Positions 1 through 64,000 of a stretch of 64,000 bases of DNA are shown here, in pieces. The notes beneath the pieces were generated by a model that saw nothing but the letters and a program-made list of their open reading frames with translations, was not told the origin of the DNA and searched no databases. How positions within the stretch are numbered: position 1 is the first letter of the stretch; every line of letters starts with the position of its first letter. The stretch comes from Oscillospiraceae bacterium (GTDB lineage: Bacteria > Bacillota > Clostridia > Oscillospirales > CAG-272), in NCBI GenBank assembly GCA_015064445.1, contig SVSE01000007.1, forward strand, positions 31,828-95,827, given 5' to 3'. The position numbers and the translations under genes are program-made.

Positions 1-279
1 GACGCAAACTGGGGCAGAATTCTTTGCGCTATCGGTTACAGTGGCGCAGATGTCGATGTTAATCGCGTTGATGTGTTCTTTAAATCCTCAAAGGGCGAAA
101 TTCTCGTTTGCGAAAATGGCGCAGGCGTAGATTTCTCTGAGGAAATTGCAAAGGAAATACTTTTAGAGGACGAAATCACAATCGTGGTTAAGCTTGGTGA
201 CGGAAATGCATGCGCAACCTCTTGGGGCTGTGACCTTACCTACGATTATGTAAAAATAAACGGAGATTATAGAACATGA
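1..279 (+). CDS. argJ: Glutamate N-acetyltransferase / amino-acid acetyltransferase ArgJ, C-terminal part (truncated by window start)
   Basis: Frame 1 is open from base 1 (DANWGRILCAIGYSGADVDVNRVDVFF...GDGNACATSWGCDLTYDYVKINGDYRT), a typical ArgJ C-terminus; next to argB with overlapping stop/start. Confidence 0.93.
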   Translation, partial: DANWGRILCAIGYSGADVDVNRVDVFFKSSKGEILVCENGAGVDFSEEIAKEILLEDEITIVVKLGDGNACATSWGCDLTYDYVKINGDYRT

Positions 280-1169
280 TGGAAAACAATTTGCCAATAG
301 AAATGACAAATGCACATCGTGCAGAGGTGCTTACTCAAGCCCTCCCTTATATTCAAAAATACTACGGTAAAAGCGTTGTTGTAAAATACGGTGGAAATGC
401 CATGATAAATGAGCACCTTAAGGAGCAGGTAATGGAGGACATCGTTCTTTTGCACCTTATAGGAGTTAAGGTTGTTTTGGTTCACGGTGGTGGGCCAGAA
501 ATTACCGATATGCTTAAAAGAATCGGCAAGGAAAGCGTATTCCACAACGGACTTCGTGTAACCGATAAGGAAACTGCTGAGGTCGTTCAAATGGTTCTCG
601 CAGGTAAAATAAACAAGAGCCTTGTAAACCTCCTTGAAATCAAGGGTGGCGATGCAATCGGTCTTTCAGGTCTTGATGGACATATGATTCAGGCTGAAAT
701 GAAGGACGAGGCGCTCGGATTTGTAGGTAAAATCACAAATGTTGATGTAACACCTATAACCGATATTCTTGAAAAGGGCTATATTCCTGTTGTTTCAACA
801 ATCGGTTGCGATAACGAGGGCAATATTTATAATATTAACGCAGACACCGCCGCAGCATATATCGCAGGCGAAATGAAGGCTGAAAGACTTCTTACAATGA
901 CTGATATTGCAGGAATTCTTCGCGATAAGGACGACCCAAGCTCAATTATTCCTTGCGTTGATATCGCAGAGGCAAGAGAGCTCTTTGATAGTGGTGTTAT
1001 ATCAGGTGGTATGATACCAAAGGTTGAGTGCTGTATCGAGGCAATCGAGCACGGTGTTGAAAGAGTAACCATTCTTGACGGTCGCGTTCCTCATGCATTG
1101 CTTATTGAAATGCTTACCGAAGAGGGCGCAGGAACAATGGTAATAGCAGATAAAAATTGCAGTCAATAA
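276..1169 (+). CDS. argB: Acetylglutamate kinase
   Basis: VVKYGGNAM, LVHGGGPEI and GGMIPKVECCIEAIEHGVERVTILDGR motifs; arg operon context. Last codons lie in a repeat element (see findings). Confidence 0.96.
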   Translation: MMENNLPIEMTNAHRAEVLTQALPYIQKYYGKSVVVKYGGNAMINEHLKEQVMEDIVLLHLIGVKVVLVHGGGPEITDMLKRIGKESVFHNGLRVTDKETAEVVQMVLAGKINKSLVNLLEIKGGDAIGLSGLDGHMIQAEMKDEALGFVGKITNVDVTPITDILEKGYIPVVSTIGCDNEGNIYNINADTAAAYIAGEMKAERLLTMTDIAGILRDKDDPSSIIPCVDIAEARELFDSGVISGGMIPKVECCIEAIEHGVERVTILDGRVPHALLIEMLTEEGAGTMVIADKNCSQ

Positions 1170-1247
1170 CATTTACAAAATTTTTTAACGCAGAATATAG
1201 GGCGTTTGGCTACTCCAAATCAAGAGTGGTTGAGTCTCTATCTGCTA
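1144..1247. repeat. Short MITE-like element, copy A
   Basis: Ends are a perfect 9-bp inverted repeat TAGCAGATA (1144-1152) / TATCTGCTA (1239-1247); interior matches 12700-12800 (TTTACAA.ATTTTTTAACGCAG.AT.TAGGGCGTTTGGCTACTCCAAATCAAG.GTGG.TGAGTC). Confidence 0.8.
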
Positions 1248-1259
1248 AGGACAAAGCAA

Positions 1260-2423
1260 ATGATAAATAATAAGGAAATAGACAAGCAGTATGTCGCTAA
1301 CACATACGCGCGCTTTGATATCGAAATAGTTGATGGCAAGGGCTCACGCGTTGTAGACTCAAATGGCAAGGAATATATAGACCTCGCAACAGGAATTGCT
1401 GTAAATACCTTTGGTATTGCAGATAAGGAATGGACTGATGCAGTAACAGCTCAGCTCGGCAAATTCCAGCATGTGTCAAACCTCTATTATTCGGAGCCGT
1501 GTGCTAAGCTTGCAGAGCTTCTTTGCGAGAAAACAGGCGCTAAAAAGGTGTTCTTTGGCAACTCAGGAGCAGAGGCAAACGAGTGCGCTATAAAGGTCGC
1601 AAGAAAATGGGCACAGGACACCAAGGGCGAGGGCGATTATACTATAATCACACTTAGAAATAGCTTCCACGGAAGAACAATAACAACTCTTAAGGCAACA
1701 GGACAGGATGTTTTCCACAAGGATTTTGGACCATTCCCTGAGGGCTTTGCATACGCAGAGGCAAATAACACCGAAAGCGTTAAGGAAATCGTAAAGAGCA
1801 CAAAATGCTGTGCAATTATGATGGAAATGGTGCAGGGCGAGGGAGGAGTGCTTCCACTTGATAAGAGCTTCGTGCTTGATTGCGTTGAAATCGCAAGGGA
1901 AAACGACCTTCTTATCATCGCTGACGAGGTGCAGACTGGCAACGGAAGAACGGGCACTCTTTATGCATATGAGCAGTTCGGCTTTGTTCCAGATATAGTT
2001 TCAACTGCAAAGGGACTTGGCGGTGGCTTGCCAATCGGTGCAACACTTTTGTTCGATAAGGTTGAGTGCACCTTGAATGCAGGCTCTCACGGCTCTACAT
2101 TTGGTGGTAACCCTATCGCTTGCGCAGGCGCTATCAGTATTATTTCAAGACTTGATGAAAAGACACTTAACGGTGTCAAGGAGCGTTCTGAATATATATT
2201 TAACGCACTCAATGGCGCGCAGGGAATAAAGAGCGTTACAGGTCTTGGACTTATGATAGGAATTGAAACCGAAAGAGATTCGGGCGAGGTTCTTAAGGCT
2301 TGCTTTGAAAAGGGAATTTTGCCTATCAAGGCAAAGACAAAGATTCGCTTGCTTCCTGCACTTAATATTCCTATGGATGAGCTTAAAAGGGCAATCGAAA
2401 TCTTAAAGGAATGTGCAAAATAA
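1260..2423 (+). CDS. argD: Acetylornithine aminotransferase (class III aminotransferase)
   Basis: [40 protein letters not shown] and [14 protein letters not shown] motifs. ATG at 1260 ([19 protein letters not shown]) preferred to the ORF-track start at 1206, which lies in the repeat. Confidence 0.95.
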
Positions 2424-2433
2424 GGAGAAAATT

Positions 2434-3420
2434 ATGAACTTTTTAAAGGGTAAGGATTTTTTGAAGCTTCTCGATTTCTCAAGTGAGGAAATAGGAAAGC
2501 TTATCGACCTTGCAGGTGAGCTCAAGGCTAAAAAGAAAAATGGCGAGCCTCACGAATATTGCAAGGGCAAGAATATTGCACTTATATTTGAAAAAACAAG
2601 CACTCGTACTCGTTGTAGCTTTGAGGTTGCAGCGCACGATCTTGGTATGCATGTAACCTATCTTGATCCAACAGGCTCACAGATAGGCAAAAAGGAAAGC
2701 ATTGCCGACACTGCACGCGTGCTTAGTGGAATTTACGACGGAATTGAATATCGTGGCTATGGTCAGGAAATCGTTGAGGAGCTTGCAAAATACTCCAAGG
2801 TTCCTGTTTGGAACGGACTTACAAACGAATTCCATCCAACTCAAATTCTTGCCGACTTCTTGACAATTAAGGAGCATTTTGGCTATTTGAAGGGCATTAA
2901 GTTCGTTTATATGGGCGATGCTCGCTTCAATATGGCAAACTCTCTTATGGTTGGCTGTGCGAAGATGGGACTTGACTTTGTAGCTTGCGCTCCTGAAAAG
3001 TATTTTCCAAATAAGGAGCTTACCGAAATTTGCAAGGAAATTGCGAAGGAGAATGGCTCAACAATTACATTTGAGGCAGATCCGGATAAGGCTGTTAAGG
3101 GCGCTAATGTAATCTATACTGATGTATGGGTTTCAATGGGCGAGCCAACTGATGTTTGGGCACAAAGAATAGAGGACCTTTCTCCATATCAGGTAAATAA
3201 GGCGATTATGTCAAAGGCAGCAGAAAATGCAGTATTTATGCATTGCTTGCCTGCATATCACGACCTTAAAACCACAATAGGCAGAGAAATGGGAGAGCGC
3301 TTTGGTAGAGATGCCATGGAAGTAACAAACGAGGTGTTCGAGAGCGAGCAGTCGATTGTATTCCAAGAGGCTGAAAATAGAATGCATACTATCAAGGCTG
3401 TAATGCTCGCCACCCTTTAA
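2434..3420 (+). CDS. argF: Ornithine carbamoyltransferase
   Basis: [33 protein letters not shown] and [10 protein letters not shown] motifs; ATG at 2434 after AAGGAGAAA. Confidence 0.96.
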
Positions 3421-3774
3421 GACCTTTATGCGTCATTATGCTTCGTTGCTCCACGATAGCGACCTTGGAGTACAAAAAGTACACCTTCGCCCGCTATCTT
3501 TCGGTGCGCCTAGCCTAATTTAGCCTAAAAGGCTTAAAGCGAGCTCTGATTGATTAAACAAGATAGCCATCGTCTGTTGCCTGTGGTGCGCCTTGCACTG
3601 GGGTTCCCCGAAGTGCACGAAGTAAGCTTTGGGGGTTCGCAGTATAACTTGCTTCTAATGCAATCAGCAAGACCTTTATGCGTCATTATGCTTCGTTGCT
3701 CCACGATAGCGACCTTGGAGTACAAAAAGTACACCTTCGCCCGCTATCTTCCGGTGCGCCTAGCCTAATTTAGC
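3419..3774. repeat. 106-bp direct repeat pair flanking a palindrome-ended spacer
   Basis: 3419-3524 and 3669-3774 match with one mismatch (3501 T / 3751 C); spacer ends CTGATTG (3545-3551) / CAATCAG (3661-3667); each unit contains GATAGCG...CGCTATC. Confidence 0.9.
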
Positions 3775-3829
3775 TTAAAGACTCTTAGACGCAGTAGTGT
3801 GTTGCTTCTTACCGACATTTTAACAAAGA

Positions 3830-3854
3830 AAAAGCCGAGAAATCTCGGCTTTTA
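3830..3854. terminator. Rho-independent terminator (likely bidirectional)
   Basis: AAAAGCCGAGAAATCTCGGCTTTTA hairpin between convergent units. Confidence 0.75.
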
Positions 3855-3858
3855 TTTT

Positions 3859-4686
3859 TTATTTATCCATATAGAATGCGTGATTGCCTATCTTAGCAAA
3901 GAGCACACCATTCTTGGAAATCCAGCTATTTGGCGCTTTTGTAGGATTCACAAAATACAGTATTTTGTCACTGATAGAATAGCCCTCAAGGCAAATTTTT
4001 GCCGCGACTATGCTTTCCTTTGTTGGAGTGTTATAAATTGTACCGTTAGACGCAGGAGAGAATTGTACTCCGTATTTTTTGTCAAATATAACACTATAAA
4101 TGGTATTTGGATATCTCTTAGAGCGCACACGGTTTAAAATTACATTTCCGACAGCAATTTTGCCACGCAAGGGCTCGCCCTGACTTTCTGCAGTTATAAT
4201 TCTCGCAAGCCAAAAAACCTCGTCCTCGCGATAGAATTTATCGCCCGAGGTAATAGCGCCAGAGCCACGAGTTACCTTGAAACCGTGAATTGTACTATCC
4301 CAGCTTATCTTGGCATCAAATGCCTTATAAAGGAGCAGAATAGGCGCATACATAGTGCCACTACGCATATAAATAGGCTCATCAAAATACAAATATCTAC
4401 CATTGGCAATTATGTAATTTGAGCCGTCCTTACATTCAAGCGTAAGCTTACCCGTCTTTATTGTAAGCGTGCGAGTGCTTGAATTGTAGCTTGATTTGGC
4501 ACTCGAGTCAATAGATGTGGCAAATTTTTTTATTCCTACATATGTGGTATTATTTGAAACCTGTACATTTCCGTTGAATTTTTCGCCCCCTATATAAACC
4601 GAAACTCCACTTGACGCACTCGCTGAAATGGCAAATACTGAGAAGAGAGAAACGCTTAATAATAGGATTGCAATTAGCTTTTTCAA
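3859..4686 (-). CDS. SleB-type cell-wall hydrolase with N-terminal copper-amine-oxidase-like stalk domain, secreted
   Basis: Signal peptide; C-terminal FWLARIITAESQGEPLRGKIAVGNVILNRVRSKRYPNTIYSVIFDKKYGVQFSP is Hydrolase_2/SleB-like. Confidence 0.88.
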   Translation of the reverse strand: MKKLIAILLLSVSLFSVFAISASASSGVSVYIGGEKFNGNVQVSNNTTYVGIKKFATSIDSSAKSSYNSSTRTLTIKTGKLTLECKDGSNYIIANGRYLYFDEPIYMRSGTMYAPILLLYKAFDAKISWDSTIHGFKVTRGSGAITSGDKFYREDEVFWLARIITAESQGEPLRGKIAVGNVILNRVRSKRYPNTIYSVIFDKKYGVQFSPASNGTIYNTPTKESIVAAKICLEGYSISDKILYFVNPTKAPNSWISKNGVLFAKIGNHAFYMDK

Positions 4687-4823
4687 ACATCTTCCTTTCC
4701 TTACAGTATACTATAAAACAAAATTGTAAAATCGCGACAATTTACGCTATCATTGTATCATAAGGAAAAGAATTAGTCAACGCACAATATATTCCAAAAT
4801 TTCCAAAATAAGCCACCCTGTGT

Positions 4824-6383
4824 TCATTTTTGGGAAACAAGCCTTTTGCCCCAGCGCACATCATCCTTTGTGATCACGCCCATAATTCTTGATACTATAA
4901 GATATAAAAGCATAGTGATGGCAAGCTCTAATATCAAATACGATTTCCCACTCTCAACAATTCCAAAAAGCTGTAGCATCACTCCACTGTCAAATAAAGC
5001 TCGTGCTATAAGAGTCGATACGGCAATTGAGGCAAGTGGCTTGAAAACCCATTTTATAACAGGAGTGGATACGCCACTTATATTAAGTAGCTTTATTATG
5101 CTAAATGATGTGTTAAATACCTCTGTTATGAAAATTACAGCCACATATCCCCGTATTCCAAAGCGTGGCAGAAGTAAAATTATAAGTAAAACGCTAATTA
5201 GAGAGTCGCTTATGTTAACTCTCATTGTATATAATTGCTCGCTCAAGCCCTTTAGCATAGCATCAACTGCACCATCAAGATACATAAGAGGTATAAGAGG
5301 GGAAAGAAGCCGTATATATTCTCCTGCCTCGGCGCTTCCATATAAAAACTCGCCTATCTCGTGCGAAAATGATACAAACGCACCACTAATTCCGATTGAG
5401 AAAAGCAAGGAAAGCGCAAAAGCTCTTGAAACAATATATCTAACTCTTGTTGTGTTTTGGCACGCGTGCGCCTCAGAAAGCTCTGGTACAAGTAGAGAGG
5501 AAAATGCACCAAGCATAGCCGAGGGGAAAAGCAACAAGGGAATGACCATTCCGTGCAAAACTCCGTATGAGGAAAGCGACGCCTCATAGCCAAGCCCACA
5601 TCGGCGAAGTCCCCATGGAATTGCAAGATGCTCAATTGTAGAAAGCGCACTTCTAACATAAGCACTAATCGCAACGGGAAGAGCAACGGAGCAGACTCTG
5701 CCAAGCTCGCTACTATGTGTAGCTTCCACTCGAAAAAGTCTTTTTCTGTCAACTAAATACAAGACGCCAGATACAATGGCGCTTACTATTTCGCTTATTA
5801 CTCCACCAAGCACAAAGGCAACGCACGACACCTCAAGCGACCCACCTGCCACAATGACGAGCAAATATGAGCATAGCGTAACTCTTACTCCTTGCTCAAC
5901 AAATTGCGCGATCACGCCCTTGTATACGCGCCTTACTGCGTAAAAATAGCCACTTATCGCGCTTGAAAGCGAAATTGCAGGCAACGAAATTGCAAACACC
6001 CTCAATGGTAAAACAACTCTTGCATCTCGCAAAAGCACATCTCCTATCGCCCTTGAAAGCAAGAAAAGTAAAATCGCAGAGGTAATTGAGAAGACAAGAG
6101 AATAGAAAAACGACGCACGCATAATTCGTCGTGCCCGTCCGTCTCCCTTTGCAACCGAGGCTGAAACGAGCCTAACAACAGCTAAGTTTATTCCCGAGCA
6201 GGCAAGCGTTATTGTAAAGCCAAAAATTCCGCCCATAAGCGTCAAAAGCCCCATACCCTGTGCACCAAGCCTTTCGGATATGTACGCATTAAAGGCTACA
6301 CTAATTCCACGAAGTGCAATTGAGGATGCAGAGAGTAAAAGAGCATTAAAAAAGTATTTTTGAGCCCTGTTAATCAAAATCAC
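4824..6383 (-). CDS. spoVB: Stage V sporulation protein B / polysaccharide flippase family (MATE-like)
   Basis: Multi-TM, about 519 aa; KYFFNALLLSASSIALRGISVAFNAYISERLGAQGMGLLTLMGG is a SpoVB-type N-terminus. Confidence 0.82.
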   Translation of the reverse strand: MILINRAQKYFFNALLLSASSIALRGISVAFNAYISERLGAQGMGLLTLMGGIFGFTITLACSGINLAVVRLVSASVAKGDGRARRIMRASFFYSLVFSITSAILLFLLSRAIGDVLLRDARVVLPLRVFAISLPAISLSSAISGYFYAVRRVYKGVIAQFVEQGVRVTLCSYLLVIVAGGSLEVSCVAFVLGGVISEIVSAIVSGVLYLVDRKRLFRVEATHSSELGRVCSVALPVAISAYVRSALSTIEHLAIPWGLRRCGLGYEASLSSYGVLHGMVIPLLLFPSAMLGAFSSLLVPELSEAHACQNTTRVRYIVSRAFALSLLFSIGISGAFVSFSHEIGEFLYGSAEAGEYIRLLSPLIPLMYLDGAVDAMLKGLSEQLYTMRVNISDSLISVLLIILLLPRFGIRGYVAVIFITEVFNTSFSIIKLLNISGVSTPVIKWVFKPLASIAVSTLIARALFDSGVMLQLFGIVESGKSYLILELAITMLLYLIVSRIMGVITKDDVRWGKRLVSQK

Positions 6384-6495
6384 CCCCTACTTGGCTAAAT
6401 ATATGTTTTTGCGAGGTCAAAAATTCAATAAAAATTTGACTTTTTGCGCAATATGTGATAATATAAATAGGTAAAGACTAATCAAAGGAGCGCCT

Positions 6496-7200
6496 ATGGA
6501 ACAATTTTCAAGAACTGAAATGCTTTTTGGAGCTGAAAATGTGAATAAATTGAAGGACAAGCGCGTGATTGTGATTGGCGTCGGTGGCGTCGGTGGCTAT
6601 GCTTGCGAGGCACTTGCAAGAAGTGGTGTTGGCAGAATCGATATTGTAGACAACGATACCGTGTCCGAGTCAAACATCAACCGTCAGATTATCGCCCTAC
6701 ATTCAACCGTAGGACAGCCAAAGGTCGATGTAATGCGTGCAAGAATGCTCGATATAAATCCCAGCCTTGAATGCGTTGCATATAATCTTTTCTATGTTCC
6801 GGAGTCAACGGATTCTATTGACCTTTCAAAATATGATTATATAGTTGATGCTATTGATACAGTAAGTGGAAAAATCGCACTCGTCTTAGAGGCGCAAAGA
6901 GTAGGGACACCTATAATTTCCTCAATGGGAGCAGGAAATAAGATTGACCCAACTGCATTTAAGGTTAGCGATATATATAAAACCTCGGTTTGCCCTCTTG
7001 CAAGAGTAATGCGTACCGAGCTTAAAAAAAGAGGAATAAAGAGCCTCAAGGTCGTTTATTCCGAGGAAAAGGCAATCGAGCCTGAAGTCCCAGAGGAAAT
7101 GAAGAGCCTAACCAAAATTCCACCTGCCTCCTGTGCATTTATTCCGTCCGTTGTAGGACTTATAATCGCCTCCGAGGTTATCAAGGATTTAATGAAATAA
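6496..7200 (+). CDS. tcdA: tRNA threonylcarbamoyladenosine dehydratase (ThiF/HesA family)
   Basis: RTEMLFGAENVNKLKDKRVIVIGVGGVGGYACEALARSGVGRIDIVDNDTVSESNINRQI; ISSMGAGNKIDPT. Confidence 0.92.
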   Translation: MEQFSRTEMLFGAENVNKLKDKRVIVIGVGGVGGYACEALARSGVGRIDIVDNDTVSESNINRQIIALHSTVGQPKVDVMRARMLDINPSLECVAYNLFYVPESTDSIDLSKYDYIVDAIDTVSGKIALVLEAQRVGTPIISSMGAGNKIDPTAFKVSDIYKTSVCPLARVMRTELKKRGIKSLKVVYSEEKAIEPEVPEEMKSLTKIPPASCAFIPSVVGLIIASEVIKDLMK

Positions 7201-7201
7201 G

Positions 7202-7229
7202 AAAACGCACTCGTTTGAGTGCGTTTTTT
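7202..7229. terminator. Rho-independent terminator
   Basis: AAAACGCACTCGTTTGAGTGCGTTTTTT between convergent genes. Confidence 0.75.
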
Positions 7230-8184
7230 AGTTGTTGAATGGAAGTATTTGCGAAACCGTTTGTCCCTCTGTCCAAGAAACAGTGTAGCTTATTTCGCCC
7301 CTTGATAGGAAATCCTTTGCCTCGCCGTTTCGATGAAGCTGTGCCAAATCCTTTGGAGAAACATTTTTTGTCAAGGTGCCAAGAAAGCCAGAGAATATAG
7401 CATCTGATTTTGCCTCGTCCCAGTTGTAGAAATCGGTTATTTTATATGTGAAGGTCGCTGTGTAAACCTTACCAGTGCTTGTGAGATTTGTAATTTCAAT
7501 GGCGGTAAAGTATGAGCCGATGGCATAATGCCAGTCACCCTGTAGATTGTGATGGACAAGCTCTTCCTTTTGATACACATTGATTTCCTCGCCTACAACA
7601 GCCAGCTTTTCGCAGGCGCGCAAGGCTCTATTAAGCTCGGCGTTTCTTGTGTATAGCGCATTCTCATCCTCTAAGAAGGACTCCATATCAATAATGTAAT
7701 CCTCGCCTGTATTGTTAAGATAATGCTTCATAAAGGCGCTCGCGTTTTTGTAGCTTACAAGAGAGCCACCCGTTGCAATAAATTTTGCACTCGATTTTAT
7801 GGAGCTCAAATTGCTTGCGTCATAGCCACTTGCAGCACCCTTGCCATAAATGGTGTTAGACCACGCCATCTGCTTCATTCTATCATCTGATTTGCCAACT
7901 CTTGTAATAGCAGAGGAGAAGCCATCTGCCTCTGTAATAACGACAACCTCGCTTGAGCTCTCCTCAGAGCTTTCAACGGAGCTTTCAACGGAGCTTTCGC
8001 TATCACTTGTGCTCTCGCTTTCACTTGATTCGCTTTCAATAGAGCTCTCCTCGGAGCTTGACGAAGAGCTTGAATGCGAGGGCCTCCTGCTTGAGGATGA
8101 GCTTGAGCTCTCCGAGCCATTATTACACGCAACAAGAGCTAAAATCAACACAAAGGCTAATATTAAAGCAATTGCTTTTTTCAT
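7228..8184 (-). CDS. Lipoprotein with Ser/Glu-rich low-complexity linker, unknown function
   Basis: Lipobox LALVACNNGSESSSSSSSRRPSHSSSS..., then a globular C-terminal domain. Confidence 0.8.
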   Translation of the reverse strand: MKKAIALILAFVLILALVACNNGSESSSSSSSRRPSHSSSSSSSEESSIESESSESESTSDSESSVESSVESSEESSSEVVVITEADGFSSAITRVGKSDDRMKQMAWSNTIYGKGAASGYDASNLSSIKSSAKFIATGGSLVSYKNASAFMKHYLNNTGEDYIIDMESFLEDENALYTRNAELNRALRACEKLAVVGEEINVYQKEELVHHNLQGDWHYAIGSYFTAIEITNLTSTGKVYTATFTYKITDFYNWDEAKSDAIFSGFLGTLTKNVSPKDLAQLHRNGEAKDFLSRGEISYTVSWTEGQTVSQILPFNN

Positions 8185-8304
8185 TTAAAAAATACCTCTT
8201 TTCAGAAATTCCGTATATATTTTATCATAATCGTAGCAAAAAGTCAATAAAATCCCCTTGCATAATGTGCGTCCCTTATGATAAAATAAATACGAGGTGA
8301 TTTT

Positions 8305-9360
8305 ATGCTACAAAAACTTGAAAATTTAAGGGCGAAATTTGACCCCCTTGGAATAGATGCCTGCCTTATCACGGGCGCAATCAGCCATCGCTATTTTACA
8401 GGCTTTGATAATCCCGATGCAACGCTTCTTGTTTGCCAAGAGCGCGCATATGCAATTGAGGATTTTAGATACGAGGAGATTGCACAGACGACACTTCACG
8501 ATATTTATACCGTAATATCGCCAAAGCAGGGAATTCTCTCGGAGCTGATTGCCGAAAATAAAATAACCTCTCTTGGTATAGAAAACGAATCGCTTACACT
8601 AAAGGAGTATGAGCGATTTAAGGCTACCTTAAAAGTGAATCTCGTTTCTATAAACGATACAATTTCTTCCATGAGAGAGATAAAAACACCGTGTGAGCTT
8701 GAGAAAATAGCAATCGCACAGGAAATCACCGACGGCGCATTTGCTCACATTTTAAAAATAATCACACCTCAAATGACCGAAAACGATGTCTGCGCAGAGC
8801 TTGAATATTATATGAGAAAGCACGGTGCACACGACAAAAGCTTTGAAACAATTGTAGTAAGTGGAGCAAAATCCTCTATGCCTCATGGCACACCATCAGA
8901 CACAAGACTCAAAAAGGGCTTTTTGACAATGGATTTTGGCGCTCTTTATGATGGCTATCACGCAGATATGACAAGGACAATTTGTATAGGCAAGGCAGAC
9001 GATGAGATGAAAAAGCTCTATAACACCGTTTTGCACGCACAAAAATCAGCCCTTGAATTCTTGCGCGACGGGGTGAAATGCTCCGATGCAGATAAGGTCG
9101 CAAGAGATATAATTGAAAAGGATTATAAGGGCACCTTTGGGCACTCTCTCGGACACGGAGTTGGCTTGGAAATTCACGAAGCACCAACGCTTTCGTCACG
9201 ATGCGATAAAATCCTCGTTCCTGGTAATGTTGTAACCGTTGAGCCTGGCATCTACATAAAAGGAAAGTATGGATGCAGAATAGAGGATTTGGTGATTATT
9301 AAGGAGGGCGAGATAAGAAATCTCACAAAAAGCCCTAAGGAGCTTATAGAAATTTACTGA
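8305..9360 (+). CDS. Xaa-Pro peptidase (M24 family)
   Basis: TMDFGALYDGYHADMTRTICIG, FGHSLGHGVGLEIHEAP and VVTVEPGIYI metal-ligand motifs. Confidence 0.93.
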   Translation: MLQKLENLRAKFDPLGIDACLITGAISHRYFTGFDNPDATLLVCQERAYAIEDFRYEEIAQTTLHDIYTVISPKQGILSELIAENKITSLGIENESLTLKEYERFKATLKVNLVSINDTISSMREIKTPCELEKIAIAQEITDGAFAHILKIITPQMTENDVCAELEYYMRKHGAHDKSFETIVVSGAKSSMPHGTPSDTRLKKGFLTMDFGALYDGYHADMTRTICIGKADDEMKKLYNTVLHAQKSALEFLRDGVKCSDADKVARDIIEKDYKGTFGHSLGHGVGLEIHEAPTLSSRCDKILVPGNVVTVEPGIYIKGKYGCRIEDLVIIKEGEIRNLTKSPKELIEIY

Positions 9361-9504
9361 TTTTCGCAAAAAAATAAAAAATATTGTGCTAACCTATTGC
9401 AATATTCAGTATTTTATAGTAAAATATCTATGTAATTTTATGGTACGACTCTGGCGTGTCGATGCCTGAATAATTTATGAAATCGCCAAGGAAAGGGAAA
9501 AGAT

Positions 9505-10068
9505 ATGATTACAGCAGGAGATTTTAGAAATGGCGTTACCTTTGAAATGGAAGGTAAGGTATATCAGGTAATCGAATTCCAGCATGTTAAGCCAGGTAAG
9601 GGCGCTGCATTCGTAAGAACAAAGTATAGAGATGTTGTTACAGGAGCAATTCGTGAGGCTTCATTTAACCCAACTGCAAAGTTTGAGACAGTTCAGGTTG
9701 AGCGTAGAGAGCTTCAGTATAGCTACAACGACGGCGACCTCTACTACTTCATGGATATGGAATCCTACGAGATGGTTCCAGTAGACGCAAATAAGCTCGG
9801 CGACAACTTCAAGTTCGTTAAGGAAATGGAGATGTGCAAGCTTTCATCTATTAAGGGCGAAATCTTCGCAGTAGAGCCACCAACATTTGTTGAGCTTTAC
9901 ATCACTGAAACCGAGCCAGGCGTTCGTGGCGATACAGCTACTAACGTAACAAAGGCTGCAACTGTTGAAACAGGCGCTGTTGTTAGAGTTCCAATCTTTA
10001 TCAATGAGGGTGACCTTATTAGAATTGATACAAGAGTTGGCGAATACCTTGAGCGTGTAAACAAATAA
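9505..10068 (+). CDS. efp: Elongation factor P
   Basis: [72 protein letters not shown]. Confidence 0.97.
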
Positions 10069-10092
10069 TTTAAGCAAAGAGAGGATTTAACT

Positions 10093-10521
10093 ATGGATAT
10101 TCTTGAAAAGGTAGCTTATATTAAAGGACTTGCAGAGGGACTTAGCCTCGATGCTACAAAGCCTGAGGGCAAGGTTCTTAGCGCAATTATCGACCTTCTT
10201 GGCGATATTTGTGAGGCTGTTGCTGACATCGATGATGAGGTTGCAACTCTCGGCGATTATGTTGAAGAGCTTGACCATGACCTTGGCGATGTAGAGGAAG
10301 ACCTCTATGCAGACGATTGCGATTGTGACTGCGACTGCGATTGTGATTGTGACTGCGACTGTGATTGCGACTGTGATTGCGATTGCGATTGTGACGATGA
10401 TCTCGTTGAGGCTATGTGCCCAAACTGTGGCGAGAGCGTAACATTCGTTAACGATATCGACTTGGCAGATGTTGTTTGCCCAGCTTGCAAGAAGGCATTC
10501 GCTGATAACGACGAGGAATAA
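10093..10521 (+). CDS. CD1247-N-terminal-domain-like protein with poly(Cys-Asp) tract and C-terminal CxxC pairs
   Basis: MDILEKVAYIKGLAEGLSLDATKPEGKVLSAIIDLLGDICEAVADIDDEVATLGDYVEELDHDLGDVEEDLYA, then 13 Cys alternating with Asp, then MCPNCGE...VCPACKKAF. Confidence 0.85.
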   Translation: MDILEKVAYIKGLAEGLSLDATKPEGKVLSAIIDLLGDICEAVADIDDEVATLGDYVEELDHDLGDVEEDLYADDCDCDCDCDCDCDCDCDCDCDCDCDCDDDLVEAMCPNCGESVTFVNDIDLADVVCPACKKAFADNDEE

Positions 10522-10533
10522 TTAAACAAAAAG

Positions 10534-10566
10534 AAAATCCCTGCTCGTTGAGCAGGGATTTTTTTA
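10534..10566 (+). terminator. Rho-independent terminator
   Basis: AAAATCCCTGCTCGTTGAGCAGGGATTTTTTT. Confidence 0.85.
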
Positions 10567-10664
10567 TTTTTTTGCGCTAATTTATTGCAAAATAAACGCG
10601 CGTGTGCTATACTAAATACAGTATGATGGAGAAACTCGTACAATACTAAAATGAGGTACATAAA

Positions 10665-11483
10665 ATGAAACTTGGAACAATGGTTCATTTGGGCGATAAT
10701 GTCGTTCAAAAAATCTATGATGTAAAAAAGCTCGGCTTTGAATCATTCCAGCTTTGCTGTTGGAATTTTAACTATTTTACAGAGGAGTGGGCTGAGAAAA
10801 TAAACACCGCAACTAAGGAAACAGGACTTGAAATAAGTGCTGTTTGGTGTGGTTGGGAAGGCGAGGCTTGCTGGGATTTCGTAAGAGGTCCTATGACTCT
10901 TGGCATCGTTCCTACATATTTTAGAGAAAAGAGACTTGCAAATCTTAAAACAGGCTCTGATTTTACAAAAATGCTTGGCGTTACCGATATGGTAACTCAT
11001 ATGGGCTTTATTCCTGAAAATCCTAATACCGACGAGTATCGTTGCGTAGTTGAGGCGGTAAGAGAAATTGCTGAATATTGTAAGGCGAATGGTCAATTCT
11101 TGCTTTTCGAAACAGGACAAGAAACACCTATCACTCTTAAGAGAACAATCTTGACAGTTGGCACAGGAAACCTCGGCATTAACCTTGACCCTGCAAATCT
11201 TCTTTTGTATGGAAAGGCAAATCCTTGCGATGCAGTTGACATTTTTGGCGACTTTGTTCGTGGCGTTCACGCAAAGGATGGAGAATATCCAACTGATCCA
11301 AGATGGCTTGGTGAGGAAAAGAGAATTGGTGACGGACGCGCTAACTTCCCGGTTCTTATAAAGAAGCTCAAGGAGCACGGATATGATGGCTCACTTACAA
11401 TCGAGCGCGAGATTGACGGAGACAAGCAAATCGAAGATATAATTTATGCAAAGAAATTCTTGGAGGACATTATAAATGGCTGA
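10665..11483 (+). CDS. Sugar phosphate isomerase/epimerase (xylose-isomerase-like TIM barrel)
   Basis: VTHMGFIPENP, LLFETGQETP, NLGINLDPANLLLYG, VRGVHAKDGEYPT...IGDGRANFPVLIKKLKEHGYDGSLTIEREI. Confidence 0.88.
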   Translation: MKLGTMVHLGDNVVQKIYDVKKLGFESFQLCCWNFNYFTEEWAEKINTATKETGLEISAVWCGWEGEACWDFVRGPMTLGIVPTYFREKRLANLKTGSDFTKMLGVTDMVTHMGFIPENPNTDEYRCVVEAVREIAEYCKANGQFLLFETGQETPITLKRTILTVGTGNLGINLDPANLLLYGKANPCDAVDIFGDFVRGVHAKDGEYPTDPRWLGEEKRIGDGRANFPVLIKKLKEHGYDGSLTIEREIDGDKQIEDIIYAKKFLEDIING

Positions 11484-12453
11484 TATTAGAGTAGGACTTA
11501 TCGGCATCGGCGGTATGGGCGGATGCCACTATGAAAACTATAAGCAGGTAAAGGGCGCTAAGCTTGTTGCTGTTGCCGATGTAAGAGTTGATATGGCAAA
11601 GGAAAAGACACAGGGCGCTGATGTTAATGTTTATGCAGATTACAAGGAAATGCTCGCAAACGAGGAGCTCGATATGGTTGATATCTGCACACCAAGCTTC
11701 CTTCACGCAGATATGGCAATTGAATGCCTTAACGCAGGCTACCATGTTCTTTGTGAAAAGCCTATGACCTTGACAGCTGAGGACGCACAAAGAGTTCTTG
11801 CAGTAGCAAAAAAGACCGACAAGAAATTTATGGCTGCTCATGTCGTAAGATTTATGGCACCTTATATGTACCTTCGTGGCGTTATAGAGAGTGGAGAGCT
11901 TGGTAAGCTTCTTCGTCTTGATATGAAGCGTATATCGTCTATTCCAGTTTGGAGCTGGGAGGACTGGATGAGAGATGAAAAGCGTAGTGGTGGAGTTATC
12001 ACCGACCTCTCAATTCACGATATCGACTATGTACAAAGCATTTTGGGAATGCCTGATTCAATTAGCTGTGTTCACTACGGACTCAAAAACAATAATGACT
12101 TCGCACAAACCGAAATGGTTTATGGAGATACGCTTGTCAGCTGTGAGGGCACATGGTACGGCACAGGAATGCCTTTCCACGCAACCTTCTTGGCAGTATT
12201 CGAAAATGGATATGTTGAAAGCACCGATAAGCTTTACAAGAATGGCAAGCCTGTAACAATAGAGGAAAGCGCAAAGGTTGAAGAGGTTGACCTCGGCATC
12301 AATGTTGGAAACGACAACGGATATCTCAATGAAATTCAGTACTTCGTAGATTGTGTTAACAATGGTACATCGCCTGATTTCGTGACCCCCGAAAGCTCGG
12401 CACAAACAATGACACTCGTTGACGCAATTAAGGCAAAGGCACAAAAGATCTAA
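11476..12453 (+). CDS. Gfo/Idh/MocA family oxidoreductase
   Basis: VGLIGIGGMGGCHYENYKQVKGAKLVAVADV; CEKPMTLTAEDA; overlaps the upstream isomerase by 8 bp. Confidence 0.92.
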   Translation: MADIRVGLIGIGGMGGCHYENYKQVKGAKLVAVADVRVDMAKEKTQGADVNVYADYKEMLANEELDMVDICTPSFLHADMAIECLNAGYHVLCEKPMTLTAEDAQRVLAVAKKTDKKFMAAHVVRFMAPYMYLRGVIESGELGKLLRLDMKRISSIPVWSWEDWMRDEKRSGGVITDLSIHDIDYVQSILGMPDSISCVHYGLKNNNDFAQTEMVYGDTLVSCEGTWYGTGMPFHATFLAVFENGYVESTDKLYKNGKPVTIEESAKVEEVDLGINVGNDNGYLNEIQYFVDCVNNGTSPDFVTPESSAQTMTLVDAIKAKAQKI

Positions 12454-12460
12454 AAAATTT

Positions 12461-12488
12461 GGGGCGCACCTCTTGGTGCGCCCTTTTT
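12461..12488 (+). terminator. Rho-independent terminator
   Basis: GGGGCGCACCTCTTGGTGCGCCCTTTTT. Confidence 0.8.
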
Positions 12489-12800
12489 AGCAAGTAGGGA
12501 CTCAACCACACTTGCCTAAACCGTGTATTTGCGGTTTATAGTGCACTTGACCTATTTGCTATCTACCTTTAGCGCCTTTGGCAGACTTGCTTCTTGCAGT
12601 ATGAAATACAGCGGTGTCGCAATTCTACCAAAATCATCTAAAAATACATCGGTTTAGGTGCTTTGCAATTTCGAGTAAGCCAAGCGGCTTACAGGCAAGG
12701 CACAAAAATCGAAGTCAATTAACAATTTACAAGATTTTTTAACGCAGTATGTAGGGCGTTTGGCTACTCCAAATCAAGTGTGGCTGAGTCCTACCTGCTA
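12488..12800. mobile_element. MITE-like non-coding element, copy B (about 313 bp)
   Basis: Near-perfect terminal inverted repeats TAGCAAGTAGGGACTCAACCACACTTG (12488-12514) / CAAGTGTGGCTGAGTCCTACCTGCTA (12775-12800); nested inverted repeats inside; no convincing ORF. Confidence 0.82.
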
Positions 12801-12818
12801 AATTATAAGGAGAAATTT

Positions 12819-14132
12819 ATGGGACTTATTAAAGCAATATTTGGAGCAACAGGTGGAGTTCTCGCAGATCAGTGGAAGGAATATTTCTATTGCGACTCTC
12901 TTGATGCAGACACTCTCGTTGTAAAGGGACAAAAGCGCGTAAACAAAAAGCGCTCATCAAATAAAAAAGGAGATGAGAATGTCATCTCAAATGGCTCGGT
13001 TATCGCAGTTGCAGACGGTCAATGTATGATGATTGTCGAGCAGGGAAAGGTAGTCGAGGTAAGTGCAGAGGCAGGCGAATTCGTATGGGATAGCTCAACA
13101 GAGCCAAGCGTATTTGCAGGTCGCTTTGGAAAGAGCCTTGTTGATACCTTTAAGGCAATCGGTAGACGCTTTACCTTTGGTGGCGACACAGGCAAGGACC
13201 AGAGAGTTTACTACTTCAACACAAAGGAACTTATCGGAAACAAATATGGCACAGTTAATCCTGTTCCTTTCCGTGTAGTTGACAACAATATCGGTCTTGA
13301 TATTGATATTTCAATAAGATGTAATGGAGAGTTCTCCTATCGTCTTTGCGACCCAATCCTTTTCTATACAAATGTTTGTGGAAATGTTGAGAGTGCTTAT
13401 ACTCGTTCAAGCCTTGATAGTCAGCTAAAAAGTGAGCTTTTGACAGCACTTCAGCCTGCGTTTGCAAAGATTTCTGCAATGGGAGTAAGATACTCAGCAC
13501 TCCCAGGACATACAGAGCAGATTGCTGACGCACTTAATGAGGCTCTTGATGAAAAATGGCAGAAGCTTCGTGGTATTGAGGTGTCCTCATTTGGTATTAA
13601 CACAGTTAATGCCTCAAAGGAAGACGAGGATATGATAAAGGAGCTCCAAAAGAGAGCTGTTATGAGAGATCCATCAATGGCTGCTGCAACTATGGTTGGC
13701 GCGCAGGCAGATGCTATGAAGGCTGCTGCATCTAATGAAAATGGCGCAATGATGGGCTTTATGGGAATGGGAATGGCTCAAAACGCAGGTGGAATGAATG
13801 CGAATCAGCTTTTCCAAATGGCTAATGCACAAAGCCAGCAATCACCAGCAAAGGCTCCAGAGCAATCTGGCTGGAAATGCACTTGCGGAGCTACTAATAC
13901 AGGCAAATTCTGTGTTGAATGTGGCTCGAAAAAGCCTGAGGAAAATGGTTGGAGCTGTGCTTGTGGCTCAATAAATAAGGGCAAATTCTGCTCTAATTGT
14001 GGAGCGAAAAAGCCTGCTGGCGCGCCTCTTTATAGATGCGATAAGTGTGGATGGGAGCCACAGGATCCAAAGAATCCACCAAAGTTCTGCCCTGAATGTG
14101 GCGACATATTCAACGATTCTGATATAAAATAA
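12819..14132 (+). CDS. SPFH-domain (YdjI-like) protein with C-terminal zinc ribbons
   Basis: MGLIKAIFGATGGVLADQWKEYFYCDSLDADTLVVKG...; C-terminal WKCTCGATNTGKFCVECGSKKP / WSCACGSINKGKFCSNCGAKKP / YRCDKCGWEP. ATG at 12819 follows AAGGAGA. Confidence 0.87.
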   Translation: MGLIKAIFGATGGVLADQWKEYFYCDSLDADTLVVKGQKRVNKKRSSNKKGDENVISNGSVIAVADGQCMMIVEQGKVVEVSAEAGEFVWDSSTEPSVFAGRFGKSLVDTFKAIGRRFTFGGDTGKDQRVYYFNTKELIGNKYGTVNPVPFRVVDNNIGLDIDISIRCNGEFSYRLCDPILFYTNVCGNVESAYTRSSLDSQLKSELLTALQPAFAKISAMGVRYSALPGHTEQIADALNEALDEKWQKLRGIEVSSFGINTVNASKEDEDMIKELQKRAVMRDPSMAAATMVGAQADAMKAAASNENGAMMGFMGMGMAQNAGGMNANQLFQMANAQSQQSPAKAPEQSGWKCTCGATNTGKFCVECGSKKPEENGWSCACGSINKGKFCSNCGAKKPAGAPLYRCDKCGWEPQDPKNPPKFCPECGDIFNDSDIK

Positions 14133-14144
14133 TAGGAGTTAACC

Positions 14145-15245
14145 TTGAATAACAATACACTTGTAGAATATAAGTGCCCGTGCTGTAGTGGCGCAATAAG
14201 CTTTGACTCTGATGCTCAAAAGCTCGTTTGCCCATATTGCCAAACCGAATTTGAGGTAAGCGCGTTAAAGGAATTTAACGATGCCGAAAACGAGGCAAAG
14301 CAGGGAGAGGAGCTTAACTGGGACGAATATACAAGCGAGAGTGGAAGTGGTGACTGGCGCGAGGACGAGGAGCTTAATGTTTATACTTGCTCTGCGTGCG
14401 CAGGCGAGATTGTGGCAGATAATACAACTGCTGCAACCTTCTGCCCATACTGTGGCTCTCCTGTAATTATCGCAGGCAAGCTTTCGGGCGCATTTAGACC
14501 TGACTATGTAATTCCCTTTAAAATGAATCGCGACAAGGCAAGCGAGGCATTTGCAAAATTTATGAAAAGAAGGCCACTTTTGCCAAAGGATTTCAAGCAA
14601 AAGCACACAGTTGAGAAGCTTGAGGGAATATATGTTCCATTTTGGCTATATAATTGCGATACTGACTCACATATTAGATATCGTGCGACAAGAATTTCAA
14701 GATGGTCTGACAGCAACTATAACTACACAAAAACCTCGCATTTTCTCTTGACTCGTGCAGGCACACTCGGCTTTGAAAGAGTTCCTGCTGATGGCTCATC
14801 AAAAATGGATGATACATATATGGAGGCAATCGAGCCCTATAACTATTCGGAAATGATTGACTTCGGTATGCCTTATCTTTCGGGCTTTACTGCTGAGAAG
14901 TATGATGTTACTCCATCAGAGGCGTCAAATCACGCAAATCAACGCATTAAAAATAGTACGATGGATAAATTTGCGTCAACTACTCTTGGATACGCAACAG
15001 TAACACCTCAAAGCACTAATATAAAGCTTTTGAATGGCAAAACCTCGTATGCGCTTCTTCCAGTGTGGCTTTTGAACACAAAATACGAGGGCAAAACATA
15101 CACCTTCGCAATGAATGGACAAACAGGGAAATTCGTTGGCGAGCTTCCAGTTAGCGTTGGTAGATGCTTCGGAATGCTTGGCATTATCGCAGGAGCAACA
15201 ACACTCCTTGGCACGCTTATTTCTCTTCTTGCAACACTATTTTAA
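14145..15245 (+). CDS. TFIIB-type zinc-ribbon membrane protein (YdjG-like); TTG start
   Basis: YKCPCCSGAISFDSDAQKLVCPYCQTEFEV and YTCSACAGEIVADNTTAATFCPYCGSPVI; TM-rich C-terminus. Confidence 0.83.
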   Translation: MNNNTLVEYKCPCCSGAISFDSDAQKLVCPYCQTEFEVSALKEFNDAENEAKQGEELNWDEYTSESGSGDWREDEELNVYTCSACAGEIVADNTTAATFCPYCGSPVIIAGKLSGAFRPDYVIPFKMNRDKASEAFAKFMKRRPLLPKDFKQKHTVEKLEGIYVPFWLYNCDTDSHIRYRATRISRWSDSNYNYTKTSHFLLTRAGTLGFERVPADGSSKMDDTYMEAIEPYNYSEMIDFGMPYLSGFTAEKYDVTPSEASNHANQRIKNSTMDKFASTTLGYATVTPQSTNIKLLNGKTSYALLPVWLLNTKYEGKTYTFAMNGQTGKFVGELPVSVGRCFGMLGIIAGATTLLGTLISLLATLF

Positions 15246-15256
15246 GGAGGGAATGT

Positions 15257-16036
15257 ATGCGTAAAACGATAAAAATATTAACATTTACCCTCGTAATTGC
15301 TATAATGCTTGTTGCACTTGCAATTCCGTCCCTTGCTACAAATTCAGACAATCTTGTTGTAGATAAAGAAAATATTTTCACATCTTATCAAGAGGAAGTG
15401 CTTCAGACAACGCTTTATTCAATATCTAAAAAGCATCAATGTGAGATTGTGGTTGTCACAACAAGAGGCTTCGGCTCTTCAAGCGCTCAAGAATATGCTG
15501 AGAATTATTACATTTCACACGGCTACGGATATGGTAGCGATTTTTCGGGAGTGTTGCTTCTTATAAGCGAAAGTGAAAGATATTACTATATTTGCACATC
15601 GGGCAAGGGCGAGGAAGCGATTAGTGGACCAGCCTTCAAAAAGCTTTCGAATGAGGTAAAGTCTCTTCTTTCCGAGGGCCAATACTATGAGGCATCACAA
15701 AAATTTGCTCAAATGTGCGATGAGGCTCTTGTAAGCTATGCAGAAAATGGTAAGCCATTTGATACGAGCGCCTTTATAACAGGAATTATTATATCTGCTG
15801 TTATAGGAATTGTAGCCTCAATTATCACAATTTTGGTGCTTAAGCACAAAATGAACAACGCAAGACCTCAAAAGCACGCGTCTTATTATGAAAGAGATAA
15901 TTCGTTTGATTTGAGAGTTGCAAACGACATTTATCTTTATAGCACCATAAGAAAAACTCCAAGACCAAAGAGCAATTCGAGCTCTGGTAGTCGTGGAGGA
16001 GGCAGAAGCTTCGGTGGCGGAGGCGGAAGATTTTAA
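15257..16036 (+). CDS. TPM-domain protein (YdjH-like), secreted/membrane
   Basis: Signal peptide, DNLVVDKENIFTSYQEEVLQTTLYSISKKHQCEIVVVTTRGFGSSSAQEYAENYY, TM helix, C-terminal GGGRSFGGGGGRF. Confidence 0.87.
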   Translation: MRKTIKILTFTLVIAIMLVALAIPSLATNSDNLVVDKENIFTSYQEEVLQTTLYSISKKHQCEIVVVTTRGFGSSSAQEYAENYYISHGYGYGSDFSGVLLLISESERYYYICTSGKGEEAISGPAFKKLSNEVKSLLSEGQYYEASQKFAQMCDEALVSYAENGKPFDTSAFITGIIISAVIGIVASIITILVLKHKMNNARPQKHASYYERDNSFDLRVANDIYLYSTIRKTPRPKSNSSSGSRGGGRSFGGGGGRF

Positions 16037-16040
16037 AAGA

Positions 16041-16069
16041 AAAAGTGATGCGTATGCATCACTTTTTTT
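16041..16069. terminator. Rho-independent terminator
   Basis: AAAAGTGATGCGTATGCATCACTTTTTTT. Confidence 0.75.
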
Positions 16070-16436
16070 AATCCTTTGGCTTGCTTGAAAAAATAAGCGA
16101 GCAGATATATCCCAAAACAATAGCTGTGGTAATTCCACCAGATGTAGCTGTAAGTCCACCTGTGAGCGCGCCGAAAAGCCCAAACTCGTCAACTGCCTTT
16201 TCCACGCCCTGTGCAATTGCATAGCCAAAGCCGGTAAGAGGCACGGTAGCTCCACAGCCAGCAAACTTAGCGATAGGACCGTAAATTCCAAGCGCTGTTA
16301 ATACAACTCCCGAGCAAACATATAAAACCAAAATTCTTGCAGGTGTGATTTTTGTTTTATCAATTAAAATTTGCGCAATCACGCAAAGCGCGCCACCTAC
16401 AAGGAATGCCCATAAATAATCAAGAAATGTTCCCAT
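16068..16436 (-). CDS. spoVAE: Stage V sporulation protein AE
   Basis: FLVGGALCVIAQILIDKTKITPARILVLYVCSGVVLTALGIYGPIAKFAGCGATVPLTGFG; downstream of spoVAD. Confidence 0.9.
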   Translation of the reverse strand: MGTFLDYLWAFLVGGALCVIAQILIDKTKITPARILVLYVCSGVVLTALGIYGPIAKFAGCGATVPLTGFGYAIAQGVEKAVDEFGLFGALTGGLTATSGGITTAIVLGYICSLIFSSKPKD

Positions 16437-17427
16437 TTAAGCTCTCCAATCTTACAAGATGCGCAATGGCAGGAATTGACCCACCTTGATATAGACTCAT
16501 AGGACTCATAAGCGCCCCTGTGCCGATGAAAAGCACATTTTGAAGCGCACCTGACTCCAAATCACGCATAACCTTTCCTGCCAAAACCGATGCGCTACAG
16601 CCACAGCCACTACCACCTGCGTGCTTGTCCTGCTTATCTCGGTCATATATCATAAGCCCACAGTCAGCGTGATTTTTGCGTATATCTATTCCGTCCCTTA
16701 ATAGTAGCTCCTTTAAAATTTCGCTTCCCTCATAGCCTAAATCGCCTGTCAAAACCAAATCAAAATCCTCGACTCTGCACCCCGATGTATTAAAATATCT
16801 TTTTAAGGTGTCAATGCACGCAGGCGCCATAGCAGCCCCCATATTGTTTATGTCTGAAATACCCATATCAACGCTTTTTCCGAGCATTACCTCGCTTATT
16901 TTTACATACCCCGTATTGCCCAAAATAAACGCCCCAGAGCCTGTAACAGTCCATTGAGAGGTTGGCGTGCGCTGACCACCATATTCAAGTGGAAATCTAA
17001 ATTGCCTTTCGCTTGAACAATAGTGCGAGGAGGTAACGCAAGCGCACTTGTTTGCCATTCCACCATTATATAAAAGCGCTCCGATGCCGAGGCTTAATGC
17101 ACAGGTTGAGCAAGCACCGTATAGAGTTATATATGGAATGTCAAAATCAATAAGCCCGTAGCTTGAGCCAACGCATTGATTTAATAAATCTCCTGCTAAA
17201 AGCGCGTCAATATCGGCATCAGCACATTCGGCCCTTTTAAGCGCTCCTGCAAGGGCTAATCGTTGCATCTCACTTTCTGCCTTTTCCCACGATTCCTTGC
17301 CAAATTTATTATCAGAGGAATATTCATCAAAGCATTCGCCAAGAGGTCCCTTTCTTTCGTGGCTACCGACAATGCTATAATAAGAGCTAATGCGAGGCTC
17401 TTTTTTTAATCTAATTAGCTCCCTCAT
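16420..17427 (-). CDS. spoVAD: Stage V sporulation protein AD
   Basis: YGACSTCALSLGIGALLYNGGMANKCACVTSSHYCSSERQFRFPLEYGGQRTPTSQWTVTGSGAFIL. Confidence 0.95.
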   Translation of the reverse strand: MRELIRLKKEPRISSYYSIVGSHERKGPLGECFDEYSSDNKFGKESWEKAESEMQRLALAGALKRAECADADIDALLAGDLLNQCVGSSYGLIDFDIPYITLYGACSTCALSLGIGALLYNGGMANKCACVTSSHYCSSERQFRFPLEYGGQRTPTSQWTVTGSGAFILGNTGYVKISEVMLGKSVDMGISDINNMGAAMAPACIDTLKRYFNTSGCRVEDFDLVLTGDLGYEGSEILKELLLRDGIDIRKNHADCGLMIYDRDKQDKHAGGSGCGCSASVLAGKVMRDLESGALQNVLFIGTGALMSPMSLYQGGSIPAIAHLVRLESLNGNIS

Positions 17428-17861
17428 AAAACCCCCATAAAATAGTAAATAACACCATAAATGACACCTGAAAAAATGCCATATAAAATTACAGGACCTG
17501 CAATTGTGAATATTTTCGCACCGACACCGAAAATATAACCCTCGCTTTTTGTGTCAATCGCAGGAGATACCACGGCATTTGCAAATCCAGTTATCGGTAC
17601 AAGCGTGCCAGCGCCTGCAATTTTGGCAATATTATCAAAAATTCCAAGCCCTGTGAGAAGTCCTGCAATAACAATAAGTGAAATTGATGCAAGAGTCGAG
17701 GCATTTTGCTCAATAACACCTAAATAAATGTATAAATTTTTAAGAAATTGACCTACCACGCAAATAGTGCCACCTATAAGAAATGCAAAAATACAATTTT
17801 TTGCACATTTAGACTTTGTTGCGCGTCCCTCGACATATATTTTGTAATCTTCCTTGTTCAT
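17424..17861 (-). CDS. spoVAC: Stage V sporulation protein AC
   Basis: AFLIGGTICVVGQFLKNLYIYLG...GTLVPITGFANAVVSPAIDTKSEGYIFGVGAKIFTIAGPVILYG; overlaps spoVAD. Confidence 0.92.
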   Translation of the reverse strand: MNKEDYKIYVEGRATKSKCAKNCIFAFLIGGTICVVGQFLKNLYIYLGVIEQNASTLASISLIVIAGLLTGLGIFDNIAKIAGAGTLVPITGFANAVVSPAIDTKSEGYIFGVGAKIFTIAGPVILYGIFSGVIYGVIYYFMGVL

Positions 17862-18041
17862 AATTTCTCCCTTCGAAAATATTGTGATTTTAGTTTTTTC
17901 TGGAAAGCTTATTTTTATTCAAAATAGTTGACAAAGTAATTATAAATGTTGTATTATAATAATGTAGATTGTGCTCGAATGCTGATTTTATCAAGAGCAA
18001 ATTTATGCTTGCAAAAATTTTAATATATAAAGGAGAGAAAA

Positions 18042-18872
18042 ATGGCAGAATTTTTCAAAAATTTGTGGGATAAGATGTATGCTTATCTTACCGACCCTGC
18101 TTCTTACAGAAGACTTGGTATGATTGTCCTTGGTCTTTTGGTAATCTTTATCGGTTGCAAAATCGTTAAAAAAATCACAAAGAAGCTTGTTAATTCAAGA
18201 GCTATGAGTCGCTTCTCAATGACGATTCGTGTGTTCTTGGGACATGTAGTGGCAGTTGCGCTATATGTTATCGTGTGCTTGCTCGGCGCATCACTCATAG
18301 GCTTTAATGTTTCGATGTTTGGCTCACTTATCGCATCTATCGGCCTTACAGTTGGTCTTGCGCTTCAAGGAAGCCTTTCAAATATCGCAGGTGGTGTAAT
18401 GGTAGTAGGCCTTAAGCCATTTGAGGTTGGAGATTATATCGAATCAAATGGTGTTAGTGGAACAGTTACAGATATTGCAATTTTCTACACAACACTTACA
18501 ACTCCTGATAACAAAAAGATAGTTGTTCCTAATGGATCACTTTCGAACTCAGTTGTTATTAACTATTCAGCAAACGATACAAGAAGACTTGATCTTACAT
18601 TCAGTATCTCTTATAATACTGATCTTGATCTTGCTAAAAAGGTTCTTTTGTCCTGTGCTAAGCTTGATGAGAGAATTCTTTCAGACCCAGCACCTGTTGT
18701 TTACATAACAGAGCATGCTGAAAGCGCAATCGCAATTCAGCTTAGAGTATGGGTAAGAAGCGAAAATTACTGGGATGTTAACTTCGCAATGATTGAGCAG
18801 GTTAAGCGCTCGTTCGACCAGCTTGGAGTAGAAATTCCATTCCCACAGCTCGATGTCCATATGATAAAATAA
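18042..18872 (+). CDS. Small-conductance mechanosensitive channel (MscS family)
   Basis: GLALQGSLSNIAGGVMVVGLKPFEVGDYIESNGVSGTVTDIAIFYTTLTTPDNKKIVVPNGSLSN. Confidence 0.95.
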   Translation: MAEFFKNLWDKMYAYLTDPASYRRLGMIVLGLLVIFIGCKIVKKITKKLVNSRAMSRFSMTIRVFLGHVVAVALYVIVCLLGASLIGFNVSMFGSLIASIGLTVGLALQGSLSNIAGGVMVVGLKPFEVGDYIESNGVSGTVTDIAIFYTTLTTPDNKKIVVPNGSLSNSVVINYSANDTRRLDLTFSISYNTDLDLAKKVLLSCAKLDERILSDPAPVVYITEHAESAIAIQLRVWVRSENYWDVNFAMIEQVKRSFDQLGVEIPFPQLDVHMIK

Positions 18873-18881
18873 TTAAAAATC

Positions 18882-18915
18882 AAAAAATCCTCTTGCTTCG
18901 GCAAGAGGATTTTTC
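18882..18915 (+). terminator. Rho-independent terminator
   Basis: AAAAAATCCTCTTGCTTCGGCAAGAGGATTTTT. Confidence 0.85.
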
Positions 18916-19008
18916 ATATCAAAAACAGGGTATTTTTACCTCGAAGGTCTTAAAAAGCTGACAAAGAAGCTCAAAAATGAGCTTCTTTCTTGATATATAA
19001 ACATATTA

Positions 19009-21411
19009 TCACATATTCATATATTCATAAAATACGCCATTTTCATTAAATTTGGCGCATATTTGCTTTTCTTTCTCAATTTTGCCATTCAATATGCCCT
19101 CGCATATCGAATTTTCGATTTTTAGCGTTATCGCGCGCCTTAAATTTCTCGCACCGTACTCCTCGCTATACCCCTCATTTAAAACGAAATCGACTATTGA
19201 CTCATCAAATTTTATCAAAATACCGTTGTTTTTAAGTCTCTTTGATAGGTCATCAAGCATAAGAGCGCAAATTTTTCTTGCATCCTCGAGGGAAAGCGAT
19301 TTGAAAACAATGATTTCATCAATGCGATTTAATAGCTCGGGAGAAAATGAGCGTTTAAGCTCCGATAGCATTTGCTCGCCCTTTACAAAAGCGCCCTTTT
19401 CCTTCATATCAAAGCCTATATTGACGCCACTCGCCCCCCAAGCACCGATATTTGAGGTGAAAATAATAATTGCACTCTTAAAGCTGATTCTTTTTCCCTG
19501 CGAGTCCTTGATTTCGCCCTCATCGAGAATTTGCAAAAAGAGAGAATAAATGTCAGGATGCGCCTTTTCAATCTCATCAAATAAGACGACAGAGTATGGA
19601 CTGCGCCTAATTGACTTTGAAAGGCGCCCCTCGTCCTCATAGCCAACATAGCCAGCAGGCGCACCTATAAGCTTTGAAATCGAATGCTTTTCTGAATATT
19701 CCGACATATCAAATCGAATAAGTGCCTCGCAAGAGCCAAAAACACACTTTGCCACCTGCTTTGCCAGCTCCGTTTTACCAACTCCCGTAGGACCGAGGAA
19801 AAATAGAGAAGCGCAGGGGCGATTTGAAGCCTTAATGCCAAGTCGTCCTCTTTTTATCGCCCACGAAACACTCTCAATAGCGCTTTGCTGACCGACAATA
19901 GCGCTCTCAAGCCTTTCTTGAAGCTCACGAAGAGCCTCTGTATCCTCGCCATTTATATCGTTTATAGGAATTTTTGTTTGTAAACAAACAATATCTCGAA
20001 TTTCCTTTTCTGAAATTATAGGCTCACTGCCATCGTCGCTTGATTTTACAAGCTCCTTTTCCTTCGCTATTTTAACGAGAAGCTCTGCCTCCTCATCTCG
20101 AAGTGCGCTCGCCCTTTCATAATCTCCGTAGATTATGGCGTCTTCCTTTTTGTCCTTGCAAATTTCAAGCTCCTTTTTAAGAGACAAAAGAGCATCAGAG
20201 GAGTCCGTCTTGCTTGTTCGCATAGCAGAGCACGCCTCGTCGAGTAAATCGAGCGCCTTGTCAGGCAAAAACCTATCGTTAATATATCTTGTTGAAAGCT
20301 TAACAGCGCTACTTATCGCCTCATCACTTATTTTTACACCGTGATGCACCTCGTATTTTTCTCTCAATCCTTTTAGGATTGTTATCGCCTCATCCTCGCT
20401 TGGCTCCTCTATCAAAACAGGCTGAAATCTGCGCTCAAGAGCGCTATCCTTTTCAATATATTTTCGGTATTCATCAGTCGTTGTAGCGCCTATAACGCGC
20501 AAATCTCCCCTTGAAAGTGAGGGCTTTATAATATTCGCCGCATCAATTGCTCCCTCGGCGCCACCTGCACCTATAATTGTGTGAATTTCATCAATAAAGA
20601 GAATGATATTGTCCGAATCACTTACCTCGTTCAAAACAGCGCGCATGCGCTCCTCAAATTCGCCACGATATTTCGTTCCTGCTATCATCGATGACATATC
20701 AAGGGCAACAATTTCCTTGTCCCTTAGCTCGCTTGGCACATTTCCCTCGGCAATCATCTTAGAAAGCCCCTCTACAATTGCGGTTTTACCAACACCGGGC
20801 TCTCCGATAAGGCAGGGGTTGTTTTTTGTTTTTCTACACAAAATTTGTATGAGCCTCTTTATATCCTTTTCTCGCCCTACAAGAGGATCTGCCCTTTTAA
20901 TTGCCGAGGGGCTTGTTAAGCATTTTCCGTATGATGAAAGCCCGGAGGAAAGAGAAGAGTCTGTGCGTGAATTCATCCTTGAGAGCGCCTCGGAAAGGGC
21001 ACAAATTTCATTCTTTATCCCTTGTGCTGAAATTCCAAAATAAGAGAGGATTCTGCCTCCAACACACTCGTTGTCCGAGCATATCGCATATAAAAGATGC
21101 TCTGTGCCGACAAATTTTCCACCTGTGCGCTTCGCAAAGGCGAGTGCCCCCTCGAGAACCCTTTTGCACCTTGGAGTAAAGGACGCTTCGAGACTTGAGC
21201 CATCTCCTGATGGCGAAAAATCGACCACATAGTCGAGGATTTTGCCAAGCGAAGCCCCCTTATCCCTTAAAATTTGCTCTCCTACACATTCGGTCGATAA
21301 AAGCCCTAAAAGCAAATGCTCCGTGCCTATGTAGGTGTGCCCAAGCGCCTCTGATTGTAATTTTGTTGCCTCAAGGACATCTCTTGCTTTTGGAGTGAAA
21401 CGGTTAACCAT
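19009..21411 (-). CDS. clpC: ATP-dependent Clp protease ATP-binding subunit, ClpC-type
   Basis: Clp_N repeats; two AAA+ modules ([29 protein letters not shown]); [27 protein letters not shown]. Confidence 0.93.
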
Positions 21412-21466
21412 TTAAAAGCTCCTTTCTGTGTTTTCCAAGATTATTGCCACAAAAGGAAGAGAATTT

Positions 21467-21997
21467 TCAGCTTCTTTCCAAAATTACTCCCTCGTATTCG
21501 TCAAAAAGCGCCTCTAATGTAGGAGCGTCAATTATGCCATTATCGTCTAAAAGATTCCTTCTTTGAAAGGATTTTATCGCATCCTGTGTCGTTTTATCGT
21601 AAATTCCTGTAAACGCAAGCTCGCCAAAATCATCGTAATGAACCGAAATTGTTGATAGCATATACTGAATTACATAAATTATATCGTCAATTTGGTCGGG
21701 ATAAATCGCAAATCCACCTCTGTTTGGTACAAGCTGTACCTTCCTTGGACCTCTTCTGTCAAATTCCGAGGACTTGTGAATCAAATGGAGAAGTCTCCAT
21801 GTCTCATAATCTACAATTCCTGTTGGCTCAAGCTCGTATTTTGCTTGAAATTCAGCCACTGCCTCGCGTGTTTCGCCATCATATACACCACTTATAGGAA
21901 CGCTTGAATACTCGTTATCGAGAAGCTCCAAATCTCTTAAAATTCTTTGAATTTGCATAATCGCATATGCGTCGCTTGTTATATTGAAATATGTCAT
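21467..21997 (-). CDS. Peptidoglycan-binding domain protein
   Basis: Tandem PG_binding_1 repeats (VPISGVYDGETREAVAEFQAKYELEPTGIVDYETW; FTGIYDKTTQDAIKSFQRRN); start at MTYFNITSDAYAIMQIQ preferred. Confidence 0.83.
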   Translation of the reverse strand: MTYFNITSDAYAIMQIQRILRDLELLDNEYSSVPISGVYDGETREAVAEFQAKYELEPTGIVDYETWRLLHLIHKSSEFDRRGPRKVQLVPNRGGFAIYPDQIDDIIYVIQYMLSTISVHYDDFGELAFTGIYDKTTQDAIKSFQRRNLLDDNGIIDAPTLEALFDEYEGVILERS

Positions 21998-22004
21998 AGC
22001 CACC

Positions 22005-23399
22005 TCACTCGATACTGTATCCTGGGAATTGCCCCTGTGTCGATAGATTTCCAAGAGATAAGTCTCTATATACGCTTGTTATAGAATCCCAAAGCTGTGC
22101 CGAAACAATTCCCGATTCGGTAAGCCCAAACACCTCTTGAAAGGCTCTTACAGCGCTTTCCGTGCCTGGGCCAAATATTCCATCAACCGTCGTTTTTGGA
22201 ATTTGTGTATATGTGTTGGAAATGAAATTTAAATATTCCTGTAAGGCTCTTACACCCTCGCCCTGTGAGCCGATTCGTAGCACCTCACCAGGATAGGGAA
22301 GAATCTCCTCGCCAAAAAATCCTGGGGGAAGTGACTCTAAAATGCCAATATAAGCCCTGTAAAGCTGATCCCAAGTGGCAAAGGCAACCACTCCTGTTTC
22401 GTCAATTCCGTAATTGCGCTGAAAAGCTCTTACAGCGCTCTCCGTGCCCTCGCCAAACACTCCGTCTATGTCGATAATCGGTATTTCCTGCTCATACGCA
22501 CCAATAAGAGAGAGCAAATATTGAAGCTCAAAAACCTCTGAGCCTCTGTCGCCTATCGAAAGCTCTGTGTCGAAAAGCCTTGTCACCTCGTCGAGAGAAA
22601 TTCCCTCGCTTTCAAGGTCATTCAAGCGCTTAACTGCGTTAAAAATCGCAATTATCTTGTACCATGTGGCTTTGCCGACTATTCCGTCAGGCGTGAGATT
22701 GAATGTTTCTTGAAACTCTCTTACAGCCTCCTCGGTTGTCGTATCGTAAACACCGTCGACAGGATAGATTTTCGGAATAGAGGAGAAGTTTTTTGATATG
22801 CGATTGAGTCGTATTTGAACACTTTGCACATCATTTCCAACAGCCCCAAGCGCAAGCTCTCGTCCAGGATAGCTTGGCGTAGCTGTGCCAACGGGCGCAT
22901 TTCTTACAAGCTCTATGTCATCTCCATAGTAGTATTGAAGAATTTCAAACGGTGTATAGCCCTGCTCGGCAAGAGAAACCGTGCCCCATTGCTCAAGCCC
23001 CTCGCACCTTATCTCTCGCCCGTCGCAATATGCAGTAAAATATGGCTCAATACTGCCCGAGCGCACCACATAATCGTTGAAAATCTCGTCTACAATCATA
23101 GACACATTCTCGAAGATATCTCTGCCGTAAACAAATGATTGATCAATGGCAATCGAGTTCGTTATATCGAAATCGTAGCCTCTTGAACGATAATATTCCG
23201 TGTAAATTCGATTTAATGTGTACGAAATTTGTGCATAAACATTCGCTCGTATCGCATTTTCTGGCCAAGTGGGATAAATTTCGCTTGATGCTACATTTTT
23301 AATGTAATCGACAAACGGAACCGTCACATTTTGCGCATTTGAGTCTGGCGCACCTAAATGGACGGTTATGTATTCAGGTATAATAGGTAAGTTAGGCAT
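22005..23399 (-). CDS. SleC-like spore cortex-lytic / peptidoglycan-binding protein
   Basis: PIIPEYITVHLGAPDSNAQNVTVPFVDYIKNVASSEIYPTWPENAIRANVYAQISYTLNRIYTEYYRSRGYDFDITNSIAIDQSFVYGRDIFENVS plus three PG_binding_1 repeats. Confidence 0.85.
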   Translation of the reverse strand: MPNLPIIPEYITVHLGAPDSNAQNVTVPFVDYIKNVASSEIYPTWPENAIRANVYAQISYTLNRIYTEYYRSRGYDFDITNSIAIDQSFVYGRDIFENVSMIVDEIFNDYVVRSGSIEPYFTAYCDGREIRCEGLEQWGTVSLAEQGYTPFEILQYYYGDDIELVRNAPVGTATPSYPGRELALGAVGNDVQSVQIRLNRISKNFSSIPKIYPVDGVYDTTTEEAVREFQETFNLTPDGIVGKATWYKIIAIFNAVKRLNDLESEGISLDEVTRLFDTELSIGDRGSEVFELQYLLSLIGAYEQEIPIIDIDGVFGEGTESAVRAFQRNYGIDETGVVAFATWDQLYRAYIGILESLPPGFFGEEILPYPGEVLRIGSQGEGVRALQEYLNFISNTYTQIPKTTVDGIFGPGTESAVRAFQEVFGLTESGIVSAQLWDSITSVYRDLSLGNLSTQGQFPGYSIE

Positions 23400-23409
23400 A
23401 AGCTTCCTT

Positions 23410-23820
23410 TCATAAATCTGTATTTGGAGTAACGCTGAATCTTCCTGCTCCGTCAGGATTATAGGATTCGGGGTCGGAGCTTTCTCCAAGTGGCACTAAA
23501 TTGAATGGCAAAATCGATGTTATCCCCTCGAAAATAGGAACTCGGCTTTTATCCGATGAGTAGTAGCCCTCAGCTGTTGCTGTGATGTTGTAAATTGCAA
23601 AGGGCTGTTCGTTGCCTGGCTCCATTGAAAGCTCCTTGCTTTTAGTGTCAAGCGCCACCTTTTCAGTCCTGCCAGAAGCGTCTGTTCTAAGAGAATAAAT
23701 AACATCACTTTCGTTATCAGATGGGTAAACGTAAACGCGCGCTCCCTCAACGGGAATAGCACCATTTGCTGTCCTTGCCTCGGCTATAAGAAAGCCTATG
23801 CTTTCAGTATTTCTATCCAT
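23410..23820 (-). CDS. Carboxypeptidase-regulatory-like (Ig-like) domain protein upstream of SleC-like gene
   Basis: GFLIAEARTANGAIPVEGARVYVYPSDNESDVIYSLRTDASGRTEKVAL; same strand, directly upstream. Confidence 0.72.
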   Translation of the reverse strand: MDRNTESIGFLIAEARTANGAIPVEGARVYVYPSDNESDVIYSLRTDASGRTEKVALDTKSKELSMEPGNEQPFAIYNITATAEGYYSSDKSRVPIFEGITSILPFNLVPLGESSDPESYNPDGAGRFSVTPNTDL

Positions 23821-23867
23821 AAAATCACCTCCGTATCATCATAATATGCCAAAAAGAAAAAAAGGTC

Positions 23868-23896
23868 TTGAAATTCTTTTTCATCGAGTGTATAAT
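23868..23896 (+). promoter_or_regulatory. Sigma-A-type promoter for queT
   Basis: TTGAAA (23868-23873), 17-bp spacer, TATAAT (23891-23896). Confidence 0.8.
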
Positions 23897-23901
23897 GTTC
23901 A

Positions 23902-23944
23902 CAGTGAGTTCGAAACCATCCTCACTTAAAACAAAACTAGGAGA
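23902..23944 (+). ncRNA. preQ1-I riboswitch (translational type) upstream of queT
   Basis: CAGTGAGTTCGAAACCATCCTCACTTAAAACAAAACTAGGAG: P1 GTGAG/CTCAC, loop with ACC, A-rich tail running into AGGAG SD; begins about 6 nt after the -10 box. Confidence 0.85.
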
Positions 23945-23951
23945 AAATAAA

Positions 23952-24455
23952 ATGAAAAATTCAAAGCTTTTGAGTCTTTCGTATTCTGCAATCATCGCTG
24001 CCCTGTATGTTGCACTTACTTGGATTTCAAATGTCCTCGGACTTGCAAGTGGAGCAGTGCAGATAAGACTCGGAGAGGCGCTTTGCGCTCTCGCATACTT
24101 TATCCCTGGCGCACCAATAGGACTTTTCGTTGGATGCCTTATCTCAAACCTTTCAATGGCACTCTCGCCACTCGATATCATTTTTGGCTCGCTTGCTACC
24201 TTGATCGGCGCATATTTGGGCTCAAAAATGAAAAATAAATGGCTTGTGCCTGTACCAACCGTTGTTGCAAATACCGTGATTGTGCCGATAGTTATCCTTG
24301 TTTCATATACAGCAAGAGATGCTTGGAGCTTTTCGACATATGCGCTTACAGCACTTGGAGTTTTTGCAGGAGAGATCTTATCTGCGTATCTGCTCGGTAT
24401 GCTTTTGCTTCTTGCTATGAGTAAGTATAAGGCGTTCAATGGCATAAAAAAATAA
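23952..24455 (+). CDS. queT: QueT family queuosine-precursor transporter (ECF S-component)
   Basis: SYSAIIAALYVALTWISNVLGLASGAVQIRLGEALCALAYFIPGAPIGLFVGCLISNL; preQ1 riboswitch upstream; start at 23952 after AGGAG. Confidence 0.93.
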   Translation: MKNSKLLSLSYSAIIAALYVALTWISNVLGLASGAVQIRLGEALCALAYFIPGAPIGLFVGCLISNLSMALSPLDIIFGSLATLIGAYLGSKMKNKWLVPVPTVVANTVIVPIVILVSYTARDAWSFSTYALTALGVFAGEILSAYLLGMLLLLAMSKYKAFNGIKK

Positions 24456-24476
24456 AGTGGAGAAATCCACTTTTTT
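24454..24476 (+). terminator. Rho-independent terminator
   Basis: AAAGTGGAGAAATCCACTTTTTT. Confidence 0.75.
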
Positions 24477-24536
24477 CTATTGATTTTAAATTTTTAATAT
24501 GGTAAAATTAGAATAGTAAACTAAAAGGAGAAAATT

Positions 24537-25508
24537 ATGGCATTTTTCAAAAATAAGCTTTTTAAGCTTGTAATCGCAATTGTGTTACTTTTTGCAATGG
24601 TTTTGCCACTTGCATCGTGTGACCTTTTGTTCGATCTTCTTAGAATGGCGGAGGATCCTGAGGAGGAGTCCTACGAAATTCCAGAGGGCACAGCAGAGTT
24701 CCACTTTATCGACATCGGACAGGGTGACTCAATACTTATTATGGTAGATGGCAAGGCGATTCTTATTGATACAGGCGTTAGCGCTGAAAAGGAAAATCTT
24801 GATGCGTACCTTGATTCTTGTGGAGTAACCGAGCTTGAATATTTTATCGCAACTCACCCAGACTCTGACCACATAGGCGCAGCTGCTCATGTTGTTGAAA
24901 ACTATAAAATCAATAACATTATCCTTTCCCCAAAGGAGCATACAACCAAGACCTATGAGAAGTTTATAACAGCAATTGAAACAAAGATTGATAACGGAGA
25001 GATTCTCGAAGAGAATGTTTCCTTGGCAGACGGAGATTTGATAGGCTCAAGCGTTTATGTTGGAGAGCTTGAAATGAAAATCCTCGGTCCTGTTGATCCA
25101 GATGAATTCAGCAAGAGCGATAATAATAACCCAAGCGTTGTAATTATGGCAAGATGGGGCAATAACAAGGTTCTTTTGACTGGTGACGCAGAGAAGGAGG
25201 CTGAGCTTCAGCTTGTTGAAGAATACGGAAATCAGCTCAAATGCGATGTTCTTAAGGTTGGACACCATGGCTCACACTCATCAACACACCCAGCCGACCC
25301 TGATGACGGAATTGTGTATGGCTTCTTGCACTATGTTCAGCCAACAATGGCAGTTATCTCCTGTGGCGAGGGGAATGATTATGGTCATCCACATAAGGAA
25401 ACAATGGATGAGCTTGCAGAATACGAGGTAGAGGTGCTTCGTACCGACCTGCTCGGCTCAATCGTGCTCGTTTCTGACGGAACAAATATCACTCAAAAGG
25501 CAAATTAA
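24537..25508 (+). CDS. MBL-fold hydrolase lipoprotein, ComEC C-terminal-domain-like
   Basis: Lipobox LPLASCD; FHFIDIGQGDSILIMVDGKAILIDTG, THPDSDHIGA, VLLTGDAEKEAE, LKVGHHGSHSS. Confidence 0.92.
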   Translation: MAFFKNKLFKLVIAIVLLFAMVLPLASCDLLFDLLRMAEDPEEESYEIPEGTAEFHFIDIGQGDSILIMVDGKAILIDTGVSAEKENLDAYLDSCGVTELEYFIATHPDSDHIGAAAHVVENYKINNIILSPKEHTTKTYEKFITAIETKIDNGEILEENVSLADGDLIGSSVYVGELEMKILGPVDPDEFSKSDNNNPSVVIMARWGNNKVLLTGDAEKEAELQLVEEYGNQLKCDVLKVGHHGSHSSTHPADPDDGIVYGFLHYVQPTMAVISCGEGNDYGHPHKETMDELAEYEVEVLRTDLLGSIVLVSDGTNITQKAN

Positions 25509-25891
25509 AAAAGAAGACACAGGCAAGGGTGAATATTCTTAAGGACAGTTTTTTGAAATTCATTAAAATACGTTACCTGTCAATAGGAAAAGGACGAAGA
25601 ATTATGAAAATTCCTCGTCCTTTTTTCTTAACAAACACAGCTTCTGCGTTCACAGAAGCTGTTTTGTCGATATACCTCACTTTATTCGGCTCGATATATT
25701 TGCCCTATGGCGCAAATTCGATATAATCTCCCTTTCGGTCGATTTCGATATGATATTCGCCTTATTTCTCGTGCGAAGCACATATCGAGTCCGTGAGGAC
25801 ATATCGAGCACGAAGTGCATATCGTTCGCCGTAGGCGAATATCGATGCGTTGTGTCATTAAGGGAACAACGCTAAGTCCTGTGTCTTTTTT
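25507..25891. repeat. Array of mini-hairpins with TCGATAT/ATATCGA linkers, bounded by an inverted repeat
   Basis: Outer AAAAAAGAAGACACAGG (25507-25523) / CCTGTGTCTTTTTT (25878-25891); TCGATAT near 25667, 25691, 25718, 25745; ATATCG(A) at 25782, 25801, 25819, 25839; hairpins GTGCGAAGCAC, GTCCGTGAGGAC, GCACGAAGTGC, TTCGCCGTAGGCGAA. Confidence 0.88.
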
Positions 25892-25892
25892 A

Positions 25893-26648
25893 TTAGGTTT
25901 TTGCGAGTCCAAGCATCCACGAGGTGGGAAGAGCCTTTGATAGCACCCTGTAAAATTTATAAAAGCCCTTTGGAGTGTAAACAGCTCTACCTTTCTTTGA
26001 TGCCTTGATGGCTCCGAGTGCGGTTTTTGTTGGATTGCAACGAGGAAGCTTGTCAAACGCCTTGGAGCTTCCGTTATCAAGACCGGCAACAGCCAAAAAT
26101 TCCGTTTCCATAGGTCCTGGGCAAAGCGCAGTAACATTGATTTTCCTCTTTTTAAGCTCATAGCGAAGCCCTCTTGAAAAGCTCATAACATAAGCCTTCG
26201 TTGAGGAATATACAGTCAAGTTTGCATTTGGAACAAATGAGGCAATAGAGCAGGAGTTTATTATTTTCGCCCCTGCCGACATATAAGGAAGTGCAATTGT
26301 CGTAATCTCTGTAAGAGAGCGCACATTTAGCTCAATCATATTGCCTTGCGCTATGTAATCTGCACCTTCAAGCGCACCATATACACCTGCACCAGCATTG
26401 TTGATAAGAAATCTTATATCGGGCGACTCGTTTTTCAAAAGCTCGCAAAGACAAGTCATGCTTTCTCTTGTGGTAATATCTAAAGGAATGCACCTTGTTG
26501 GAATTTTACCATAAAGAGCGCTAATTTCCTTTAGCCTTTCCTCTCGCCTTGCGATAATCCATATCTCGTCAAGCGCTTCATTTTGTAAGCCCTTGAAGAA
26601 TTCTACTCCAAGTCCACTTGAAGCGCCCGTAATAATGGCAATTTTCAT
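25893..26648 (-). CDS. SDR family NAD(P)-dependent oxidoreductase
   Basis: IITGASSGLGVEF; LINNAGAGVYGAL; YSSTKAYVMSFSRGLRYEL. Confidence 0.92.
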   Translation of the reverse strand: MKIAIITGASSGLGVEFFKGLQNEALDEIWIIARREERLKEISALYGKIPTRCIPLDITTRESMTCLCELLKNESPDIRFLINNAGAGVYGALEGADYIAQGNMIELNVRSLTEITTIALPYMSAGAKIINSCSIASFVPNANLTVYSSTKAYVMSFSRGLRYELKKRKINVTALCPGPMETEFLAVAGLDNGSSKAFDKLPRCNPTKTALGAIKASKKGRAVYTPKGFYKFYRVLSKALPTSWMLGLAKT

Positions 26649-26658
26649 ACCTTACCTC

Positions 26659-27432
26659 TTAAAATCCCAAGTTTTTCAAGAAAATCACAGCATTCTTGGA
26701 CCAACAGCTAATGTCGTTTCTGTCAGAGGCAAGACCAAGACCGTGACATCCGTCAGGATAAATGTGAAGCTCAAAGTACACCTTGTTCTTTGCAAGCGCA
26801 TCAGCAAGCATAAGTGAGTTTTCAACAGGAACAGCACCGTCGTTTGCAGTGTGCCAAATAAAGCAAGGTGGAGTGTTTGGTGTTACATTCACCTCGTTTG
26901 AAAACATATGTACAAGATACATATCGTCCTTTTCCTCGCCAAGAAGGTTTTGGCGTGAGCCCATATGTGTAAATGGCTCAGTAAAGGTAACAACAGGATA
27001 GCAGGGCATAAATGCATCAGGGCGAGCACTAAGCTCATCTATTTCATCTGCCTTTGGATAAGCCTCAAAATCATAGAGAGTTGCAGAGGTACAGCAAAGG
27101 TGTCCACCTGCACTAAATCCAAGTGTTGCAACCTTTTCGTAACCCATAGAGCGTAAGGTTCTAATAGCACGTTGAACATCGGAAAGAGGAGCGAATTTGT
27201 TACATTTTGCTACATTATAGTCAAGCACAAATGCATTGATGCCACCGTCATTGAACATTTTTGCAATAGGCTCTCCCTCGTGTCCTGCCTTGCCACCGTA
27301 TCCGCCACCAGGAATTACAATAACGGCAGTTTTTGTGTCATTTACCTCGTAAGGAACGATGAATGGACGAAATTCGTTATTTGTGTCTGCAATGTAAGGA
27401 GGATTTTCCCAAAGATAGATTTTATTTTCCAT
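26659..27432 (-). CDS. Alpha/beta hydrolase (acetyl-xylan-esterase/lipase-like)
   Basis: AVIVIPGGGYGGKAGHEGEPIAKMFND; ATLGFSAGGHLCC; HTANDGAVPVENSLMLADAL; CHGLGLA. Start at 27432. Confidence 0.9.
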   Translation of the reverse strand: MENKIYLWENPPYIADTNNEFRPFIVPYEVNDTKTAVIVIPGGGYGGKAGHEGEPIAKMFNDGGINAFVLDYNVAKCNKFAPLSDVQRAIRTLRSMGYEKVATLGFSAGGHLCCTSATLYDFEAYPKADEIDELSARPDAFMPCYPVVTFTEPFTHMGSRQNLLGEEKDDMYLVHMFSNEVNVTPNTPPCFIWHTANDGAVPVENSLMLADALAKNKVYFELHIYPDGCHGLGLASDRNDISCWSKNAVIFLKNLGF

Positions 27433-27569
27433 AATAAACCTCTCAAAAAGTATAGTGCGAGCATAGCTCATACCTATATTACCACAAAAAAGCGTATAAG
27501 TGTATATTTTTTGCAAAAAAAGAGAATATATTTTTTGAAAAAATTTTACCTCTTTTTTGAAAAATGCTA

Positions 27570-27598
27570 TTGACAAAACAATTTTGCTGTGATATTAT
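27570..27598 (+). promoter_or_regulatory. Promoter for tRNA-Lys
   Basis: TTGACA (27570-27575), 17-bp spacer, TATTAT. Confidence 0.7.
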
Positions 27599-27620
27599 GT
27601 ATAGGCATAAATAAAAGTAC

Positions 27621-27696
27621 GCCCTTGTAGCTCAGACGGTAGAGCACTTGACTTTTAATCAAGGTGTCCGGAGTTCGAATCTCCGCAAGAGCACCA
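27621..27696 (+). tRNA. tRNA-Lys (anticodon UUU), CCA encoded
   Basis: GCCCTTGTAGCTCAGACGGTAGAGCACTTGACTTTTAATCAAGGTGTCCGGAGTTCGAATCTCCGCAAGAGCACCA folds as cloverleaf. Confidence 0.96.
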
Positions 27697-27697
27697 T

Positions 27698-27727
27698 AAA
27701 AAAGACACTCAATCGAGTGTCTTTTTT
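27698..27727 (+). terminator. Rho-independent terminator
   Basis: AAAAAAGACACTCAATCGAGTGTCTTTTTT. Confidence 0.85.
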
Positions 27728-27929
27728 CATTTTATAAGCTAACCTTTTCGAAAGCTTGCTTGACAAAATACACAAAAAAGCAAGCCTTATTTTTACCGAA
27801 AATCAAGCAACTTTGTGCAACTTTTACAAAAAGCCCCTGCTAAGCTTCCATTTTATTCAAAACACTTGAAAAAAACGCCCCCGTGTGATAAAATATAAGC
27901 GTAAAATTATCAAAGGAGATAAAACAAAA

Positions 27930-30419
27930 ATGAAGAAATTTTTATCAATACTTCTCGTTATTGCAATGGTCGCTTCACTTGTTGCTATGCTTATAGTTCC
28001 AACATCTGCATCTACACCAAGCAGTACACGAAAGGTAACAGCAGATGATGCTTATGTCACCGTTTCTCACGAGGGTGGGGGCGCAGCAAATAAGGATGCT
28101 CTTATTGACGGAGTAATTCCAGAATCAGAGAGTATTTATACAGTTGGAGGCGTGTCTTGGTTCCCAGCTGCTTCTGGAGATTATGCTACTATTCATCTTA
28201 ATGATCAGATTTCTATTAGCGAGCTCAAGCTTTATGGAACAGGTAACTATTCGAAGATTACTGTACAAATTTTCGATACTGCAGGTACAAAGACCTTCGA
28301 AAAGGATTTGTGGCTTCAGGGTGCAGGTACCATTGAAACTCATGCTATCATAGAGGCTAATACAAGCATTTACGAGGCAAGAACAATCAAAATCATAGGT
28401 AGCTCACTAAAGTGGGACGACGGAAGAACCGATAAGGTTTCTGAGCTTGAAATCACAGGACATTTCCACGATTTTGGGGACCCAACAGCTGAGGTTGCTC
28501 CATCTTGTGGAATAGATGGTTCGGCAACATATTCTTGTAGTGAATGTAGTGTTACAAAGATTGAAAAAATAGAAAAAACCAATGCTCACATTTGGTCTAC
28601 AACCGCAACAGAAACACTTACACCAGCTGCCGATAGAGAAGGTATTTTGCAGTACAAGTGTACGGTTAATAATTGCCCAGCTTATAAGGAAGAAAAACTT
28701 CCTTGCCTAGGACATAATACCACTTGCACAAGAGTTGAGGCTGATTGTGAAAACGACGGTTCGGTTACATATGTTTGTAACGACGACGGATGCGATTATG
28801 AGCTTTCTTATGTTCTTGACAAGCTTAACCATATTCCTAGCACAACATCCACCGTTCATCAGAAGGCTACAATTTGGTGTAATGAAATTCTTGCTTATGA
28901 ATGCACAAGACCTGAATGCGATGGCGCAAAGCTTGTTGAAACACCAAACTCAATGCTTGAAAATCCCGACGATGCAGTAATTCGTCTCGGAAACGATAAC
29001 ATTGATAGTATTACAGAGGACGATACTAATGCAAACGGAACAGTTAGTGCTAATAGAAATAAGGATTGCTTGTTCGATAGAATAATCGAAACCAGCTATT
29101 GGAAACCAACTAACTTTTGGAGTGGCGTTGCAGGATCCAAGCTCATTATTGAGTTTGATAAGGAGTACTTGTTCTTAGATGCAAAAATTCATGTTTCGGA
29201 CAACTACAACGACATAAAAATCCAATTTTTCAATGCAGAAGATGAAGCTGTTGGTTTGGAGTTTAACGCTCCTATAAACAATGGCCAAAACTTTGATTCA
29301 GTTGATTTGACTGGTAACACTAAAAACCAATTCATCAAAAAGATTGTTATCACTGTTGTTAATGCTAAAAATCCTACAGCAACACAGTTTACTGAATTTG
29401 TAATCAATGCTCATGGCTGTAAGTACGAGCAGGCTGATAGAGAAAACATCAACACAGTACCTGCAGAATGTAAAACTACTTTTGATGGTCTTTGCCGTCT
29501 TTGCGACATACATGCTACCGGTGTCGTTGAATATAACCACACATTTGAAAAGGAAACAGGCACAGAGCTTGATAAGATTTATTCAGATAGAGAGAACGAT
29601 ATTCCTGTAACCTGTTATCAAGATGGTATAGGATACAAGCATTGTACAGTTTGCCAGGCTGATGTGGATACATATACACCAGCAACTGGAGTTCATGATT
29701 TTGAAAATGGAGAGCCAGTATACGACAAGGATTCAGCACCAGACTGTGGCAATCCTGGTACAGGTCATAAAAAATGCGCTACACCTGGTTGTACAGCTGT
29801 AAGCGAGGATTGCGATTTCCCAGCAACAGGCGCGCACAGCAAGTGGAATTGGAAGGTTATCGAGGGCGAAGAGCCAGACTATACACATACAGGCTTGAAG
29901 GGCTATTTCTGTGGCGTTTGTGGATATCAAGACACAAGCAAGGAAAATCAAGTAGCTGATATGACCAAGCTCAATGCTGTATCTACAAAGGACTGGTCAG
30001 TCAGATATACCGATTTCGTATCTCCAAGAGCAACATTTAAGCTTTCAAAGAAAAACATTGAGGCAATCGAGGACGAATTCGATGTAAAGATCTTTGGCGT
30101 TGTTCAAAAGGGCGAGGCAACAAAGGAAATTCAGGTTTATGGCGAGGGCGCAACTGGTAAGGTTGGTAGCGATGGAACATTCTCACTCGTTGTAAAGGGC
30201 GCTTCCTACACAGATGAATATAAGTTCAGCGTAAGAGTAGAAATCACCTGCAAGGCTGACAATACAAAGGCTGAAAACACTGTTACCTCAAAGAACATCA
30301 CAACTGCACCAGACGGAACTGTTTCTGCAAAGGATGTTGCTACATACCTTATCGCACCAAACAGAGTAGATGAGCTTGATGCTGAGCTCAAGAAGTTCTT
30401 CGAGAAAATCGCAGAATAA
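27930..30419 (+). CDS. Large secreted modular protein (discoidin-like segments, CxxC modules), paralog 1
   Basis: Signal peptide MKKFLSILLVIAMVASLVAMLIVPTSAS; repeated Cys-x2/3-Cys modules; C-terminal domain shared with 30566-33004. Confidence 0.8.
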   Translation: MKKFLSILLVIAMVASLVAMLIVPTSASTPSSTRKVTADDAYVTVSHEGGGAANKDALIDGVIPESESIYTVGGVSWFPAASGDYATIHLNDQISISELKLYGTGNYSKITVQIFDTAGTKTFEKDLWLQGAGTIETHAIIEANTSIYEARTIKIIGSSLKWDDGRTDKVSELEITGHFHDFGDPTAEVAPSCGIDGSATYSCSECSVTKIEKIEKTNAHIWSTTATETLTPAADREGILQYKCTVNNCPAYKEEKLPCLGHNTTCTRVEADCENDGSVTYVCNDDGCDYELSYVLDKLNHIPSTTSTVHQKATIWCNEILAYECTRPECDGAKLVETPNSMLENPDDAVIRLGNDNIDSITEDDTNANGTVSANRNKDCLFDRIIETSYWKPTNFWSGVAGSKLIIEFDKEYLFLDAKIHVSDNYNDIKIQFFNAEDEAVGLEFNAPINNGQNFDSVDLTGNTKNQFIKKIVITVVNAKNPTATQFTEFVINAHGCKYEQADRENINTVPAECKTTFDGLCRLCDIHATGVVEYNHTFEKETGTELDKIYSDRENDIPVTCYQDGIGYKHCTVCQADVDTYTPATGVHDFENGEPVYDKDSAPDCGNPGTGHKKCATPGCTAVSEDCDFPATGAHSKWNWKVIEGEEPDYTHTGLKGYFCGVCGYQDTSKENQVADMTKLNAVSTKDWSVRYTDFVSPRATFKLSKKNIEAIEDEFDVKIFGVVQKGEATKEIQVYGEGATGKVGSDGTFSLVVKGASYTDEYKFSVRVEITCKADNTKAENTVTSKNITTAPDGTVSAKDVATYLIAPNRVDELDAELKKFFEKIAE

Positions 30420-30428
30420 TTCAAAAAT

Positions 30429-30457
30429 AAAAAAGAGTGCTTCGGCACTCTTTTTTT
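30429..30457 (+). terminator. Rho-independent terminator
   Basis: AAAAAAGAGTGCTTCGGCACTCTTTTTTT. Confidence 0.85.
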
Positions 30458-30565
30458 GTTTTCTTTATTTCAAAGCGCTTTATTATATAAAAGACTTGAT
30501 TTTTTTCGCGCATTATGTTAAAATGTATGTGTGAAAATTTTTCTTTTATCAAGGAGATAAACAAA

Positions 30566-33004
30566 ATGAAGAGAATTTTATCAATAATTCTTGCAGTTTT
30601 GATGCTTATCCCTCTTTGCGTGCTTGGTATCAGCGCAGAGGGCGAGGGGGCAAATCAAAACGCAACCTGTACAGTAGGAGCAAAGAATATTGCAAACGAG
30701 GCGTCTGTCGGTTATGTCGGCGCACACTTCTGGGCAATCGACGGTGCGAAGCTCGTTGACAATAATAAGGAGCACCTTGCACACAGCCCGGTTTATGATT
30801 TTAGCTACACATTCAAATTCGGTAGCCTTAAAACTATTTCCTCGGTAGTTGCTCTTGTTAATGGCGAGGGACATTGCTCATCCTGTGGTTATGCACACAC
30901 AGCAGATGCTGGAAACTCTGTAAGAGGCGTTTCTATTAAGCTTTCTGACGATACAGGAAAAATCGTATATGAGAGTGATGTTATAAATCTTTATGACGAT
31001 ACAGACCCAGAAAACATTGTATTGGGAACTGAGGCAAAGTTTGAGTTCGATGCCATTGCAGTTTCTACAGTTGAGATTTTCGTTAAGACTCCATCTTGGG
31101 GTGGTGCATATTTCCGTGAGGTTGAAATCTTCCAAGAAATAGGCGAGCACGCATGGGTTGCAGACGCTGAAAATACTGTTCCATCAAGCTGTGAAGCAGC
31201 AGGAGTAGATGCATTCAAGTGCGCTTGTGGCGCTACAAAAGAAATTCAGACAAACCAGCATACAGTAGAGGAGTGGACAACAATCCTCGCTCCTACAACT
31301 ACTGCATCAGGTATTGCTCAGGGCGAGTGTACTGTTCCTGGTTGTGGTGGTAAGGCAGCAAAGGAGCTTCCAAGACTTTCCTTGACTGACAACCAAAATA
31401 AGCTCAATCTCAACAATATATCGGTATCTGAAAATCCTTACAACATTCAGGATTATCTTACAGAGAACCATCCAGACTATAAAAAAGACTTTAACAACAA
31501 TATGTACATTCCTAATGTAGATAGAAATCCTGAAGCGCTTTTCGATAATATTATCGACACAGGCACTAACTTCTGGTGTGGAACAGCCTTTAGAATAAGA
31601 AAAATTTTGGTATATGATGATCCTGCTACAGAAGAGGATGAGACTCAGTTCGATATAGTAAAGCCAGACGATCCTGAAACCCCTGATAAGGATGAAACTG
31701 AGTATGCATATGACACCTATTACAGCACACTCACAATTGATTTCGATCAATCTTATATTCTTACTCAAGCAGAGCTCTATGTATATTCAAACTGGAACTA
31801 CTTCACAATTGAGTTCAAGGGCGCTGATGGTAACGCGATAAAGTCAATCACTAAGACCAACTTCGAAACAAGTGGTTGCCAAAGATTGATATTTACAGGT
31901 GATGTTTATGGCGAAAGCATAAAGTCCATTGTTATAACCGTTACAGGCTCTAAATGGGAAGGTGGTAAGGGTCTTGCCTTTACCGAAATGAAGCTTTCTG
32001 CTCACGAATGCGAATTCTTGCCTGAGGATATCGCAAACGGAACAACAGAAAATTGTGTAACAACATTTAGTGGTACCTGCTTGCGTTGCAAGTCAGCTCG
32101 TACCGACGCAAAGATCGTTTCTCATACATGGGAAAAGGATGAAACTGATCCAACACAGGATAAGATCGTTCAAACACTTACCGAGGTTACCTGCTATGGA
32201 AACGGTAAGGTTGAAAAGCATTGTACCGTTTGTGACCAGAATATTGCTCTCGTTGTACCTGCAACAGAGGCTCATGTTTGGGGAGAAACAAAGTACGATA
32301 AGGAAAATGTAACATATAAGCCAACCTGTGGCGATGTAGGTCTTGGCTATGAAAGATGCACCAATGAGGGATGCACAGCAACAAGCGAAATCCATACCGT
32401 TCCACCACAGGGCGAGCACAACTATAAGTGGACAGAGAAGGTAGGCTTTGAGGCTGACTATACTCACGATGGCGTTAAGGCATTTACCTGTGCTGTATGC
32501 TCACAAATCGACGAGTCAAAGGGAACACAGGTTTCTCCTATGCTTGACTCCAAGAAGCTTGTTTCAGCAAGAGAATGGAGCATTAGATACACCGACTTCG
32601 TATCTCCAAGAGCAACATTTAAGATTTCTATGGGAACAATTAACCAAATAGAGCTTGATGGCTTTAGTGTTAAGGTGTTCGGCGTTGTTCAAAAGGGCGA
32701 GGAAACACGAGAGGTTCAGGTTTACGGAGATGGCGCAAGAGGCTTGATTCGTAAGGACGGAACATTCTCACTCGTTGTAAAGAACGCACAGTATAGCGAC
32801 GATTATAAGTTCAGTGTAAGAGTTGAAATTACATGCATCGCTGATAGCACAGCATCAACAGGCGTTGCACCATCAAGAAACCTTTCAACCGCTGGTGACG
32901 GACAGGTTTCTGCAAAGGATATTGCAACATATTATCTTGCTCCAAATAGAGCAGATAGCCTTGATGAGCATGTTAAGGCTTTGTATGAGCAGATTGCTAA
33001 ATAA
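30566..33004 (+). CDS. Large secreted modular protein, paralog 2
   Basis: Signal peptide MKRILSIILAVLMLIPLCVLGISAEG; same architecture; near-identical WSIRYTDFVSPRATFK...FGVVQKGEETREVQVYG C-terminal domain. Confidence 0.8.
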   Translation: MKRILSIILAVLMLIPLCVLGISAEGEGANQNATCTVGAKNIANEASVGYVGAHFWAIDGAKLVDNNKEHLAHSPVYDFSYTFKFGSLKTISSVVALVNGEGHCSSCGYAHTADAGNSVRGVSIKLSDDTGKIVYESDVINLYDDTDPENIVLGTEAKFEFDAIAVSTVEIFVKTPSWGGAYFREVEIFQEIGEHAWVADAENTVPSSCEAAGVDAFKCACGATKEIQTNQHTVEEWTTILAPTTTASGIAQGECTVPGCGGKAAKELPRLSLTDNQNKLNLNNISVSENPYNIQDYLTENHPDYKKDFNNNMYIPNVDRNPEALFDNIIDTGTNFWCGTAFRIRKILVYDDPATEEDETQFDIVKPDDPETPDKDETEYAYDTYYSTLTIDFDQSYILTQAELYVYSNWNYFTIEFKGADGNAIKSITKTNFETSGCQRLIFTGDVYGESIKSIVITVTGSKWEGGKGLAFTEMKLSAHECEFLPEDIANGTTENCVTTFSGTCLRCKSARTDAKIVSHTWEKDETDPTQDKIVQTLTEVTCYGNGKVEKHCTVCDQNIALVVPATEAHVWGETKYDKENVTYKPTCGDVGLGYERCTNEGCTATSEIHTVPPQGEHNYKWTEKVGFEADYTHDGVKAFTCAVCSQIDESKGTQVSPMLDSKKLVSAREWSIRYTDFVSPRATFKISMGTINQIELDGFSVKVFGVVQKGEETREVQVYGDGARGLIRKDGTFSLVVKNAQYSDDYKFSVRVEITCIADSTASTGVAPSRNLSTAGDGQVSAKDIATYYLAPNRADSLDEHVKALYEQIAK

Positions 33005-33009
33005 ATAAA

Positions 33010-33039
33010 GAAAAGAGAGTGAATTTCACTCTCTTTTTG
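33010..33039. terminator. Rho-independent terminator
   Basis: AAAAGAGAGTGAATTTCACTCTCTTTTT between convergent genes. Confidence 0.75.
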
Positions 33040-33041
33040 TT

Positions 33042-33482
33042 TTATATTGCGTGCGCATCGGCTTGTGCTTGCGCCTCTGTGTCGCATCTTTCGTTATATG
33101 GATGACCTGCGTGTCCCTTAACCCATACATATTCTATTTCGTGCCTTTCAACCTCATTTAAGAGAATTTCCCAAAGGTCAGGATTTAGAGCAGGGGACTT
33201 GTCAGCCTTTTTCCACCCCTTATCTCTCCAAGAGATAGCCCAACCGTTTTGAAGCGCATCAAGGGCATATTTTGAGTCGGAGGTAAGAATGACCTTGCAG
33301 GGCTCCTTGAGTGCCCTTAACGCCTCTATAATGGCTGTAAGCTCCATTCTATTGTTAGTTGTGTTGCTCTCGCCACCACTTATAACCTTTTCGCGCCCAT
33401 TGTAAACAAGAATGGCACACCAGCCACCAGGACCAGGATTGCATTTGCAAGAGCCATCTGTGTATATTTCTACCTGTTTCAT
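33042..33482 (-). CDS. rnhA: Ribonuclease HI
   Basis: [67 protein letters not shown]. Confidence 0.97.
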
Positions 33483-33605
33483 TTGTATTTTCCTTATAAA
33501 AATCGTATCTTGGCAATCGCTTTGCCAAACGTTAAGACAATTTTACCATATTATATATAATAAATCAATAATTTTTATAAATTTTATATTTTTTCAAAAA
33601 AATTA

Positions 33606-33634
33606 TTGACAATGCAGAAAAACTGTGATAAAAT
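33606..33634 (+). promoter_or_regulatory. Promoter for rpsF-ssb-rpsR
   Basis: TTGACA, 17-bp spacer, TAAAAT. Confidence 0.75.
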
Positions 33635-33642
33635 AGCGCAGA

Positions 33643-33693
33643 ACAGTTGCGCAAGCGACTGCTCCTGCCGACAAAAAATCTTTAATTTGTCGG
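33643..33693 (+). promoter_or_regulatory. Structured rpsF 5' leader (candidate S6:S18-type autoregulatory site)
   Basis: AGTTGC-GCAA-GCGACT hairpin, then CCGACAAA (33668-33675) / TTTGTCGG (33686-33693) hairpin, upstream of rpsF RBS. Confidence 0.5.
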
Positions 33694-33720
33694 TCTTATG
33701 TCCATAGGAGGTGTAAAAAG

Positions 33721-34041
33721 ATGGAAAAGATTATCAATTCTTACGAAACTTTGTTCGTTGTTGATAACTCACTCGGAGAAGAGGGAGTTAAGGCAATCGT
33801 TGACAAGTTTACGACTCTTATCGCCGATAACGGAGCTATTGACTCTGTTGATGAATGGGGCAAGCGTAAGCTCGCATACCCAATCAACGACAAGGTTGAG
33901 GGCTACTATGTTCTCGTGAACTTTAAGAGTGAGGGTACATTTACTCTCGAGCTTGAGCGTGTGTTCGGTATTACCGAAGGCATTCTTCGTTCAATCGTGA
34001 TTCGTCACATCGAAGACAAGAAGACAAAGAAAGAAGCCTAA
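33721..34041 (+). CDS. rpsF: 30S ribosomal protein S6
   Basis: YETLFVVDNSLGEEGVKAIVDKFTTLI...VDEWGKRKLAYPINDKVEGYYVLVNF. Confidence 0.96.
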   Translation: MEKIINSYETLFVVDNSLGEEGVKAIVDKFTTLIADNGAIDSVDEWGKRKLAYPINDKVEGYYVLVNFKSEGTFTLELERVFGITEGILRSIVIRHIEDKKTKKEA

Positions 34042-34059
34042 TTAAAGGAGGGTCTAACA

Positions 34060-34497
34060 ATGGCAAACTTTAACTTGAACAAAGTAATTTTGGGCGGTCG
34101 TATTACCGCAGACTTAGAGCTTAAGCAGACCCAGTCAGGCATCGCAACAATTCAGTTTACAATCGCAGTAAACCGTCGTTTCCAGGGAAAGGATGCGCAG
34201 GATAACAATCAGGCAGCAGACTTTATCACTGTTAGAGCATGGCGTCAAACTGCAGAGTTTATCAGCAGATTCTTCAAAAAGGGAAGCTCAATCTGCATCG
34301 TAGGCTCTATTCAAACAAGAAACTGGACTGATGCACAGGATGTTAAGCACTATGCAACAGATGTAGTAGCTGATGAGGCATACTTCGTTGATGCAAAGGG
34401 CGAAAACGCTACTGGCGCGTTCGATGCACCTGCATTCCAAACACAGCAAGCACCTAAATTTGAAGAAATTTCAGGTGACGACGACCTGCCATTCTAA
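34060..34497 (+). CDS. ssb: Single-stranded DNA-binding protein
   Basis: LNKVILGGRITADLELKQTQSGIATIQFTIAVNRRF; acidic tail ISGDDDLPF. Confidence 0.97.
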   Translation: MANFNLNKVILGGRITADLELKQTQSGIATIQFTIAVNRRFQGKDAQDNNQAADFITVRAWRQTAEFISRFFKKGSSICIVGSIQTRNWTDAQDVKHYATDVVADEAYFVDAKGENATGAFDAPAFQTQQAPKFEEISGDDDLPF

Positions 34498-34536
34498 TTA
34501 TTAGAGGCAACACGAATAAAATAGGAGGAATTCAAG

Positions 34537-34806
34537 ATGGATAACAACAATGTTGAAAAGGTTGAGAATGCTCAGCGTCCTGCTCGTCAGATGATGAGAA
34601 GAAAGAAGAAGGTTTGTGCTTTCTGCGCTGACAAGATCGGTCACATCGATTATAAAGATACTGCTCGTCTTAGAAAGTATGTAACAGAGCGTGCAAAGAT
34701 CCTTCCAAGAAGAATCACTGGCACATGCGCTCATCACCAGAACGAGCTTACAAAGGCAATCAAGCGTGCTCGTTTCATGGCACTTATGCCTTACATTGAT
34801 GACTAA
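34537..34806 (+). CDS. rpsR: 30S ribosomal protein S18
   Basis: [66 protein letters not shown]. Confidence 0.97.
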
Positions 34807-34810
34807 TAGA

Positions 34811-34853
34811 AAAAGAAAATCCACCCAATCGGGTGGATTTTTTCTTTATAAAA
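34811..34853 (+). terminator. Rho-independent terminator
   Basis: AAAATCCACCCAATCGGGTGGATTTTTT. Confidence 0.85.
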
Positions 34854-34945
34854 TTCCTTGAATCGCAAAAAATTCTTCCTTTAATAGAATCATAACGCAC
34901 GCAACGCACATACGCGATATAGGGAAAAGAGAAGAGCAAAAAAAT

Positions 34946-34979
34946 AGAGTCCTGCGGGTTAAACAGGACTCGTTTTATT
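34946..34979 (-). terminator. Terminator downstream of rpsT
   Basis: GAGTCCTG CGGGTTAAA CAGGACTC stem; T-run on the minus strand. Confidence 0.65.
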
Positions 34980-34986
34980 TTTTAGC

Positions 34987-35250
34987 TTATGCCATTTGGT
35001 TGAACATAAGAGTGAAAGCACTCTTCTTATGAGCAGCATTATTCTTATGGAGAAGACCGTGAGCAACAGCTTGGTCAACCTTCTTAATAACAGCTACATA
35101 AGCAACTTTTGCAGCCTCTTTGTCAGCGCTTTCAACAGCCGCCTTAAACTTCTTAATAGTGGTGTTGAGCTGAGATTTGAGCATCTTATTGCGAAGTGTC
35201 TTGGTAGCAATTACCTTAACGCGCTTCTTAGCAGATTTGATATTAGGCAT
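34987..35250 (-). CDS. rpsT: 30S ribosomal protein S20
   Basis: MPNIKSAKKRVKVIATKTLRNKMLKSQLNTTIKKFKAAV...VDQAVAHGLLHKNNAAHKKSAF. Confidence 0.96.
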   Translation of the reverse strand: MPNIKSAKKRVKVIATKTLRNKMLKSQLNTTIKKFKAAVESADKEAAKVAYVAVIKKVDQAVAHGLLHKNNAAHKKSAFTLMFNQMA

Positions 35251-35267
35251 GATGAATCCTCCTTTAA

Positions 35268-35340
35268 GTAATCTAATCCGAAAGATGCACTATCCGTTGC
35301 CTGAGAGGGTGCTCCGAATAAAGCATGTTCGTACGATTAC
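35268..35340 (-). promoter_or_regulatory. Structured rpsT 5' leader (candidate autoregulatory element)
   Basis: Minus-strand GTAATC...GATTAC closing stem (35335-35340 / 35268-35273) and internal pairings; begins near the TSS predicted from the promoter at 35343-35371. Confidence 0.5.
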
Positions 35341-35342
35341 AT

Positions 35343-35371
35343 ATAATAACACAAACAATTTATAAAATCAA
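35343..35371 (-). promoter_or_regulatory. Promoter for rpsT
   Basis: Minus strand: TTGATT, 17-bp spacer, TATTAT. Confidence 0.65.
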
Positions 35372-35544
35372 TACCTTTTTGAAAATTTTTCTAATATTTT
35401 TAAAATTATTTTTTCAGCCAAAAGAGAAGAGTTATTAAATGGTTATCAAAAAGTTCACAAAAAATTTACATATGAACAAATTGTAAACTTTTCAAAAATT
35501 TTTTGTAAACAAATAAAACTTTTTAAATTTTTTAAAAATAATAC

Positions 35545-35573
35545 TTGACAAATAAAAGTAATGGTGGTAAAAT
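35545..35573 (+). promoter_or_regulatory. Promoter for rpoBC
   Basis: TTGACA (35545-35550), 17-bp spacer, TAAAAT. Confidence 0.75.
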
Positions 35574-35646
35574 TATACTCCGTGTAATAACGCGTAAATA
35601 ATAATATTATAAATAAAAATAAAGGAAATATGGAGTGATTTAGTTT

Positions 35647-38600
35647 ATGGTCAAAGAACAAAAGCTTGGCAAAAACACACGAATGAGCTTCGCTAAAATC
35701 AACGAATTGATCGAAATGCCCAATCTTATTGATGTGCAGAAGAAATCTTTCGACTGGTTTTTGAAGGAAGGACTTATGGAGGTCCTTCGCGAGGTATCTC
35801 CTATTACGGATCATTCTGGCAATCTTTCTATCGAGTTTGTATCCTTTACTCTCGATACAACAAAGCCAAAATATCCAGTTGAGGAGTGCAAGATTAGAGA
35901 TACTAACTATGCTGCACCTCTCAAGGTAACTGTTCGTCTTGTGGACGCAACCACTGGCGAGGTTAAGGAGCACGAGATATTTATGGGAGATTTCCCACTT
36001 ATGACAGACAACGGTACCTTCGTTATCAACGGAGCAGAGCGTGTTGTCGTATCTCAAATTGTTCGTTCTCCCGGAATGTACTACGATTTTTCAATCGACA
36101 AAACAGGTATGCACAACTACACCGCACAGGTAATTCCTTATCGTGGTGCTTGGCTTGAATATGAGACAGATGCACAGAATGCATTCTATGTTCATATCGA
36201 CAAGAATAGAAAAATGCCTGTAACTGTTCTTATCCGTGCACTCGGCGTTGAAACCGAGGAGGACATTAAGGATATGTTCGGCGAGTTCTTTATGACTCCA
36301 ACTCTCGCAAAGGACGATAGCGAGAAGCTTGCTATCGAAAATCTCACCTCAATTAGAGAAGAAGCTCTTAAGGAAATCTATAAGAGACATCGTCCAGGTG
36401 AGCCTGCAACTGCAGAGAGTGCTGAAACACTTATTAATAACTTCTTCTTTGATCCTAAGAGATACGACCTCTATCCTGTTGGACGCTATAAGTTCGACAA
36501 GAAGCTTTCAATTGGCGACAGAATAGTAGGACTTACACTTGCTCGTCCTGTTATCAGCAAGAAGACAGGCGAGGTTATTCTTGATAGTGGTATCGTTCTT
36601 AAGGCAAGCGATGTTCAGCTCATCGAGGAAAACTGTGTAAATGAAATCTATGCTCAGGTTCTTGAAAAGGAAAGTGGCAGAATGGTTGAAATCAAGGTAT
36701 TCGGTAACGGTACTGTTGATCCTGTTTATGCTCTTGGCTATGACCTCAAGGACTGTGGCGTAAATGAAAAGATTCACTACGAAAAGCTTATGCAAATCGT
36801 AGAGGAATGCGCTGGCGATGTTGAGGCTATTAAGCTCGCAGTTAAGCGCAACCTTGCTGACCTTTGTCCAAAGCACATTACAAGAGAGGATATCCTCGCT
36901 TCTATTAGCTATCTTGTATGTCTTGCACATGGTATCGGCACAAAGGACGATATCGACCACCTTGGAAGCAGAAGACTCCGTTGCGTAGGTGAGCTTCTCC
37001 AAAACCAAGTTCGTATCGGTATGTCCCGTATGGAAAAGATAATCAGAGAGAGAATGAATGCAACTCCTGACTCCGAGGAGCTCTCTCCAAAGAATCTTAT
37101 AAATATCAGACCTGTAGTAACTGCTATCAGAGACTTCTTTGGTTCATCACCACTTTCACAGTTCATGGACCAGAACAACCCATTGGCAGAGCTCACACAC
37201 AAGCGTCGTATTTCTGCTCTCGGCCCTGGTGGTCTTTCAAGAGATAGAGCAGCATTCGAGGTGCGTGACGTACACTACACTCACTATGGTAGAATGTGTC
37301 CTGTTGAAACACCTGAAGGACCAAACATCGGTCTTATCTCGTATCTTTCAACATACGCAAAGATCAGCGACTATGGCTTTATTCAGGCTCCTTACCGTAA
37401 GATTGTTGACGGAAGAGTAACTGATGAGGTTGTTTATATGACAGCTGATGAGGAGGATGGACATGTAATCGCTCAGGCTTATGAAAAGCTTGATGAAGAG
37501 GGAAGATTTGTAAACAAGAAGATTATCGTTCGTGATAAGGCTGAAATTCTTGAGGTGGATCCTTCCAAGGCAGATTATATGGATGTATCTCCAAAGATGG
37601 TTGTATCAGTTGCAACTGCAATGATACCATTTATCGAAAACGACGACAACGCCCGTGCCCTCATGGGTTCAAACATGCAGAAGCAGGCAGTTCCACTTCT
37701 TACCTCTGACTCACCTATTGTTGGTACAGGTATGGAGTACAAGGCAGCTTGCGACTCAGGCGTAGTTGTTCTTGCAAAGAACGCTGGTGTCGTTGAAAGA
37801 GTAGACGCAAACCATATCATTATCCGTACAGAAGACGGAAATAAGGATACCTATGAGCTTATTAAGTTCAAGCGCTCTAACCAGACAACCTGCGTAAACC
37901 AGAAGCCTATCGTTGTATGTGGCGAAAAGGTTGAAAAGGGTCAGGTAATTGCAGACGGACCCGCAACCTCTAATGGTGAAATCTCCCTTGGTAAGAATGC
38001 TCTTATCGGCTTTATGACTTGGGAAGGTTATAACTACGAGGACGCTGTTCTTCTTAACGAAAAGCTCGTTCGTAACGATGTATATACATCAATTCATATT
38101 GAAGAATACTCACAAGAAGCAAGAGATACCAAGCTCGGCCCAGAGGAAATCACTCGTGAAATTCCTAATGCCGGCGAGGATATGCTCAAGAACCTTGACG
38201 AAAACGGTATTGTAAGAATCGGTACTGAGGTTAAGGCTCACGACATTCTTGTAGGTAAGGTAACACCTAAGGGCGAAACCGAGGTTACAGCAGAGGAAAG
38301 ACTCCTTCGCGCTATCTTCGGCGAAAAGTCAAGAGATGTAAGAGATACCTCACTTCGTGTTCATAACGGTCAAAACGGTATCGTTATCGATGTTAAGGTA
38401 TTCTCACGCGATAATGGCGATGAGCTCTCACCAGGTGTTAATAAGGTTGTTAAGGTTTATGTTGCTCAAAAGAGAAAGATCTCTGTCGGCGACAAAATGG
38501 CTGGTCGTCACGGTAACAAGGGTGTTGTATCAAGAATTCTCCCACCAGAGGATATGCCTTTCTTGGCAGACGGTACTCCACTTGATATCGTGCTTAACCC

Positions 38601-39525
38601 ACTCGGCGTTCCTTCCCGTATGAACATCGGTCAGGTTCTTGAGGTTCACCTCGGTATCGCAGCTAAGAAGCTCGGTTGGAAGATAATGACCCCTGTATTT
38701 GACGGTGCAAAGGAGCAGGATATCTTCGAATGTCTTAAGATGGCAGGACTTTGGAGAGATGTACTTCCAAATGAAAACACAGATGGAAAGGATCTCTTTG
38801 AAGAGGTTGTAAGAGAAGACGGCAAGAAGGATATTCAAAGACTTGACGAAGAAACAAGAAATAACCCCGAAGCACTTAAGGCTCTCCTTGCAGAAGGAAA
38901 GCTCAAGATTTGTGACGGTAAGACAATTCTTTACGATGGTCGTACAGGTGTACCATTCGATAACCCTGTAACCGTAGGAATTATGTACTACCTCAAGCTT
39001 CACCACCTCGTTGACGATAAGATTCACGCTCGTTCAACTGGTCCTTACTCACTTGTTACACAACAGCCTCTTGGCGGTAAGGCTCAATTCGGTGGTCAGC
39101 GTTTCGGAGAAATGGAAGTATGGGCGCTTGAAGCATACGGCGCAGCATATACTCTTCAGGAAATCCTCACTGTTAAGAGTGACGATATCATCGGTAGAAC
39201 AAAGGCATTCGAGGCGATCGTTAAGGGAGCTAACATCCCAACACCAGGTATCCCTGAATCCTTTAAGGTTCTTGTTAAGGAGCTTCAGGCTCTCGCACTT
39301 GATATCAAGATTCTTGACGATGACGGCAAGGAAATAGAGCTTTCTAACCTTGACGAGGAGGACCTCACACCTATGAATATCGTAGCACCTGCAGCTGATG
39401 AAATCTCAGATGAAATCGCATCTGACGAGGACGAGGCTGAGGAGGAAGAGAACTACGACGATTTCGACGATGTAGAGGAAGACTTCCCATTGGACTTTGA
39501 CTTGGAAGCTTACGATGAAGACTAA
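35647..39525 (+). CDS. rpoB: DNA-directed RNA polymerase subunit beta
   Basis: [61 protein letters not shown]. Confidence 0.98.
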
Positions 39526-39548
39526 CAAAAATTACTAAAAGAAGGAAA

Positions 39549-42500
39549 ATGCTGATGGAACATACATTTGATTCTATAAAAATAGGTCTTGCTTCTCCGG
39601 AAATGATAAGAAGTTGGTCTTGGGGCGAGGTAACAAAGCCCGAAACCATCAACTACCGTACACAAAAGCCGGAAAAGGACGGTCTTTTCTGCGAAAAAAT
39701 CTTTGGCCCAACAAAGGACTGGGAGTGTGCTTGTGGTAAGTATAAGCGCTCTCGCCATAAGGGACATAGATGCGAAAAGTGTGGCGTTGAGGTAACGACC
39801 AAAAAGGTTCGTCGTGAAAGAATGGGACACATTGATCTTGCTTGTCCTGTATCTCATATTTGGTATTCAAAGGCAATCCCATCAAGAATGGCTTTGCTTC
39901 TTGAAATATCCCCAAAGGCTATTGAAAATGTTATCTATTTCGTACAGAGAATAGTAACCGATCCAGGTGATACACCTCTTCTTAAGTATCAGGTTCTCAC
40001 TGAAAAGGAATATCAGGAGTACTATGAGAAGTATGAAAACCGTTTCAAGGCTGAAATGGGCGCAGAGGCTATCAAGAAGCTTCTTGCTGAAATCGACATT
40101 GACGAGCTTTCAAAGCAGCTCAAGGAAGAGCTTGCTCAGACAAACGGACAAAAGAAGCTCAAAATAATTAAGAGACTCGAAATCGTAGAGGCATTCAGAA
40201 AGTCAGGCAACCGTCCAGAGTGGATGATTCTTGATGTTGTGCCAGTTCTCCCACCTGAAATCCGTCCAATGGTACCACTTGACGGTGGCAGATACGCAGC
40301 TTCTGATATTAACGACCTCTATCGTAGAGTTATTAACAGAAACAATCGTCTTAAAAAGCTTATCGAGCTCCGTACGCCCGATATGATCATAAAGAACGAA
40401 AAGAGAATGCTTCAGGAGGCAGTAGACGCACTTATCGATAACGGTAAGCGTGGAAAGCCTGTAACAGGCCCATCTAACCGCCCACTTAAGTCTCTTTCCG
40501 AAATGCTCAGAGGTAAGCAGGGACGCTTTAGACAAAACCTTCTTGGTAAGCGTGTTGACTATTCAGGTCGTAGCGTTATCGTCGTAGGTCCTTCGCTTAA
40601 AATCTATCAGTGCGGACTTCCTCGTGAAATGGCACTTGAGCTCTTCAAGCCTTTCGTTATGAAGCGCTTGGTTGAAACTCAAAAGGCTGGTAACATCAAG
40701 GAAGCTAAGAGAAAGGTAGAGCAGGTGGCTGACGAGGTTTGGGACGCACTCGAGGTTGTTATTAAAGAGCATCCAGTGCTTCTTAACCGTGCGCCAACAC
40801 TTCACCGTCTTTCAATTCAGGCATTCGAGCCTGTACTTGTTGAAGGTAGAGCTATTAAGCTCCATCCTCTCGTATGTAAGGCATTTAACGCCGACTTCGA
40901 CGGTGACCAGATGCCAGTCCATGTACCACTTTCTAACGAGGCTCAGGCAGAGGCAAGATTCCTTATGCTTTCTGCAAACAACCTCTTGAAGCCTGTTGAC
41001 GGTAAGGCTATCGCTGTTCCTTCACAGGATATGGTTCTTGGCTCATACTACCTCACCCTTGATGCAAGAGAAGGCGAGAAGGGCGCAGGAAGCGTATTCC
41101 GTAATATGGATGAAGCTGTTATGGCATACGAAAATGGAGACCTTGAGCTCCATGCTCCTATCAAGATTAGAATTGAGAAGGAAATCGACGGTCAAAAGAA
41201 ATCTAAAATTGTCGATGCAACTCTCGGTAGACTTATATTCAATAGCAACATTCCACAGGACCTCGGCTATGTAGATAGAAACGAGGATCCATTCGGACTT
41301 GAAATCGACTTCGTTGCAGGAAGCAAGCAGCTTTCTCAAATTGTTGACCGTACAATCAAGATTCACGGCTTCACAATGGCTGCTGAGGTTCTTGATAGCA
41401 TCAAGGCTATGGGCTATAAGTACTCAACAAGAGCATCACTTTCTATCTCCGTTGCAGATATGGTAATTCCAGAAGAGAAATATCATATCGTTAAGGAGGC
41501 AGAGGCTAAGGTTGACGAAATCTTCTCATATTATAGAGAAGGTGAGCTCACCGATAGTGAAAGATATAACTGCGTAATTGATATCTGGAACAAGGCAACT
41601 AACGATGTTGTCGCTCAGATTCAGCAGAAGTTCAACAAATACAACCCAATCAAGATGATGTCTGACTCTGGTGCCCGTGGTAGTATGACTCAGATGCGTC
41701 AGCTCGCTGGTATGCGTGGACTTATGTTCTCGGCAACTGGTAAAACCATGGAAATTCCAATTAAATCGAACTTCCGTGAGGGACTTACAATTCTTGAATA
41801 CTTCGTGGCTGCAAGATCTGCTCGTAAGTCACTTTCAGATACAGCGCTTAAGACTGCTGACTCTGGATACCTTACAAGAAGACTTGTTGATGTATCACAC
41901 GAGGTTATCGTTCGTGAGCACGACTGTGGAACTCGTGATTATATGATCGCAAGTGACATTAAGGAAGGCAACGAGGTTGTAGAAAAGCTCGCAGATAGAA
42001 TCCTTGGCAGATACACAGTTGAGGATGTTGTTGATCCAACAACAGGCGAGATTATTGTTAAGGAAAATGGTATGATTACCGCTGAGGATGTTAAGAAGAT
42101 TACATCCTGTGGTATTAAAGAGGTTAAGGTTCGTTCTGTTCTTCGTTGTAAGACAAAGGGCGGTGTGTGTGCACATTGCTATGGTATGGACCTTGCAACA
42201 TCAAAGCCTGTTAATATCGGTGAGGCTGTCGGCGTTATCGCAGCTCAGTCTATCGGTGAACCAGGTACACAGCTTACAATGAGAACCTTCCATACTGGTG
42301 GTGTCGCTTCAGCTAACATCACTCAGGGTCTTCCAAGAGTTGAGGAGCTCTTTGAGGCAAGACGTCCAAAGAAGCCTGCAATTGCTTGTGAGGCTACTGG
42401 TACTGTTGAAATCGTTCCAGAGGGAAGAATCAACAAGATTCTTGTTACTGACGAGGAAACAGGTAAGGATTATAAGTACGATGTTCCATTCGGTACAACA

Positions 42501-43091
42501 ATCATTGTTCACGATGGCGATCATGTTGCAAAGGGCCAGGCACTCACAGAGGGCTATATGGCACCTGCAGACATTCTTGCTATCAATGGCATTGAGGCTG
42601 TTTACGATTACATCGTTCGTGAGGTTCAAAAGGTTTACCGTTCACAAAACGTTGATGTTGATGATAAGCACGTTGAGGTTATCACTCGTCAAATGACAAG
42701 AAAGATTAAGATTGAGGATGCAGGAGATACAGACTTTATCATCGGCACAACAGTTGATAAGGACGAATTCGTTTCTGCAAACGAGGCTATCAAGGCAAGA
42801 GTTGATGCTGGCGAAATTACTCTTCGTGAGGCAACCGGTACACCTATCCTTCTTGGTATCACCAAGGCAGCTTCTTCAACTGAATCATTCCTTAGTGCTG
42901 CTTCCTTCCAGGAAACAACAAAGGCGCTCACAGACGCTGCTATTCGCGGTAAGGTTGACCACCTCCTCGGACTTAAGGAAAATGTTATTATTGGTAAGCT
43001 TATTCCAGCAGGAACAGGTCTTGCTCAATATAACAAGATCGGCGTAAAAAAGGTTGAGGCTCAGCCTGCAGAGGACGCTGTAAACGAATAA
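39549..43091 (+). CDS. rpoC: DNA-directed RNA polymerase subunit beta'
   Basis: [48 protein letters not shown]. Confidence 0.98.
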
Positions 43092-43097
43092 AAAGAT

Positions 43098-43127
43098 AAA
43101 AAGCAAGTCGCAAGACTTGCTTTTTTC
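43098..43127 (+). terminator. Rho-independent terminator after rpoC
   Basis: AAAAAGCAAGTCGCAAGACTTGCTTTTTTC. Confidence 0.8.
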
Positions 43128-43176
43128 TTTCATTATAATATAAAACAAGCACTGCGTTTGCAGTGCTTGCTTGCTT

Positions 43177-46100
43177 TTATTGATTATATGCATCAGGATA
43201 TTCTGTTGCGTAATATTCAAAGAGCCATTCACTTCTTATCTTCCACCAGGTTCTGAGATAGTCAACAGAGTCTGGAAGAGAACGAGAAGAGTAAATAGGT
43301 GAACGAGAAGCCTCAAGATAGTTTCTTACAATAGCCTCGCCAGCCTCGCCATATGCGAGCTCGTCGATTAAGCAACGGATTTGTGCATCTGTTTCTGGAT
43401 CTACAGTGTCTGTGTAGTAGGAAGCGATTACATCCTCATTTTCGCTAATGCATTTCGCGACCTCATTCATAAACTCCTCTGAATATTCCTCGAGGTAGTA
43501 GTACCACCAACGGATACAGTAGGAGTCGCTACTGTTGTTTTTAATCTTGTAGTCGTAAGCCCATTTAATGCTTGCCCAAGTACCGAGAGCAGAACGGTAT
43601 TCGTAAAGTCCTTGGTCGGCAAGAGTCTTGATGTCGGCATCTACAACGCCTGATCCTTCGTAGTTGTACTCGATTTTGTTATCGTTATTCAAATCTAACC
43701 ATTCGTAGTTGTTGGACCAAAGCGTTCCGCCACCCTTTGGAATATTACCCTGTGAAATGTCAAGGTCCCAAACAGGTCCGCCGTGAAGCTTTCCGTCCTC
43801 AATATAGAATCTTGTAGAGTCCCAAATGATATCCGTATCCTTTACAAATTCGTGGAATACGAAGTATTTTACCATGGAATCAACGTCCATGTATTTCGCC
43901 ATCTCATCTGTATCGCCACTAAGAATAGCAAAGTCAAGCTGATACATAATTCTCATCATTTGAGATCTTGTGTAAGGAGAATACTCACTTGGCTCCTCAA
44001 GACGGATGTATGAAAGGTTAAATATTGGTGATGGGAATGCCGAATCCTCATATCCGTTTGATTGGCTCAAGTGGATGAGAATATCTCTTTCCTCGTCAAT
44101 ATCAACTCTATCTTCGCCTATGTCGATAGGAGTAACAAGCATATAACAACCTCTGTAAATACCGTTGTGATAAACCTCAACAAACTGATATTTACATGTG
44201 TAATCAAGACCGAGGTCCTTTGCAAATTCAAATGCAAGAGCAGTTCTGATGAGCGGTTGGTCGTATGCGTTAGCGAGAAGGTGATACTTCTTGCCGGCGC
44301 CCATTCCAAATAGGTCAACCTTTCTTGAGAACTTAATGTTGAAAGGATATTTTGCGCTAAAGCTTGCAGTATAGTTACCTCTGATTCTCATTTCGCCCTC
44401 TGCATCAGAGAGAGTTTGGAGATTGCCTTGCTCGTCCTTATAAGCAACGATAATGTTTGCATTTACATATTCGGTTTTGGAGAGCTTATCAGGGGATTCA
44501 AGATAGATAACAGGAATATCTGTAACGTTGTACTGAATTGTAGGGAGAACGCGACGAATTTCCTCAACAAGAGTATCAACCTGCTCCTGCGTAAGCGCCT
44601 TTTTCGCGTTTTCAACGATAGGTCTTAACAAGGCAGCGCTTTCGGTTGTACAGTAGAGATTATAGTTTGCTGGAATTGTAGCAACAACCTCTTGAAGAAT
44701 GTCACGCTTTACCTCTTGGTGCTCAAGAGTCTTACAAACAGCACAGTAGCTGTATTGATAGTCAAGCTCATTGTCGCTGAGCATCCACCAAGAATGAGTA
44801 TGTGGAAGGGAAGGAATTGTTACCTCCTCTGTAAGTCTACAAACAGAGCATGTTTTAGAGGATTTTCCAGCTTTTTTACAGGTTGCCGCCTCTATAATTG
44901 TTTCAACAAAGAGGTGTCCTGTTGGAGCGGTTGTTTTTTCAAGCTCCTCGATTTCCTCGCCACAGTCAGCACAGAACGAGATACTCTTTCCACCATAGAT
45001 ACAGCTTTCGTAAGTCAAGATAACTGTATTTATACGAATATGCTCATCGCATACATTGGTATTCTTTTCAATTGTTACACCAAGCTGTGCAACATATTGC
45101 TTTAGCAAGAGAAGGTCAAGTGATGTGATGCTTCCGTCACCGTCAACATCGCACGCAAAACGGTTAGCATTAGATGCAGAGCCACCAAGAATCTTACCAA
45201 GAAGAGAGATGTCCTTTGCATCAACTGTACCATCACCGTTTACATCGGCAGATACATATGCATTTGTTTCAAAGCTGTCAACAACGATTTCGCCACATGT
45301 CGTACACTTGCGATATTCATAAGCATAAGTGGAGTCATCCTTTGTGGTAGCGTCGGAGAGAGTATGTCCTGTAAATGGAGTTACAATAACCTCAGCCTCA
45401 GGATTTTCAGGAGTACAACAGTTTACACAGTCAATGTAATATGCCTCTGGTGTTGTACAGGTAAGAGCAGTGCTACGGAGAATCTTTCCCTTGTGTCCTG
45501 TCGCAGGAGCAACAGCGCTCTCGCCACAGAAGCAACAAACATTTGTTCCATCCTCATCACATGTAGCTGGAGTATCAAGATATCCATACATGTGACCGCT
45601 ATAATATTCCTCACAGCCTCTGTCAGGTATGTAATAAGCAAGAGTGTTATCGCCAGAGCCAGGAAGAGTTCCTGTTCCACCACCTGTAAGAGTAGAGAAG
45701 ATGTGCTTAAGTGCCGCATTTCCACCTGAAACATAGTCGCTTTTGAAAGAGGTGATTCCTTTTCCAAATACTACCCATGTAAGATCAGTACATCCACTTG
45801 CAACATTGTCGCCAAGGCTTGTAACGTTGTCGGGAATGTAAAGGGTTGTAATACCGGTGTTTCTAAATGCGCTTCCTTCGATTTTGGTAACATTAGAACC
45901 AATTGTTATTTTGGTAAGATTTTTAGCACCGTAGAATGCCGAACCCTTAACTGTTGTAACAGATTCAGGAATTACGAACTCGCTGTCAATCTTTCCAAGA
46001 GGATAACGGTACAAGGTCTTCATATCATAGCTGAAGAGAACACCGTCGATTGATTTGTAGTATGTATTAGCCTCTCCTATGTTGTAGTATTTGAAGTCCG

Positions 46101-46881
46101 AGCATCCGCTAAATGCATCGGATGAGAAGTTGCAGTTGCTACCGATTGTAACGCCTGTTATAAAATAACAGTTTGCGAAAGCGCTACCACCAAGAGTTGT
46201 GATAACAGGGAAGTTAAGCTCGCCTGCAAGACAGTAGCAGTTGTAGAATGCGCTGCCTTCAATGCTGAGAACCTCTTCTGAAATGGTAATGTACAAAAGC
46301 GATTGACAGTCTCTGAATGCGTTCGACTTGAAGGTTTTGATATCGCCCTCGGTTTTGAACTCAACAAGAGCCTTACAGCCATAGAAGCATCCCTCGGGAA
46401 CAGTATCAAATGAGGATGGGAAAGCAACGGTATCAAGACCTACACAATTCCTGAATGCGTACTTTCCAATCTTTGTAACGCTTTCGGGGATGACAATCTC
46501 GCCATAAATAGCAGAGGAGTCAAATGCATACTCTCCGATTTCGATAAGAGTGTCAGGGAGAGTTACATGTCCGAAATATTTCTTTGATAAGGCATTTGAA
46601 GCCTCGAATTTGTCGCCACAGTCAAATGCATTGTTAGAAATTTTGGTAACAGTGTATTCCACACCATTGTATTTTACCTTTGCAGGTATATTGAGCTCGG
46701 TAGTACGAGTCTCGCCAGTTTTCAGGTTAGCACCTGTAATTGTCGCGGTCTTATCTGTGTCAGAATAGGTAAAGTTCCAGGTTCTTCCGTCAGCATCCTC
46801 CCACGACGCAGCGCTCGCGCATACGCAAAAAAGCGCTACTGCCAATATCATAAATATAAAAATGTGTAGAAATTTCTTCAT
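43177..46881 (-). CDS. Secreted BspA-type leucine-rich-repeat protein with type I dockerin and C-terminal CotH kinase domain
   Basis: Signal peptide MKKFLHIFIFMILAVALFCVCASAASW; LRR_5 repeats; dockerin DVNGDGTVDAKDISLLGKILGG...CDVDGDGSITSLDLLLLKQYVAQLG; CotH-like YHNGIYRGCYMLVTPIDIGEDRVDID...GGPVWDLDISQGN. Confidence 0.87.
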   Translation of the reverse strand: MKKFLHIFIFMILAVALFCVCASAASWEDADGRTWNFTYSDTDKTATITGANLKTGETRTTELNIPAKVKYNGVEYTVTKISNNAFDCGDKFEASNALSKKYFGHVTLPDTLIEIGEYAFDSSAIYGEIVIPESVTKIGKYAFRNCVGLDTVAFPSSFDTVPEGCFYGCKALVEFKTEGDIKTFKSNAFRDCQSLLYITISEEVLSIEGSAFYNCYCLAGELNFPVITTLGGSAFANCYFITGVTIGSNCNFSSDAFSGCSDFKYYNIGEANTYYKSIDGVLFSYDMKTLYRYPLGKIDSEFVIPESVTTVKGSAFYGAKNLTKITIGSNVTKIEGSAFRNTGITTLYIPDNVTSLGDNVASGCTDLTWVVFGKGITSFKSDYVSGGNAALKHIFSTLTGGGTGTLPGSGDNTLAYYIPDRGCEEYYSGHMYGYLDTPATCDEDGTNVCCFCGESAVAPATGHKGKILRSTALTCTTPEAYYIDCVNCCTPENPEAEVIVTPFTGHTLSDATTKDDSTYAYEYRKCTTCGEIVVDSFETNAYVSADVNGDGTVDAKDISLLGKILGGSASNANRFACDVDGDGSITSLDLLLLKQYVAQLGVTIEKNTNVCDEHIRINTVILTYESCIYGGKSISFCADCGEEIEELEKTTAPTGHLFVETIIEAATCKKAGKSSKTCSVCRLTEEVTIPSLPHTHSWWMLSDNELDYQYSYCAVCKTLEHQEVKRDILQEVVATIPANYNLYCTTESAALLRPIVENAKKALTQEQVDTLVEEIRRVLPTIQYNVTDIPVIYLESPDKLSKTEYVNANIIVAYKDEQGNLQTLSDAEGEMRIRGNYTASFSAKYPFNIKFSRKVDLFGMGAGKKYHLLANAYDQPLIRTALAFEFAKDLGLDYTCKYQFVEVYHNGIYRGCYMLVTPIDIGEDRVDIDEERDILIHLSQSNGYEDSAFPSPIFNLSYIRLEEPSEYSPYTRSQMMRIMYQLDFAILSGDTDEMAKYMDVDSMVKYFVFHEFVKDTDIIWDSTRFYIEDGKLHGGPVWDLDISQGNIPKGGGTLWSNNYEWLDLNNDNKIEYNYEGSGVVDADIKTLADQGLYEYRSALGTWASIKWAYDYKIKNNSSDSYCIRWWYYYLEEYSEEFMNEVAKCISENEDVIASYYTDTVDPETDAQIRCLIDELAYGEAGEAIVRNYLEASRSPIYSSRSLPDSVDYLRTWWKIRSEWLFEYYATEYPDAYNQ

Positions 46882-47041
46882 ATTAGGGCTCCTTTTGGTA
46901 AAATTGCACATATATATTGTAGCATATAAAATTATTATTGTCAATAGATATAAATATTTTATTAAAATAAGCGCGCACACTTGAAAATTGTAAAATATTG
47001 TGGTATACTTGTTTTTGTAAATGAAGAAAGGAGGGCGTAAT

Positions 47042-48043
47042 ATGTCATCATACATACCTGCAGATTATAAAACTGCACTCGGTGTTAAGGATACTGAGAT
47101 CGCCATAAAAAAGGTAAAAGACTTTTTTGAAAGAGAGCTTGCCAAGGCGCTTAATCTTACAAGAGTTTCTGCACCGCTTTTTGTTGACTGTGAAAGTGGA
47201 CTCAACGATGATTTGAATGGTGTTGAGCGCCCTGTTAAATTTGACATTCCGTCAGGTAAAAGCCTTGAAATCGTGCACTCTCTTGCAAAATGGAAGAGAA
47301 TGGCATTAAAGGAATATGGCTTCGAGGTAGGAGAGGGACTCTATACCGATATGATTGCTATTCGTAGAGACGAGGAGACTGACAACATTCACTCAATGTA
47401 TGTCGACCAGTGGGACTGGGAGAGAATTATCTCCAAGGAACAGCGCACAGAGGCAACACTTAAGGAAATCGTAAATAAAATTTACGGCGCCTTGAAGCAG
47501 ACAGAGGACTATATTTGTGGCGAATACAGCTGTATTTCAAAAATTCTTCCCGAGAAAATTACCTTTGTAACAACACAAGAGCTCGAGGATAAATATCCAA
47601 CGCTTACAACCAAGGAGCGCGAAAAGGAAGCGTCCAAAGAGTATGGCGCAGTTTTCATTATGAAAATCGGTGGTGCACTCAAATCAGGCAAGCTTCACGA
47701 TGGGCGCGCACCTGACTACGACGACTGGGATCTCAACGGAGATATTATCGTTTACTATCCTGTACTCGACATTCCTCTTGAGCTTTCATCAATGGGAATT
47801 CGTGTTGATGAGGAGGCGCTAATTAGACAGCTCAAAATTCGTGGATGCGAAAAGAGAAGTGAGCTTTCCTTCCATCGCGCACTCTTGAACGGAGAGCTTC
47901 CTTATACAATCGGTGGCGGAATCGGTCAGTCAAGAATGTGTATGTATTTCTTGCGTAAGGCTCATATTGGCGAGGTTCATTCGTCATACTGGGACGAGAA
48001 AACAGTGAAGATGTTTAAGGATAAGGGAGTAACCCTTCTTTAA
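47042..48043 (+). CDS. asnA: Aspartate--ammonia ligase
   Basis: [57 protein letters not shown]. Start at 47042. Confidence 0.96.
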
Positions 48044-48097
48044 GCGTTTTATCGACACAGGTCGGGCAAAAATTACAATATGTGTGCATTAAAAAGC

Positions 48098-48129
48098 AAA
48101 AACGACAAGCGAAAAGCTTGTCGTTTTTT
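48098..48129. terminator. Rho-independent terminator
   Basis: AAAAACGACAAGCGAAAAGCTTGTCGTTTTTT. Confidence 0.75.
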
Positions 48130-48211
48130 GGTGCGGGTGACAGGACTTGAACCTGCACGGATGCCCACCAGATCCTAAGTCTGGCGCGTCTGCCAATTCC
48201 GCCACACCCGC
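48129..48211 (-). tRNA. tRNA-Leu (anticodon UAG), CCA encoded
   Basis: Minus strand GCGGGTGTGGCGGAATTGGCAGACGCGCCAGACTTAGGATCTGGTGGGCATCCGTGCAGGTTCAAGTCCTGTCACCCGCACCA. Confidence 0.95.
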
Positions 48212-48285
48212 GTGTTGCCTTAATAATATTACAACATTTTTCTTTTTTTGTCAATACTAAAAAGGTATTTTCTTTTTCAATATTC

Positions 48286-48313
48286 TTGACAAATTAAAAT
48301 AAAATTGTATAAT
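48286..48313 (+). promoter_or_regulatory. Promoter for trkA-trkH
   Basis: TTGACA, 16-bp spacer, TATAAT. Confidence 0.75.
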
Positions 48314-48346
48314 AGTAATTAACCACTACTTTTTAGGAGAGGTAAT

Positions 48347-49705
48347 TTGATGAATATAATCATTGTTGGTTGTGGACGAGTAGGTGAGACTCTCGCCGAA
48401 AAGCTTAATGACGATGGAAATATCGTTACAATTATTGATATGTCATCTACAAAGGTGAAAAATATCGCAAACAAATTTGATATTATGGGCATCGTTGGAA
48501 ATGGTGCTACACATATGGTGCAGAAGGAGGCTGGCATTGATGATGCTGACCTTCTTATTGCAGTTACAAATTCAGATGAGCTTAATTTGCTTTGCTGTAT
48601 GGTTGCTAAGAAGGCAGGTAACTGTCAGACTATCGCACGAGTTAAAAATCCTGAATATAGCACAGAGGCACCTTATTTGAAGGATGAGCTTGGTCTTGCA
48701 ATGGTAATCAATCCTGAATATGCAGCAGCAGAGGAAATTGCACGCGTGCTTAAATTCCCATCTGCTATGAATATTGAAACCTTTGCAAAAGGCAAAATAG
48801 AGCTTATCAAATTCAAAATTCCTAAAAACAGCCGAATTGTAGGTATGTCAGTTAAGGAGCTTACAACAAAGCTTCATTGTGATGTCCTTGTATGTACAAT
48901 TGAGCGTGGAGAGGACGCATATATCGCAAACGGTGATTTTAGATTTGAGGAAAAGGATATTATATCCTTTGTTGCTTCCCATAAAAACGCAACTGACTTT
49001 TTCGCTAAAATCGACCATAAGGGTAATACCATCAAAAACGCAATCGTTGTTGGTGGACATGTTACAACACACTATCTTTGTGATATAATGGAAAGCTCTG
49101 GCGTTTCTATGAAGATAATCGAAAAGGATCGCAAGATTTGTGAGGAGCTTTGCACAAGATGGAAGAATGTCGATGTTATAAACGGAGACACAGCTGACAA
49201 GGAGCTTCTAATAGAAGAGGGAATTGCGAGTACAGATGCATTTGTTGCTCTTTCTGGCTTGGATGAGGAAAATATTATTCTTTCACTCTTTGCACAAAGC
49301 TCAAATGTTGGAAAAATAATCACAAAAATTAACCGAATCGACTATGATAATGTTTTGAATCGCTTGGAGCTTGATACAATTCTTTCTCCAAAGAACATAA
49401 CCTCTGATATGATTTTGAGATATGTAAGAGCAACTCAAAATACCGTCGGAAGTAATGTTGAAACCCTTTATAATGTTATTCAGGATGAGGTTGAGGCAGC
49501 TGAATTTATCGTAAAAGAGAATTCTCCTATTGTGAATATTCCTCTTTGCGAGCTTAAATTCAAGCCAAATGTGCTTGTTGCTGCAATCATTCGTGACGGA
49601 GTCATTATAACTCCTCGTGGACACGACACAATTCAAGTAGGAGATGCTGTTGTTATAGTTTCAAAGCTTATGGCTCTCCACGATATTACCGATATTCTTA
49701 AATAA
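48347..49705 (+). CDS. trkA: Trk system potassium transporter TrkA
   Basis: MNIIIVGCGRVGETLAEKLNDDGNIVTIID, two RCK/TrkA_N-TrkA_C modules; next to trkH. Confidence 0.95.
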   Translation: MMNIIIVGCGRVGETLAEKLNDDGNIVTIIDMSSTKVKNIANKFDIMGIVGNGATHMVQKEAGIDDADLLIAVTNSDELNLLCCMVAKKAGNCQTIARVKNPEYSTEAPYLKDELGLAMVINPEYAAAEEIARVLKFPSAMNIETFAKGKIELIKFKIPKNSRIVGMSVKELTTKLHCDVLVCTIERGEDAYIANGDFRFEEKDIISFVASHKNATDFFAKIDHKGNTIKNAIVVGGHVTTHYLCDIMESSGVSMKIIEKDRKICEELCTRWKNVDVINGDTADKELLIEEGIASTDAFVALSGLDEENIILSLFAQSSNVGKIITKINRIDYDNVLNRLELDTILSPKNITSDMILRYVRATQNTVGSNVETLYNVIQDEVEAAEFIVKENSPIVNIPLCELKFKPNVLVAAIIRDGVIITPRGHDTIQVGDAVVIVSKLMALHDITDILK

Positions 49706-49717
49706 AAGGGATAAAAA

Positions 49718-51178
49718 ATGAATTTTCACATAATCAAACGCACTATCGGTTGGCTTCTTTTGTTCGAGGCAATGTTCTTCCTTGTACCAATCATAACAGC
49801 GATAGTGTATAGCGAGAGGGAAATAGTATCATTCCTTGTTACTATGTCAATTTGCATAGCGCTCGGACTTGTGTGTCTTCTCGGCAAACCGAAAAGTGAA
49901 TATATGTACGCCAAGGAAGGTCTTGTTATAGTTTCCCTTAGCTGGATTGTAATTAGTATTTTTGGCGCACTACCATTTTGGCTTTCAGGTGCGATTCCGT
50001 CCTTTGTTGATGCTCTTTTCGAAACCGTATCTGGATTTACCACAACAGGTGCTACAATCATTGCAACAGGTGCGCAGGTTGCAGCATTGCCAAAATGCAT
50101 GCTTATGTGGCGTAGCTTCACTCACTGGGTTGGTGGAATGGGAGTGCTTGTATTGATAATGGCATTCTTGCCACTTAGTGGTGCTCGTAATATGCACATT
50201 ATGAGGGCAGAGAGCCCTGGCCCTACTGTAGATAAGCTCGTTCCAAGAGTAAAGACAACTGCAAAGGTTTTATATTCGATTTATCTTGTAATGACCTTGC
50301 TCGAATTTATAATGCTTCTTTGTGGTGGTATGTCATGCTTTGAAGCACTTAGCTGTGCATTCTCAACTGCGGGAACAGGTGGATTTTCATGGAATGCCGA
50401 GGGAATGGGCGTATATTCGTCCTACCTTCAAGTCGTAGTTACAGTATTTATGATACTGTTTTCGATAAACTTTAACTCATATTACCTTGTTTTGAGAGGT
50501 AAAATAAAGGATGCTTTTAGCACTGAGGTTCGTGCATTTTTGATAATTACTATTCTTGCAATCTCTGCTATAGCAATCAATATTTACCTCACCTCCGGAG
50601 ACTTGTATAATTACTCAATAGGAGAGGCTATAAAGCACTCTGCGTTTAGCGTAGGCTCGATTATCTCAACCACAGGCTTTACAACCGAAAACTTTGACTT
50701 GTGGCCGGCATTTTCAAAGGCGATACTTGTCATCTTGATGTTCATCGGTGCGTGTGCAGGCTCAACAGGTGGTGGAATTAAGGTTTCTCGTTGGCTTATT
50801 CTTGGTAAGGGTGTGATTTATGAGCTTAAAATGATGCTCCATCCAAAGCAGGTAAGAAAAATCTCAATCGATAAAAGACCTGTGGAGAGCGAGACAGTAA
50901 GAGCAGTAAGCTCGTATCTTGTTGCATATATTTTGATATATATTGCATCAATGCTTATTGTATCGCTTGATTGCCCAGACCTTGAAACTAACTTTACCGC
51001 AGTTGCAGCAACAATAAACAATGTCGGTCCTGGACTTAGCGCAGTAGGACCCGCTGGAAGCTACGCATTTTTCTCAGATGTATCAAAGCTTGTGTTTGTC
51101 TTTGATATGCTTGTAGGAAGACTTGAGGTTTTCCCAATGCTTCTTTTGTTCACTCCTGCAACATGGAAAAAGCAATAA
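49718..51178 (+). CDS. trkH: TrkH family potassium uptake protein
   Basis: SGFTTTGATI, FTHWVGGMGVLVLIMAF, STAGTGGFS, GACAGSTGGGIKVSR, NNVGPGLSAVGPAG selectivity-filter segments. Confidence 0.96.
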   Translation: MNFHIIKRTIGWLLLFEAMFFLVPIITAIVYSEREIVSFLVTMSICIALGLVCLLGKPKSEYMYAKEGLVIVSLSWIVISIFGALPFWLSGAIPSFVDALFETVSGFTTTGATIIATGAQVAALPKCMLMWRSFTHWVGGMGVLVLIMAFLPLSGARNMHIMRAESPGPTVDKLVPRVKTTAKVLYSIYLVMTLLEFIMLLCGGMSCFEALSCAFSTAGTGGFSWNAEGMGVYSSYLQVVVTVFMILFSINFNSYYLVLRGKIKDAFSTEVRAFLIITILAISAIAINIYLTSGDLYNYSIGEAIKHSAFSVGSIISTTGFTTENFDLWPAFSKAILVILMFIGACAGSTGGGIKVSRWLILGKGVIYELKMMLHPKQVRKISIDKRPVESETVRAVSSYLVAYILIYIASMLIVSLDCPDLETNFTAVAATINNVGPGLSAVGPAGSYAFFSDVSKLVFVFDMLVGRLEVFPMLLLFTPATWKKQ

Positions 51179-51183
51179 TTTGA

Positions 51184-51221
51184 TTAAAAAACGCTCACAA
51201 GCTATGCTTGAGGGCGTTTTT
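51184..51221 (+). terminator. Rho-independent terminator
   Basis: AAAAAACGCTCACAAGCTATGCTTGAGGGCGTTTTT. Confidence 0.7.
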
Positions 51222-51274
51222 GCGTCGAAAATGAAAAACAATTAAAAAAATCACAATTTCTTGAATATTTTTTA

Positions 51275-51303
51275 TTGACAAGAAAAAATCAGTGTGCTAA
51301 AAT
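51275..51303 (+). promoter_or_regulatory. Promoter for gdhA
   Basis: TTGACA, 17-bp spacer, TAAAAT. Confidence 0.7.
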
Positions 51304-51341
51304 AAAAAAGTAATTATTTTTACAATATAAGGAGAAAAACA

Positions 51342-52694
51342 ATGAGCTTCAAAAATCAATATCTCAACGAACTCGTAGAGAGAGTTATCAAAAGAAATCC
51401 TAACGAGCCAGAATTTCACCAGACCATCAAAGAGGTTTTGGAATCAATCGAGCCAGTTATCGAGCAGCGCCCTGACTACATAACAAGTGGTGTTCTCGAA
51501 AGAATGGTAGAGCCTGAAAGAATTATTAAGTTCAGAGTTCCATGGGTTGACGACAAGGGTGTTGTTCAGGTAAACCGTGGATACAGAATCCAGTTCAATA
51601 GCGCTATCGGTCCTTACAAGGGCGGACTTCGTTTCCATCCTTCTGTAAACGAGAGCATTATTAAGTTCCTTGGCTTCGAGCAGACATTTAAGAACAGCCT
51701 TACATCACTTCCTATGGGCGGTGGTAAGGGTGGCTCCGACTTCGATCCACAGGGCAAGAGCGATGCAGAGGTTATGCGCTTCTGCCAGAGCTTTATGACA
51801 GAGCTTTCAAGACATATCGGCGCAGACCTTGACGTACCAGCTGGCGATATCGGTGTTGGTGCAAGAGAGGTTGGCTATATGTTTGGTCAATATAAGAGAC
51901 TTCGCAACGAATTTACAGGAGTTTTGACTGGTAAGGGAATTCCTTTCGGTGGCTCACTCATTCGTCCTGAGGCAACAGGCTATGGTGCAGTTTACTACAC
52001 AGTAAATATGCTCAACTACTTCAAGGACGATATCAAGGGCAAGACCTTCGCTATCTCTGGCTTCGGTAATGTTGCTTGGGGAACTGTTAAGAAGGTTACA
52101 GAGCTTGGTGGTAAGGTTGTTACTATCTCTGGTCCTGACGGTTATATCTACGATCCAGACGGAATCTGCACAGAGGAAAAGATCGACTTTATGCTCGAAA
52201 TGCGTGCTTCCTGTCGTAACAGAGTTCAGGACTACGCTGATAAGTTCGGTGTTGAATTCTTCGCAGGTCAGAAGCCTTGGGGCGTAAAGGCAGATATTCT
52301 TATGCCTTGCGCAACTCAGAACGAGGTTGGTATGAAGGAAGCAGAGCAGATTGTTGCTAACGGCGTTAAGTACTATGTTGAGGTTTCTAATATGCCTACA
52401 ACAAACGAGGCTGTTGCATTCCTTAAGGAAAATGGCGTTATCGTTGCTCCTTCAAAGGCAGTTAACGCAGGTGGTGTTGCAGTTTCAGGTCTTGAAATGT
52501 CACAGAACTCTATGCGTTACAGCTGGAGCGCAGAAGAGGTTGACGAAAAGCTTAAGGGCATCATGAAGAACATCTTCGAAAACTCCGTTAAGGCTGCTAA
52601 CCAGTATGGTCTTGGCGACGACCTTGTAGCAGGCGCTAACATCGCAGGCTTTATTAAGGTTGCAGAGGCTATGAAGGCTCAGGGAGTTGTTTAA
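51342..52694 (+). CDS. gdhA: NADP-specific glutamate dehydrogenase
   Basis: GPYKGGLRFHPSVNESIIKFLGFEQTFKNSLTSLPMGGGKGGSDFDPQGKSDAEVMRFCQSFM. Confidence 0.97.
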   Translation: MSFKNQYLNELVERVIKRNPNEPEFHQTIKEVLESIEPVIEQRPDYITSGVLERMVEPERIIKFRVPWVDDKGVVQVNRGYRIQFNSAIGPYKGGLRFHPSVNESIIKFLGFEQTFKNSLTSLPMGGGKGGSDFDPQGKSDAEVMRFCQSFMTELSRHIGADLDVPAGDIGVGAREVGYMFGQYKRLRNEFTGVLTGKGIPFGGSLIRPEATGYGAVYYTVNMLNYFKDDIKGKTFAISGFGNVAWGTVKKVTELGGKVVTISGPDGYIYDPDGICTEEKIDFMLEMRASCRNRVQDYADKFGVEFFAGQKPWGVKADILMPCATQNEVGMKEAEQIVANGVKYYVEVSNMPTTNEAVAFLKENGVIVAPSKAVNAGGVAVSGLEMSQNSMRYSWSAEEVDEKLKGIMKNIFENSVKAANQYGLGDDLVAGANIAGFIKVAEAMKAQGVV

Positions 52695-52706
52695 TTCCAT
52701 ATAAAA

Positions 52707-52744
52707 ATAAAAGCACTTATGACAAGCTCATAAGTGCTTTTTTG
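52707..52744. terminator. Rho-independent terminator
   Basis: AAAAGCACTTATGACAAGCTCATAAGTGCTTTTTT. Confidence 0.8.
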
Positions 52745-52753
52745 TGTTTAATT

Positions 52754-53914
52754 TTACCAGCTGTCTCTTAAAATCTTGATGATGTCAGCCTTGGTAGGCA
52801 CACGGGGATTTGTTGCCGTGCATCTGTCGAGAAGTGCTGCCTCAGCCATAGCATCAAGCTTTAATTCAAACTCTTCGAACGAAATTTTTGGCACAACATC
52901 TCTTACATGAACAGGCATTGACATTTCAACCTGCATTGCACGAATGAAATATGCAAGAGCCTTTACACAAGCGATATCATCGTAGCCAACAAGACCAATA
53001 CGACGAGACATATTTGCGTATTTTGATACGCAAGGAGATGGATTTTCGAGAACGAATGTGTGCTCGCCAATACCTGAGTTGAAGAGTATAACATTTGGGA
53101 GAACAATTGCGTTAGCGCGTCCGTGAGGAATGTGGAATTGTGCACCAAGCTGATGCGCTATACTATGGCAAATACCAAGAGATACAGCATTAAACGCCAA
53201 GCCTGCAAGGCAGGATGCGATATGCATTTTTTCTCTTGCTTTGTTTTCGTGAGTTTTTGGATAGTTGTATGAGCGCACAAGATAGTGCTTGCAAAGAGAG
53301 GTGGCCTTTTCTGCATACATATCAGAGAAGTAGTCTGCCTCGGTGCTTACATAGGCCTCAATGGCATGTGCCATAACATCCATTCCTGTATCTGCTGCAA
53401 TAGAGGCGGGAACGCTCTTGACCATTTCAACATCAAGAATTGCCTCGTTTGGAAGAAGAATGTCATCAATAAGCGCGTGCTTTATGTTTTTGTGAGTGTC
53501 GGTTACAACAGCAAAGGAGGTAACCTCACTACCAGTACCACTTGTTGTAGGAATTGCAATAAAATGTGGGAGATAATCTGGATGAAGATTGTGAGCAAAC
53601 AAGCGTACACATTTTGCAAGGTCGATAGCCGAGCCACCACCCACAGCAATAATGCAAGGGGACATCTCACGCACAAGCGCAGCAACTCCAGCAACAACCT
53701 TTTCAATAGGTGGATCTGGCACAACATCTGAATAGATTGCGTACTCAATTTGGGACGCATCAAGATGCTTTGTAACTGACTTGATAAGATCACTGGAAAC
53801 AACGAACGGATCTGCTATAATAAATACCTTTTTGTAATCAAGTGTGGCAAGACGAGAAAGCGAATTGCCCTCAAAATGTATTGTAGTTTTAAGATTACAG
53901 CTACGCATTTGCAT
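52754..53914 (-). CDS. Iron-containing alcohol dehydrogenase
   Basis: IIAVGGGSAIDLAKCVRLFA; IPTTSGTGSEVTSFAVVTD; GICHSIAHQLGAQFHIPHGRANAIVLP. Confidence 0.94.
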   Translation of the reverse strand: MQMRSCNLKTTIHFEGNSLSRLATLDYKKVFIIADPFVVSSDLIKSVTKHLDASQIEYAIYSDVVPDPPIEKVVAGVAALVREMSPCIIAVGGGSAIDLAKCVRLFAHNLHPDYLPHFIAIPTTSGTGSEVTSFAVVTDTHKNIKHALIDDILLPNEAILDVEMVKSVPASIAADTGMDVMAHAIEAYVSTEADYFSDMYAEKATSLCKHYLVRSYNYPKTHENKAREKMHIASCLAGLAFNAVSLGICHSIAHQLGAQFHIPHGRANAIVLPNVILFNSGIGEHTFVLENPSPCVSKYANMSRRIGLVGYDDIACVKALAYFIRAMQVEMSMPVHVRDVVPKISFEEFELKLDAMAEAALLDRCTATNPRVPTKADIIKILRDSW

Positions 53915-54013
53915 CCCTCCTTAAAGAACTATACGCATATATTATAACATATGAAAGCGAATAAGTAAATATACTTTTTGAAAAATGCTTGTTTAAATGC
54001 AAATTTTTAAAAC

Positions 54014-54042
54014 TTGACATTACATAAAACAAGTGTTATACT
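54014..54042 (+). promoter_or_regulatory. Promoter for the polysaccharide deacetylase gene
   Basis: TTGACA, 17-bp spacer, TATACT. Confidence 0.7.
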
Positions 54043-54071
54043 AAATATAGTGTTTTTATTCGGAGGTGTAA

Positions 54072-55946
54072 ATGAAAAAGCTTTTATTACTTATACTTGC
54101 ATTTTTGCTGTCATTTTCTATGGTAGCGTGTGATATTCAGTCTATTCTTGACGGACTTATGCCATCTTCATCATCTTCATATGACGAGGAAGAAGAGGAG
54201 GAAGAAGAGGACGAGGATGATGAGGAGCAGCAGTCAAGCTCTTCTGTTCCTGATATGAGCCATATATATGGTGAGGATAAAACCGTATATACAAACACCA
54301 TAACCGAGGACGGAAAGTGGATGTATGGCGACAAGGCTCTCGCAGCCCCAACCTTTGCTAACTACTATAATGGCTATAAATCAGCACTTACCTTTACCTT
54401 TGACGATGGTTATGACATCGGCACGGGAAGATATGTAAACAGCGTTTTTGACCAATATGGCTGGCGTGGAACAGCAATGCTCGGACCTTGCTTCTTGAGC
54501 GAGGAGCTTGTGGCTCAATGGAACACCGTTTTGGCAGAGGGATATCTCGATGTTGGATGCCACGGCTATGACCACAAAAACCCTGTGGGACTTGATTCAG
54601 CTGAATATGAGCACGAAATTAAGGATGCAATCGAATATTTAAGAACTAATTTCCCAGGACAAAGAGTTCTTACCTATGCAACACCATTTGCTCATATAGA
54701 CAGCCCATATCAGGACTATCTTGATGACCTCGTTATTTCCAACCGTCTTGAAGCTGATGGAAAGCTTGTTAAGGTAGGAGATGATTACGACCTCTATCAG
54801 GTAAGATCCTATTCCTTTAATAAGAACAACGTTGTTGATGCTTGGAACCAAAGCATCGGTACAAAGCTTAACGAGGATGGAACATGGGTGGTTGAGCTCG
54901 TTCACTGCGTTCTCGATTCACCATATAACAACACCGATACCTCAAAGGAAAAGTTCTCAGCGCACTCAGCATATCTTTATAACAACTATAAGGACACTGT
55001 TTGGTTTGCCTCGTTTGAGGATGTTTCAATCTATTTAAAGCAGGTTGAAAGTGCAAAAATCAATTATGTTGCCTCTGACCGTGAGTCGATGACTATAAAT
55101 GTTACCTGCCCACTTGACGAGACAATTTACAACTTCCCAATGACCGTAAAAATGCGTGTGCCCTCATATGCTACAAGCGCATATGCAGTAATCGATGGAG
55201 AGGTGCAGATGCTTCAGGTTACAAAGGGAAGTGGTATGAATGTAGTTACCGTTAAGGATATCCCAGTAAATGGCGAAAATGTAAAGATTTATCTCGGTGG
55301 CAACTATAACTATGCAAACGGATGCTCTCATCTTTGGTCTAACAAGAGAGTTAGCGCAACCTGTAAGGATATGGGCTATATGCTTTATGAATGCGCATTT
55401 TGTAAGGCAACCTATAAAAACGAATTTGCCAAAACTCGTGACCATGCCTTTGGCGAAAGAGAAATCATAGAAATCCCAACACTTACCGAGGATGGACTTG
55501 AAAAAATCTCTTGCTCCGATTGTGGCACTGAAAAGGAAATCGTTACATCGCTTAAAAATCTTGCTCCAGGCGCTACAATAAGCGCAAGCGCTGGAATAAA
55601 TGAGTGGGTATACACAGCTGATATGATTGATGGCAACATTGATTCCAAATGGACATGCGGAACTGATGCTCCGAGTGTTCAGCTTACCTTTGCAAAATCA
55701 AGCATTCAGTATGTTGAAATTAGCGTTTCAAAATATGGAGGCGCAGAGATGCTTGCTATAAGCACATATGATGGAGAGGAATGGACACAAATTGCCGTGG
55801 ATGAGGTGATTGACGGCGATGGTGTAATAACAGTACGAGTTGAGGTCGGCGCAGAGGCATCAAGCGTTAAGTTTGACATATCTGGCACAGCAAGTGGCTG
55901 TACAATGATTCACGAAATCACCGTAATTGCAAAAATTGATAAATAA
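54072..55946 (+). CDS. Polysaccharide-deacetylase (NodB-like) lipoprotein with acidic linker and C-terminal discoidin-like domain
   Basis: Lipobox FSMVACD; SSSSSYDEEEEEEEEDEDDEEQQSSSS; ALTFTFDDGYDIGT...VGCHGYDHKNP; C-terminal F5/8C-like segment. Confidence 0.85.
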   Translation: MKKLLLLILAFLLSFSMVACDIQSILDGLMPSSSSSYDEEEEEEEEDEDDEEQQSSSSVPDMSHIYGEDKTVYTNTITEDGKWMYGDKALAAPTFANYYNGYKSALTFTFDDGYDIGTGRYVNSVFDQYGWRGTAMLGPCFLSEELVAQWNTVLAEGYLDVGCHGYDHKNPVGLDSAEYEHEIKDAIEYLRTNFPGQRVLTYATPFAHIDSPYQDYLDDLVISNRLEADGKLVKVGDDYDLYQVRSYSFNKNNVVDAWNQSIGTKLNEDGTWVVELVHCVLDSPYNNTDTSKEKFSAHSAYLYNNYKDTVWFASFEDVSIYLKQVESAKINYVASDRESMTINVTCPLDETIYNFPMTVKMRVPSYATSAYAVIDGEVQMLQVTKGSGMNVVTVKDIPVNGENVKIYLGGNYNYANGCSHLWSNKRVSATCKDMGYMLYECAFCKATYKNEFAKTRDHAFGEREIIEIPTLTEDGLEKISCSDCGTEKEIVTSLKNLAPGATISASAGINEWVYTADMIDGNIDSKWTCGTDAPSVQLTFAKSSIQYVEISVSKYGGAEMLAISTYDGEEWTQIAVDEVIDGDGVITVRVEVGAEASSVKFDISGTASGCTMIHEITVIAKIDK

Positions 55947-55974
55947 GAAATCGAGGCTGTAAAGCCTCGATTTT
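55947..55974. terminator. Rho-independent terminator
   Basis: AAATCGAGGCTGTAAAGCCTCGATTTT. Confidence 0.7.
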
Positions 55975-56822
55975 CATTTGTTTTTCTTTTTACTGATATT
56001 TTCCTTGATAGCTCTCAAATGCGCCTTAAACGCGTCCAAATCGCACAAAACGCACACTCCAAATGCCACAAGAGTAATGCCTATATACATAGGGATTGCG
56101 TACCATAAAATCGGCACATAAAATCCAGCGCTATTTCCACCTCTTAAAAACCTTGGAGTAAAAACCGAAATTATTTTCACAAGAGAGTCAAAGCCTGACG
56201 GTGCAGTTATTGACCAGCACGGATTTATCTCACGAAGGCTACCATAAATGTCGCTTGGATTTGATACAGGATAGTGTCCAATTGCAATAAAGAATATATC
56301 ATTTACAATTATAATTCCGAGCATAGCAAAGAACAAAAGCCCGATTTTCCAAAAATGCTTCCATTCAAGCTTGACAAGTCCTAAAAATGCAGGAAGCAGA
56401 GAGGAAATGAATAGTAGAGAATGGCACAAATAGAAGCGATATGCCTCACTTTGAAAAGCACTTTGACCAATAAACCAGTATGGCACAAGCATTGCAATCA
56501 TACCTGCGATAGTGCCAATGTAAGTAAGAAAATTCTTTAATAGCTTAGAGCCAAACAGCCATATAAACGGAGATGAAATTATCAAAAACGCACACACATT
56601 ATAAGCACTGCTTAGGTGCAAGGAATAATGCCCACCCCAATAATGAGGATAAATTAGACCCTTTAAAAGATGCTGTGCAAGGTTTACTGACGCAATGATA
56701 ACAACAGCGAGCCTTTTTGTCCTCTCACTACGATTTCTAAGAGCAAAAAAAGCCCCTAAAAATCCACCTATTGCAAGCAAAATGTACATAAAGTACATAA
56801 AAGAACCATAGTAAATCAACAT
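55974..56822 (-). CDS. YwaF-like integral membrane protein
   Basis: Multi-TM; HYWGGHYSLHLSSAYNVCAFLIISSPFIWLFGSKLLKNFLTYIG and HFWKIGLLFFAMLGIIIVNDIFFIAIGHYPVSNP resemble the TIGR02206/YwaF family. Confidence 0.7.
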   Translation of the reverse strand: MLIYYGSFMYFMYILLAIGGFLGAFFALRNRSERTKRLAVVIIASVNLAQHLLKGLIYPHYWGGHYSLHLSSAYNVCAFLIISSPFIWLFGSKLLKNFLTYIGTIAGMIAMLVPYWFIGQSAFQSEAYRFYLCHSLLFISSLLPAFLGLVKLEWKHFWKIGLLFFAMLGIIIVNDIFFIAIGHYPVSNPSDIYGSLREINPCWSITAPSGFDSLVKIISVFTPRFLRGGNSAGFYVPILWYAIPMYIGITLVAFGVCVLCDLDAFKAHLRAIKENISKKKNK

Positions 56823-56824
56823 AA

Positions 56825-57667
56825 TCAGTTACCCCAAAGCGTTTCTGGATTGAAGCCCGACACCTGAACAACCTCAAAATATTCGGAATTTGAGATGTCC
56901 TTTGGAGTTACCACAGCGCCACCATTTGAGTCGATATCATAGCCATGCTTATAGAAGGCATACCAAAAAATGTGTGCGCATTGAGTTGCCTTGATTTCCT
57001 CGTCATACTTTCTTGATAAAACACCAACAGTCGGATCGTATGTAATGCCGATAAGCTCTTGGTCAACATAGTCAACAATCTTGTCAAGCTCTTCCTTTTC
57101 AAGCTTAGGACGAAGCACGATAAGAGTTGGGCGTCTTGAAAGCGCAGAGGCATATCCATATGTAGAATCATCGCCTACACCAATTGCCTCAACGACAATT
57201 CCTTTCTCGGCATCTACAACCATAGCACAATGTCCAATAGACCACCACGAAAACTCTGTGGATGACGAAATTATAATATCTCCGTTTTGCAAGGGAGCAA
57301 GAGGAATTTTGCCCTTTAAGGAATAATAGTGACAAAATGGTGCAAAATTAAGGTCGCTAAATTCATATTTCTTGAAAAACGACTCCTGCACGTCCACGAT
57401 TTTTGTAATGTCGCCCTCGTCAAGCATTGAGTCAATGCCGATTTTTGTAAGTCCAGTTTGCGCATACAAAAGCGCATAATCCTCATCTGTCAAAGTGTCC
57501 TTAGAAAGCGTGGGCACAATATCAACCATATCATAATCAGGAGTATATCTTTCAATTCCAAGCGCATTTTTCTCGCCAAGCCAAAAGAACGAAAGCACAA
57601 GCGCTACAAAAAGCACGCAAGAAACAAAAGCAATAATCGCTCGTTTTATGCGAGTGTGTCGTTTCAT
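56825..57667 (-). CDS. YiiX-like permuted papain-fold (NlpC/P60-type) membrane-anchored protein
   Basis: N-terminal TM; NGDIIISSSTEFSWWSIGHCAMVVDAEKGIVVEAIGVGDDS...KATQCAHIFWYAF. Confidence 0.65.
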   Translation of the reverse strand: MKRHTRIKRAIIAFVSCVLFVALVLSFFWLGEKNALGIERYTPDYDMVDIVPTLSKDTLTDEDYALLYAQTGLTKIGIDSMLDEGDITKIVDVQESFFKKYEFSDLNFAPFCHYYSLKGKIPLAPLQNGDIIISSSTEFSWWSIGHCAMVVDAEKGIVVEAIGVGDDSTYGYASALSRRPTLIVLRPKLEKEELDKIVDYVDQELIGITYDPTVGVLSRKYDEEIKATQCAHIFWYAFYKHGYDIDSNGGAVVTPKDISNSEYFEVVQVSGFNPETLWGN

Positions 57668-57808
57668 AATATACCCCCTTTAAGCAAACTATATAACGAT
57701 TTTATCATTAAAACTTATATAAGTCAATAAAAATAGTTCAAATTCTTGTTGCTTAAAGATCGGATTTGTGATAAAATTGATTTGTAAAGCACTTTTAGGA
57801 GGCGCAAA

Positions 57809-58867
57809 ATGATAAAACCCGAAAATCAATTCTTTATCTTTGGCTTAGGTCACAGAGAAAAGCATCTTTATAAGGATGGAGCACTTATCAATATAAGGAC
57901 GAACGAAACTGTCTATAAATGGAATGTTGAAAGGGAAAAATTCCTTTTTGATAGATATATGGTCGTTATTTGGACCAAGGAAAAGAATATATTCTTAATC
58001 GAGGAAAATGAGCACGGTCTTTATGTTAGCGACATAACCAATGGAGAAGAAAGAAAAGACTCTGCTTGCTTGGCTGAATCGGAGATAAATCTCCCCGACT
58101 TTGAGGAGTATGAGTATCCTGCACAAATGCGAATCCTGCATCAAGAGATTTTGACCAGCTTTATAGGAACAGAGCCAGTGCCTAATATCTATGTTTACGA
58201 TAAGGCGTGGTATCGCGATGGCGCTATGATGGCTCTCGCTCTTGAAAAAACAGGCAACATAGACCTTTTGAAGCCTTGGGCATTGTCAGTTACCGACCTT
58301 TATGATAGAAATAATAAGGGAAATGAAGAGCCTGATAATTTGGGACAGCTCGCATTTGTTTTGTCCTTCTTTGTTGACAAAAATCATCCTATGGTTGTGA
58401 AAATTGTCGATGAAGCGAAGAGAATAATGAAAAACGGTCTTTTAACAGGAATGACCGATTATAACCATCACGAGATTTATTCAACTCTTTGGCTCAAGCT
58501 TGCTCTTAATAGGCTTGATATTGACACCTCGTTTATCAAAATCCCTGAGGAATTTGATAGCTATGCCCGTATGTTTTGGATGGATAGAAGCGAGGTAGAA
58601 AGAAAAACACTATATGAAAACAAATACGATGAATGGTATCCTTATCTCTGGTGGGCTGTTAAGCACTTTGAAAACGAGGAGGTTGATGAAAAATACCTCG
58701 AAATCAAATACCCAATGAGCTGGGAAATAAAGGCGTCAGAGGCAAGATACGAAAAAATCGCACCTCTTAGCGAGGAATATGCCAAAAACAAATGCGGTGC
58801 GCCTCACTCTTGGCACGCAAGCGAAATGTTTATGTATTTAGCAGATAGAACTGATAGGAGAAAATAA
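57809..58867 (+). CDS. Uncharacterised protein, possible (alpha/alpha)6-barrel glycosidase-like fold
   Basis: IYVYDKAWYRDGAMMALALEKTGNIDLLKPWALSVTDLYDRNN...; one base from the next gene, same strand. Confidence 0.55.
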   Translation: MIKPENQFFIFGLGHREKHLYKDGALINIRTNETVYKWNVEREKFLFDRYMVVIWTKEKNIFLIEENEHGLYVSDITNGEERKDSACLAESEINLPDFEEYEYPAQMRILHQEILTSFIGTEPVPNIYVYDKAWYRDGAMMALALEKTGNIDLLKPWALSVTDLYDRNNKGNEEPDNLGQLAFVLSFFVDKNHPMVVKIVDEAKRIMKNGLLTGMTDYNHHEIYSTLWLKLALNRLDIDTSFIKIPEEFDSYARMFWMDRSEVERKTLYENKYDEWYPYLWWAVKHFENEEVDEKYLEIKYPMSWEIKASEARYEKIAPLSEEYAKNKCGAPHSWHASEMFMYLADRTDRRK

Positions 58868-58868
58868 T

Positions 58869-60233
58869 ATGCCGGGCTATGCAAATTATAAAAAACTATA
58901 TATTGAGGAGTACAAAACTCTTTTCGACGAGGGCTTTGATGTTGAAAAATACATAGTTAATGATGAAAAAAGCGACAAATTTGCACCTAATCCTCAAAAT
59001 ATAGATAACTATCCCGAAACGGATGATTTTTGGCAAAGGCCTTATGAAAATCTTGCCAAGATAATGGATACGGGCGATATTCGAGAGGGCTATCCATACG
59101 TTGAGCCAAACGATTTTGACTCCATTATGGCACAGGCAATCGAAGCTCCCGAGCTTTTTCCACTCTCCGACGAGGAGTATGAGAAGAGAATATACGGTGC
59201 CTTTTACGGTAGATGCGCCTCGGTAATTCTCGGAAAACCTCTTGAAATGGGACTTTCAAAGGAATTTATTAAGAAATATCTTGAAAGCGTTGATGCGTAT
59301 CCGTTAAACGACTTCGTGCCCGAATATTCCGAAAAGCTTGATTACCGACTTCGTGGGGACTGTGTGTATAGCACAAAAGGGAATGTGAAGTTCGCCCAAT
59401 CCGACGACGATATTCATTATACGCTTTTAGGACTTCGCTTTATCGAAATCTTTGGCTTTGAAATCGAGCCTTGGAAGGTGCTCAAAAACTGGGCGGATAA
59501 TATTCCGTATCTTTGGTGCTGGTGCGCCTCAAGAGTGGCTTATTATCACTATGTTTGCGATAAAATTCCACACGAAAAAATCCCATATACAATAAACCCT
59601 TGGAGAGAGTGCATTGACGGTCAAATAAGAACAGATATTTGGGGATACGTTTTCCCTGCACAGCAAAAAAAGGCTTGCTATTATGCGCACAAGGATACCT
59701 CGGTAACGCTTACTAAAAACGGTATTTACGGTGGAATGTTCGTTGCAGGTGCGCTCGCAGGCGCGCTCTCAAAAAATCCAACTGTCGATAAAATAATCGA
59801 CTCAGGACTTGCCTCTATTCCTAAAAAATCAAGACTTTTCGAGGCTATCAGCCTTGTAAGAGAATGGTATCGTGAAACACCAAATTGGGACGTTGTATCC
59901 GATAAAATTCTTGAAAAATACGGTTATCTTCCATGCGAGGCTACAATCAATAATATGGCAATGGTTGCGCTCGGAATTATAGCTGGTGAGCTCAATTATA
60001 CAAAGAGCATAACTATAGCTACAATGACCGGTCTTGACACCGACTGTAACGCGGGAACTGTTGGTAGCATTGTCGGCGCAGCCGTGGGAATTGACGCTAT
60101 TGAAAAGCGTTGGATCGAGCCTCTAAACGACACTATAAAAAGTGCGGTTGCGTGCTTCGGAGATTGTAAGATTAGCGACATTTGCAAGCGAATTTTAAGT
60201 GCAAAAATAAAAGCCGATAAATTAGAGAAGTGA
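58869..60233 (+). CDS. ADP-ribosylglycohydrolase family protein
   Basis: YEKRIYGAFYGRCASVILGKPLEMGLSKEFI; C-terminal MTGLDTDCNAGTVGSIVGAAVGIDAIEKRW. Confidence 0.88.
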   Translation: MPGYANYKKLYIEEYKTLFDEGFDVEKYIVNDEKSDKFAPNPQNIDNYPETDDFWQRPYENLAKIMDTGDIREGYPYVEPNDFDSIMAQAIEAPELFPLSDEEYEKRIYGAFYGRCASVILGKPLEMGLSKEFIKKYLESVDAYPLNDFVPEYSEKLDYRLRGDCVYSTKGNVKFAQSDDDIHYTLLGLRFIEIFGFEIEPWKVLKNWADNIPYLWCWCASRVAYYHYVCDKIPHEKIPYTINPWRECIDGQIRTDIWGYVFPAQQKKACYYAHKDTSVTLTKNGIYGGMFVAGALAGALSKNPTVDKIIDSGLASIPKKSRLFEAISLVREWYRETPNWDVVSDKILEKYGYLPCEATINNMAMVALGIIAGELNYTKSITIATMTGLDTDCNAGTVGSIVGAAVGIDAIEKRWIEPLNDTIKSAVACFGDCKISDICKRILSAKIKADKLEK

Positions 60234-60257
60234 TTTCAAAAATTCTTTATATAAAAC

Positions 60258-60290
60258 AAAAAATCGCAAATTTTAAATTTGCGATTTTTT
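60258..60290. terminator. Rho-independent terminator
   Basis: AAAAAATCGCAAATTTTAAATTTGCGATTTTTT. Confidence 0.75.
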
Positions 60291-60309
60291 AAATTCTAAA
60301 ATTCAATAA

Positions 60310-61260
60310 TTATTTATTTACGATATTCGTAGGCGCTCCGTCAAGATATGCTTTTATGTTGGAAAGAACTGTGTTAAAGCACCTCATTCTTGACTCGAAT
60401 GAGCCCCACGCCATATGAGGAGTCAGCGATACGTTTTTAAGCCCGTAAAGCTTTTCAAATGGATGTTCGTTTGGTAATGGCTCAACCGAAAATACATCAC
60501 AGCCCATACCACCGATTTTGCCCTCTAAAATTGCATCGGCAACAGCGCCCTCGTCCCAAATTGCACCACGCGCAACATTGATTATGATTGCGTCGCGCTT
60601 CATAAGTGAAAGCTCGCGTTTTCCTATCATACTTCTTGTCGCATCACTTAACGGGCAGTGAATTGTGATAATGTCGCTTTCTCTTAAAAGTGTATCTAAA
60701 TCGACACACTCATAGCCCTCAATTTTTGTGCGCTTGTTCACAAGTAATTTACAGCCAAACGCCTCTGCAACCTTGCCAACTGCACGACCGATATTTCCAA
60801 AGCCGATAATGCCCCAGGTTTTTCCCGAAATCTCGTGATAAACGGGAACAAGACAATTCGCATTGCCTCCTCTTGTATATTCGCCACTCGACACATTGTC
60901 CTCATATTCTCTTAAATGCGTCAAAAGAGAGCACACCATCGACACAGTAACCTGCGCCACGCAATCGCTCGAATAAGCAGGAGTATTAGCGACCAAAATT
61001 CCTCGACCTTTGCAATATTCAATGTCGATATTGTCAAAGCCTGTCGCAGTTTCGCAAATAAGCTTGAGATTTTTCGCTCCCTCAAGCACCTCACGCACCA
61101 TCTTAACCTTGTTTACTATAACAATGTCAGCATCTCGAAGTCGCTCTGATGCCTCGGCTTGACTTGTTTTTTCGTATTTGATAACCTCTCCATACCTTTC
61201 AGCACCAGTTAGGTCAAGGTCGTAGCCAAGAGTCGCATAATCCAAAATAACAATTTTCAT
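60310..61260 (-). CDS. D-2-hydroxyacid dehydrogenase
   Basis: WGIIGFGNIGRAVGKVAEAFGCKLLV; ITIHCPLSDATRSMIGKRELSLMKRDAIIINVARGAIWDEGAVADAI. Confidence 0.94.
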   Translation of the reverse strand: MKIVILDYATLGYDLDLTGAERYGEVIKYEKTSQAEASERLRDADIVIVNKVKMVREVLEGAKNLKLICETATGFDNIDIEYCKGRGILVANTPAYSSDCVAQVTVSMVCSLLTHLREYEDNVSSGEYTRGGNANCLVPVYHEISGKTWGIIGFGNIGRAVGKVAEAFGCKLLVNKRTKIEGYECVDLDTLLRESDIITIHCPLSDATRSMIGKRELSLMKRDAIIINVARGAIWDEGAVADAILEGKIGGMGCDVFSVEPLPNEHPFEKLYGLKNVSLTPHMAWGSFESRMRCFNTVLSNIKAYLDGAPTNIVNK

Positions 61261-61766
61261 TTCAAAAGCCCCTTTCTTGTCTTGTAATCAGGCAAAATTT
61301 CCTCAACAAATGACCAAAACTGACGCGAGTGATTCAAAAATTTAAGATGCGCAAGCTCGTGCACAACGACATAATCAATCGCCTCCAAGGGATATCTTGC
61401 AAGCCTGCACGAAAAATTAATGCGTCCCTTCTCAGAACAGCTACCAAATCTCGTTCTTGCCTCATTTATCGAAATGTGAGTAGGAGTAACACCCATAATA
61501 GAGGAATAGTGCGCAACTCTTTCTGGCAAAATTTCACGCGCCCTCGCTTTTAAGCGAGAAATCTCCTCCCTTGATGGCTCGGGGTATCTTTGCGCCCTTG
61601 ATTTTTGACTCTCTAAATGCTTTTGAATCCAAGCACTATGAGATGCCACAAAATCCTCAATTCGCTTTTTTGAAGCTCCAATAGGCGCTCTTACAACAAC
61701 CTCGCAGGTCCTCGTTATCTGAATGGCGATGGTTTTTCTTTTTGAATATATAATTTTGTATTCCAT
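61257..61766 (-). CDS. YgjP-like (DUF45) metallopeptidase
   Basis: RFGSCSEKGRINFSCRLARYPLEAIDYVVVHELAHLKFLNHSRQFWSFVEEILPDYKTRKGLL; start at MEYKIIYSKRKT. Confidence 0.9.
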   Translation of the reverse strand: MEYKIIYSKRKTIAIQITRTCEVVVRAPIGASKKRIEDFVASHSAWIQKHLESQKSRAQRYPEPSREEISRLKARAREILPERVAHYSSIMGVTPTHISINEARTRFGSCSEKGRINFSCRLARYPLEAIDYVVVHELAHLKFLNHSRQFWSFVEEILPDYKTRKGLLK

Positions 61767-61901
61767 TACACCACCTCTAAAAATTGTACCATAAAGCGAA
61801 AAAAATGTCAATAATATGGCGTGTATAACTTATATAACCTCTTGAAAAATAAAAAGCTTTATGCTATACTTTATTGAGAAAACCACTGAAAGGAGAGAGC
61901 T

Positions 61902-62369
61902 ATGGCTGAAAAATCAGTAAAGGTAATCGCACAAAACAAAAAAGCATATCACGATTACTTCGTCGTTGAACGCTATGAGGCAGGCATAGAGCTCTTCGGC
62001 ACAGAGGTGAAATCCGTGAGGGCAGGACAGGTCAATCTTAAGGACTCGTTTTGTAAGGTTTATAATGGAGAGCTTTTAGCTCTCGGTATTCATATAAGCC
62101 CATATGAGCACGGAAATATTTATAACAAGGACCCACTTCGCTATAAGCGCCTTCTTATGCATAAGCGTGAGATCTTGAAGCTAAATAGTGCAATAAACGC
62201 AGATGGCTATTCGCTTATACCATTGTCACTTTATTTTTCAGGCTCAAGAGTTAAGGTTGAGCTTGGGCTTTGTAAGGGCAAGAAGCTTTATGATAAGCGA
62301 GAAAGCGATGCGAAGCGCTCGGCACAAAGGACAATTGAAAGAACAGTAAAGGGACAAAGAGAGGACTAA
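61902..62369 (+). CDS. smpB: SsrA-binding protein SmpB
   Basis: IAQNKKAYHDYFVVERYEAGIELFGTEVKSVRAGQVNLKDSFCKV; KLYDKRESDAKRSAQRTIER. Confidence 0.97.
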   Translation: MAEKSVKVIAQNKKAYHDYFVVERYEAGIELFGTEVKSVRAGQVNLKDSFCKVYNGELLALGIHISPYEHGNIYNKDPLRYKRLLMHKREILKLNSAINADGYSLIPLSLYFSGSRVKVELGLCKGKKLYDKRESDAKRSAQRTIERTVKGQRED

Positions 62370-62370
62370 T

Positions 62371-63264
62371 ATGAGAAGCTATATTATTTATTTGATGGAC
62401 GAGCTTGGTTTTGATAAGGAAGCGCAGGAGTCACTCCTTGCAGATTTTGATAAAATCGAGGCAAATGAGGAAGCAAAAAAGGAATTTTACGATTGTATTG
62501 CAAGCTATGAGGCTGATATAAATGTCAACTATGGCACACTTTTGACAAATGCCGAAAAAGCAGGCGAAAAGGCAGGCGTGCATAAATATAGCGCAGGACT
62601 TCTCGTGTTTATGTGTATGTCAAAGCACTTGAAGGCTTGCTATGAAAAGGAGAATATCGACCTTCAAATTTGGCACGACAGTATGCTTGACCTTAAATGG
62701 AAGCTTTGGGAATGCAAGGCAGTTAAGGGAATTTGGGGCTCATTCGTTGCTTGGTGGTTCCCAGGCTTCTTTAATATGACAAGATTTGCTCTTGGTAGAT
62801 TGCAATTCGACTTTGCAAGATATGGCAACACCTATAAGGACGAGGAATTCGACCTAAAGCCTGACGATATGATAATCGGCGTACATATTCCAAGAACAAT
62901 GACTCCATTTGACAAGGCATCAAGAGATGACGCATATGCTAAGGCAAGGGAATTCTTTGCACCAAGGCTTAATGGCGCACCAATGATTTTCACCTGTTAT
63001 AGCTGGCTCTTGTATCCTGCATATAGAGATATCATTCCTGAAAAGTCAAATACTCGCTCATTTATGGATGATTTCAAAATAATCGGTCAATACGATGATA
63101 AAGAGGGCGAATATAATGATGCTTGGCGTCTTTTCGATATGGATCAGCCAAAGGATTTGAATGACTATCCCGAAAACACCTCGCTCCGTCGCGCAATCAA
63201 GAAATATCTTCTTGACGGTGGCAGAACAGGCGAGGGCTTGGGCATCTTTAAAATGGAATATTAA
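62371..63264 (+). CDS. Acyltransferase-domain-containing protein (DUF5596-like)
   Basis: MIIGVHIPRTMTPFDKASRDDAYAKAREFFAPRLNGAPMIFTCYSWLLYPAYRDIIPEKSN; starts 2 bp after smpB stop. Confidence 0.68.
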   Translation: MRSYIIYLMDELGFDKEAQESLLADFDKIEANEEAKKEFYDCIASYEADINVNYGTLLTNAEKAGEKAGVHKYSAGLLVFMCMSKHLKACYEKENIDLQIWHDSMLDLKWKLWECKAVKGIWGSFVAWWFPGFFNMTRFALGRLQFDFARYGNTYKDEEFDLKPDDMIIGVHIPRTMTPFDKASRDDAYAKAREFFAPRLNGAPMIFTCYSWLLYPAYRDIIPEKSNTRSFMDDFKIIGQYDDKEGEYNDAWRLFDMDQPKDLNDYPENTSLRRAIKKYLLDGGRTGEGLGIFKMEY

Positions 63265-63344
63265 AATTTAAAAATTCAAAAACTCAAAAATTCAACCACA
63301 AATAGTGCGTGAGCACAATGTGTTGCCTAATAGGCGCGAACCAA

Positions 63345-63487
63345 CCTTAAACCTAATTTTTATTCTTGTTAAAAGTACGATTCTTACTTTGAAAAATTAG
63401 GTTTAAGGCGTCCTGCGATTTCGAGTAGCCAAATTCGGTATAGAACAAGGCAAAAAATCGCAGTCAATTAGGCAATTTACAAGATTT
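63345..63487. repeat. MITE-related segment, copy C, upstream of tmRNA
   Basis: Perfect 17-bp inverted repeat CCTTAAACCTAATTTTT (63345-63361) / AAAAATTAGGTTTAAGG (63392-63408); GC.ATTTCGAGTA.GCCAA...ACAAGGCA.AAAATCG.AGTCAATTA..CAATTTACAAGATTT shared with 12661-12739. Confidence 0.75.
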
Positions 63488-63491
63488 ATTC

Positions 63492-63880
63492 GGGTCTGTA
63501 AGGGCTTCGACGGGGATTTTGAGGTACGATAAGCGTGGCGGGCTGGCTAATCCCGTATAATGGCTAAATTAAAAATTAAACGACAACAGAACTGTTGCTA
63601 TGGCTGCCTAACTAATTGCCCCTTGGGCGATTAGTGGCAGTGCTGTGGCTTTTTAGCCACCCGTCTCCCCAAGGAGCACCACGACCTTGGCTGAGGCGTC
63701 AAACAGTGGTAAATGTGCATCGGTTGTTGCGCTTGAGCCGATCACACAAAAAAGCGCTACCGAATCGAATAGCCTGTTAATCGGCGCTTCGATAAGGGAA
63801 TTTTAAAAGATTAACTGTCCACGAAGAAGGTTGTGCTAACGGATTTTCGGACGCGGGTTCAACTCCCGCCAGATCCACCA
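63492..63880 (+). ncRNA. ssrA: Transfer-messenger RNA (tmRNA)
   Basis: GGGTCTGTAAGGGCTTCGACGGGGATT 5' end, tag ORF ending NDNRTVAMAA-stop, TTCAACTCCCGCCAGATCCACCA 3' end; 5' GGGTCTG pairs with CAGATCC. Confidence 0.96.
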
Positions 63881-63884
63881 AATT

Positions 63885-63914
63885 AAGTGGACGGCATTAT
63901 TGCTGTCCACTTTT
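63885..63914 (+). terminator. Rho-independent terminator after tmRNA
   Basis: AAGTGGACGGCATTATTGCTGTCCACTTTT. Confidence 0.75.
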
Positions 63915-64000
63915 AATATTTCAGGGCAAAAATTGATAAAAAACGCAAAAAATCTGCCTTTTTACTGCTTTTTCAGAAGTATTTTGCCTTTCTCCAACAT

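Follow-up and report, generated by a model that had tools for sequence, protein, structure and literature searches.

The 313-nt sequence at positions 12488–12800 of the window (the whole 64,000-nt stretch of DNA analyzed here) is very probably, with an estimated probability of about 0.8, one copy of a large and old family of non-autonomous, MITE-type fold-back elements from a mostly uncultured order of gut Clostridia. Comparison of genomes shows the element to be mobile and to insert into intergenic DNA, as judged from its presence and absence at orthologous sites. Each copy may be regarded as approximately two ends joined back to back, in which a terminal stem of ∼27 bp closes two hairpin arms of ∼110 nt. 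Such an element, having no enzyme of its own, would be moved in trans by a recombinase other than a DDE_3 transposase of the IS630/Tc1 type and would usually enter at TA; its fold may be kept through recognition of the folded single strand or cruciform, through template switching between the arms, or through both.

Position, ends, and fold of the element

The element and the features around it in the window are the following.

1152–1247, + strand: solo 3′ fragment of a relative, 89% identical (G000:C10:32979-33074)
12462–12483, + strand: terminator hairpin of the upstream Gfo/Idh oxidoreductase gene, outside the element; the equivalent place in genome G003 has a terminator hairpin and no element
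12488–12800, + strand: the entire mobile element (313 nt, of the long subfamily), with further copies in this genome and in the genus and a vacant orthologous site in G003
12488–12514, + strand: 5′ terminal inverted repeat, one strand of the terminal stem, from repeat search and fold
12515–12665, + strand: 5′ hairpin arm (CCTAAACCGTGTATTT ... AAATACATCGGTTTAGG) together with a short following linker, from fold and covariation
12666–12775, + strand: 3′ hairpin arm, the basis of the R1 model and better conserved than any other part of the family; double changes at 29 of 36 pairs, a figure reached by 0 of 500 shuffles
12716–12733, + strand: apical hairpin of the 3′ arm, at whose loop, or just before it, the solo 3′ fragments found elsewhere start
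12775–12800, + strand: 3′ strand of the terminal stem, with TA at its end
12819–14132, + strand: downstream SPFH/Band 7 gene, outside the element (Pfam PF13421, E 4e-15)
63414–63490, + strand: diverged internal fragment, 81% identical, ending directly before the tmRNA gene (G000:C10:95241-95317)

The upstream terminator abuts the element directly, 18 nt separate the end of the element from the ATG at 12819, and the ORF list and translations contain no convincing ORF inside 12488–12800. The earlier note had placed an ORF-free element with inverted-repeat ends at these coordinates, between the terminator and the SPFH gene, and all of its features lie where it put them. The element does not imply a function for the SPFH gene.

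At the ends, TAGCAAGTAGGGACTCAACCACACTTG (12488–12514) pairs with CAAGTGTGGCTGAGTCCTACCTGCTA (12775–12800) with few mismatches and one 1-nt gap, giving terminal inverted repeats of ∼27 nt in which repeat search finds a 17-nt core of 94% identity. Folded as single-stranded DNA, the element reaches −59.3 kcal/mol, compared with −34.7 ± 4.2 kcal/mol for 100 dinucleotide shuffles (z = −5.9), none of which folds as well, and in this layout the inverted repeats form a terminal stem that closes two hairpin arms. The nested repeats described previously, CCTAAACCGTGTATTT/AAATACATCGGTTTAGG and GTAAGCC-AAGC-GGCTTAC, are present in the sequence, although in the covarying fold the GTAAGCC strand has the downstream GTTTGGCTACTC as its partner and not GGCTTAC.

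Elsewhere in the window, the fragment at 1152–1247 sits just before the start of its downstream gene in an apparent arginine-biosynthesis operon. Positions 10093–10521, just after the elongation factor P gene, hold an ORF of 142 aa in which a long Cys-Asp repeat (CDCDCD...) precedes a zinc-ribbon-like segment.

Copies, empty sites, and target

The host genome (G000, 1.77 Mb) contains one further near-complete copy, 86% identical (G000:C6), and several fragments. With two nearly full copies in all, its complement looks like a remnant of past activity. BLAST detects relatives of the element in 11 of the 29 genomes of the genus, and R1, a covariance model built on the 3′ arm, matches in 14 of them. 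Matches to R1 number 36 in G004, 32 in G007, 26 in G021, and 19 in G008, but some of these are 5′ arms of the same copies and contigs often break within elements, making the true copy numbers uncertain. The presence of dozens of copies in some genomes, many of them near-identical, indicates recent spread. Beyond the genus, R1 matches occur in 20 of the 71 genera sampled in the family and 28 of 170 genera of the order; those relatives that have names are assemblies of gut Clostridia from deer and sheep, together with 'Oscillospiraceae bacterium' SIG635. Neither BLAST against phage and plasmid records nor a pattern search of viral contigs gave a match.

Most copies are intergenic, several stop 10–20 nt short of a start codon, and no recurrent neighbor gene was found beside them. 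The length is about 270–290 nt in most copies across genus, family, and order, chiefly 274–285 nt (312–318 nt in the subfamily of the window), and the arm layout is likewise constant across the order.

Six copies have orthologous sites lacking the element: those at L082, L139, L124, L138, and L002, from a genus-wide search with the flanks joined without it, and the copy in the window. For the latter, the same oxidoreductase–SPFH gene pair occurs in G003, 79% identical, with only a short spacer between the genes, no element, and no R1 hit. At L002 the empty site AAGGTAGGTGC, compared with AAGG[TAGC...GCTA]GAGGTGC, is consistent with insertion at TA; elsewhere the intergenic flanks have diverged too far for an exact target duplication to be read. 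Where copies are adjacent they have exactly one dinucleotide in common, as in GC-TA-GC (L090) and GGC-AT-GCC (L066, L136), and the TA may belong to the repeat itself and not to the target. The TA at both ends that had been noted for the window copy is usual among copies of the genus and family, but it does not extend to two order-level groups, which end in AGGGCG or GACTGAT.

The many copies, terminal inverted repeats, intergenic sites, presence or absence at orthologous positions, and lack of coding capacity together uphold the description of the element as MITE-like. The earlier note had set against its own reading an absence of other copies, or a sequence always present with a conserved RNA structure; the copies and vacant sites found here contradict both.

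Incomplete forms also occur. Four solo 3′ fragments in G000 and G018 each lie just upstream of genes; by BLAST the start lies at element positions 234–237, within the apical loop of the 3′ arm, in three of them and at 217 in the fourth, and a looser local alignment carries one of the three back to 217. Breakage at the tip of an extruded hairpin would explain the starts of these few fragments. At L358 (G007:C9:2100-2800, about 281–360) a mini version of ∼75 nt keeps the TAGCAGAG ends and lacks the 3′ arm.

Pairing in DNA as the sequence drifts

The terminal stems of different copies have little sequence in common, and within each copy both ends match (TAGCAGAGAGAGACCCAGTTGAACCCCG, TAGCCTTACGGGAATCGAACCCGTTTG, ATGCCTTACGGGAGTGAAACGAACCAG, and GTACCCTTACTGGGGTCGAACC). 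In the alignment of 3′ arms 97.7% of cells are paired, compensatory double changes occur at 29 of 36 pairs, and 113 cells carry double changes compared with 35 in shuffles; that the tested structure comes from this very alignment favors it somewhat. On each of the five pairing and covariation measures the alignment exceeds all 500 shuffles, and sliding the partners by one column reduces the covariation score from 0.57 to 0.07. The 5′ arms are unalignable between subfamilies, and covariation there is based on fewer sequences. That the 5′ arm is an inverted copy of the 3′ arm is supported in some subfamilies, such as TAGCC; the same proposal for the copy in the window was not supported.

Selection on an RNA would tolerate G-U on the sense strand and not A-C, and non-Watson–Crick cells were therefore counted in alignments whose pairs were defined with G-U forbidden. 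The elements contain 46 G-T and 45 A-C cells (44 and 41 on the opposite strand), whereas RNase P RNA of the same genus, the positive control, contains 36 and 3 (4 and 32 on the opposite strand). The terminal stem alone, across genus, family, and order, gives 55 and 61, and the 3′ arm alone 20 and 16. An earlier form of the test scored 1x1 mismatches in individual noGU folds; RNase P RNA did not pass it as positive control, and the alignment-based test took its place. The near equality of G-T and A-C in the elements, unlike RNase P RNA, indicates that pairing is maintained at the level of DNA and not as RNA.

This result bears directly on the reading of the sequence as a fixed structured RNA, acting in cis or in trans, upstream of the SPFH gene. 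Its strong fold, its covariation, and the several copies ending 10–20 nt ahead of a start codon are what such an RNA would display, but the orthologous SPFH site in G003 lacks the element, G-U is not in excess, co-directional copies split 16:11 by orientation, and no Rfam family matches over the element, so that a structured RNA is extremely improbable and, as a fixed regulatory leader, is refuted by the empty sites and the G-U test. Pairing at the DNA level is predicted both by recognition of a folded strand and by template-switch homogenization of inverted repeats, and the G-T/A-C counts do not tell these causes apart. Homogenization alone, leaving a fold that is unrecognized and has no role, is plausible but less likely than not: the process is described for inverted-repeat arms (PMC8604942, PMC7202029), it predicts the equal counts of G-T and A-C, and the differences between near-identical copies in G007 include clusters of changes within the terminal stem. 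However, homogenization should erase internal loops, and yet loops persist together with their sequences, as in AAGGCA opposite AACGCAG; it also faces a length and arm layout that are constant throughout the order. The persisting loops and constant length favor some selection, as far as can be reasoned from them.

Three observations lie beside this argument. TAGCC-type terminal stems have an identical 17-nt stretch (TACGGGAATCGAACCCA) in common with the T-arm of tRNA-Glu (G000:C4:92060-92082 and G000:C5:33716-33738, L346 and L347; element ends in G001, G004, and G021). Many other stems bear a T-loop-like TTCR motif; an origin of the element ends from tRNA was set aside, since presence and position vary among the ends. 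Outside the element, at a contig end in G003 (G003:C9, L012:2848-2966), Rfam STnc490 matches with 57.5 bits against a gathering threshold of 56.

Candidate enzymes and comparison with known repeats

The earlier note had likened the pattern to IS630/Tc1-mariner MITEs, in which TA is duplicated and a related insertion sequence acts in trans, and had pointed to an IS630-family transposase with matching ends as the partner to seek. Most copies in the genus and family carry TA at each end, one empty site fits TA duplication, and neighboring copies have TA in common, all in keeping with this assignment. It nevertheless appears improbable and was not supported, since the DDE_3 domain is absent from all 29 genomes of the genus, including those with more than 30 element matches, end sequences vary widely between copies, and the two order-level groups lack terminal TA. 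An enzyme of the HUH/Y1 class (IS200- or RAYT-type) that recognizes hairpins in single-stranded DNA, as for REP/REPIN, would suit the hairpin architecture, and Y1 genes, present in 12 of the 29 genomes, are found in 8 of 14 carriers vs 4 of 15 non-carriers. This association is weak, however: Pfam Y1 gave no match in G000, G007, G008, G011, or G021 (the last only 53% complete), a group that includes three of the most copy-rich genomes, the sole Y1 gene beside a copy, in G004, is interrupted by that copy, and REP sequences measure 20–40 bp (PMC3733652). A Y1/RAYT partner was accordingly rejected as a candidate and is judged unlikely.

The searches for a mobilizing enzyme in the genus identified none. 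No transposase recurs among the neighbor proteins of the elements, and in the regions covered the scans with end sequences recovered copies, isolated ends, and forms with internal deletions, but not a longer, autonomous version. In G314, a pair facing outward at a distance of 3.5 kb was rejected as a long element, being two ordinary copies that flank housekeeping genes. No autonomous partner with matching ends was found in the genus data; one may lie outside them. Several accepted bacterial MITEs also lack an autonomous partner.

Bacterial MITEs are normally thought to be recognized through conserved end sequences bound by a transposase. The present family keeps its length and fold over many genera while its ends drift, so that recognition of small mobile elements as folded DNA becomes testable. 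A tentative proposal, which we consider possible though rather doubtful, is that mobility throughout the order depends on the folded shape of one strand and not on its sequence, the shape being recognized by an undescribed enzyme while the ends drift freely and covary. The order-wide model also permits annotation of these repeats, which at present break assemblies and could pass for RNAs.

No earlier description of the family was found in the literature searched, coverage of which was incomplete. Base-paired, intergenic, non-coding repeats with TA ends and no proven transposase are known, among them ERIC, Correia, and CIR, and for RUP an IS630 partner has been proposed (PMC2229807, PMC10969869). 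The Clostridia element is the same kind of object, differing in its closed two-arm architecture, its drifting and covarying ends, and its distribution. Like it, the enterobacterial ERIC/IRU/RU-1 sequences are intergenic and highly base-paired with TA termini, and for ERIC a target duplication is reported, together with ends for which that account gives no insertion-sequence similarity (PMC2229807). ERIC differs in measuring 127 bp with 7 bp of contiguous terminal pairing (PMC2229807), compared with ∼280–313 nt, a ∼27-bp stem, and two arms, and in its unrelated hosts, whereas the ends of the Clostridia element drift between copies. RUP of Streptococcus pneumoniae and Correia/NEMIS of Neisseria likewise have TA-ended terminal inverted repeats and many intergenic copies (PMC2229807), but both differ in size and architecture, and the RUP ends match IS630-Spn1 whereas the Clostridia genus has no DDE_3 gene. 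CIR of Caulobacter and Brucella has two long inverted-repeat arms and a linker (PMC2229807) but lacks a terminal stem closing both arms. REP/REPIN with RAYT are also mobile DNA hairpins (PMC8266576, PMC3116915), but REPs are only 20–40 bp and Y1 genes do not track the Clostridia elements. Integron attC sites offer a functional analogy only, in that folded single-stranded hairpins are recognized (PMC6393395) and shape is conserved more than sequence; the Clostridia element would form a much larger three-way fold, and its copies are scattered and not arrayed.

Two individual copies lie at a transposase gene and an apparent recombinase gene. At L116 (G004:C175, 706–1110) the copy lies within a Y1/RAYT-type gene, with GGCGGATATGGAATCCGCC palindromes nearby that are probably the REPs of that gene. 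At L097 (G014:C20, ∼920–1090 in the reverse complement of the locus) a shortened form, which is the sole match in G014, begins inside the last codons of an apparent tyrosine recombinase gene.

Follow-up and report, generated by a model that had tools for sequence, protein, structure and literature searches.

Proteins of the IVP family (PF05635) are four-helix bundles, encoded by a small gene that is best known from intruders in rRNA genes. Heterocystous cyanobacteria carry STRR, which are heptanucleotide tandem repeats. In the 23S rRNA IVS of Coxiella burnetii, heptamers (GACAGAT) stand just ahead of the S23 ORF (PMC4990558), and short DNA hairpins of the forms C(GNA)G and C(GNNA)G are extraordinarily stable (PMC4686876). 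Here we analyse an array of mini-hairpins and seven-letter linkers from an Oscillospiraceae bacterium that has traits in common with each of these systems. No description of arrays of this kind was found in the open-licence literature, and the array is apparently an undescribed element. With a probability of roughly 60%, we read it as a lone copy, without a gene, of a palindromic mobile element that is linked to IVP and acts at the DNA level.

The array and its host terminator

The array lies in the window, the whole 64,000-nucleotide stretch of DNA that was analysed, and occupies the intergenic stretch 25507-25891 between the stop codons of convergent MBL-fold and SDR genes. Its parts and the flanking genes are given below.

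24537-25508, + strand: metallo-beta-lactamase-fold (MBL-fold) gene
25506-25523, + strand: left arm of the host bidirectional terminator (TAAAAAAGAAGACACAGG), 89% complementary to 25878-25895
25534-25665, + strand: left module (GGACAGTTTTTTGAAAT..CCTCGTCCTTTTTT), a dispersed repeat in its own right that occurs also without the array
25588-25624, + strand: terminator-like hairpin AAAAGGACGAAGAATT/AATTCCTCGTCCTTTT, from an inverted repeat search
25637-25662, + strand: 10-bp hairpin adjoining the array
25667-25673, - strand: linker 1, TCGATAT
25691-25697, - strand: linker 2, TCGATAT
25718-25724, - strand: linker 3, TCGATAT
25745-25751, - strand: linker 4, TCGATAT
25752-25781, + strand: central segment, with the hairpin GTGC-GAA-GCAC (25771-25781) at its end
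25782-25788, + strand: linker 5, ATATCGA
25789-25800, + strand: mini-hairpin GTCC-GTGA-GGAC
25801-25807, + strand: linker 6, ATATCGA
25808-25818, + strand: mini-hairpin GCAC-GAA-GTGC
25819-25825, + strand: linker 7, ATATCGT, a single mismatch to ATATCGA
25825-25839, + strand: mini-hairpin TTCGCC-GTA-GGCGAA, overlapping a linker by one base at each end
25839-25845, + strand: linker 8, ATATCGA
25847-25872, + strand: end hairpin GCGTTGT..ACAACGC, whose counterpart in relatives is GCGTAGTGTCCTTAAGGACACTACGC
25878-25895, + strand: right arm of the host terminator (CCTGTGTCTTTTTTATTA); empty site in genome G297
25893-26648, - strand: SDR gene

An earlier note on this DNA had placed the array in the gap 25507-25891; it is there, but the element is slightly larger, being closed by the arms at 25506-25523 and 25878-25895. 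All four TCGATAT linkers of the left half begin where the note had put them (25667, 25691, 25718, 25745), as do the four right-half linkers that it read as ATATCG(A) (25782, 25801, 25819, 25839), except that the third reads ATATCGT. The four right-half mini-hairpins and the 10-bp hairpin at 25637-25662 are likewise present, and the proposed design of a regularly spaced nested palindrome is borne out by inverted linker halves with hairpins between them. Linker starts are spaced by 18 to 37 bp. In this copy, the hairpins of the left half are imperfect and no IVP (PF05635) ORF is present. In an Rfam search of the array, the best matches fell far below gathering thresholds. Close to the end of the window there is also a tmRNA gene (63492-63880).

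ATATCGA is expected 8.6 times in 64 kb; its seven exact copies within 180 bp, with polarity ----+++, therefore exclude chance, and this cluster (25667-25845) is the sole such array in the window. Compared with dinucleotide shuffles, the array folds with a z-score of -7.7 as DNA and of -5.7 and -6.8 as RNA, one per strand. The folds of minimum energy have TCGATAT:ATATCGA rungs, formed between the linkers of the two halves, with the mini-hairpins protruding.

The arms TAAAAAAGAAGACACAGG and CCTGTGTCTTTTTTATTA enclose the window element, and in the relative G297 nothing but an uninterrupted terminator, AAAAAAGTCCAACTCATGTTGGACTTTTTT, stands between the same pair of genes. At a second junction, ACAATAAAAAATAGCAAGCCG and its mirror form the arms in locus L277 of genome G183; the uninterrupted sequence there in G320 is AAAAAAGCCTTGACTACGGTCAAGGCTTTTTT. 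A-run arms that are perfectly complementary over 11 nucleotides or more were found at 15 of 67 arrays versus 49 of 4422 mismatched flank pairs, so the elements tend to sit in the loops of host terminators; clean terminator arms are present in a minority of arrays only. Because the arms differ per locus, the change at these junctions was probably gain rather than loss; the G297 and G320 pairs taken by themselves fit either direction, since their empty sites belong to diverged species of one genus. As for MITEs, the outer arms vary from locus to locus and do not amount to shared terminal inverted repeats, and the empty sites in G297 and G320 are too diverged for a target-site duplication to be read.

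Mini-hairpin loops and linker words

Across 87 distinct arrays, 360 of 412 inter-linker segments fold into flush stems of 3 bp or more, giving 145 distinct stems. Covariation was scored in 29 distinct 13-nt units, after six of 35 listed segments that were clearly non-array had been dropped by eye, covariation itself playing no part in the choice. Single equal-length units were used for pair counting; global alignment across differing linkers was too gappy. Stem cells in these units are paired at 96.6% versus 59.6% when shuffled, double changes number 55 versus 16, and the covariation score is 0.991, versus 0.248 shuffled and at most 0.132 slid. The compensatory stem changes that had been predicted among homologs are thus seen.

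The loops follow a strict polarity. Read along the linker strand, 46 of 79 distinct triloops are GNA and none is TNC, and 47 of 77 distinct tetraloops are GNNA and none is TNNC, whereas control hairpins outside arrays are symmetric (75 GNA vs 70 TNC). The GNNA loops divide into 23 GNRA and 24 GNYA, with no GNRA excess; the RNA tetraloop rule is therefore not followed. The linkers flip between the halves, so no single transcript has favoured loops in both. On the strength of the GNA/GNNA loops and this flip in orientation, DNA is favoured as the working form of the array; the RNA nature that the earlier note had implied is not what these loops point to.

An RNA element, whether a compound bidirectional terminator or a 3' processing or stability structure, possibly cut by RNase III, would fit several observations: the array lies between two stop codons and inside terminator arms, its left module has terminator-like hairpins, and the folding of either RNA strand is far better than that of shuffles. 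An IVS with the same protein family is excised by RNase III (PMC4990558). We nevertheless consider an RNA element rather unlikely. The loops obey the DNA rule, any transcript would have the unfavoured TNC loops in one half, the empty-site relative G297 terminates with a plain hairpin, and in several IVP copies a promoter-like TTGACA..TATAAT (by eye) stands between array and gene.

The linker word is specific to the locus. The earlier note had put up for testing that ATATCGA is invariant; instead, each locus has its own seven-letter linker, which changes at all its positions together, leaving the earlier interpretation, taken as a whole, partly supported. At other loci the word is ATATCAC, ATTTCAC, ACTTCAC or AATTCAT, without mixing within a locus and with its reverse complement in the other half. 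The left module and end hairpin of the window accompany GTGAAAT/ATTTCAC linkers in L251, L260 and L265, GTGAAGT/ACTTCAC in L253 and, by eye, GTTATGA/TCATAAC in L248; L261 has GTGATAT/ATATCAC. A de novo scan for any heptamer with at least five spaced copies, on either strand, in 260 bp found 176 clusters in 1.46 Mb of fetched loci versus one in shuffled DNA, a rate that is biased, as ATATCGA had guided part of the fetching and some of the loci overlap; other linker types were unselected. Nearly all arrays have the polarity ----++++. As the left copies are all the reverse complement of the right copies, a change of linker is a concerted change at about eight places, and either the halves pair or one factor reads all copies. 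A word that varies by element yet is uniform inside it is unusual among repeats and calls for a copying or pairing mechanism.

Dispersal and linkage to IVP genes

Similar arrays occur elsewhere in Clostridia, as the earlier note had anticipated. Within the family, triple-linker arrays are present in 24 of 71 genera and in 46 of 295 genomes, and a reversed-pattern control gave zero matches in every genome listed in this family scan. About six further arrays lie in the window's own 1.77-Mb genome, and genome G218 has many copies of one array type at unrelated loci, up to 92% alike. Among the matches listed in an open scan of named genomes, genuine arrays come mostly from uncultured Clostridia and Oscillospiraceae of herbivore guts, so that the taxonomic breadth is at least this wide; loci in other phyla that were coding or simple repeats were left out of the array counts. 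The left module (25534-25665) has matches in 61 of the 295 family genomes, and copies of it without the array were seen in L255, L258, L259 and L264. Many arrays in draft genomes stand at contig ends, which could hint at an assembly artefact. The likelihood of chance or artefact is practically nil: arrays occur independently in dozens of genomes, and the reversed-pattern control (zero) and the shuffled control (1 vs 176 clusters) refute it.

IVP genes are linked to the arrays. An IVP match lies within about 35 bp of 12 distinct arrays, and 11 of these genes start at the same array end and read away from it. Taking the genes as the starting point, a hairpin array was found just upstream of 14 of 35 IVP genes versus 70 of 3000 random windows; the set comprised 32 genes picked by profile score and three from the host genome, and 330 bp upstream were covered with a strict hairpin-aware detector, used in place of an exact-heptamer test of the flanks that missed many loci. 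Linkers at these arrays vary (GCTAAAT, GTGATA, ATGATG, GCTTCA and others). PF05635 is present in 193 of the 295 family genomes, and in 42 of 46 array genomes versus 151 of 249 others (Fisher p=3e-5, uncorrected for phylogeny or completeness). The window's genome has three IVP genes, none of them in the 64-kb window; most arrays, the window's included, are without an adjacent IVP gene, and only three identical hairpin units are common to IVP-linked and solo arrays. By sequence the family matches PDB 2rld, an uncharacterised protein, and this analysis found no function for PF05635; the arrays and their flanking heptamers give these proteins a candidate nucleic-acid partner.

Fuller copies form cassettes. 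At 12 of 16 IVP loci examined, IVP is preceded by a tRNA gene of the same strand, at a distance of about 230-400 bp. L325 holds two tandem IVP cassettes with different heptamers and the repeat CGGTCACCAAACACAAA in both. In L317, a full cassette is followed by an array without IVP, and an 82-bp stretch is repeated at 96%; by analogy, this second copy would be the best model for the window array, as a gene-less derivative. In both L317 (2000-4000) and L325, the tRNA is followed by a terminator, the array, IVP and a cargo gene, then by a repeat of the tRNA-end sequence and the next array. Five genomes have array and IVP together at the 3' end of rlmD; the genes downstream differ wherever they were read, and in G111 there are two in tandem. 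The rlmD/rumA 3'-end cassettes are those of L062, L063, L064, L061 and L263, and in L063 and L064 an extra copy of the rlmD/rumA C-terminal coding end lies beyond the cassette. Duplication of the terminator or tRNA end was considered as a general rule of IVP cassettes and rejected, being clear only in L317, L325 and L062, with L216 by eye. One locus of the window's own genome (C12:148531; L331/L216) has IVP with a degenerate ATGTAAT/ATTACAT hairpin array, and the same terminator hairpin, CAAGCAACTC..GAGTTGCTTG, flanks that cassette on both sides.

Some arrays occupy the same place in different genera, the rlmD 3' end for example, and many lie at gene ends, as would suit a structural or insulating element owned by the host, inherited by descent and immobile. 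We hold this to be quite improbable in view of the near-identical arrays at many unrelated loci of one genome, the empty sites at orthologous junctions, the patchy distribution (46/295 genomes) and the different cargo of tandem cassettes.

Beyond Clostridia, we read 13 IVP loci in plasmid and phage records from Cyanobacteria, Bacteroidota, Spirochaetota, Chloroflexota and Bacillota. The tandem-heptamer pattern at these loci was judged by lag autocorrelation and by reading: autocorrelation of the flanks is 0.405 and 0.381 at lags 7 and 14 versus 0.26-0.29 at other lags. In many cases the flanks are inverted tandems, for example (GTGATTA)n..(TAATCAC)n, and two of the phage-record loci have hairpin arrays. 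IVP genes with inverted tandem heptamer flanks were noted in L337-L347 (plasmids), L082-L093, L214, L215, L301-L304 and L309. In L344, the IVP gene stands between cas2 and cas1 of Anabaena cylindrica, and in L346 it lies inside a restriction-modification operon. As a lead from these sequences, the hairpin array may be an elaborated form of a general IVP-heptamer design.

Proposed mechanism and known systems

As a solo copy of a mobile, IVP-linked element, the array would be read as DNA. Its halves would fold into hairpins with very stable GNA/GNNA loops, and left and right linkers would pair as rungs once a cruciform is extruded. Acting in trans, IVP proteins would recognise the structure through its heptamers and hairpins and assist a putative recombinase, or else the replication machinery, in the excision, copying or insertion of the element. 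Insertion would prefer hairpin loops and terminators, where damage is slight, and the window copy, being without an IVP gene, would move, if at all, in trans. The movement machinery and the role of IVP are what we infer here; to our knowledge, IVP has no known catalytic activity. In the window's own genome, which is 97% complete, Y1 transposase (PF01797) had no match, control genomes being matched, and no reverse transcriptase was found.

More tentatively, and with less than even confidence, IVP proteins could be the trans-acting factors of a multi-phylum class of mobile elements whose signal is an element-specific inverted seven-letter word. Within such a class, the recognition signal would take the form of plain tandem heptamers in many lineages and of mini-hairpin-spaced heptamers in Clostridia, and cassettes would enter terminators, tRNA and rlmD ends without Y1 or reverse transcriptase, by an undescribed route.

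Movement by a Y1 (RAYT) transposase, as in REP/BIME-type repeat families, would account for inverted pairs of intergenic hairpins, each hairpin having a short tag at its side, for GNA-type ssDNA hairpins and for many copies per genome. The absence of PF01797 contradicts it in this genome, and we judge it highly unlikely. A different protein family, IVP, adjoins the arrays, and the tag is neither GTAG nor CGTC: at their foot the hairpins directly follow ATATCGA, ATTTCAC, ACTTCAC and the like, a word that varies from locus to locus. The array thus resembles REP, BIME and REPIN in its inverted pairs of intergenic hairpin units dispersing within a genome, with a tag per hairpin and hairpins of the ssDNA type. 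It differs from them in the missing Y1 transposase, the IVP neighbour, the strongly varying stems and a locus-specific heptamer tag at about eight positions.

In loop sequence and in the C-G closing pair, the array is like the ultra-stable DNA mini-hairpins d(C-GNA-G) and d(C-GNNA-G), which are oligonucleotides in vitro (PMC4686876), whereas the array motif recurs in genomes. With natural GNA/GNNA DNA mini-hairpin arrays, a structure studied as oligonucleotides would have a use in genomes. STRR have seven-letter units as the array does, and several Nostoc-type plasmids have an IVP gene between inverted heptamer tandems that may belong to the published STRR families. Unlike the contiguous tandems of STRR, the heptamers of the array are spaced by mini-hairpins, 18 to 37 bp apart.

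With the 23S rRNA IVS of Coxiella burnetii that bears an S23/IVP ORF, the array has in common a small element set in a host hairpin and closed by complementary arms, a PF05635 protein in its fuller copies, and heptamers, which in the IVS precede the ORF (PMC4990558). The array differs in its location, which is not within rRNA but between protein-coding or tRNA genes, the window's own lying between the MBL-fold and SDR genes, and in heptamers spaced by mini-hairpins. The window copy is without the S23/IVP ORF, which is present in its fuller relatives, and, like the IVS, it sits inside a host hairpin with complementary arms (25506-25523/25878-25895), the empty terminator being that of G297.
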